Shown here in pieces: positions 1 through 33,017 of a DNA stretch of 33,017 bases. The first letter of the stretch is position 1; each line of letters starts with the position of its first letter. The stretch comes from Deltaproteobacteria bacterium (lineage in GTDB: Bacteria; Desulfobacterota; DSM-4660; Desulfatiglandales; Desulfatiglandaceae), in NCBI GenBank assembly GCA_019308785.1, contig JAFDHL010000011.1, positions 1 through 33,017 on the forward strand. Direction: 5' to 3'. Both the position numbers and the translations under genes were made by a program. Under the pieces are notes generated by a model, which saw only the letters and a list, made by a program, of their open reading frames with translations, did no database searches and was not told the origin of the DNA.

Positions 1-542
1 AAGGTAAAGTTTCCGGCAATGTCAACTTCATAATAGCCGTCTTCAATGCTCTCAAGGATTGTTCGATATTTCTCCTCACTATCTCGCAGCGCCTCCTCTG
101 CCTGCACTCGCTCTGTGATGTCACGGGCGAAGGTAACTACCTTTTCCACCCGATCTCCGTTACTGAAGACCGGGTAAGCGTTTTGCTCGAAAGACATGCC
201 TTCCCGGTTGTCCTCAAAACTCACGGGCTTGCCCGTCGCGAAAACCAATTCCCACTTTCGCCCCCGCTTTTCGGCCACCTCAGGCGGGAAAAAGTCATAT
301 ATACAACGCCCGATTAAATCTTCCTTCTTGATTCCCAACCGCTCGCAGACAGTCTGGTTGGCCGTAATGACCACGCCTTGACGATCAATAAGGACTATGG
401 TCTCGGCCGTGGCATCCAGGATGGCCCTCATTTCGTCCTCGTTTTTTTGCAGTGCCTCCTCGGCCTGTTTGCGCTTAACAGCTTCGTTTTCTAACTCCTT
501 AATTCTTTGCTCCATTTCTTCATAGGCTGGTTTCTTGGTCAT
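1..542 (-). CDS. PAS-domain sensor protein, N-terminal part (runs off the left edge)
   Basis: The frame is open on the minus strand from an ATG at 542 to the window edge, giving about 180 residues. An N-terminal coiled-coil stretch rich in E, K and Q leads into a PAS domain (about residues 40-150) that ends in the usual FARDITERVQAEEAL linker. A second PAS domain then begins. The first 20 residues resemble those of the hybrid kinase starting at 6652, and a GGAGG sits 7 bases before both ATGs, which fixes this start. It is probably another multi-PAS histidine kinase. The kinase domain is outside the window, so the output is unproven. Confidence 0.85.
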   Translation of the reverse strand, partial: MTKKPAYEEMEQRIKELENEAVKRKQAEEALQKNEDEMRAILDATAETIVLIDRQGVVITANQTVCERLGIKKEDLIGRCIYDFFPPEVAEKRGRKWELVFATGKPVSFEDNREGMSFEQNAYPVFSNGDRVEKVVTFARDITERVQAEEALRDSEEKYRTILESIEDGYYEVDIAGNFT

Positions 543-850
543 TAGAATTCCCTCCAAAGATAAAATCGCTTCATTATTTCATGCGACACGCGTTTGATGC
601 TTTAAAATCAGAACTCCGTGCGTTTCAGTATACCATTCCATTTGTTAACTATTTTGCAGGCTTAAAGCTGAACCCCATTTGCCTTGTTATTTGCTTTCCC
701 CGCGTTCATGTATAGCTGTATAATTATCCCGATAAGATAACAAAATTAAGTTCAGTATATTGTTGGTATCGTTCACTATTATTGGCTTCCTGGGCTTGCC
801 CATTGGGTGACTATTGTTGAATCTGAGGAAGATGATCTGATGAGCCAATT
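543..850. repeat. Duplicated leader/promoter region, copy A
   Basis: This stretch upstream of the PAS protein at 542 aligns by eye over about 300 bases with 6653-6960, upstream of the hybrid kinase at 6652. Long blocks are identical, for example around 610-645 versus 6720-6755. Read on the minus strand, both copies keep a TATACT hexamer (627-632 here), a plausible -10 box about 85 bases before the start codon. No good -35 is visible. No intact ORF is conserved between the copies. Confidence 0.65.
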
Positions 851-1043
851 TCACAGAAATCGTAATTGCAAAGGATTTAAGGATACCAAATGAAAACGTC
901 AATATTCTGTGGTAGTCTGGGCGAATGCATCGACAATAAATCCTTTAACCGACCTAATGCTACGAAGCTGTCATTTTTTATCCCCCAGCACCCCAGCACT
1001 TTCTTATTTGTATTTTTCAATTGCGCTATGATAACGCTATGCT
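851..1043. other. Intergenic DNA with an inverted repeat at the kinase 3' end
   Basis: No gene is seen. A 15-base near-perfect inverted repeat (992-1006 and 1051-1065, centred on CAGCACTTTC/GAAAGTGCTG) overlaps the last codons of the kinase ending at 1044. The minus-strand exit has no T-run, so it is not a convincing terminator. Confidence 0.4.
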
Positions 1044-3326
1044 TCATCGCTTAGAAAGTGCTGGGTCCAATTCTTCCTTAACGGCAAGACCTATTTTTTC
1101 CAAAGTATAAGGCTTCTTTATGTATTTTCCCGCACCCAATCTTTGAGCTTCCTTGACACGATCTGTCTCAGAAAATTCACTTGCGATTATTGCTTTCTGT
1201 CCCGGATGCAATTCAAGAATTCTTTTATACGTCTCAAGTCCATCAATTCCAGGGTCCATTATCATATCCAACACCAAAAGATCTGCTGAATTGTTTTTCA
1301 GATATTTAATAGTTTCCTCACCACTTGAAACAGCTTCAGTGGTGTATCCCAACTTGGCAAGCAACCCACATGCAATGTCTCTTTGATTCTCCTCATCATC
1401 AACAACCAGAATCTTCTCGCCATGTCCCATGTAATCTTCAATTGGAACCTGTCCCTCTTCAGCAGTCACTTCGTCTCTGGTTATTGGAAAGTACAGCTCA
1501 AATGTTATACCGTCTTCACCAGTCTTTACGTTTATGTACCCTTCATGATCTTGAACTGTATTCCATACCACAGCCAATCCTAAACCTGTACCGCTTCTTC
1601 CCATAACCTTCTTTGTATAGAATGGTTCAAAAATCCTTTCAAGGTCTTCTGGAGATATCCCCGGACCATCGTCTGATACGGTCATAACGGCATATTCGCC
1701 CCGGCGTATATCTTCATAACCCTTAATCGGTTCATCTAAATACATATTAATAGTCGATACAATAACGTTACCCCTATCCTCAATTGCCTCCGAAGCATTC
1801 GTAATTAAATTCATTAAACTCTTTTTTATATGGGATGATGAACAACTTATATTCAGAAGGTCGGAATCAAGCTGTGTTTTGAAAGTTATAGATGGACGCA
1901 TTGTAGCCAGTTTCTTGTGTTCCGGAGATTGTAAATATTCTTCTATTACGGTGTTCAAGTTTAAGACTTCTTTACCGGTAGCTACCCCCCTGGCTACAGT
2001 CAGTAAGTCTGAGACAACAGCAGCGGCTCTCTGTCCAGAATTTTGTATTATCTCAATAGGCTTTCTAAGTGGGCTGTCTTCAGGGAGATCCATTAAGAGT
2101 AAATCAGGATAGCTTACAATCCCCGAGAGTATGTTATTCAAATCGTGGGCAATACCTCCCGCCATAAGGCCCAGAGCTTCCATCTTTTGGGATCGCTGTA
2201 GTTGTTCCTGTAACCTTTGTACCTTGCGTTCAGAAAAAACCTTCTCAGTAATATCTCGTCCAGAACCACTTATAAATGGTTCCATTCCCTCTTGTCTCAC
2301 CAACACATTTCGATATTCTATATAGTGCTTTGACCTATCCTTAGCTAAGTAGATGGTTACTCCATCAATAGAGCCTTTTTCTTTGATTTGTTGCAGGTAT
2401 TCCTCTTTGAAGGCCTGCCGGTATTTTGGAAGCATAAAATCACTAATGGGACGGCCAATAAGGTCTTTAGGAATGTAACCTAAAGTCTCAGCTGCAGCCC
2501 GGTTTACCGTGATGAATCGGCCCTCAAGGTCGTGTGAATAGATGAAATCGGTAATACTGTTAATTAGCTCACGGTATCGCTCCTCGCTCTCCCGCAGGGT
2601 CTCCTCTGCCTGCTTGCGTTCCTCAACTTCCAATTCCAGTTCTTTTTTTGCGTCTATCAGGTGCGACCGCTCTCTTTCCAAGGTGCTGGTCAAATCCCTT
2701 TCTTTATGATGAATTGAGACAAGGCCCTTAACCAGTACTGCTACGGATATCGCGGCGATCGTGTTCAAAAGCATGAAATTCGCACCTGCAACTATCATCG
2801 CTTCCGTGGTGTTGAAAAATGGAAACGTCTGGCCAAATAGGCCTGCACTGATGAGCCAGCCTATAATCGTAAGACTGATCGCGTTAACGGTTAAGGCCAT
2901 AATCGCGGCTTTTGATCCCAGTAGAACCCCGACAAGGACTGCAAAACCAAACAGCCACGCAGGGCCACCACTCAAGGGGCCAACAAAAATAATTACGACC
3001 AATCCAATAGCATAGACTATCAGCAAGGCTATTGCTGCGCGTATTTCATATCTCAGACGACGTGATAATAGGAGGCTAAGGCCAATTACCCAGGCAAATC
3101 CATTGAAGATCAAAAGACCCCACAAGTTTTCTTTTATCAATAAGGTAATTACGGGCACGAAGGCAAAAAGGGCTAACAATAACCCAGTGAAAATAATCGC
3201 AAATAGAATACGCACCCGCCAGTAAGTGAGGCTGTCTTTCTCTATGACTGAAGAAGGAGCCATCCTATTCATGGCAAAGGCTTGAAATCTTTGGAAGTAA
3301 CCTAGTTTACTTTCGGTCGGTTTCAT
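1044..3326 (-). CDS. Membrane-bound hybrid sensor histidine kinase (PAS, HisKA, HATPase, receiver)
   Basis: A 760-residue membrane sensor kinase. Residues about 38-210 hold roughly six hydrophobic segments. A coiled coil and one PAS domain follow (about 250-365). The dimerisation/phosphoacceptor helix has the box GGIAHDLNNILSG with His394. The ATPase domain shows the N-box NLITNASEAI, DDGPG (about 552-556) and GTGLGLA (about 579-585). A C-terminal receiver (about 638-755) has DD near its start, phospho-acceptor Asp687 in LLVLDMIMD and the conserved Lys in KKPY. There is no DNA-binding output, so phosphotransfer to another protein is expected. An upstream in-frame start exists at 3386, but AGGAAAGG lies correctly before the ATG at 3326, so I chose that. 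The ligand is unknown. Confidence 0.9.
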   Translation of the reverse strand: MKPTESKLGYFQRFQAFAMNRMAPSSVIEKDSLTYWRVRILFAIIFTGLLLALFAFVPVITLLIKENLWGLLIFNGFAWVIGLSLLLSRRLRYEIRAAIALLIVYAIGLVVIIFVGPLSGGPAWLFGFAVLVGVLLGSKAAIMALTVNAISLTIIGWLISAGLFGQTFPFFNTTEAMIVAGANFMLLNTIAAISVAVLVKGLVSIHHKERDLTSTLERERSHLIDAKKELELEVEERKQAEETLRESEERYRELINSITDFIYSHDLEGRFITVNRAAAETLGYIPKDLIGRPISDFMLPKYRQAFKEEYLQQIKEKGSIDGVTIYLAKDRSKHYIEYRNVLVRQEGMEPFISGSGRDITEKVFSERKVQRLQEQLQRSQKMEALGLMAGGIAHDLNNILSGIVSYPDLLLMDLPEDSPLRKPIEIIQNSGQRAAAVVSDLLTVARGVATGKEVLNLNTVIEEYLQSPEHKKLATMRPSITFKTQLDSDLLNISCSSSHIKKSLMNLITNASEAIEDRGNVIVSTINMYLDEPIKGYEDIRRGEYAVMTVSDDGPGISPEDLERIFEPFYTKKVMGRSGTGLGLAVVWNTVQDHEGYINVKTGEDGITFELYFPITRDEVTAEEGQVPIEDYMGHGEKILVVDDEENQRDIACGLLAKLGYTTEAVSSGEETIKYLKNNSADLLVLDMIMDPGIDGLETYKRILELHPGQKAIIASEFSETDRVKEAQRLGAGKYIKKPYTLEKIGLAVKEELDPALSKR

Positions 3327-3553
3327 TAAAGTTATCTTTCCTTTCCTGATGTCCTTAAAAATAGAAAAGCCCACCTCCAAAAGCAAAAAGTGGGCATCTT
3401 AATAGAATTATCTGGCAACCCCGCTACCTTCTCCGTTTCAAAGAGATTAAAGCCGGAGGCTTTGCGTCCCAACCTTTCGGAAGGTTTGCCTTACAGCGCA
3501 ATAATTTGGCCTACTTTTTATATCGGTATCTTGGTTAAAAACTTTAATATCCT

Positions 3554-6500
3554 TCAATCGCCCTTATCTATATCATCCAACGCTTCACGGATCGTCTTAG
3601 CAAGATCCTTCATCACAATAGGCTTCATAAGGAAGCCCTTAATTCCCAGTGTATCAGACTTTCCCTTGGAAATCTTTTCACTGAATCCGGTGCAAAGGAT
3701 AATCGGAATATCAGGGCGGATCTTCATAAGCTCTGCTGACAGTATGTCCCCTGTCATATTCGGCATGGTCATGTCTGTGATAACAAGATCAAATTTTTCT
3801 GGTTGTTCTCGAAATGCCTTTAACGCATCCGTGCTGCTGGTACGTTCAACAACCTGATACCCGAGCCGCTCAAGCATCTGTTTTTCCAGGGAAACGATCT
3901 GCTCCTCATCATCTACCAGCAATATACGTTCATGGCCGGTCGGTAATGCCTCATCGGATACAGTCTCTGATGAAACAGAGGCTTCCTTTATCCGGGGCAA
4001 ATAAACATGGAAAACAGTCCCTTTACCCGGCTCACTGTATACCCGTATATCCCCTCCACAACTTTTAACAATTCCATGGACCACCGCAAGGCCCAACCCG
4101 GTGCCCTTGCCCTTTTCCTTGGTGGTAAAGTAGGGGTCAAAAATGCGATCTATAACAGATTGATCCATTCCATGTCCGGTATCGCCCACCTTCAAACAAA
4201 TGTACGGCCCCGGCTCCATATCCAGACCGGTTAAATCATCAACCGTTAACTCAATTTCGTTCAGGTTTACCTCCAGAGTGCCTCCGGTCTCATCCATGGC
4301 ATGATAGGCGTTGGTACATAGATTCATTACTACTTGATGTATCTGGGTGGGATCTGCCATGACCAGACCGCAGTCTTTTTCTATATTCTGACGTATTCCA
4401 ATGGTAGTGGGCAGGGAAGACCTGATCAGTTTTAATGCTTCCCTTACAACGATTTGAACCTTTAAGGGTTTTAACTCCTGATCCTGTTGACGACTGAAGG
4501 TAAGAATTTGCTGAATCAGATCCCTGGCACGCAATGCACTTCTTAGAATCCCATTTTGATTCCTTCGGACTACGCTGTCTTCAGGCACATCGCCGATTGT
4601 CATCTCTGCATACCCAATAATGGGAAAGAGGATATTGTTAAAATCATGGGCAATGCCACCGGCAAGTGTGCCGATGGCCTCCATCTTTTGGGCCTGCTGG
4701 AGCTGGGCTTCCATTTTCCTCAAGTTGGTAGTATCTCTAAAAACAGTCATCTTTGAAATAGATCCATCTTCGTGAACAATAGGCAAACTGGAAACATGGT
4801 AAGAGCGGTTATCCTTCGGGCTGACAATATCTGACTCAAAGGATTCACCTTGTAGTATCTTATTGTGCATACACCATGGGCATTTTTCGTCCAGGTCGTG
4901 TATGGCTTTGAAACAATTTTCTCCTGTGGCATCACGGCCTGTCCTTTTGGTCATGGCAGGATTCATATATTCAATTCTATAATCCGGCGAGCAAATATAG
5001 ACCGGCTCCTTCATCGATTCCATCATCGACCGGTATTTCTCTTCGCTTTCCTTCAGTGCGTCTTCCGTGCGCTTGATATCGGTTATGTCCTGTACTGTTC
5101 CAATTGAGCGTAACGGATGGCCATCCTTATCGTATTCAGTACGGCAGATTTCATTCACATATTTAACCGTCCCATCTTTAAGTAATAGGCGATGAACAAT
5201 ATTGTAGGGAGTCTTTTTTTTCACAGAATCAGTATAAGATTTATCAACCAATTCCCTGTCATCAGGGTGCACTGCATCAATAAACGCTCCATAAGAGGCA
5301 TCAAATTCCATCGGATCGATTTCAAAAAGAGAATAAATTCCATCCGACCAGTACAGGCTATTTGAAACCAAATCCAGTTCCCACTGCCCTAAACGTGCAA
5401 TGTTTTGGGATTCTCTAAGTCTTTCTTCACTCTCCCGCAGTGTTCTCTCTGCTCGCTTGCGCTCGGAGATGTCAATGATAAAGCCTTCGATATATCCATA
5501 CTGGGGATAAATGATCCCACTTACCTCTACATGTATATGCGATCCATCTCTCCGAAATTCCTCAATTTCAAATCCATCAACTTTGCCATTTTTTCTTAGC
5601 AGTTTTAGCAGCTCTTCGCGACGTTCGGGATTTACATAACTTTTCGAGGTGTAAAATTCTTCTTTGAGCTCTGCCACTGTTTCATAGCCAAAGATTCTTG
5701 CGAAAGCTAAGTTCGCTTCAAGGACTTTGCCCTCCTCGATTGTTGTCCGGTACATGCCGACCATTGCTGTATTAAATAGACTACGATATTTTTCTTCGCT
5801 CCCCTGCAACGCCTCCTCGACTCGCTTGCGTTCGGTAATGTCATCATAGACCGCAACAATTTCACCTGAAGGTAACTTGTAGACATAGTTTTCTCTCCAG
5901 CCAGCAATTCTCTGGTCCTTGTACAAGGAGATAGGTTGATCTTCGGGCTTGCCTGTCTCCCAAACCCTCTTAAAAACATCAAAAAGGCCAAATTCCTTAA
6001 CCTCTGGAAACACCTCAAGGACACTTTTACCTATAAGATCTTCTTTTTTAATGTTTTCAATCAGCTCCGCAGCCCGGTTGAAATCTTTAAAGATAAAATC
6101 ATTTCCATTATCTTTTGCTTCATAAATCGCAACACCGCTACTTATGTTGTCGAAAAGTTTACGGAAGCGCTCATCGCTCTCCCGCAGCGCCTCCTCCTCT
6201 CGCTTTCGTTTGGAGATATCCCGATAAATCCCATAAGCGCCTATCACTTTTCCATCTATGATTATCGGCACACCAATGAATTCAACGTCTATATATGCCC
6301 CGTCTTTCCTCTGTCGTTTACCTGATCCATGAATCGCCTTCCCCCTAAGGGTTTCTTTTGTATATGATATGGCATCTTCAATGTATTCTTGACCAGCAAT
6401 AAGTTCATCAAGATTTATTCCAACCATCTCAGATTCTTTAAAATAAAAAAGTTTCTCAAAATCTCGGTTACATGAAATAATATTATGCCCTTCATCAAGG

Positions 6501-6652
6501 GTCACTATGGCTAACGAGCTGTACTCAATTAATGAGTCTAAACGTCTTTTTTGAAGGTTTAAATCCTCTTCAGCTCGTTTACGTTTAAAGAATTCTTTCT
6601 CTAACTCCTCAACCCTTTGCTCCAATTCTTCATACGTTGGTTTTCCGGACAT
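3554..6652 (-). CDS. Soluble five-PAS hybrid sensor histidine kinase with C-terminal receiver
   Basis: A 1032-residue cytoplasmic sensor kinase without clear membrane segments. Five PAS domains lie in tandem (roughly 35-150, 160-275, 285-400, 413-525, 537-647), joined by short linkers of the type ESEEKYRS. The fifth contains CFKAIHDLDEKCPWC, a cysteine cluster that could bind metal or sense redox. The kinase core follows: LAGGIAHDFNNIL with His669, N-box NLCTNAYHAMD, GDTGHGMD, and GKGTGLGLAVVHG. A terminal receiver has VDDEE and phospho-Asp960 in LVITDMTMPN. The ATG at 6652 is preferred to 6667 because GGAGG precedes it and the paralogue at 542 starts at the matching residue. The tandem arrangement with the kinase at 3326 suggests a sensory cluster, but no cognate regulator lies next to it. 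Confidence 0.92.
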   Translation of the reverse strand: MSGKPTYEELEQRVEELEKEFFKRKRAEEDLNLQKRRLDSLIEYSSLAIVTLDEGHNIISCNRDFEKLFYFKESEMVGINLDELIAGQEYIEDAISYTKETLRGKAIHGSGKRQRKDGAYIDVEFIGVPIIIDGKVIGAYGIYRDISKRKREEEALRESDERFRKLFDNISSGVAIYEAKDNGNDFIFKDFNRAAELIENIKKEDLIGKSVLEVFPEVKEFGLFDVFKRVWETGKPEDQPISLYKDQRIAGWRENYVYKLPSGEIVAVYDDITERKRVEEALQGSEEKYRSLFNTAMVGMYRTTIEEGKVLEANLAFARIFGYETVAELKEEFYTSKSYVNPERREELLKLLRKNGKVDGFEIEEFRRDGSHIHVEVSGIIYPQYGYIEGFIIDISERKRAERTLRESEERLRESQNIARLGQWELDLVSNSLYWSDGIYSLFEIDPMEFDASYGAFIDAVHPDDRELVDKSYTDSVKKKTPYNIVHRLLLKDGTVKYVNEICRTEYDKDGHPLRSIGTVQDITDIKRTEDALKESEEKYRSMMESMKEPVYICSPDYRIEYMNPAMTKRTGRDATGENCFKAIHDLDEKCPWCMHNKILQGESFESDIVSPKDNRSYHVSSLPIVHEDGSISKMTVFRDTTNLRKMEAQLQQAQKMEAIGTLAGGIAHDFNNILFPIIGYAEMTIGDVPEDSVVRRNQNGILRSALRARDLIQQILTFSRQQDQELKPLKVQIVVREALKLIRSSLPTTIGIRQNIEKDCGLVMADPTQIHQVVMNLCTNAYHAMDETGGTLEVNLNEIELTVDDLTGLDMEPGPYICLKVGDTGHGMDQSVIDRIFDPYFTTKEKGKGTGLGLAVVHGIVKSCGGDIRVYSEPGKGTVFHVYLPRIKEASVSSETVSDEALPTGHERILLVDDEEQIVSLEKQMLERLGYQVVERTSSTDALKAFREQPEKFDLVITDMTMPNMTGDILSAELMKIRPDIPIILCTGFSEKISKGKSDTLGIKGFLMKPIVMKDLAKTIREALDDIDKGD

Positions 6653-6960
6653 TAGAAGCTCCTCCAAAGATAAAATCGCTTCATTATTTCATACGATACG
6701 GCTTTGATGCTTTTAAAATCAGAACTCCGTGCGTTTCAGTATACCATTCCATTTGTTGACTATTTTACAACTTTAGAGTTGAACCCTGTTTTCCTTATTC
6801 TTTGCTTTCCCCGCGTTCATGTACTCTGTAAATCATATATCAATAAAATAACAAAATCAATTTCAGTATCCAATTAGTATCATTGACTTTTATCGACTTT
6901 CAAGGCTTGCCCATTGGGACTATACTGGAAGTTGACGGTGATGATCTGATGATGACAGGA
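6653..6960. repeat. Duplicated leader/promoter region, copy B
   Basis: Counterpart of 543-850, upstream of the five-PAS kinase. The TATACT hexamer on the minus strand is at 6738-6743, and the flanking 30 bases are almost identical to copy A. The similarity fades towards 6960, where a short plus-strand ORF begins. Confidence 0.65.
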
Positions 6961-7092
6961 GACCTTGAGCCCTATGATTCGGCCGTAATAATCCATTCTT
7001 TTCTGGATACCCCGAACGGATATGAGCTTGCCACTGTATGGACCTTTCTCCACCAGGAAGACTTTCCTTGCCCTGGCATATGTGCCGGATAA
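6883..7092 (+). pseudogene. Short orphan ORF, possible gene remnant (69 codons)
   Basis: The frame opens with ATG ACT TTT ATC GAC and runs to TAA. It lacks a ribosome binding site (upstream is AT-rich) and starts inside the duplicated leader. The predicted peptide has a sensible composition (GLPIGTILEVDGDD, then an acidic stretch). In copy A the matching DNA (about 770-850) has lost the frame. I do not recognise a family. It may be a decayed gene end that travelled with the duplication, or chance. Confidence 0.2.
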
Positions 7093-7109
7093 CGGATAAT
7101 TAAATTTGA

Positions 7110-7394
7110 TTAAGGACTGTCTTCTTTTCTCCCTTTTTCCTTTCCCTTTCTCTCAGGTGATTCTTTCCCGCTTTTGAAAGCAACCCAGCATATCCCTCCT
7201 ACAGCTCCAACTATCAAACATTGAATAGAAAGCAGCGCTATATTCACTTTTGCATAATCTTTAAAGGTACTGGCAACAAACCTGTAACCTATGTGACAAC
7301 CAGCCGGAACTGCACCATGGAATGGAGGGAATAATAACAGCAATAAAAGAATGGCTGCGGTAGCTAATAAAACTATCATCTGCTTTTTATTCAT
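7110..7394 (-). CDS. Small membrane protein with two transmembrane segments
   Basis: A 94-residue protein. It has a hydrophobic helix at about residues 8-26 (LLATAAILLLLLLFPPF), a short loop with a single Cys, a second helix at about 50-72, and a strongly charged Lys/Glu/Arg-rich tail facing the cytoplasm by the positive-inside rule. GGAGG stands 8 bases before the ATG. The function is unknown. It is separated from its neighbours by intergenic DNA and appears monocistronic. Confidence 0.7.
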   Translation of the reverse strand: MNKKQMIVLLATAAILLLLLLFPPFHGAVPAGCHIGYRFVASTFKDYAKVNIALLSIQCLIVGAVGGICWVAFKSGKESPERKGKEKGRKEDSP

Positions 7395-7476
7395 AATATC
7401 CGCCTCCTCTATTCTCTTGAATGTTTAGGCCAACCGCTCCTTTGCCTCATCACCGCAACCACAAAGGACCCGAGTA

Positions 7477-7523
7477 AGACACCCACGGACTCACGCCCGT
7501 GGTCCTCTGCGTGTTCTTGATAG
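7477..7523. repeat. Dispersed hairpin repeat, copy 1
   Basis: A 47-base unit with an 8-bp stem CCACGGAC/GCCCGTGG (one mismatch) around a TCAC loop, followed by a conserved tail ending GTTCTTGATAG. A near-identical copy lies at 20205-20251 with a perfect stem. It resembles REP-type palindromes. No transposase is nearby. Confidence 0.7.
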
Positions 7524-7571
7524 ACCTTCATGCCCCTCTTTTGATGGCAAGAGTGAAAAGAGTATCGGCAT

Positions 7572-8615
7572 TTACACGAGAATGACAATATCATTCTTGA
7601 ACTTATCTGAATCCAGTCTGAGATCTATACGAACCAGTTCTTTACCATTCCACTTCTTCGAGTTGTCCTCGTGCGGGAGCTTTTCGATGAGATATGTGAT
7701 ACCCCACTTGTTCAAAAAGTACTCTGTATCCTTTTCTATCTGCTCCATCCTGAGGCGGTATTTGCTGTGATAAGCATCTTTTCTGTCCACCTTTGAGTAG
7801 TCATGATTGTGAATAGCTTCGGCATCAGGGCAATAATAGATTTTATACCTGCCCTTTCTGATGATCAGGGAAAGGTCCTTATCTTCGTTTGCAATAAAAA
7901 TTCCTTTACCATCGACCATATCATCAAAGCCCCCAACCTCGAATAAGACTTTACGTTTAGCCAAGAGAGCTGTCGTAGTATACCATGGCGCCTCTCCCCC
8001 TCTCATAACAAGACGATCATGCCTTTGTAAGTTTGCCATCGGTCCCGACTTGGTGAGCCCAATCCCATATATTTTGCCATCTTTTTCAAGTGTGATTGTA
8101 TGGCAGCCGCAGTAATGGACATTCTCGATCTCTGCCTTCAAAAACTTTGCTCCAACCAATCCGATTTGTTCATCTTTCTCTGCGGCCTTCTTCAGATGTT
8201 TTAGCCACGCGGGCAGTACCAAAACATCATTGTCCATCAGGACGACGTATTCTCCCCTTGAAAAGTAAATGCCTTGATTTCGTTGTCCTGTTGTGCCGGT
8301 GCTCTTTTTGTTGTGTATGACGTGGATATTCCTGTGTGCATCCTCGAGAGCCGTGATGATTTTCAGTGTTTCTTTGGTCGAGCCAACATCACTTAGGATT
8401 ATCTCAAACGGTTCCAGCGTGTTTTCGAAAATCGATTCCACGCACCGCCTGGTATCGTTTCCCCTTTCTGCAGAAATAATGATGACTGATGTCAGATCAA
8501 TGAAAGGGAAGCTGTGCTCTTTTCCATACTGATCTAAAGCTGTCGTTCGGTCAAGATTCAGCGAATTGCCGTGTCGGTCAAGAAATGAATATCTATTGGC
8601 TATGTCAACAAGCAT
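7572..8615 (-). CDS. Glycosyltransferase family 2 protein
   Basis: A 347-residue GT-A fold enzyme expected to transfer a sugar from a nucleotide donor, probably to a cell-surface glycan or lipid. The GT2 core starts at about residue 42 with TSVIIISAERGNDTRRCVES, then GTTGQRNQGIYFSRGEYVVLMDNDV, where Asp128-x-Asp130 is the metal/nucleotide-binding DxD. A later NEDKDLSLIIRKGRYKIYYCPDA segment (about 243-262) matches the acceptor-side ED motif seen in rhamnosyltransferase-like GT2 proteins. No membrane segment is present. AAGAGGAA precedes the ATG. The next gene downstream in reading direction is the small membrane protein; no sugar cluster surrounds it except the broken galT. Donor and acceptor cannot be inferred. 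Confidence 0.85.
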   Translation of the reverse strand: MLVDIANRYSFLDRHGNSLNLDRTTALDQYGKEHSFPFIDLTSVIIISAERGNDTRRCVESIFENTLEPFEIILSDVGSTKETLKIITALEDAHRNIHVIHNKKSTGTTGQRNQGIYFSRGEYVVLMDNDVLVLPAWLKHLKKAAEKDEQIGLVGAKFLKAEIENVHYCGCHTITLEKDGKIYGIGLTKSGPMANLQRHDRLVMRGGEAPWYTTTALLAKRKVLFEVGGFDDMVDGKGIFIANEDKDLSLIIRKGRYKIYYCPDAEAIHNHDYSKVDRKDAYHSKYRLRMEQIEKDTEYFLNKWGITYLIEKLPHEDNSKKWNGKELVRIDLRLDSDKFKNDIVILV

Positions 8616-8798
8616 CGTAGTTCCTCTTAAAGGTTTACTTTACAATCCTTCCGAAGTGATCTTATTTTTTCCTGTGGATCAAGGGTGAGAGAATCGCCTC
8701 CTGCCATGCCTTTCTCTTCCATGTTAAGTATGTTAGATAACCACTACTGACGAAATCTTTTTGTGGCGCTTTTAGATTTCTAAAGGGGTCTGGATCAA

Positions 8799-9798
8799 TC
8801 AATCCTGGCGCAGAAATGCCGCGTCTTCCTCGGGTAGAGAGGGGTTGATACTGATCCCGGAGCCTATCTCGAACCCAGCTTGGGTGGTCAGCCTAGGTCT
8901 GATCTGAAGGTACCAGTGCAGATGGGGCTCGCCGGCCTTGTAACGCGCGGCGGTGTTGATGATGTAGTTGTAGTCCGGGTCGTTGAGCTTGCGCTGCAAC
9001 CGTGCCAAGCAGTCCTGTAGGATAGTGGCCAGACCTCGGCTTCTCTTGATCGGAAAGGTCACTGAAGCAGGCCTGATGCTTGGTGGGCATAATCCAGATC
9101 TCGAAGGGTACCTCGGCTGCAAAGGGCACGAAGGTCAGGAAAGTTTCGTTCTCGGCGATGACTCGCTGCCGTTCCCGGGCCTCTTGCTCCAGGATATCGC
9201 AGTAGACGCACCGGCCCGACTCGTCGAAGTAGTACTGGGCCCGCTCTTCTCGCCAGCGGATGTAGGAGGGCACCATACCGGTGACTATTATCTGTGAGTG
9301 GGGATGGGCCAAGGAAGTGCCGGCTTGCCTGCCGTGGTTGCGGAAGATTAGGGTCATCAGATTCCTGTTCTGATTCATCACGTTCACGTAACGGCGGTGG
9401 TAGGTCTCGATGATGACCCCCACCTCATTGGACGTCATTTGGGTTATCCGACGGTTGTGGACCGGGCTCTCAATAATCACCTCGTGGCGGCCGTAGCCGG
9501 GCATGGCCAGGTAAAGACCCCGTCTATACCGGACGTTGTTTCCGTCTGGGGTCACGGCCGGGAATTTGTTGGACACCACCCGGGTCTGCCATTGACTTCC
9601 TTCTGGGCCGGGTAATTCCATAATTATGGAAGGCAGGCTTTTTTCGTTGCCCGGGCAGAAGGGGCAGTCTTTGTCGATGGCCGGTAACCTCTGGTTTTCA
9701 CTTTCCTGCCTCTTGAAATCAAGAGGCCGTTTTCCCTGGCTTGGGGCAAAGATAACCCACTGCTTGGTGGCCTTGTTTTGCCTTATTTCACTGGTCAT
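8799..9798 (-). pseudogene. galT: Galactose-1-phosphate uridylyltransferase, interrupted by a frameshift
   Basis: Two frames together give a normal-length GalT of about 333 residues, an enzyme exchanging UMP between UDP-glucose and galactose-1-phosphate. Frame 1 starts at 9798 (GGAGG 10 bases upstream) and shows the zinc-site CPFCPGN and the catalytic HPHSQ motif in AGTSLAHPHSQIIVTG. After SDLSDQEK the homology continues in another frame with RGLATILQDCLARLQRKL, through HLHWYLQIRPR, to a stop at 8799. One extra base near 9038-9040 (CC where one C restores the frame) explains the break. The locus is visibly more GC-rich than its neighbours, which hints at transfer. A real pseudogene or a sequencing error are both possible. 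Confidence 0.85.
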
Positions 9799-9802
9799 GG
9801 CA

Positions 9803-10051
9803 TTAAGCCTCCGTCGGGCGTGGCCTCAAAAACCCTGGCCTAATCTCGCATGAGGTTCTCCATTCCACGCTCACTGCTCTTACCCCAGGGATGGACTGGA
9901 AAATCCTATCTCCAATAAACTTGAACGTGATAAAATATCCTTTTGCCAGATTAATGTCTGTCCATTTAGGTTTGCGAAGGACATGTAACCCTGTCACATG
10001 GCAGATGGAACATGGCGATGATCCAATATCTGCGTTTTTTAACAGGTTCAC
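9803..10051 (-). pseudogene. Short orphan ORF upstream of galT, possible truncated sensor N-terminus
   Basis: An 82-codon frame from GTG (AAGG upstream) ending 4 bases before galT. The part LHVLRKPKWTDINL followed by YFITFKFIGDRI resembles, from memory, N-terminal modules found before PAS domains in some deltaproteobacterial sensor kinases. The remaining 25 residues (arginine- and proline-rich) look like read-through into unrelated DNA. It is probably a truncated gene end; I would not assign a function. Confidence 0.25.
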
Positions 10052-10720
10052 ATTTGCCTTCTATCTTATGTTCTATTCTTAGGGGCTCCTGTTTTGTACA
10101 GATCCATTTCTATTTCCAGTCCTCTGTCCCTACAGCCTGTTTCTATAGCAAAAACCTTGCCATAAAATGACAATAAATAATTAATTAATAATTTCAAGTG
10201 GTTGAAGATTTCCCGGTAAAATGTAGAGATATGGATGCAGGTCGGTACTGTTGAGAAAATTGATGAGATGTCAAACCTTTGACACTTGGTAAGCCTTCAG
10301 CGTTCATATATAGAGAATCTCTTATTGATGAAATGTCAATGATACTGAATATATTGTTGAAATCACTAATATTTTAGTATGCTTAATGAAAAAGTCACCA
10401 TACTTTTTTAGTTTAGCCATCCCAATCCCAGAGTAGACTCCCGTCCGCATGTCTTTATATATCTAAAAGCCAGCGGTCGCGTTAGATATTTCCCACAGCA
10501 AATTTACCGGTAAAAATTGGAAGTACCTGTTATCCTTATTTATTCCCCTTAAAAAATCCTCAAAGACGAAATTTCATGCATTCCCTTATGTTAAAAAAAC
10601 TATCCGAATTAGTCATCAGTACCATCACCTGAAACATCAAGGTCTGTTCTACCGCTTATAAGTTCAATGAACCATTCGATGGAGTGTGTTCAAAGTATTG
10701 TTTCAGAAGAAGAGGCATAA
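10052..10720. other. Intergenic DNA upstream of the recombination scar
   Basis: No gene or RNA is recognised in these 670 AT-rich bases. The phrase ATTGATGAAATGTCAA recurs with small changes near 10260 and 10325, and there is an AATTAATTAATT run near 10182. It could hold the former regulatory region of the truncated reductase gene that starts at 10721. Confidence 0.4.
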
Positions 10721-10803
10721 ATGTTTGAACATATAAAAAAGCGGGACGGAAGGATTGCTGACTTTGATTCTTCCAAAATCACATCAGCGATTGCCAAAGC
10801 AGG
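10721..10803 (+). pseudogene. nrdD: N-terminal fragment of anaerobic ribonucleotide reductase (ATP-cone)
   Basis: ATG at 10721 opens a frame reading MFEHIKKRDGRIADFDSS then KITSAIAKAGK, the signature start of the ATP-cone that gives allosteric control to NrdD-type reductases (also present in NrdA and NrdR). An AGAAGAGG sequence precedes the ATG. After about 27 codons the similarity ends and the DNA continues as the recombinase at about 10801. The original frame stops at TAA 10820-10822. What remains cannot function. The choice of nrdD over other ATP-cone genes rests on the N-terminal position and wording and is moderately sure. Confidence 0.55.
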
Positions 10804-11334
10804 AAAGAATTGGTGTCCTTAATAGGCAAGATAGAAGATGCTGAATTTGCCGATTGCTGTCTTTTTTCAGCATATACGGGGTTACGATCCGGAGAGATTA
10901 TAAGACTAAAATGGGATGATGTGGACAGCCCAGAAGGGTTTTTGACGATATCGCCAAAGCAAAAAAACAAGAAGGAATCCTGGATTCCAATCAATGCCAA
11001 TTCAAGAACGATTTTAGAGCGTTGTAAGAAGAGAGGAGGCAAAAAGCCTTTTCGCTTTCAAACACGCCAATGGATATCCAAGAAATTCAAGAACGCCGCT
11101 CGCAAGGCAGGATTACCACACTTTCGTTTTCATGATTTGAGGCATACATACGGAAGCCACCTGGCAATGAGCGGAGAGAACGAGGTTGCAATTCAAAAGC
11201 TTATGCGGCATAAATCCATGGCTTCGACCCTGATCTATACGAAAGTCTCACCGGAGTATCTCAGGCAGGCGAGCGAAAAGGTAAATTATGGCCCTATGCC
11301 TGTGCCAAAAGGAAGGGATAAAAACAGCATTTAG
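10801..11334 (+). pseudogene. Tyrosine recombinase (integrase), C-terminal catalytic domain only
   Basis: About 175 residues covering the catalytic domain of a phage/island-type integrase: the first catalytic Arg in SAYTGLRSGEIIRLKW, HDLRHTYGSHLAM (His and second Arg), LMRHKSMASTLIY with the third His and the nucleophile Tyr. All catalytic residues are present. The N-terminal core-binding and arm-binding domains (normally 150-200 residues) are missing, replaced by the reductase fragment at 10721. The frame can only be opened by a TTG at 10810 without a clear ribosome binding site. The gene points at the selC fragment 53 bases downstream, its likely attachment site. I read it as a dead remnant of an integrated element. 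Confidence 0.85.
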
Positions 11335-11387
11335 GACAGAATTAGGACAGTACATGGTAAGCAGTTGAAAAGACTGCGACATTGTTA

Positions 11388-11455
11388 GGACTTCAAATCC
11401 GGTGTACCGGGCTAAAACCTCGGTAGGTGGGTTCGATTCCCATGCACTTCCGCCA
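11388..11455 (+). pseudogene. selC: 3' part of selenocysteine tRNA, attachment-site remnant
   Basis: The DNA from GGACTTCAAATCC (anticodon arm with UCA) through a long variable arm, the T-arm GTGGG-TTCGATT-CCCAT and the acceptor strand GCACTTCC to GCCA matches the 3' part of tRNA-Sec. The expected 5' strand GGAAGTGC is absent upstream. Similarity starts abruptly within the anticodon stem, a typical crossover site for tyrosine recombinases. It is therefore an attL/attR half-site, not a working tRNA. An intact selC should exist elsewhere if the cell makes selenoproteins. Confidence 0.8.
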
Positions 11456-11471
11456 AAACCTGAAAAACAGG

Positions 11472-11503
11472 AGAAGGCCACTTTCCATGGTGGCCTTTTC
11501 TTT
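11472..11503 (+). terminator. Rho-independent terminator after the selC fragment
   Basis: Hairpin with stem AAGGCCAC/GTGGCCTT around TTTCCATG, followed by TTCTTT. It sits 17 bases past the CCA end, so it is probably the native selC terminator. This would mark the right flank as original host DNA. Confidence 0.75.
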
Positions 11504-11565
11504 CAGAATTATTTTGACTAACCCCTGATTCATCACTATATTATGGCCGTAAGAGGCGCTTGCTT

Positions 11566-12627
11566 ATGACAAAACAGTATGGTTCCAAGTTTTTTCTCGT
11601 TTTCCTGCTTTGCTCACTGGCCCTGCTACTAAGGCTATTCTGGACCTATATCTCGGCCATAGTGCTGGCACTCCTTATCGCAAGTGTGTTTTATCCAATC
11701 TACTTCTGGGTAAAAGGACTGTTAAAAGGCCGGGAAACTTCAGCGTCCCTGATCATGATCCTTTTCATCTTTCTGGTCCTGGTCATTCCGGTAAGCTGGT
11801 TTGTTGGAACCCTTTCAAATGAAGCGTTTGATTTCTATAACAACACCCGCAGTGCGGTTTCCCTGAGCAAGATCCAGAAAACCCTTGAGAGCGACTCCAT
11901 ATGGGTCCGGCGGGCCAAAAAGATAGGGTCCATGACCGGCCTGGAATTCACACCGGAGACAGTTGAAAAACTGGCAACTTCAGTGGGGAAAACCGTTGGG
12001 CTCTTCCTGTATAAGCAACTGAGTTCCATGGCCTCCAATCTCTTCAGTTTTTTGATCCATTTCTTCTTGATGATGCTGGTCATGTATTACCTTTTTCGAG
12101 ATGGGGAACGGCTCAAGGATTACATTACCCAACTCCTGCCGGTCCCGAAAGACCAGGTCGAGAAGGTAGTGGACAAATTCCGCGAGATGGGGAAGGCAAT
12201 TATTGTCGGCAATGGCCTGTCCGGCATTGTACAGGGTATCCTGGGAGGTTTTGGCTTTTTCATGTTCGGATTGAGTTCTCCCTTTCTTTGGGGAACGGTC
12301 ATTACCTTCATGGCCTTTTTACCTATTATCGGGGCCTCGATTGTATTTGTTCCGGCAGCTGTTATCTTGATGATCACGGGCAATGTAGGTATTGGCATCG
12401 GTTTTTTAATTTACAATGTATTTTACAGTTCTATTATAGAATATTTGATCAAACCCCGGTTAATCGGTAAGGGAATGCAGATGAATTCACTTTTAGTTTT
12501 CATCGGAATTATTGGAGGCTTAAAACTTTTTGGCATTTTGGGCATTATTTACGGCCCGCTAATTATTACTATATTCCTGACCCTTGCAGAGATATACAGA
12601 CTCGAATACAAGGAACAGCTTGTCTGA
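11566..12627 (+). CDS. AI-2E family transporter / PerM-like permease
   Basis: A 353-residue integral membrane protein with about eight hydrophobic segments: two near residues 8-50, one about 58-78, one about 155-175 and a cluster from about 210 to 340. The amphipathic middle stretch (about 90-140) and the late NGLSGIVQGILGGFGFFMFG and GIIYGPLIITIF segments are typical of the AI-2E/YdiK/PerM family, whose members export small signalling or other molecules or ions. The substrate cannot be told here. The ATG at 11566 is chosen over a TTG at 11560 because AAGAGG lies at the right distance. It is the first intact gene right of the integration scar. Confidence 0.85.
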   Translation: MTKQYGSKFFLVFLLCSLALLLRLFWTYISAIVLALLIASVFYPIYFWVKGLLKGRETSASLIMILFIFLVLVIPVSWFVGTLSNEAFDFYNNTRSAVSLSKIQKTLESDSIWVRRAKKIGSMTGLEFTPETVEKLATSVGKTVGLFLYKQLSSMASNLFSFLIHFFLMMLVMYYLFRDGERLKDYITQLLPVPKDQVEKVVDKFREMGKAIIVGNGLSGIVQGILGGFGFFMFGLSSPFLWGTVITFMAFLPIIGASIVFVPAAVILMITGNVGIGIGFLIYNVFYSSIIEYLIKPRLIGKGMQMNSLLVFIGIIGGLKLFGILGIIYGPLIITIFLTLAEIYRLEYKEQLV

Positions 12628-12728
12628 AAGAATCTGCTGGTTGCAATTGTTTAAAACAAATAGCGAACATTTTCACGGTCCCGGTTTACGAGGACTAAAG
12701 GAAGCTTAATTTCAAAGGAGGTTGCAAA

Positions 12729-13217
12729 ATGGAGCCTGAAAAGATTCTTAAAGGAAAAAGAGTCTTGATCGTAGACGATGAAGAGGACATTCTGGAGTTT
12801 CTGACGGAAATCCTGGATATGTGTAAAATTGACAGGGCCTCGACTTTCGAGGAGGCAAAAGAATTACTTGAATCCAATTTTTACCATGTTGCTGTCCTTG
12901 ATATTATGGGTGTCAGGGGATATGAACTACTGGAGATTGCCAACAAAAAAGATGTGCCTGCCCTGATGCTTACTGCCCACGCGCTTTCAAAAGATAATCT
13001 CAAAAAATCTTTTAAAGAGGGTGCCTCGTTTTATGTGCCCAAGGATGAAATGAATAAAATCGATGTCTTTCTGGCAGATGTCCTTGAGGCAAAGGAAAAT
13101 AAAAAAAATGTGTGGCTCAAGTGGTACGAACGGCTCAGCTCATTTTGTGACAGAAGGTTCGGGCCAAACTGGAAAGATGAAGACCCTGAATTCTGGGATA
13201 ATCTTCTAAAATATTAA
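12729..13217 (+). CDS. Small response regulator with atypical receiver and aromatic C-terminal tail
   Basis: A 162-residue protein. The receiver domain spans about 9-120 with the acidic pair Asp16-Asp17, phospho-acceptor Asp58 in VAVLDIMGVRGYELL, Thr82 in LMLTAHA and Lys105 in YVPKDE. The loop after Asp58 is two residues shorter than the canonical DxxMPxxxG pattern. There is no known output domain; instead residues 128-162 form a conserved tail (WYERLSSFCDRRFG, then W and EFW). A paralogue lies at 25302. AAAGGAGG stands 7 bases before the ATG. The fbp gene begins 34 bases after the stop, so the two are probably cotranscribed. Confidence 0.85.
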   Translation: MEPEKILKGKRVLIVDDEEDILEFLTEILDMCKIDRASTFEEAKELLESNFYHVAVLDIMGVRGYELLEIANKKDVPALMLTAHALSKDNLKKSFKEGASFYVPKDEMNKIDVFLADVLEAKENKKNVWLKWYERLSSFCDRRFGPNWKDEDPEFWDNLLKY

Positions 13218-13251
13218 CTTCTTGCCAACTATTTCTAAAGGCGAACTTGAC

Positions 13252-14286
13252 ATGGAAAAACAGGGTGCGGGAATTACCGTTACTCAACACATATTAAAAC
13301 AACAACGGGAAAATCCTGAGGCGACCGGAGCCTTTACAACCCTGCTCAATGAACTCATAGTTGCAGCCAAAGTCATCTCCCGGGAAGTGAACAAGGCGGG
13401 TCTCGTGGATATTCTGGGAGCCACGGGAAAGATAAATGTGCAGGAAGAGCAGGTACAGAAATTAGACGTGTTTGCAAACCAGATTATCATAGAGCGGATG
13501 CAGCACATTGGCCAACTATGGTGCATGGTCTCTGAAGAAGACCCGGACCTCATTGGTATCCCCTCGCAATATCCGAAGGGAGACTATATTCTCTTATTTG
13601 ATCCCCTGGACGGTTCTTCCAACATTGACGTTAACGTGAGCATCGGGACTATTTTCGGCATTTTCAAGAAAAAAGACAGCGATTCGAGCTCCGACCTGCT
13701 GCTGGGCGATGTGCTGCAACCCGGAATTAGTCAGGTCGCTGCCGGCTATTTTATCTACGGTTCAAGCACCATCATGGTATACACTACGGGTAACAATACG
13801 GGTGTCCACGGGTTCACGCTGTTTCCGAGCCTTGGCGAATTTCTCCTCTCCCACGAGAATATCCGTATCCCCGAACAGGGTAAAATCTACAGCATCAATG
13901 AGGGTAACTGTCCTTACTGGGATGAAAGGACCCTGGCCCTTGTTGACTATTTCAAGACCAGAAATAAAGAGACCGGCCGTCCTTACACATCCAGATACGT
14001 GGGCAGCCTGGTGGCGGATTTTCACAGAAATCTTCTCAAGGGCGGCATCTTCATGTATCCGGCTGACAATAAGGATCCCAAGAAGCCTACGGGAAAACTG
14101 AGGTTGATGGTGGAAGCCAATCCCCTCGCAATGGTGGTCAAGGAGGCGGGCGGGTATGCCAGTGATGGACACGGCCCCATCCTCGAAATAGCTCCGCTCG
14201 AATTACACCAGAGAGTTCCCCTGTACATCGGGAGCAAGAAGGACGTGGAACTGGCAGAGGCATTCATTAGCGGCAAGAGAAGCTGA
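13252..14286 (+). CDS. fbp: Fructose-1,6-bisphosphatase class I
   Basis: A 344-residue gluconeogenic enzyme that hydrolyses fructose-1,6-bisphosphate to fructose-6-phosphate. Visible signatures are SEEDP (about 94-98), the metal/substrate site LLFDPLDGSSNIDVNVSIGT (about 115-134), the substrate region YVGSLVADFHRN, and KLRLMVEANPLAMVVKEAGG with its metal-ligand Glu (about 288). Length is normal for the bacterial enzyme. The ATG at 13252 gives the standard start MEKQGAG; the TTG at 13222 is less likely. It follows the response regulator by 34 bases. A PFK-2/FBPase-2 homologue 4.4 kb away raises the possibility of fructose-2,6-bisphosphate control, which inhibits eukaryotic class I FBPase; that is inference. 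Confidence 0.95.
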   Translation: MEKQGAGITVTQHILKQQRENPEATGAFTTLLNELIVAAKVISREVNKAGLVDILGATGKINVQEEQVQKLDVFANQIIIERMQHIGQLWCMVSEEDPDLIGIPSQYPKGDYILLFDPLDGSSNIDVNVSIGTIFGIFKKKDSDSSSDLLLGDVLQPGISQVAAGYFIYGSSTIMVYTTGNNTGVHGFTLFPSLGEFLLSHENIRIPEQGKIYSINEGNCPYWDERTLALVDYFKTRNKETGRPYTSRYVGSLVADFHRNLLKGGIFMYPADNKDPKKPTGKLRLMVEANPLAMVVKEAGGYASDGHGPILEIAPLELHQRVPLYIGSKKDVELAEAFISGKRS

Positions 14287-14290
14287 ATAC

Positions 14291-14938
14291 TCACGCCTCC
14301 ACAGAATAAAACCTTACCTCCGGAAGCTCCAGGCATGTCAACCGGTTGCCATAAACGGCACCCGTGTCCAGGCCGATCTTGTTTTCAATGACCAGGGGTT
14401 CATGGAAGGGGGTATGGCCGAAGATGACCCTTTTCCCGAAATCATAATCAGAGTAGATAAAAGGCTCGCGGATCCAGGTCATGTCCTCGAGGAGCTGTTT
14501 TTCTATTTCCACGCCCGGCCTGAAACCGGCATGAACCACATAGTAATCCTCAAGCTCTATATAAGTCTTCAGTGACTGGTAAAAGGCCATGTGGTCCGGG
14601 GGGACCAATGACCCATCCCCTTCCGGCTTTTCCGCCCTATAGCTTTCCAGCGTGCTCCACCCGCCGTTTCTGAAATACAACCCGCGATCCTTGCCATTCA
14701 TGTAATCCAGGAAAAGGACTTCATGGTTCCCTATAAGGCAGTCAATTTGAGAAGAACACCTGCGTAGTGCCAGCACGTAATCCACTACGCCTTTTGAATT
14801 TTCGCCCCTGTCTATGTAATCCCCCAGAAAGATAAGCCGGTCCTTTTCAGGTTGCCAGGCGATTTTGTCCATGAGCCTTTTAAGCATGTCCAGGCAACCA
14901 TGAATATCGCCAATAACAAATATCCTTTTGCTATCCAT
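14291..14938 (-). CDS. Serine/threonine-phosphatase-like metallophosphoesterase
   Basis: A 215-residue PPP-family phosphoesterase, cytoplasmic. The metal-binding signatures are in order: GDIHG (10-14), GDYIDRG (39-45), GNHE (70-73), VVHAGF (His136) and FGHTP (His175). Members cleave phosphoproteins or dinucleoside tetraphosphates; the sequence alone does not decide. Its ATG overlaps the stop codon of the radical SAM gene (TAATG), so the two are translationally coupled. It converges with fbp with a gap of four bases. Confidence 0.88.
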   Translation of the reverse strand: MDSKRIFVIGDIHGCLDMLKRLMDKIAWQPEKDRLIFLGDYIDRGENSKGVVDYVLALRRCSSQIDCLIGNHEVLFLDYMNGKDRGLYFRNGGWSTLESYRAEKPEGDGSLVPPDHMAFYQSLKTYIELEDYYVVHAGFRPGVEIEKQLLEDMTWIREPFIYSDYDFGKRVIFGHTPFHEPLVIENKIGLDTGAVYGNRLTCLELPEVRFYSVEA

Positions 14939-15870
14939 TAGAACCTGAAGATCAGGCGAGGGCGCTCCCTGGGATCAAGCCGGGTCAGTCCCGCTTTTAT
15001 GGCTGCATCAACGGCATTTCTGTATTCCTGTGAGGTCAGGCGCCGGTTAATGAATTCATCCTGATCCGCACTGCCGCATGGCCTGTATTGGTCCATGACA
15101 TTAATATATGTGTCTGGAGAGATCTCCTTTGCAAGAAACTCCATAATTTTCCCGGTTCCCGCAACCTGCTTAGGCATAACCAGATGCCTCACCAGCAATC
15201 CCTTAACTGCGATCCCTTCATTATCCATTACAAGATCCCCGACCTGCCGGTGCATTTCCCTTATAGCGTCCATGGCTATTTCTCTGTAATCCGGTGCATT
15301 GCAGAATCTCTCTGCCCATTTCCCGTCCCAGAACTTGAAATCCGGCATATAAATATCGAATATGCCATCCAGAAGCTGCAAGGTCTCCTTATCGTCATAC
15401 CCGCCGGAATTATAAACCAGCGGCACTTCGAGGCCCTGCTCAATGGCCAGAACAAGGGCTTCGATGCTCTGGGGGACCACATGGCTCGGCGTCACGAAAT
15501 TGATATTATGACAACCCCTTTCAGCCAGGTGTAACATCATGGCAGCCACCTGTTCGGGCTCAACCTCGGTCCCTTCCGCAAGATGGCTGATATCATAGTT
15601 TTGGCAGAAGCTGCAAAGCAGATTACAGGAGCTTAAGAATATAGTACCCGAACCATATCGCCCCACTAAGGGCCCCTCTTCTCCAAAGTGGGCATTAAAG
15701 CTGGCGACCCTGGCCTTTCTTCCCGTCCGGCAGTATCCGGTTTCCCCTTCCAGCCGGTTCACTCCGCATGCACGGGGACAAAGATGGCAGGCTTCCATCA
15801 TATCAATAGCCTTTTCCAGCCTGGCTGAAAGCTCACCATTTCGATATAGTTTTAAATAGGAAGGCTCCAT
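14938..15870 (-). CDS. Radical SAM protein, PflX-like (pyruvate formate-lyase activase-related)
   Basis: A 310-residue radical SAM protein. The N-terminus has a Cys cluster (Cys28, Cys31, Cys35, Cys47 in MEACHLCPRACGVNR and GETGYC), followed by the radical SAM motif CNLLCSFC (Cys82, 86, 89) that binds the 4Fe-4S cluster cleaving S-adenosylmethionine. The arrangement and length fit the COG1313/PflX group, related to glycyl-radical activases and to AmrS, but the substrate is unknown. It forms a two-gene operon with the phosphoesterase downstream. The start is ATG 15870, with a weak ribosome binding site. Confidence 0.85.
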   Translation of the reverse strand: MEPSYLKLYRNGELSARLEKAIDMMEACHLCPRACGVNRLEGETGYCRTGRKARVASFNAHFGEEGPLVGRYGSGTIFLSSCNLLCSFCQNYDISHLAEGTEVEPEQVAAMMLHLAERGCHNINFVTPSHVVPQSIEALVLAIEQGLEVPLVYNSGGYDDKETLQLLDGIFDIYMPDFKFWDGKWAERFCNAPDYREIAMDAIREMHRQVGDLVMDNEGIAVKGLLVRHLVMPKQVAGTGKIMEFLAKEISPDTYINVMDQYRPCGSADQDEFINRRLTSQEYRNAVDAAIKAGLTRLDPRERPRLIFRF

Positions 15871-15893
15871 GATCCACTAAACTATTTAAAACA

Positions 15894-15933
15894 GTATCCC
15901 CCTGACAAGACTGATGCTTATACAGGGGGATAC
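15894..15933 (-). terminator. Strong hairpin between yccA-like gene and radical SAM gene
   Basis: An 11-bp perfect inverted repeat, GTATCCCCCTG and its complement, with an 18-base loop. On the minus strand it is followed by TGTTTTAAATAG, which suits a terminator for the Bax-inhibitor-like gene ending at 15970. The T-run is short, so a processing or regulatory hairpin in the radical SAM leader is the alternative. Confidence 0.5.
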
Positions 15934-15969
15934 CGTGAAACCATATAAGGCCGGATTCTTTTAGCAATC

Positions 15970-16674
15970 TCAATCCCGGCCGGTCCCAAATATCCTGAGG
16001 AGCATCAAAAACAGGTTGATAAAATCAAGATAGAGGGAAAGTGCTCCCAATATGGCCCCCTTTCTTATCACGGCACCATCCAGATCCGCGGGTTGCGTGA
16101 GGGCCATATTTTTCAGTTTCTGGGTGTCATATGCCGTTAACCCTACAAAGACTATAACTCCGATATAGCTGATGATCATGCTCATGCCGCTGCTCCGGAT
16201 AAACATGTTCACCAGAGAGGCGATAATGATCCCAATCAGCCCCATCATGAGGAATCCACCCCAGGAGGTCAGGTCCTTTTTGGTAGTCCAGCCGTAGATA
16301 CTGCATCCGATAAATGTTCCGGCGCAGATAAAAAAAGTGCTTACGATAGATGAGCGGGTATAGGCCAGAAATATAAAAGAGAGGGTAACCCCGTTCAGGG
16401 TTGAATAGAGCACGAAAAGAGACGTGGCAGTCCCGGCACTCATCCGGTTAACCATCCCCGCGATGGAAAACACCAGGCCTAATTCGGCTAAGATAAGGAC
16501 AAAAAAGATAAGCGGGTTTCCGAAAATGAGACGCAGCATGGTCTCACTGCTTGATACATAAAGGGCTACAAACCCGGTCAGGGCAAGCCCTATGGCCATC
16601 CAGTTGTAGACGCTTCTTATGAAATCATTCACCACGACCTCTGTCCTGGGTCTTGTGGCGGAAATCTGAGCCAT
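15970..16674 (-). CDS. Bax inhibitor-1/YccA family membrane protein
   Basis: A 234-residue protein with seven predicted membrane segments. The family signature is visible: NDFIRSVYNWMAIGLALTG near the N-terminus, the central FLAYTRSSIVSTFFICAGTF, and YDTQKLK followed by GALSLYLDFINLFLMLLRIFG at the end, where conserved acidic residues form the pH-sensitive latch in the family. Members act as calcium-leak channels or modulate FtsH. An in-frame ATG at 16710 exists, but AGGAGG lies 9 bases before the ATG at 16674, so I use the latter. Confidence 0.9.
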   Translation of the reverse strand: MAQISATRPRTEVVVNDFIRSVYNWMAIGLALTGFVALYVSSSETMLRLIFGNPLIFFVLILAELGLVFSIAGMVNRMSAGTATSLFVLYSTLNGVTLSFIFLAYTRSSIVSTFFICAGTFIGCSIYGWTTKKDLTSWGGFLMMGLIGIIIASLVNMFIRSSGMSMIISYIGVIVFVGLTAYDTQKLKNMALTQPADLDGAVIRKGAILGALSLYLDFINLFLMLLRIFGTGRD

Positions 16675-16861
16675 ATTATTTACCTCCTCGAATTTTTTAG
16701 TAATGTTCAAAATTTTTGCATGGGATATGAATTCATCCGATTCCCGTGTATGGATTCTCAGATGCCTAAATCCTGACTGATCTTAAAATAGTGAAGGTTT
16801 TGAACGTTACCAATTAATTATAAATGCTTCTTGCAAAACTTCAAGTGTTCTGGGACTTCTT

Positions 16862-18121
16862 TCATGCTTTGATCGGATCACAAGCCTCAAGGTCCTTGAT
16901 TCTTTCGAGCAGAGGCGGATGGGAATAGTTGAACCATACATAGAGAGGATGGGGTCGAAGATTTGACAGGTTATCCTTTGCCATTTTCTTTAAAGCCCTT
17001 ACGAGGGGACCGGAGTCGTTCATGATTCTGAGTGAATAGATGTCAGCCTCTCGTTCAAACATCCTGGAAATGGCCATTCCAACAGGACCCAGGAAAAAAC
17101 TGACAGGCTCCCACATAATGCCCACCAGAAAAAGTCCTGCATACTCTGGCATAACGGAAAATCCGAAACTTTCAAACATGAGGCTCCATGTGATCATCTT
17201 CGATGCCAGGAAAAAGAGCAAAACCGAAACTGCCGCGGAAACGGCAAGCTGCTTCTTAATATGGTTTTTCTTGAGATGTCCGATCTCATGGGCCAGCACC
17301 GCCACGATCTCGTCCACGTCATGGGATTGAATCAGGGAATCGAACAGCACAATCCTTTTCGCCTTTCCAAGACCCGAAAAATAGGCATTTGTATGCCGGC
17401 TTCTCTTCGTGGCATCCATCTGGTAGATGCCCTTTATTTCAAGCCCTTCCCTTTTCGCCAGTTCCTCTATTCTGAGGACAAGTTCAGGGTCGTCAATGGG
17501 CGTAAACTTGTTGAAAAGGGGCGCGATGACCGTGGGGTAAAGAACCGTCATAAGCAATTGAAAACCCAAAAAAACGGCACAAGCCCAGACCCACCACATG
17601 TCGCCGGCATACCTGACTAGCAAGAAGAGCGATGAAAGCAGAATACCGCCGAGAACGATGATCAGCAGAAATGCCTTGGCAATATCGGAAACCCAGATCT
17701 TAACGGTTTTTGTGTTAAACCCGTACCGTTCCTCGATAACAAAGCTGTGATAATAATCAAAAGGGAGGTCCGTAATTGCGGTCAAGAGCCCGGGAATCCC
17801 AAAAAATATGAGCCCGGCCAATACAAAATTGATATCAGACAGTGCATTGGCCAACCAGGGAAGAATCCCGGAAAGTATGATGAAGAGAAAAACGATCTTA
17901 TGTACACTTGTTTGGACCAGGGTAAAACTGGTATTGTCCTGGGTATATTGACGGATCTTTTTTAGTTCTTCCTCGACAATAACCCCTTTGAACGCCTCGG
18001 GGACCTTTTCTCCGGCTTTTCCGGCATAATCGGCGTTGATTTTGTCTATCGCCAGATCCGCGAGAGAACTAATCACATAGACAACAAGATAAATAATCAA
18101 AAACGAATTAAAAGCTATCAT
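16862..18121 (-). CDS. M48 family zinc metalloprotease, Ste24/CAAX prenyl protease-like
   Basis: A 419-residue membrane protease. Several hydrophobic segments (about 5-20, 75-115, 145-170, 178-200, 290-345) surround the catalytic site LAHEIGHLKKNH (HEIGH 278-282), with the third zinc ligand Glu356 in SRMFEREAD, and the Ste24-type C-terminal SHPPLLERI. The N-terminal ~200 residues also match Ste24 rather than the shorter HtpX. In bacteria these proteases are thought to act in membrane protein quality control, since CAAX prenylation is absent. AAGGA stands 8 bases before the ATG. Confidence 0.92.
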   Translation of the reverse strand: MIAFNSFLIIYLVVYVISSLADLAIDKINADYAGKAGEKVPEAFKGVIVEEELKKIRQYTQDNTSFTLVQTSVHKIVFLFIILSGILPWLANALSDINFVLAGLIFFGIPGLLTAITDLPFDYYHSFVIEERYGFNTKTVKIWVSDIAKAFLLIIVLGGILLSSLFLLVRYAGDMWWVWACAVFLGFQLLMTVLYPTVIAPLFNKFTPIDDPELVLRIEELAKREGLEIKGIYQMDATKRSRHTNAYFSGLGKAKRIVLFDSLIQSHDVDEIVAVLAHEIGHLKKNHIKKQLAVSAAVSVLLFFLASKMITWSLMFESFGFSVMPEYAGLFLVGIMWEPVSFFLGPVGMAISRMFEREADIYSLRIMNDSGPLVRALKKMAKDNLSNLRPHPLYVWFNYSHPPLLERIKDLEACDPIKA

Positions 18122-18250
18122 TGCGACAATCCTTGCTTATACTACTCACAACAATATAGATTCACCCGTTCTGATAGTCAAAGTATTTGGTCCTCATAGA
18201 ATACCGATGGCCTAACACCTTAGCTTTAAAAAAAACCAAACGTAATGTAT

Positions 18251-18525
18251 AGGGACATGGGGGTCTCTTTTCAAAAGCCGCATATGCTGACATCATTTCT
18301 TCGCGCAGCCTGCGGTGCGCTCAGTCCCCGCAAGCGGGTCCCCGGTTTCATGGAACCGCTAGTGAGGCCCTAAAATTCATCCCGGAACAGCCCCATAAGG
18401 GACCCTTCGTCGTGGCGTTGGCCTTTGCTGCCTGTGCGGAGGCCTTATATTTGCGTGTCTGGGGGCGTTCGACTAGTTCAGAAGAATTTGTGATGCGATT
18501 TTTGAAAAGAGACCCCCATGGCCCT
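18251..18525. mobile_element. MITE-like element with terminal inverted repeats
   Basis: A 275-bp non-coding unit bounded by a perfect 21-bp inverted repeat (18256-18276 and 18500-18520, core GGGGGTCTCTTTTCAAAA), extended outward to 26 bp with one mismatch. There is no transposase inside. An open frame on the minus strand (18348-18572) is probably fortuitous, though its RPQTRKYKASAQAAK stretch reminds me of peptides predicted from dispersed repeats in related genomes. No clear target-site duplication is seen. It lies 120 bases before the PFK-2-like gene and may influence its promoter. Confidence 0.65.
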
Positions 18526-18644
18526 TCAATCCACAATTGGTTTTTCCAAAGACCTAATATATCAAAACCCATGTGTACTGTTTCTCAAAACTCCTTCCTG
18601 TCTTTTGTATTGAATTTTTTCCGGCAAACAGTAAGATCAAGTTC

Positions 18645-19856
18645 ATGGAAGACGAAATACTCTATATCGTCATGGTCGGCCTTCCTGCCAGGGGAAAATC
18701 CACCATCGCGAGCAAGCTTAGAGATAATCTCATAAGGGATGGCATCCGGACTCGGATCTTTAATAACGGGGATTTGAGAAGAAAGCTCTTCCTGAAAGAC
18801 ACATCTCATTCGGGATTTTACGACCCGAAAAACAGAGAGGGTGTGGCATTAAGGGAAAAAATCGCTCTTACAAATATACGGCGGGCCAAAGACTATATGG
18901 GCAATAATGGACAGGTAGCTATCCTCGATGCAACGAATGTCAGTATCAAGAGGAGAAAAAAGACCACCAGCCTGCTCGGGGATCATACCATTCTCTTTAT
19001 CGAATGTGTAAATGAAGATAAGGAAATCTTAGAGGCCAGTATTCTCAGGAAAATAAACCTCCCGGAATTCAAACACCTGAGAAAAGAAGAAGCGGTCCGG
19101 ACCTTTAAAGAACGGATACGATACTACCAGAGCATTTACAAGCCACTTAAAGGTGAGAGAAATTTTGTCAGGCTGGATTCTCTGAAGAATCAAATCCTGG
19201 CTGAAGAGATCGCAGAAGATATCCCTTACTATGACCGGATCAGAGACTTTCTTGTGACAGATACAGTCAAGAATCTGTTCGTGGTCAGACATGGCGAGAC
19301 ATATTTTAACCTGGAAGACAGGATAGGCGGGGATTCCGCCCTAACGGAAAATGGAAAGGTTCAGGCCAGGGCCCTTGCAGCATATTTCAGAAAGAAAAGG
19401 ATTCCTTTCATCTTCACAAGCAATAAGAAGCGGTGCATCCAGACAGCCGAACCCATCAGGCGATCACAAAAAAACAGCATCATTATTCCTTTTGAGGAAT
19501 TCAATGAAATTGACGGCGGGGTCTGTGAATGCATGAGCTATGAAGAAATCCGGAAAAAAATGCCCCACGTCTATTCGGCAAGGAGAGCGGACAAGTACAA
19601 TTACATCTACCCGGCAGGCGAAGGGTATGTTTCCATGAAAAAACGGGTTGAAATGGGTATCAGAAAGGCGCTCTATCTAAGCACCAATTCCGAGAATATA
19701 ATGATTATCGGACATAGGGCAGTGAACAGGATGATTCTTTCGCATTTTCTCTATCGTCGAAAAGAGGATGTTCCCTTTATATATATCCCCCAAGACAAAT
19801 TCTACCATATTGTCACCACCCAAAATAAAAAGCTTTTCCAGCTAAAAAAGTACTGA
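18645..19856 (+). CDS. Bifunctional 6-phosphofructo-2-kinase / fructose-2,6-bisphosphatase homologue
   Basis: A 403-residue protein with the complete PFKFB architecture. In the kinase half: Walker A GLPARGKST (12-20), FNNGDLRRKL (39-48, matching the eukaryotic FNVGEYRR), LDATNVSIKRRKK (94-106), FIECVNEDKEI and RIRYYQSIYKPL. In the phosphatase half: LFVVRHGETYFNLEDRIGGD (His216 nucleophile), FTSNKKRCIQTAEPI, FNEIDGGVCECMSYEEI (Glu288), YPAGEGY and IIGHRAVNRM (His357). All three catalytic residues of the bisphosphatase remain. The product would make and break fructose-2,6-bisphosphate. The ATG at 18645 fits the domain start; an ATG at 18573 would add 24 residues without homology. It is rare in bacteria. 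Substrate specificity is unproven. Confidence 0.88.
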   Translation: MEDEILYIVMVGLPARGKSTIASKLRDNLIRDGIRTRIFNNGDLRRKLFLKDTSHSGFYDPKNREGVALREKIALTNIRRAKDYMGNNGQVAILDATNVSIKRRKKTTSLLGDHTILFIECVNEDKEILEASILRKINLPEFKHLRKEEAVRTFKERIRYYQSIYKPLKGERNFVRLDSLKNQILAEEIAEDIPYYDRIRDFLVTDTVKNLFVVRHGETYFNLEDRIGGDSALTENGKVQARALAAYFRKKRIPFIFTSNKKRCIQTAEPIRRSQKNSIIIPFEEFNEIDGGVCECMSYEEIRKKMPHVYSARRADKYNYIYPAGEGYVSMKKRVEMGIRKALYLSTNSENIMIIGHRAVNRMILSHFLYRRKEDVPFIYIPQDKFYHIVTTQNKKLFQLKKY

Positions 19857-19862
19857 ACCCTT

Positions 19863-20189
19863 TCACTTCAAAAGCCATCTGATTATCGCATAGGACTGAG
19901 AAATCACAACAGGTGAAAGCCAGAGAAGCCCTGTAAAGCCATATTTTTCCAGAGATATTGCCATGTTTACTATGTAAGTTACCGGTTCCATGACCAACGT
20001 GAGAAAACACACAATCAATAATGTTGCTATTTCATATTCACGGCGTTTTTCACTGAAATACCTGTTTTCAAAATCCCTGAAAATCGACTTAATGAGTGGG
20101 GTAATATGGATAATTGCAGTGCCACCTATGAAGCCGAAAAAGGCCGCCTTGGCCACCCTGTTAACTTTATTCCCGTAATCCACTTCCAT
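19863..20189 (-). CDS. Small membrane protein of unknown function
   Basis: A 108-residue protein with three hydrophobic stretches (about 15-33, 55-80, 86-105) and a charged loop FRDFENRYFSEKRREYE between the first two. GGAG is 4-5 bases before the ATG. It converges with the PFK-2-like gene with a 6-base gap. I recognise no family; coding character is supported by the ribosome binding site and the membrane-protein composition. Confidence 0.55.
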   Translation of the reverse strand: MEVDYGNKVNRVAKAAFFGFIGGTAIIHITPLIKSIFRDFENRYFSEKRREYEIATLLIVCFLTLVMEPVTYIVNMAISLEKYGFTGLLWLSPVVISQSYAIIRWLLK

Positions 20190-20204
20190 TTAAGCTCCGT
20201 CAGT

Positions 20205-20251
20205 AGACACCCACGGGCTCACGCCCGTGGTCCTCAGCCTGTTCTTGATAG
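20205..20251. repeat. Dispersed hairpin repeat, copy 2
   Basis: Second copy of the unit at 7477-7523 with a perfect 8-bp stem CCACGGGC/GCCCGTGG and TCAC loop, and the same trailing GTTCTTGATAG. It lies just upstream of the small membrane gene starting at 20189. Confidence 0.7.
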
Positions 20252-20324
20252 CCCTCGAGGAGGTTGCTGATCGTGTATTTCACACAATCAATAATAGCGG
20301 AATGATTTGTGCCGTCAAAAGAAA

Positions 20325-20356
20325 AAAGGACTTGAGGAAATTTCCCCAAGTCCTTT
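20325..20356 (-). terminator. Rho-independent terminator of tRNA-Arg
   Basis: On the minus strand a long stem (AAAGGACTTG paired with CAAGTCCTTT, continuing through GGAAATTTCC with one mismatch) ends in TTTTTTCTTTT. It lies 7 bases after the CCA end of the tRNA. Confidence 0.85.
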
Positions 20357-20363
20357 AAATTGC

Positions 20364-20440
20364 TGGCGCGCCTGGGGTGATTCGAACACCCGACCTGCGG
20401 ATTAGAAGTCCGCTGCTCTATCCAGCTGAGCTACAGGCGC
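20364..20440 (-). tRNA. tRNA-Arg (anticodon TCT)
   Basis: A 77-base cloverleaf on the minus strand including an encoded CCA. The acceptor stem GCGCCTG/CAGGCGC, D-arm AGCTCAGCTGGATAGAGC, anticodon arm GCGGA-CTTCTAA-TCCGC with TCT, and T-arm GGGTGTTCGAATCACCC all pair. TCT reads AGA/AGG arginine codons. Confidence 0.97.
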
Positions 20441-20520
20441 AAATGTTTTAAGATTTTACGCGATTTTACAAAAAACTTCATTAGATAATTAGGCTGTGCA
20501 GGCTGTCTGGTTTTCGAAAA

Positions 20521-21927
20521 TTATATTGATTTATTGTTCAAGACGTCATCACGACCATTTAGTATCTGCTGCAGAACCACGTTAATGTTATCCTCCAGCT
20601 GGCCTATAACATATGCGAGAGTCTTGAGATGGATCAGGCTTTTCCTGCACTTTCCCTGATAGGGCAGATTAAGTGACGGGTTTTCGAGGATATGGACAAC
20701 TCGATCGAGAAAATCAATACCAATATGATCTGTATTCATATAAATGAGATCAACCCATTCGTTTTTTAATGCCTCGGGTATCCTGTTGTGCTTTGCAAGG
20801 ATTTCAGGGTCCTTGCCCAGATAAAGGGACCTTTTCATTTGCTTAATGGCAGACCGGACACCATTTTCCTGCTCCGCATCGAGAGGTTTTTCGCGAAGCA
20901 GTTTATCCCACCTCTCCTCGACCTGCATCCGTACCCAGTTTTCACCACGCTCAGGAGGCAGAAAAAACTCCAGAAATCTATTCTGCACATCAACCAGATC
21001 CTTTCCGAGTTGATTTGTGTTTTCGCCCATATTTTCAATTGTCCTGTTTAATGTATGGACTGCTTCACGTTTCATTCCTTTCTTATCTGAATCCATCAGC
21101 AGGACGTCCTCCCATTGCTCCCTTAAGGAGCCTAATTCCAGTTTAATGAGCGAAAAAATCAAACCGGACTTGGTAATAGCGTTGCGCAGCGAGTCAGCGA
21201 GTATATTACAGGAATTGAGTTTGTCTTCCGCCAGTTGATGCGCGACTTCAACGGACTGCTGTCTTAACTGATAGGAAAGGAGTTCTGTGCCCAGGGCCCG
21301 CGACAGCCTTTTGATAAACATGGCCTCTGGGCTTCCCACTTTAATGGTATTGGGTTGGAAATGGATCTTGATAACAGCCACCACTACATATTCACTGTTT
21401 TCCCACAGGGTTTTGCCCTCGTAGTTCTTAGGGTACTCCAGGCTTGGCCCGTTACCAAGATATAAGTCCTCTTTACGGATAAGGACCGGTTCCATGTGGT
21501 GAAAATCTTCCCACACGCCTTCCACCTGAAGCCTTACACTTCGAATATCTTTTTTAGGGTTTTCCGCTGTCCAACTCTTCTGCCTCTCAACACACCATGC
21601 CATAGCCTCCATGGGGCGCCCCGGTTCATCCTTGTATTCAATCCATGGCCTGCCAGGGGGGTTATAGTCAGATCTTTCAGGGAGGCCCCAGGATATTTTT
21701 TTTCTTTCATCGTCAATAATGCCGGAGGCGATCCTCGTGGCGACCATTTCGGGGGGTTTGCCTATTCGATATACAGTCCCCTTAAAGGCATTAGGAAGAC
21801 AGAACAGGATAGACTCGATTATTTCCTTGCAGGCCTTTTTTAAAATTGCCTGGTCGATTTTTATGGCCAAATCTTTTTTGCCTCGGATTTTTTTGTTTTG
21901 AAGCAATTCTCTGCTTCGGTCCGGCAA
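20521..21927 (-). CDS. Unrecognised 468-residue protein with sensor-like N-terminus and coiled-coil/helical C-terminus
   Basis: I do not recognise a named family. Residues about 25-225 alternate strands and helices with aromatic-rich motifs (RPWIEYKDEPGRPMEAMAWC; VVVAVIKIHFQPN), suggesting a GAF-like sensory fold. Residues about 225-270 form a helix (HQLAEDKLNSCNILADSLRN then AITKS) that resembles a kinase dimerisation helix but lacks a His in the LRN box. No ATP-binding motifs follow, only helices and acidic stretches. The only usable start is a TTG at 21927, because an in-frame stop lies four codons upstream. A good promoter sits at 21948-21975. It may be a signalling protein that has lost or never had kinase activity. 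Confidence 0.7.
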   Translation of the reverse strand: MPDRSRELLQNKKIRGKKDLAIKIDQAILKKACKEIIESILFCLPNAFKGTVYRIGKPPEMVATRIASGIIDDERKKISWGLPERSDYNPPGRPWIEYKDEPGRPMEAMAWCVERQKSWTAENPKKDIRSVRLQVEGVWEDFHHMEPVLIRKEDLYLGNGPSLEYPKNYEGKTLWENSEYVVVAVIKIHFQPNTIKVGSPEAMFIKRLSRALGTELLSYQLRQQSVEVAHQLAEDKLNSCNILADSLRNAITKSGLIFSLIKLELGSLREQWEDVLLMDSDKKGMKREAVHTLNRTIENMGENTNQLGKDLVDVQNRFLEFFLPPERGENWVRMQVEERWDKLLREKPLDAEQENGVRSAIKQMKRSLYLGKDPEILAKHNRIPEALKNEWVDLIYMNTDHIGIDFLDRVVHILENPSLNLPYQGKCRKSLIHLKTLAYVIGQLEDNINVVLQQILNGRDDVLNNKSI

Positions 21928-21947
21928 ATTGAAAAATTAAGTGCGGT

Positions 21948-21975
21948 AGTTTATACCTTTTTTTGCCTTTGTCAA
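21948..21975 (-). promoter_or_regulatory. Putative sigma70 promoter for the 468-residue gene
   Basis: On the minus strand TTGACA (21970-21975) and TAAACT (21948-21953) are separated by 16 bases. The transcript would start around 21940, leaving a leader of about 15 bases before the TTG start, without an obvious Shine-Dalgarno sequence. Confidence 0.45.
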
Positions 21976-22026
21976 TAACAATTGAACCTCCTTGACATTC
22001 AGCGAACAGAGTGTCAAATAAAAGAT

Positions 22027-22893
22027 ATGTTCGAGCAAGGAATCCAGATAGAATACTGGCCCAAACTGGACGATCCTGTACTCATTGCCGGGTTTGACGG
22101 CTGGGGAAATGCACTGGATATCTCAAGCGCCATGGTATCGTACATGATTCGAAAGCTTAAAGCAGAGCATTTTGCCAAGGTAAATCCCGACTTCTTCTAC
22201 CGCTATGATGAAAATCGTCCTGTCGTGAATATTGAGGACGGGACACTTAAAAGCGTTTCATCACCCGGGGGCTCATTCTATACCGTGGAGACCGGTTCAA
22301 ACGGAAGGGATATCGTTATATTGAAGGCCAACGAGCCAACCCTTCGGTGGTTTCACTTTGTGGACGAACTGTTTTCCCTTTGCCAAAAGCTGGGAATCAG
22401 GACCATCATTACCCTTGGTGGCATGTACGACAACGTGCTCCATTCGGACAGGATTATATCAGCGATTGCATCAAGCGATGCACTCTCTTCCAGGCTGAAA
22501 GAAAAAAACGTCATTCCGATCAACTACCGGGGGGCCAGTGCAATTCATTCCACCATCCATTCGGAGGGCCAGGCACGGGGGTTTGAATGCGTCAGCCTGT
22601 GGTGTCATTGCCCATATTACCTCCAGGGGGCAACGCACTTCGGGATCCTGTCCCATTTAGGTGCTTTGTTGTCATTTTTGGTGGGATTTGAACTGGACCT
22701 GGAAGAACTTGATGTAAGTTGGAAAGAGCTAAACAGACAGATTCAAGGGCTAATAGAAAAGAATCCCGAACTGCAGGAAATGATCAACGAACTCAGAAAA
22801 GCAAAAGTAAGGGGTTCCTGGGCGAGCATGAAGGTGTCAGAGAAAAAAGACGAAAAGGTCATACAAATAGCAGATTTCTTAAAGCCGAGGTAA
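22027..22893 (+). CDS. PAC2 family protein (proteasome assembly chaperone-like)
   Basis: A 288-residue cytoplasmic protein with the PAC2 layout: an N-terminal PVLIAGFDGWGNALDISSAM, the central LCQKLGIRTIITLGGMYDNV, and the later NYRGASAIHSTIHSEGQARG segment. It ends in a helical region rich in Lys/Glu. In archaea and actinobacteria the family is linked to proteasome assembly or ATP-grasp-like folds; in deltaproteobacteria its role is unknown and no proteasome genes are visible. I prefer ATG 22027 over the TTG at 21982. Convergent with the sirtuin gene, 5 bases apart. Confidence 0.8.
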   Translation: MFEQGIQIEYWPKLDDPVLIAGFDGWGNALDISSAMVSYMIRKLKAEHFAKVNPDFFYRYDENRPVVNIEDGTLKSVSSPGGSFYTVETGSNGRDIVILKANEPTLRWFHFVDELFSLCQKLGIRTIITLGGMYDNVLHSDRIISAIASSDALSSRLKEKNVIPINYRGASAIHSTIHSEGQARGFECVSLWCHCPYYLQGATHFGILSHLGALLSFLVGFELDLEELDVSWKELNRQIQGLIEKNPELQEMINELRKAKVRGSWASMKVSEKKDEKVIQIADFLKPR

Positions 22894-22898
22894 TCTGC

Positions 22899-23654
22899 TC
22901 AGGAAAGGACACCTTCCACCTTCCGTTTTATTGTCTTCACCAGTACCGAAATAATCTCTCCGGCGCTGCCCTGTAAAAAAATATCTGTCAGGCTATCTGT
23001 CAGGTGGGTCCTTTCCTTGTTGATTTCAATAACCCTCGCACCGTTCTGCTTAGCGATAGAAGGGATCGTATTTGCCGGGGAGACGACCGCGGAAGTTCCC
23101 ACTACCATCAGGGCCTTGGCTGATGAGGCAAGTTGAAAAGATCTGTTCATGGCGTCCTGAGGAATGGCCTCCCCGAAAAAAACGACATCGGGCTTCAAGA
23201 TCATTTTGCACTCGCATCTTGGAGGATGCTCGGACCGCTTCTCCTCGGCCGTGTATGTTTTCCCGCACCAGAGGCAGGAAAGGCTACTCGAATTTCCATG
23301 ATATTCTATGACATTTTTCGATCCACCGGCCTGGTGCAGATTGTCGACATTCTGCGTGATAATGTAATGGAGATACCCCATCTTTTCCAGCTCACCCATG
23401 CCAATATGTGCCTCGTTTGGTTCGGCTCCACTAACTATCTTATCCATTTCCCATAACATTTCCCAGACCTTCTCGGGATTGGATCTGAAAGCGCTTATAT
23501 TGGCATACTCGGCCGGATCGAATTTCGACCATAACCCTCCCGCACTCCTGAAATCAGGAATCCCCGATTCCACGGAAATGCCCGCACCAGTTAGCGCGAG
23601 TGTCAAATCAGATTTGACAATAATATCTGCTGCCGCATTAATAAGCTTTTCCAT
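22899..23654 (-). CDS. NAD-dependent protein deacylase, Sir2 family (CobB-like)
   Basis: A 251-residue sirtuin. The NAD-binding signature LTGAGISVESGIPDFRS (residues 21-37), TQNVDNLHQAGGS (100-112), catalytic His119 in EYHG, the zinc site Cys127/Cys130 and Cys147/Cys149, FFGEAIP, and VVGTSAVVSPAN are all present. The enzyme removes acyl groups from lysines using NAD, often acetyl-CoA synthetase and other metabolic enzymes. The length is typical of the bacterial enzyme. It appears to be expressed alone. Confidence 0.95.
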   Translation of the reverse strand: MEKLINAAADIIVKSDLTLALTGAGISVESGIPDFRSAGGLWSKFDPAEYANISAFRSNPEKVWEMLWEMDKIVSGAEPNEAHIGMGELEKMGYLHYIITQNVDNLHQAGGSKNVIEYHGNSSSLSCLWCGKTYTAEEKRSEHPPRCECKMILKPDVVFFGEAIPQDAMNRSFQLASSAKALMVVGTSAVVSPANTIPSIAKQNGARVIEINKERTHLTDSLTDIFLQGSAGEIISVLVKTIKRKVEGVLS

Positions 23655-23701
23655 CTCTTAATCCCCTATTCTTGATTTTCGCATCTTCAAAGCTAATACG
23701 G

Positions 23702-24181
23702 CTAAAGCTCCACTATCTCTGCCGTCTGATTTTCAAGGTCAGCTAATGCAATGGTTGGTTTTCCGTACAGCCAACCCCCGCATTCCCCGGGGTTTACGAC
23801 CAGTGTTCTGCCTTCATTCCTGATTTCTGGTTGATGGGTGTGGCCATACACAATAAGGAAAAACTCCTGGGAGGAAATTAGTGCTTCCAGAACCTCGAAG
23901 TAATGACCGAGAAGGATCCTCTTTTCCCCATACGTCTCGATACTCGGCGAATCCACGATTTTCCCCTGGGCCATCTTGTCCAGGGCAATTTTGTCACCAT
24001 CGTTATTTCCCCAAACGCCTAAAAAATCGCATTCTAAGGAAAGAAAAGGCTTAAGTGCAAAGGGGGCCACATAATCGCCGGCATGCAAAACCAGATCAAC
24101 AGTCTCCTCGTTGAAGACCTCAACAGCCCTTTTCACCATGGGAACATTATCGTGAGTATCTGAAATTAATCCAAGCTTCAC
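23702..24181 (-). CDS. YfcE/MJ0936-type metallophosphodiesterase
   Basis: A 159-residue small calcineurin-like phosphodiesterase. Motifs in order: SDTHDN near the N-terminus, LHAGDYV, GNNDG, LLGHYF and VYGHTHQP, followed by the NPGEC block characteristic of the YfcE group. The in vivo substrate of this family is generally unknown. The start is GTG at 24181, supported by GGAG 9 bases upstream. CooT lies 40 bases upstream in the same direction, so an operon is likely. Confidence 0.92.
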   Translation of the reverse strand: MKLGLISDTHDNVPMVKRAVEVFNEETVDLVLHAGDYVAPFALKPFLSLECDFLGVWGNNDGDKIALDKMAQGKIVDSPSIETYGEKRILLGHYFEVLEALISSQEFFLIVYGHTHQPEIRNEGRTLVVNPGECGGWLYGKPTIALADLENQTAEIVEL

Positions 24182-24221
24182 TGTCTATCTCCATCTTGTC
24201 CCCGATTTTGCGCAGCTTTGG

Positions 24222-24410
24222 CTACACCGGCTCAAAAAGTATCTTGCTTTTGCTGTTATCATAGAGCTTAAGCCTTGCATTCAGGCTTTTCTGCTCACCA
24301 AAAATACTTGTGAGCTTTGCCTGGCCGTCCTCAAACTCTACAAGGTCAACGCTTTCAAGGACCTTTTCTTCCTTGCCGTCTTTTAAGATAAAAGCATGGG
24401 CTTCACACAT
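24222..24410 (-). CDS. CooT family nickel-binding protein
   Basis: A 62-residue protein starting MCEAHAFI with Cys2 next to the start, the feature of CooT. In CooT-type proteins Cys2 and nearby residues bind nickel for carbon monoxide dehydrogenase maturation. The rest (LKDGKEEKVLESVDLVEFED, then SIFGEQKSLNARL) follows the family pattern of a small beta-barrel. GGAGG precedes the ATG. It is encoded in front of the YfcE-like gene and behind a small helical His-rich protein. No CODH gene is in the window, so the client is inferred. Confidence 0.8.
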   Translation of the reverse strand: MCEAHAFILKDGKEEKVLESVDLVEFEDGQAKLTSIFGEQKSLNARLKLYDNSKSKILFEPV

Positions 24411-24472
24411 CTCAGAATACCTCCATCAAACCTGTCAACACTATTACCGAAGATGCACCCCCAAACAACGAG

Positions 24473-24600
24473 GCTCCGTGATGCTGGATGCTCGATTCTC
24501 GATGCTGGATAGACAAGAAAAAAGCATTCCTTGTTTTATCCAGTATCCATAGGCCCCGCCTGCCGTCCGGCGGGCAGGCAGCATCCAGTATCTTGTGATA
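24473..24600. repeat. Palindromic intergenic repeat cluster
   Basis: GATGCTGGAT motifs at 24480-24511 face ATCCAGTATC at 24538-24547 and 24582-24591, and a GC-rich palindrome GCCTGCC/GGCAGGC lies at 24558-24579. A related GC-rich palindrome occurs at 27863-27882. This looks like mosaic REP-type DNA between the CooT gene and the helical-protein gene. Confidence 0.6.
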
Positions 24601-24663
24601 TCTTGCACCCAATGTGCTTACAAAACTTGACATAAAAGTTTAGATCTTTTGCTATATAGACGG

Positions 24664-24861
24664 CTAAAGAGCCTTCAGGGCATTTCGGAGGCAATCGGTG
24701 CTTTTTGACGTAAGCTCTATCATCAGTCGCACCTGCCCTGCACTCTCATTTTTCCCGGCCTCTTCCAGTTGATCGGCAAACATCTCGTATTCTTCCTGGT
24801 GATGATCATTATGTGTGATCCAGTGTTCTAATCTGATTCTTGCCTTTTCAATAATATCCAT
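24664..24861 (-). CDS. Small His-rich helical protein, likely CooT partner (DUF8180-like)
   Basis: A 65-residue all-helical protein. The N-terminal helix carries LEHWITHNDHHQEEYE with four His that could bind metal, followed by a second helix (QLEEAGKNESAGQVRLMIEL) and a C-terminal LRNALKAL. From memory it resembles the short domain often found next to or fused with CooT; I could not confirm the family name. GGGAGGAA stands before the ATG. Upstream of CooT on the same strand, separated by 250 bases of repeat DNA. Confidence 0.65.
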   Translation of the reverse strand: MDIIEKARIRLEHWITHNDHHQEEYEMFADQLEEAGKNESAGQVRLMIELTSKSTDCLRNALKAL

Positions 24862-24980
24862 AAGCGGTTCCTCCCGTCCCTTTATTCGATATCAAGGTTA
24901 AGAAATGTCATTTAGCTTGTCAATTCATTTTGAGGAATATTAATTCATTTTATAGGGGCGGCAGTTGACTTAAAATATAG

Positions 24981-25216
24981 GGTTCATCCGGTTAATGAGT
25001 ACGCCTCAAGACAACACATGATTGCGAGGTTGAAGGTTGAAGCGGTCTTTTTGTAGTGACTGCTGGAAGGCCTTCGTGATTTCAGGCTGTTATGCCCATA
25101 ACTGCCTGAAATCACCAGGCCGAGAAGCTCGGAATCGAAGAAAAGACTGCTTCAACCTTCCCATCTGCCAACTTTATATCTAAACAGTTTCGTGGTACTC
25201 ATTAACCGGATGAACC
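24981..25216. mobile_element. Fold-back/MITE-like element, nearly palindromic
   Basis: A 236-bp unit with a perfect 22-bp terminal inverted repeat (24981-25002 and 25195-25216, core CATCCGGTTAATGAG). The complementarity continues inside: GAAGGTTGAAGCGGTCTTTT (25032 on) pairs with 25137-25152, and GTGATTTCAGGC (25076 on) with GCCTGAAATCAC (25104-25115). A transcript would fold into one long hairpin. No ORF or clear target-site duplication. It lies 85 bases before the second response regulator. Confidence 0.75.
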
Positions 25217-25301
25217 AAACATAGTTTAAAAACTATTGACTGTATGTATCCATCAGGTTAATATAAATTTATAATCAAAACGCCATAAGGGAGGGGTGAA
25301 T

Positions 25302-25820
25302 ATGGATGATATTCTGAAAGGGAAAAGAGTTCTTATCGTCGATGATGAGCCTGATATTCTTGAGACGTTGTCAGAAATGCTGGAAATGTGTTTTACTGAC
25401 ACTGCCCCCAATTTTGAAACAGCTCAGAAGTTCCTTTTAAAAAATGACTATGATGTTGCCATTTTTGATATTATGGGGGTCAAGGGCTACGATCTCCTGA
25501 AATTAGCAAATAAAAAAGGTATACCCGCCTTAATGCTCACGGCCCATGCCCTCAGTCCCGATAACCTGGTCAGATCCATCAAAGGCGGCGCCCGCTCTTA
25601 TGTCCCTAAAGACAAAATATCCGAAATTACAACCTTCCTGACAGAAATACTGGAGTCTCGTGAAAAAGGCATAGAAAAAGAGGGCACCTGGTTTGCCAGG
25701 CTCAAACCATTTTTTGACAAGAAATTCGGGACTGAATGGAGAGAAGAGCATAAGGAATTCTGGCAAGATTTCGATAAGACATATCGAATCACTAAAGATG
25801 AAATTGAAAAAATAATATAA
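25302..25820 (+). CDS. Small response regulator, paralogue of the one at 12729
   Basis: A 172-residue protein. The receiver has VDDEPD, phospho-acceptor Asp in VAIFDIMGVKGYDLL, LMLTAHA and YVPKDK. As in the paralogue, the loop after the Asp is two residues shorter than usual. The C-terminal tail WFARLKPFFDKKFGTEW then EFW repeats the aromatic pattern and adds a helical extension (KTYRITKDEIEKII). GGGAGGGG lies 6 bases before ATG 25302; the GTG at 25296 is less likely. It converges with a histidine kinase whose stop is 50 bases away, which may be its partner. Confidence 0.87.
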   Translation: MDDILKGKRVLIVDDEPDILETLSEMLEMCFTDTAPNFETAQKFLLKNDYDVAIFDIMGVKGYDLLKLANKKGIPALMLTAHALSPDNLVRSIKGGARSYVPKDKISEITTFLTEILESREKGIEKEGTWFARLKPFFDKKFGTEWREEHKEFWQDFDKTYRITKDEIEKII

Positions 25821-25870
25821 CTCTTGGCGGGTTAATTTGACCGTGCAGGAGGATTTACACCTTCACGGGA

Positions 25871-26776
25871 CTATTTATTATTTTTTAAAGGCACCTCTAC
25901 ACAGAATTTCGCTCCCATTCCCTCATCGCTTTCAAGATACAACTTACCGTTCATGTCCTCTACCAGCACCATCACACCGGCAAGACCCAGTCCATGCCCC
26001 CTGATGGTACAGCTATCTGTGGCACTCATCTGAAAATAACTCTCAAAAATCTTTTTGTGATGTGTTGCAGGTATGCCTTCACCATCATCCTTTACAGAAA
26101 AAACAAGGCATTCATCGTTTTTGTCAACCTCTAATTCCACCCTGCTTTTTCGATATTTCAGGGCATTACTCAGAAGATTTCTCAGAATCTGGATCACCTT
26201 TCCTGAATCCATGTAGAATTCCTGGCGCCATAGCTTATCATCAACAAGGAGCGTAAGACCTTTTTCGTCTAATGCCTCTCTCAGCGCCCGAAGACGAGAG
26301 CAACTTTTTATCTTTTCCGAGACGCTTGCATCAACCAGATCAAAAATCTCCACCAATGCCTGCTCAACCAGACTTGAAACTGTAAAGTTCGTTATGTTGA
26401 CGATCCCTTCCCTGGACCTTCCCAGTTCAAGGGCATCATTCACCAGCATCTGAGTGACCTTGGTGTTCCGCAGTGCTCTCATCAAAACCTTTTCCTGTTT
26501 TTCAGTAACAGGCCCATATTTCTCCTGCTTTTTAATTAGAGCGGTGATCCCGGCATCAATTACTGCCAGTGGGACCTTCAAATCATGAATCAGAAGATCT
26601 AACTTAATCCTTTTTCGGCGCATCAAAGGTTCTCTCCCGTTTCCCTGATCTTTGTTCATCACACCCGATTCAGGTATCGATCCCTTCACCGTTTCTTCTA
26701 TAGTAAGGGAAGAATCGGCAGGATTATTCCCAGGCTTTCGGAATCTATCAAGTAGCTTTGAAAAAAACAAATTCAA
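25871..26776 (-). CDS. Cytoplasmic sensor histidine kinase without sensory domain
   Basis: About 301 residues. The first ~55 are polar and probably disordered. The phosphoacceptor helix has LLIHDLKVPLAVI (His64), the N-box LRNLLSNALKYRK (about Asn204), VKDDGEGIP (229-236), and RGHGLGLAG (259-267). There is no membrane segment, PAS or receiver, so the signal must come from a partner protein. The longest frame begins at TTG 26776 with AAGGGA close upstream; an ATG at about 26659 (MNKDQGNG) is an alternative that keeps the kinase whole. It converges with the response regulator at 25302. Confidence 0.82.
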   Translation of the reverse strand: MNLFFSKLLDRFRKPGNNPADSSLTIEETVKGSIPESGVMNKDQGNGREPLMRRKRIKLDLLIHDLKVPLAVIDAGITALIKKQEKYGPVTEKQEKVLMRALRNTKVTQMLVNDALELGRSREGIVNITNFTVSSLVEQALVEIFDLVDASVSEKIKSCSRLRALREALDEKGLTLLVDDKLWRQEFYMDSGKVIQILRNLLSNALKYRKSRVELEVDKNDECLVFSVKDDGEGIPATHHKKIFESYFQMSATDSCTIRGHGLGLAGVMVLVEDMNGKLYLESDEGMGAKFCVEVPLKNNK

Positions 26777-26975
26777 AAGTCCCTTCTATAGTTTTTGGCC
26801 TTCTTCATGACTAAAGATCTTGAGATCAATATCAGGCTTTTGCCCCGCCGCAGGCGTACTTCCTGTTAATCGAATAACTTTACTCTCGTCAACTTATCGG
26901 TTTGAGGCAAAGCTTGCCCGCCTCGGGCTTGGCTAAACTATATCCGTATATTTCAAATATTATGCTTGTCAAGCA

Positions 26976-27833
26976 CTATCCCTGAAAAATGATCCCCACA
27001 TAGCCCACAAAGCTGCTATCAGGCTGCGTATCATAGCTGGTAGAATATATTATTTTTTCTCCTGTTTTGGCACCCAATTCTTTTGCGGCCGCAATAGCAG
27101 CTCCAGCGGCTCCGGAACAACATGCGTTTTTGTTCCTGAGTGCCTCGTGAATCACACCTTCTCCGTCCATCTCTAACATCAAATCCACTACTTTCTTGTC
27201 ATTCACATTTTTTACCCATTCAACGGCATCTTCACCCACTCCTTTAGGGGTATATCCATAGTTGTAGCCATAGTGAGTAAGGTCCGTGGATCCAAGGACA
27301 ATAGAGCTCCGGCCCATGTTCTTCGATATCTCAACGGCACGCTTTCCAATAGCAAGGGAAGAGGGTCTGGGCGGAACACCGATAGGCACAATCCTGATGC
27401 TGGGAAAGAAATACTTCAGGAACGGAAGCTGCAATTCTATGGTGTTGTCCGGGTCATAACTGGAAGCGGTCTCAACAGTAAAAGGGAATTCCTCTGTCAG
27501 ATTTGCCGCAAGTCCTGAATCTATTTCCAGTTCTCCAAGGGGTGTTTTCCAACGACCTTCCTTCATTATGAAATTGTCGCTTCCCGGATGCAGGTGCCGA
27601 CCGAATATGAGACAAGTATCAGGCTTACTTTTGGAGTTCAGACACTTAATAACGTTGCAGGCGATCTTACCGGAATAAAACCAACCGGCATGAGGGACAA
27701 TGCCACCAACAACGTTCTCACCACTGCCGGGACAGGGAAGCGCCTCATTAGAAAACTCATCAATAATGTCCCGGCAATCTTGTTCTTTGCCCGGATACCA
27801 GGAACCCGCGAAATCAGCCCTTCTAACCTCCAT
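26976..27833 (-). CDS. amrB: Memo-family protein (AmmeMemoRadiSam system protein B)
   Basis: A 285-residue protein of the Memo/AmrB group, related to extradiol ring-cleavage dioxygenases. Visible signatures: RRADFAGSWYPG at the start, GGIVPHAGWFYSG with a metal-ligand His, FGRHLHPGSDNF, SSYDPDNTIELQLPFLKY, VLGSTDLTHYG, and CCSGAAGAAIAAAKELGAK near the end. The ATG at 27833 follows GGGAGG at 8 bases; a GTG at 27842 is less likely. The usual partners AMMECR1 (AmrA) and AmrS are not adjacent; the radical SAM protein at 14938 is a different, PflX-like type. Confidence 0.88.
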   Translation of the reverse strand: MEVRRADFAGSWYPGKEQDCRDIIDEFSNEALPCPGSGENVVGGIVPHAGWFYSGKIACNVIKCLNSKSKPDTCLIFGRHLHPGSDNFIMKEGRWKTPLGELEIDSGLAANLTEEFPFTVETASSYDPDNTIELQLPFLKYFFPSIRIVPIGVPPRPSSLAIGKRAVEISKNMGRSSIVLGSTDLTHYGYNYGYTPKGVGEDAVEWVKNVNDKKVVDLMLEMDGEGVIHEALRNKNACCSGAAGAAIAAAKELGAKTGEKIIYSTSYDTQPDSSFVGYVGIIFQG

Positions 27834-27862
27834 GGGATACACCTCCCTTTCAATTGACCCTG

Positions 27863-27908
27863 CCCGCCGTCCGGCAGGCGGGGATTGGCAATTGGCAATT
27901 GGCGATTG
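27863..27908. repeat. GC-rich palindrome followed by a 7-base tandem repeat
   Basis: CCCGCC...GGCGGG palindrome (27863-27882), then ATTGGCA repeated three and a half times (27884-27908, last full unit ATTGGCG). It sits upstream of the Memo-family gene. Confidence 0.75.
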
Positions 27909-28044
27909 ACCAGATGATGAGATATCCCTGAATAGTCACTAATGAATTCGCCTGTTTTCGTCCTTGCCGTGATAAGTATTTGCTGGTATGTAATCCCAAG
28001 CATAAAACAGAAATGCCTGTTTCTTCAATTTTAAGGTAACGCTA

Positions 28045-28689
28045 ATGTTTTTTAATATCGCGGAATATATTGTCAGAATCCCTGTTTTGCTGTTTGCCAT
28101 TACCATACACGAATACGCCCATGGCAGGGCGGCATTGTGGCTGGGAGACCCTACTGCAAAGCACATGGGTCGACTTACCTTGAATCCCCTGCCCCACATT
28201 GACCCTTTCGGGGCGGTCTGCCTTTTCCTCTTTAACTTCGGTTGGGCCAAACCTGTTCCGGTAGATCCCAGGTATTTCAAAAATATCAGGAAAGGCATTA
28301 TCTTCATGGCCCTTTGCGGTCCCTTAGCAAATCTCGCTACAGCATTTCTTGCAGGTATGTTGATCCGTTACCTGCTTTTGCCCTATGAGGTCTATCTAAA
28401 GGCACTGGTGTACCTGATCCTTATGAACATTGGCCTTGGCCTGTTTAACCTCCTGCCCATACCCCCACTTGACGGGTCACATGTTCTGGAAAACATACTC
28501 CCTCCAAAGGCCAGTCATAAGTACCGGGAAATAGGCAGGTACGGGCCCATGGTTTTAATCGGAATAATACTGCTCGATAATTTTGCCCGTACCGGCATCC
28601 TGAACCGGATATTAATCACCCCCATGATTCATCTGGCCCATCTTTTCGCCGGTGACAATCTTTTCCGCCTGCTCAACGTATTAGGATAA
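28045..28689 (+). CDS. Site-2 protease family (M50) membrane metalloprotease
   Basis: A 214-residue intramembrane protease of the short, PDZ-less type (YwhC/MJ0392-like). The zinc motif HEYAHG (His22, Glu23, His26) lies in the first membrane helix, and NLLPIPPLDGS (135-145) provides the third ligand Asp. Further hydrophobic segments lie around residues 87-110, 118-140 and 165-185. Substrates are typically membrane-anchored regulators, but none can be named here. AAGG precedes the ATG. Confidence 0.93.
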   Translation: MFFNIAEYIVRIPVLLFAITIHEYAHGRAALWLGDPTAKHMGRLTLNPLPHIDPFGAVCLFLFNFGWAKPVPVDPRYFKNIRKGIIFMALCGPLANLATAFLAGMLIRYLLLPYEVYLKALVYLILMNIGLGLFNLLPIPPLDGSHVLENILPPKASHKYREIGRYGPMVLIGIILLDNFARTGILNRILITPMIHLAHLFAGDNLFRLLNVLG

Positions 28690-28933
28690 TATATTTGATT
28701 CTTTCGGGTTCGTGGCAGTATGGACATAATTGAAGTTTACAGCGAAGACATTATTTTGACAAGATAGAAATGCCTTTAGTGCTTCCCAAAACAGCTTGGT
28801 CCAATCCTTTGCCCAGACCACAAAGCAGATCGCACTAACGTAGTTATGTCCCGCCAGGCGGGCTTCAATCCTATTGATGCTGGCTATGTTGAGTTATTGA
28901 ACAATTTAAGGACGCTTTATCTACTTTTATAGT
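28690..28933. other. Intergenic DNA before the toxin-antitoxin pair
   Basis: No supported gene. A start-less minus-strand frame (about 28684-28890, with AICFVVWAKDWTKLFWEALK) is open for about 70 codons and may be a remnant; I do not recognise it. A GCCAGGCGGGC motif near 28853 resembles the GC-rich palindromes elsewhere. Confidence 0.35.
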
Positions 28934-28962
28934 TTGACACATTCATGCATATGGTGTAAAAT
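28934..28962 (+). promoter_or_regulatory. Sigma70 promoter of the vapBC operon
   Basis: TTGACA (28934-28939) and TAAAAT (28957-28962) are exactly 17 bases apart, close to consensus. The short palindrome ATGCAT lies in the spacer (28945-28950), a possible antitoxin operator. The antitoxin ATG is 44 bases downstream. Confidence 0.75.
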
Positions 28963-29005
28963 ATCATGAAATCAAATTTTAACTATAGAGGATGGAGGGG
29001 TATAC

Positions 29006-29278
29006 ATGGCCAACTTGCAAATAAAAGGAATTCAAGATGAATTCTATGCAGAGATAAAAAACATGGCATCCGCTGAAAACCGGTCTGTTAGTCAACAAAT
29101 CCTGTTTTTAGTTAGAGAATACCTGTCTAAAAAGACGTATTATCAAACTGCTAAGACACCTGCGCAAGTCCTGTTAGAACTGTCCGGTTCCTGGGAGGAT
29201 GACAGGGACGCAGGGCAGATAATCAATGAGATTAAAGCGGCCCGGAAAAACTCAAAAAAGCTGATCCAGGGATTTTGA
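29006..29278 (+). CDS. Antitoxin of a VapBC-type pair (ribbon-helix-helix, FitA/VapB-like)
   Basis: A 90-residue protein. The N-terminal ~45 residues (MANLQIKGIQDEFYAEIKNM then ENRSVSQQILFLVREYL) have the strand-helix-helix pattern of a ribbon-helix-helix DNA-binding domain. The C-terminal half is acidic then basic and would wrap the toxin. GGAGGGG stands 5 bases before the ATG. It is the first gene of an operon and overlaps the toxin start by one base (TGATG). It should repress its own promoter at 28934. Confidence 0.82.
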   Translation: MANLQIKGIQDEFYAEIKNMASAENRSVSQQILFLVREYLSKKTYYQTAKTPAQVLLELSGSWEDDRDAGQIINEIKAARKNSKKLIQGF

Positions 29279-29694
29279 TGTATTTGCTCGATACAGATAC
29301 GGTTATCTATAGTTTGAAAGACCATGCCGAGGTAAAGAAAAACCTTCGCCGCTGTTTATACGACCCGATAAAAATAAGTGTCATAACCTTAATGGAGCTT
29401 TATTATGGCGCATATAAGTCTCAAAAAATTGAGAGCAACTTAGCCAAAATAAAAACACTGGAAAACTCAATGGAAATTATTCCGCTGGGCAAAGAATCTG
29501 TGGAGGTTTTCGGCATTTATAAGGCGAAATTGGAAAAATCAGGCGAACCCCTTGATGATTTTGATTTAATCCTTGCTTCCTGCGCCCTTTCCCATAATTT
29601 AATTCTTGTGACAAATAATATAAAACACTTTCGGAGGATTGAAGGACTTAAAGTCACAAACTGGACAGAGCATCCTTCTTCTTCCCCCTATTAA
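29278..29694 (+). CDS. PIN-domain toxin, VapC-like
   Basis: A 138-residue PIN-domain ribonuclease, expected to cleave tRNA or rRNA when free of its antitoxin. Acidic active-site positions are visible: Asp5 in YLLDTDTVI, Glu40 in TLMELYYG, and the aspartates of EPLDDFDLILA; VTNNIKHF supplies the C-terminal block. ATG 29278 overlaps the antitoxin stop, showing translational coupling; a TTG one codon earlier is unlikely. The family usually needs magnesium. Confidence 0.88.
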   Translation: MYLLDTDTVIYSLKDHAEVKKNLRRCLYDPIKISVITLMELYYGAYKSQKIESNLAKIKTLENSMEIIPLGKESVEVFGIYKAKLEKSGEPLDDFDLILASCALSHNLILVTNNIKHFRRIEGLKVTNWTEHPSSSPY

Positions 29695-29933
29695 TCAATT
29701 TTCTTTTCAAGCCCAGGCATCCCCGGCAGATTCTCTTCTTCCCTACGTCCTTAGCCCCGCTAAAATCAATCCTATAGGCTATAGCTCTTCCGATAAATCT
29801 ATAACGGCCTGGACATTCCCTGTTTTCTCCCTTTTACCCGATCTAACGTCCATTATTTTTCTATTTTCACATCTCATGATCAAAAACCTCAAGGAAATGG
29901 GACATGGCCAGACAAAACCATAGTACAAAATAG

Positions 29934-30188
29934 CCTTGGCTAATTTGTAGTATCGGCCAAAATAGCCATATAAGATATATCAAAATATATATTATTGAAG
30001 AGTTGATTGAAACGAAATATTCCGACGAAAACATCTCCAAATCGCTTCTATATTACGGTGAACGACTGAACCCAACAAAAGCCACGCAAATCGTAGCCAA
30101 AATAAGAAGGCCCTATGATAAGGGCCGGATTAAAGTAACTGATCCAATTTCCTATTTCCGAAAAAATATCTATTCAAAACGAATATGA
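29934..30188 (+). pseudogene. C-terminal remnant of an unidentified gene
   Basis: The frame opens after a stop at 29931 and runs to TGA 30186-30188, with no ATG and no ribosome binding site. The readable part (YSDENISKSLLYYGERLNPT, then AKIRRPYDKGRIKVTDPISY and FRKN) is Lys/Arg/Tyr-rich and looks like a genuine protein end. The pattern of a C-terminal xNPxxYxRK-like helix recalls replication or phage-type proteins, but I cannot assign it. The stretch before it (29695-29933) shows nothing supportable. Confidence 0.3.
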
Positions 30189-30566
30189 CATCGTATTATC
30201 TTGTCAGAATCTGATAATTTTTTTATTTTTTACTAAAGTACATCCCTGCCAATATAGAAAATAGCGATCTGTGTCTGAAACTGATTTTGAAAAATTCCCA
30301 GGTTTATAATTTGGCAGGTTAAGGTTTTGGGTCAAAATAAAAAAGATGGGGTTTGGTATGCGGGGATTATTAGTAAATGGAATTGGATTGATAGCGATGA
30401 TAGACAGTTTCATTGTATTTATCCGTATCCATCTATCTTCATTTATTGAGTGGTAAACGATTGAATCGAACATAAAGAATTACATTTTTTTCAATATTTT
30501 TTATTTATGGTATTTAAATGGAAAATCATATAATCACTTGTTGGGCATGAAGAAAGGTATTTTAAT
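30189..30566. other. AT-rich intergenic DNA upstream of the restriction-modification gene
   Basis: No gene or RNA is recognised. The composition is much more AT-rich than the flanking core region, with runs such as TTTTTTATTTTTT near 30220 and 30500, consistent with an accessory insertion. The promoter of the methyltransferase gene should be here, but no clear hexamer pair stands out. Confidence 0.4.
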
Positions 30567-32732
30567 TTGAAGGATTTCGGAAAACCAATCTCACAGGACC
30601 TCCTGAATATCGAGGACAAGAATCGATCGAACCTATTCGCTTGGCGCGGGCAGTTCTCTCCTCAGTTGATAGAGTGCCTTCTTAGAGCATACTGCCTGCC
30701 AGGATCGATCATCCTTGATCCGTTCGCCGGAAGTGGTACCGTCTTGTTTGAGGCGGCTAGTATGGGGCTGTCCGCCTTCGGCTTTGAGTTAAACCCCTCA
30801 GCGTGGATTTTTAGCAAGCTGTACGAATTCGCCAATGTTTCCCTCGAGTTACGCGAGCAGGCCATCTTGGAATTGCGTGAAAAAATCGAGGCAGAGTTTC
30901 CTATTATCCTCTTTTCAGAGGAGGAGCTACCCCCTGAAGAGATTGAACAGCGTATCATTCGAATAAGCGAGTCGATTAATGACATGGCAAAGATCCTTTG
31001 TAACGCACTGGTTGTACTCCTCGACATTTATAATAACCGTATCTCCAGCTATCTTGTACAAGGCAGGTTTTTCGCTCTTGCCGAACTGGTTCGCAACCTG
31101 CCCTATTCTGATGGGCTGATTAAAGCCGATCTCCAAGATGCACGTTCTCTCCCTCTTGAGAACCAGTCGGTCGATTTTGTGATTACATCCCCTCCATATA
31201 TCAACGTTTTCAACTACCACCAGAATTACCGACGATCGGTTGAAATTCTGGGATGGGATGTTCTACGTGTCGCACGGTCAGAAATCGGGTCCAATCGGGC
31301 GAACCGTGGGAATAGATTCTTCACGGTTGTCCAGTACTGCATTGACATGGCATATACACTTCAGGAACTGGCCCGAGTTCTGTGGCCTGGAGCAAGAGCA
31401 ATCTTCATCGTTGGATACGAATCGAAGGTTCTTGGCGTTTCTTTCCATAATGCAGATATTGTTGAGCGAATCGCTAGAGATTTGAAAATGTTTGATCTTG
31501 TTCTGCGCCAAAAGCGTACTTTTAGGAACCGTTTCGGTCAAGAGATCCGTGAGGACATTCTGAATCTAAGTAGAAAAGGTTACAGCAATGGTAATGAACT
31601 GGCCACGACTGTGGGGCAGGATGTTGCCTTAGCCGCCTTAGAGTCAGCGACCGCCAAGGTTTCGCTAAAGAACCGGGGGCTGCTCTCTCACGCTGTGTCT
31701 CGTGCCAGAAGTATCGTCGGAACTCCTTTGTTCGACAGTAATTCCTACAGTAACTACCAGACACGCGAATACGTTATGATGGTAAAAGAAGAAGAGGAGG
31801 AATACCCAATGAACAATGCAACTGTGTATCTCCCTACACCACACTTGGCTAAGCTCAATGCTTTACTCAACAATCCAAGACTTCCAGGAGCTGACAAGCC
31901 GCGAGTCACTGAAGCGCTTGAACGTTACAAGCAGTGGATTGCGAAGATGGAGTCGGTTAAACCAGGGCGCAGAGGATCTGTTCAGAAACTTGTCGATGCA
32001 ACGAATCTCTACAAAATGTTTGTCGAGCTTGAATTGATATTTGACAGCCCGGAAGACTTTCTTTATCGACAGAAGGGACAGCTCAAGTTGGACAATACCA
32101 TCCTCGAGGAATTTCTTCCGCAATTGATGTTTCGAGGGCTGAGCCTTCCAGACAGCACCTTCGAGTTTGGGCCACAGAAAACCTTTTCAGGCTTAAGCTT
32201 CACATCTGGTCTATCCAATACTGGCGTGGGCGGTCAGCCAAGTCTCAGATCAAAGGATCAAGATTTTGTGCTTGGCAAACGCCTATTTATGATGACTTCC
32301 TTTGACAAAGATTTCAAGGATGCCGAACATATGGAGGCCCATCTCGGCTACGTTTGTGCCGAATGTAAAACTAATTTGGACAAGACTATGTTCCAAGAGG
32401 CGGTTGCTACCAGCCGTGACCTGAAGATTGCTGTGCCATCATCGCTCTATTTCCTGGTGTGTGAGTTTCTTGATATGACCCCCGTCTCCATAATGTCTAC
32501 GCATATTGATGATGTCCTCATTGTCCGAAAGGCAAAAAGGATGTCATCAAATGTCCGGCAAGAGTACAGAACTGGGAAAGATCGAAGAGCCCATAGGAAC
32601 GAGTATATCAGATTTCTTGAGACCGCGAAGTACCATGCGGATGTTTTTCAGCGGATGATCGACAAAATTCAGACTATTGCTGACGATACCGATCCAACAG
32701 CTGGCAAAGTGTTGAAGAGAGGATACTTCTAA
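30567..32732 (+). CDS. DNA amino-methyltransferase fused in frame to a Bpu10I-like restriction endonuclease
   Basis: A continuous 721-codon frame. Residues 1-414 form an amino-methyltransferase: FAWRGQFSPQLIECLL (motif X region), ILDPFAGSGTVLFEA (motif I, SAM binding, 51-58) and VITSPPYINVFNYHQNYR (motif IV TSPPY 207-211, suggesting N4-cytosine or N6-adenine). Residues 415-721 match, from memory, the Bpu10I-type endonuclease family, with a PD-(D/E)XK-like AECKTNLDKTMFQEA (Glu599, Lys601) and an upstream acidic SKDQDF. The long frame starts at TTG 30567 with AAAGG upstream; no ATG is available. A strong ribosome binding site precedes Met415 (see 31795), so the endonuclease may also be made alone. 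Recognition sequence unknown. Confidence 0.8.
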   Translation: MKDFGKPISQDLLNIEDKNRSNLFAWRGQFSPQLIECLLRAYCLPGSIILDPFAGSGTVLFEAASMGLSAFGFELNPSAWIFSKLYEFANVSLELREQAILELREKIEAEFPIILFSEEELPPEEIEQRIIRISESINDMAKILCNALVVLLDIYNNRISSYLVQGRFFALAELVRNLPYSDGLIKADLQDARSLPLENQSVDFVITSPPYINVFNYHQNYRRSVEILGWDVLRVARSEIGSNRANRGNRFFTVVQYCIDMAYTLQELARVLWPGARAIFIVGYESKVLGVSFHNADIVERIARDLKMFDLVLRQKRTFRNRFGQEIREDILNLSRKGYSNGNELATTVGQDVALAALESATAKVSLKNRGLLSHAVSRARSIVGTPLFDSNSYSNYQTREYVMMVKEEEEEYPMNNATVYLPTPHLAKLNALLNNPRLPGADKPRVTEALERYKQWIAKMESVKPGRRGSVQKLVDATNLYKMFVELELIFDSPEDFLYRQKGQLKLDNTILEEFLPQLMFRGLSLPDSTFEFGPQKTFSGLSFTSGLSNTGVGGQPSLRSKDQDFVLGKRLFMMTSFDKDFKDAEHMEAHLGYVCAECKTNLDKTMFQEAVATSRDLKIAVPSSLYFLVCEFLDMTPVSIMSTHIDDVLIVRKAKRMSSNVRQEYRTGKDRRAHRNEYIRFLETAKYHADVFQRMIDKIQTIADDTDPTAGKVLKRGYF
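31795..31811 (+). promoter_or_regulatory. Internal Shine-Dalgarno and start codon for the endonuclease part
   Basis: AGGAGG (31795-31800) is followed 8 bases later by ATG (31809), inside the methyltransferase-endonuclease frame. The same bases encode the Glu-rich linker (EEEEEYP), so there is no stop between the two parts. This is an ideal spacing for internal initiation of a 307-residue endonuclease. Confidence 0.7.
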
Positions 32733-32870
32733 TAAATGAGGACTGCCCAACAAGGACATAGAGATGGATTGAGAAAAGCTGATGCTTTCCTCAACCACTC
32801 ATGCCCGGCGTTATTTGCTGAGGTTTCGATTACCATTACAATACTTAACTATGAACGCCATGAATGTGAA

Positions 32871-33017
32871 CTATGTCTGAGATCCTTGATAGGGTGTAAT
32901 AACGACCTCATTTATCGCCAGATCTATTGCCAGATTCGCCAGAATGGGCCACAATCGGCGATCAATTTCAATCACGTCTTTTGCTATTTGGTCGACGTCG
33001 TCCAAAAATCCGCAGGT
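32871..33017 (-). CDS. C-terminal part of a probable nucleotidyltransferase (runs off the right edge)
   Basis: The minus strand is open from the window edge to TAG at 32871-32873, giving about 48 residues: DDVDQIAKDVIEIDRRLWPI, then LAIDLAINEVVITPY. The rhythm of an acidic helix followed by a strand ending VVITP resembles the segment after the catalytic GSxxxG...DxD of MNT-type nucleotidyltransferases, often paired with HEPN toxins. The catalytic motif would lie beyond the window. The opposite strand is also open here from ATG 32736, so the assignment is tentative. Confidence 0.45.
   Translation of the reverse strand, partial: TCGFLDDVDQIAKDVIEIDRRLWPILANLAIDLAINEVVITPYQGSQT

What the first reader, a model, noticed from the sequence alone, without database searches (positions are those of the whole stretch)
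18645..19856. Eukaryote-style PFK-2/FBPase-2 in a bacterium, 4.4 kb from class I FBPase
The protein keeps the Walker A and FNxGxxRR-type motifs of the kinase and all three catalytic residues of the bisphosphatase (His216, Glu288, His357) in the eukaryotic order. Fructose-2,6-bisphosphate is considered a eukaryotic regulator that inhibits class I FBPase, and a class I FBPase (13252-14286) lies in the same neighbourhood. Together they could form a bacterial fructose-2,6-bisphosphate control loop in an autotroph-like metabolism.
Basis: partly seen in the sequence, partly recalled or inferred. Interest (0 to 1): 0.8.

Follow-up and report, generated by a model that had tools for sequence, protein, structure and literature searches.

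The report
Bacterial PFK-2/FBPase-2 homologue beside FBPase
A bacterium of a sulfate-reducer lineage carries a complete version of the two-headed enzyme that makes and destroys fructose-2,6-bisphosphate, a sugar-control signal thought to belong to eukaryotes, and relatives of the gene occur in nine bacterial families and in anammox bacteria, nearly always together with the enzyme that this signal normally inhibits.

Summary
Window 18645-19856 (+) encodes a 403-aa 6-phosphofructo-2-kinase/fructose-2,6-bisphosphatase matching human PFKFB3 over the catalytic core (E 5e-63; about 37% aligned identity). The ATP site, the fructose-6-phosphate residues and the phosphatase triad are intact, and nearly all are invariant in 44 bacterial homologues. 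The host is a Desulfobacterota MAG of the NaphS2 family. The gene is not a stray transfer: 30 of 37 genomes of its family, nine families in a 297-genome phylum sample, anammox Planctomycetota and a Nitrospirota carry it.

A class I FBPase lies 3-7 kb upstream on the same strand in 23 genomes of the order, but within a larger inherited block with opposite-strand genes between, so adjacency is weak evidence. Stronger: all 43 gene-positive genomes of the phylum sample have class I FBPase, against 128 of 254 gene-negative ones; class II FBPase shows no association (8/43 vs 45/254).

Best reading: a bacterial fructose-2,6-bisphosphate switch acting on class I FBPase. Enzyme identity is well supported by sequence; activity, the metabolite and FBPase inhibition are unshown. 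A 2026 preprint still calls this regulation eukaryote-specific. Direction of transfer between bacteria and eukaryotes is unresolved.

The parts
18645..19856 (+). PFKFB-like bifunctional enzyme gene, 403 aa
   Evidence: Pfam 6PF2K + His_Phos_1; full-length match to PFKFB3, E 4.9e-63 to 2axn; AlphaFold model mean pLDDT 87.6
18651..19214 (+). 6-phosphofructo-2-kinase domain (residues 3-190)
   Evidence: Pfam PF01591, E 7e-39; G12 G17 K18, R45 R46 R70 D95 R103 K136 R157 Y161 invariant in 44 bacterial homologues and identical in PFKFB3
19275..19823 (+). fructose-2,6-bisphosphatase (histidine phosphatase) domain (residues 211-393)
   Evidence: Pfam PF00300, E 4e-35; R215 H216 N222 R226 E288 Y299 R313 K317 Y328 H357 R362 invariant and identical in PFKFB3
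19290..19292 (+). catalytic His216 codon (inferred phosphohistidine)
   Evidence: aligned with PFKFB3 His254 in 2axn numbering
19506..19508 (+). catalytic Glu288 codon
   Evidence: aligned with PFKFB3 Glu323
19713..19715 (+). catalytic His357 codon
   Evidence: aligned with PFKFB3 His388
13222..14286 (+). class I fructose-1,6-bisphosphatase (inferred target); start may be 13252
   Evidence: Pfam PF00316/PF18913; NCBIfam class 1 FBPase above cut-off; E 4e-94 to 2gq1, active-site segments conserved
12729..13217 (+). response-regulator receiver protein 4 nt before the FBPase ORF, same strand; conserved neighbour
   Evidence: Pfam PF00072; next to FBPase in many of the relatives that hold the region
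14291..18121 (-). four genes between FBPase and PFKFB: metallophosphoesterase, radical SAM, Bax1-I, M48 peptidase; most of them part of the conserved block

Best explanation
The gene encodes a core-only bacterial PFK-2/FBPase-2. The N-terminal P-loop domain transfers phosphate from ATP to C2 of fructose-6-phosphate. The C-terminal histidine-phosphatase domain removes that phosphate through a phosphohistidine at His216, with Glu288 and His357. The enzyme therefore sets the level of fructose-2,6-bisphosphate, which binds the active site of the class I FBPase and slows gluconeogenesis; PPi-type PFK could be a second target. Shown here: homology over the full length, intact substrate and catalytic residues, wide conservation, and close co-occurrence with class I FBPase. 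Inferred: both activities, presence of the metabolite, FBPase inhibition, and what tunes the kinase/phosphatase balance. My estimate is about 0.8 for the enzyme assignment and 0.55 for FBPase as the main target.
For: Two Pfam domains well above cut-off in eukaryotic order. All top sequence hits in the PDB are PFKFB isoforms; E 5e-63 with one sequence, 3e-86 with the bacterial profile; no listed PDB match other than PFKFB covers the kinase half. Foldseek: the 26 best hits are all PFKFB; the phosphatase domain superposes on the rat liver bisphosphatase at 2.6-2.7 A, TM 0.86 by target. Residues that family knowledge assigns to ATP and fructose-6-phosphate binding and to bisphosphate hydrolysis are identical to PFKFB3 and invariant in 44 bacterial sequences; position 263 is Arg throughout where PFKFB3 has Ser303. 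Conservation: 30/37 family genomes, 43/297 phylum genomes in nine families, 207 loci in the genome collection. Co-occurrence with class I FBPase: 43/43 vs 128/254, Fisher p 5e-12; 26/26 genera, p 3e-8; nine/nine families, p about 0.002; the GlpX control shows no association (8/43 vs 45/254). Of 16 genomes reached through named loci, 14 have class I FBPase. The host FBPase keeps its substrate-binding segments.
Against: No activity or metabolite data. Adjacency to FBPase is inherited block synteny. The neighbours differ from lineage to lineage and show no metabolic partner in most. Two of three host PFKs look PPi-type, and characterised bacterial PPi-PFKs are reported as non-allosteric (PMC12203962), so the classical PFK-1 arm may be missing. 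Whole-chain superposition on PFKFB3 is poor (TM about 0.5, rmsd about 17 A), so the modelled domain packing differs or is wrong. Gly217 of the RHG motif is Thr or Ala in 18 of 44 bacterial homologues and Thr97 is Ser or Ala in 9, although both are canonical in the window protein. Two of 16 genomes reached through loci lack a class I FBPase match.
Confidence: 0.68

Rival explanations
1. The enzyme makes and breaks fructose-2,6-bisphosphate, but the main target is not FBPase: the metabolite activates one of the host's PPi-type phosphofructokinases, as in plants, or another enzyme such as pyruvate kinase, as in trypanosomes.
For: The host genome has three PFK-family genes, two with sequence signatures typical of PPi dependence. 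Fructose-2,6-bisphosphate activates plant PPi-PFK (PMC12203962).
Against: Characterised bacterial PPi-PFKs are described as non-allosteric. The strict class I FBPase co-occurrence points to FBPase.
Confidence: 0.2
2. Same fold and chemistry on another sugar phosphate (for example another ketose phosphate), giving a different bisphosphate signal or an intermediate.
For: About 37% identity to PFKFB3 leaves room for a change of specificity; 6PF2K is related to other P-loop kinases (AAA_33 hit); stand-alone relatives of the phosphatase domain include alpha-ribazole and phosphoserine phosphatases.
Against: The fructose-6-phosphate contact residues known for the family are kept and, except Thr97, invariant; both domains stay fused and co-conserved across phyla.
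Confidence: 0.1
3. A recent transfer from a eukaryote, or a contaminating contig, with no settled role in the host.
For: The circuit is usually described as eukaryotic (PMC12873801), and the window is a MAG contig.
Against: Present in 30/37 family genomes with conserved synteny; bacterial sequences in the tree set are 48% or more identical to each other and about 37% to PFKFB3, which falls on a long branch; also found in strains such as NaphS2 and Fundidesulfovibrio agrisoli.
Confidence: 0.02

Closest known systems
Eukaryotic PFK-2/FBPase-2 (PFKFB1-4; PFKFB3 structures 2axn, 6iby)
   Same: Domain order, core length, ATP and fructose-6-phosphate residues, phosphatase triad and bisphosphate-binding residues; best hits by sequence and fold
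   Different: Bacterial; 403 aa with almost no N- or C-terminal extension; about 37% identity; residue 358 is Arg where PFKFB3 has Gln389 and residue 263 is Arg where PFKFB3 has Ser303; modelled domain packing does not superpose as a whole
Plant F2KP with fructose-2,6-bisphosphate-regulated PPi-PFK
   Same: If active, would share the metabolite, and the host has PPi-type PFKs
   Different: No large N-terminal extension; regulation of host PPi-PFK untested; no plant sequence was compared here
Bacterial histidine phosphatases (CobC, PhoE, phosphoserine phosphatase PspA)
   Same: Phosphatase-domain fold and RHG/H catalysis
   Different: None of these NCBIfam models reaches its cut-off; they lack the kinase domain

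Membership tests
PFK-2/FBPase-2 (PFKFB) family | N-terminal 6PF2K domain fused to C-terminal histidine phosphatase domain | tested here: met
   133.9 and 121.8 bits, both far above cut-off, in that order
PFK-2/FBPase-2 (PFKFB) family | Intact ATP site (Walker A) and fructose-6-phosphate Arg/Lys/Tyr cluster | tested here: met
   G12 G17 K18 R45 R46 R70 D95 T97 R103 K136 R157 Y161 identical to PFKFB3; S19 stands for Thr49
PFK-2/FBPase-2 (PFKFB) family | Intact bisphosphatase site (His, Glu, His plus Arg/Tyr/Lys ligands) | tested here: met
   R215 H216 N222 R226 E288 Y299 R313 K317 Y328 H357 R362 all identical to PFKFB3
PFK-2/FBPase-2 (PFKFB) family | Tertiary structure of each domain and of the whole chain | tested here: inconclusive
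   phosphatase domain superposes well (TM 0.86 by target); whole chain only to TM 0.5, domain packing uncertain
PFK-2/FBPase-2 (PFKFB) family | Synthesises and hydrolyses fructose-2,6-bisphosphate | not testable with these tools
   needs enzyme assay
Fructose-2,6-bisphosphate control of class I FBPase | Class I FBPase with intact active site in the same cell | tested here: met
   43/43 gene-positive phylum genomes
Fructose-2,6-bisphosphate control of class I FBPase | FBPase inhibited by fructose-2,6-bisphosphate at physiological level | not testable with these tools
   needs assay

The most novel reading that the evidence does not exclude
Fructose-2,6-bisphosphate is a genuine bacterial signal metabolite: Desulfobacterota of at least nine families, and anammox bacteria that acquired the gene from them, use a core-only PFKFB to switch class I FBPase and hence gluconeogenesis. 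The eukaryotic PFKFB and this bacterial clade share an ancestral fusion, so the circuit is not exclusive to eukaryotes; a bacterial origin of the eukaryotic enzyme is not excluded.
Probability: 0.5. Interest if true: 0.8.

Novelty: new member of a known kind. Interest (0 to 1): 0.62.

Why it matters
Fructose-2,6-bisphosphate is taught as a eukaryotic invention, and a January 2026 preprint states that its regulation of PFK appears eukaryote-specific (PMC12873801). A conserved bacterial PFKFB that, in the phylum sample, occurs only with class I FBPase makes that claim directly testable with two purified proteins and one metabolite assay. It would add a control point for carbon flow in sulfate reducers, syntrophs and anammox bacteria, and it bears on where the eukaryotic enzyme came from.

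Tried and rejected
Polynucleotide kinase/phosphoglycerate mutase fusion: rejected, PDB and Pfam give PFKFB for the kinase half. Eukaryotic contamination or recent transfer: rejected. Operon with FBPase: rejected, four opposite-strand genes lie between, and adjacency is a feature of one order. Loss of the FBPase AMP site as a sign of replacement by fructose-2,6-bisphosphate: the residues equivalent to Lys112, Glu29 and Arg140 are changed in the window FBPase (D, A, K), but the same positions vary in gene-negative genomes too, so no link. Several of the FBPase segments were read in the wrong frame by the script (rows with '----' at the second motif) and were ignored. Conserved partner gene in other lineages: neighbours differ in each lineage (HAD hydrolase, inositol monophosphatase-like, Maf, MltA, PLD, threonine synthase). 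Direction of transfer between bacteria and eukaryotes: one mammalian sequence was used as the only eukaryote, and its branch is very long, so no root can be placed. 16S rRNA for naming the host: none found in the assembly.

Full report
What is there. The ORF at 18645-19856 (+) encodes 403 residues. Pfam finds 6PF2K at residues 3-190 and His_Phos_1 at 211-393, both about five times their cut-off. phmmer against the PDB gives PFKFB3 at E 4.9e-63 for the full-length chain 2axn over residues 7-383, then other PFKFB isoforms; after these come only phosphatase-domain relatives. A profile of 15 bacterial homologues reaches 3e-86. No NCBIfam model reaches its cut-off for this protein.

Active sites. 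On a 45-sequence alignment (44 bacterial plus PFKFB3), the ATP loop, Arg45, Arg46, Arg70, Asp95, Arg103, Lys136, Arg157 and Tyr161 of the kinase, and Arg215, His216, Asn222, Arg226, Glu288, Tyr299, Arg313, Lys317, Tyr328, His357 and Arg362 of the phosphatase, are identical to PFKFB3 and invariant in bacteria. That these residues bind ATP, fructose-6-phosphate or fructose-2,6-bisphosphate is established knowledge of the PFKFB family, not something tested here. Residue 263 is Arg in all bacteria where PFKFB3 has Ser; from memory, that Ser is linked to the weak phosphatase of PFKFB3, so the bacterial phosphatase is probably competent.

Structure. AlphaFold gave mean pLDDT 87.6 and pTM 0.85. The 26 best Foldseek hits are PFKFB entries. 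The phosphatase domain matches the rat liver bisphosphatase (TM 0.86 by target, 2.6-2.7 A), but whole-chain TM is about 0.5, meaning that one domain superposes and the other is placed differently. I do not interpret the packing from a 15-row alignment.

Host. G000 is a 4.0 Mb MAG in 399 contigs, 95% complete. The host is therefore in the NaphS2 family of Desulfobacterota (Desulfatiglandales by my knowledge of GTDB).

Distribution. The gene is present in 30 of 37 genomes of the family including the host, and in 39 of 61 relatives overall. In an even sample of 297 genomes of the phylum, 43 have it, in nine families and 26 genera. The genome collection gives 207 confirmed loci; the 80 kept include Smithella and other Syntrophaceae, Desulfonatronospira, Fundidesulfovibrio, Candidatus Scalindua and Brocadiaceae, and a Nitrospirota MAG. 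In Planctomycetota only the Scalindua query genome of 294 had the full gene; in Nitrospirota 1 of 198, again the query genome. The four anammox sequences nest inside a well-supported clade with two Desulfobacterota sequences (99/97), which indicates transfer into anammox bacteria.

Link to class I FBPase. In the host order FBPase and PFKFB lie 3-7 kb apart on one strand in 23 genomes, inside a block AI-2E transporter, response regulator, FBPase, metallophosphoesterase, radical SAM, Bax1-I, (M48), PFKFB. Because the inner genes are on the other strand and the whole block is inherited, this is weak functional evidence. The stronger evidence is co-occurrence. In the phylum sample 43 of 43 gene-positive genomes have class I FBPase against 128 of 254 gene-negative ones (Fisher p 5e-12). 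Collapsed to genera it is 26 of 26 where 109 of 199 genera have it (p 3e-8), and by family nine of nine (p about 0.002; my family totals are approximate counts). Genomes are related, so these p-values overstate independence; the family-level figure is the cautious one. Class II FBPase (GlpX) is a negative control: 8 of 43 gene-positive genomes, all in one family that also has class I, against 45 of 254 gene-negative ones. Among 16 genomes reached through named loci, 14 have class I FBPase, including all four anammox genomes and the Nitrospirota. In the relatives set, two gene-positive genomes lack an FBPase match: one is 69% complete, the other has only part of the PFKFB gene.

Other possible targets. 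The host has three PFK-family genes. Two read GGTDS/PKTIDRD and GGDDT/PKTMDND, the pattern that family knowledge assigns to PPi dependence; the third, GGNGT/PVTIDSD, is atypical. A 2025 review says that all characterised bacterial PPi-PFKs are non-allosteric, while plant ones are activated by fructose-2,6-bisphosphate (PMC12203962). FBPase therefore remains the better candidate target.

Mechanism and limits. Most likely the enzyme sets fructose-2,6-bisphosphate according to metabolic state, and the metabolite brakes class I FBPase. What tips the kinase/phosphatase balance is unknown: the protein lacks the eukaryotic regulatory extensions, and no consistent regulatory gene sits next to it. The metabolite has not been shown in these cells.

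Novelty. A 2026 preprint states, citing Michels and Rigden 2006, that PFK regulation by fructose-2,6-bisphosphate appears eukaryote-specific (PMC12873801). I found no held paper describing a bacterial PFKFB, but the 2006 paper itself is not held. As a protein it is a new bacterial member of a known family; as a regulatory circuit it would be new for bacteria.

Noticed in passing
window 18231-18545: MITE-like element with 53-nt terminal inverted repeats (79% complementary, 209 nt between) lies about 100 bp upstream of the PFKFB start codon; its core GGGGGTCTCTTTTCAAAA occurs 23 times in the genome with at most one mismatch, against 0 for the reversed control, several as pairs.
   Followed up: partly
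L079, L083, L084, L090: Anammox bacteria (Scalindua, Brocadiaceae) carry the gene nested among Desulfobacterota sequences, an apparent inter-phylum transfer.
   Followed up: partly
window 13222-14286: FBPase residues equivalent to the AMP-site Lys112, Glu29 and Arg140 are Asp, Ala and Lys; similar changes occur in the phylum with and without PFKFB, suggesting weakened AMP inhibition in many Desulfobacterota FBPases.
   Followed up: partly
L034, L037, L041, L047, L048, L052: One group of bacterial PFKFBs has RHT or RHA in place of the RHG phosphatase motif while keeping the catalytic His, Glu and His.
   Followed up: no
window 1044-6667: Two large hybrid histidine kinases in tandem, one with a MASE11 membrane domain and PAS, one with several PAS domains.
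   Followed up: no
window 21982-22893: PAC2-family protein (proteasome assembly chaperone-like) in a bacterium, next to a SIR2 deacylase and conserved in several relatives.
   Followed up: no
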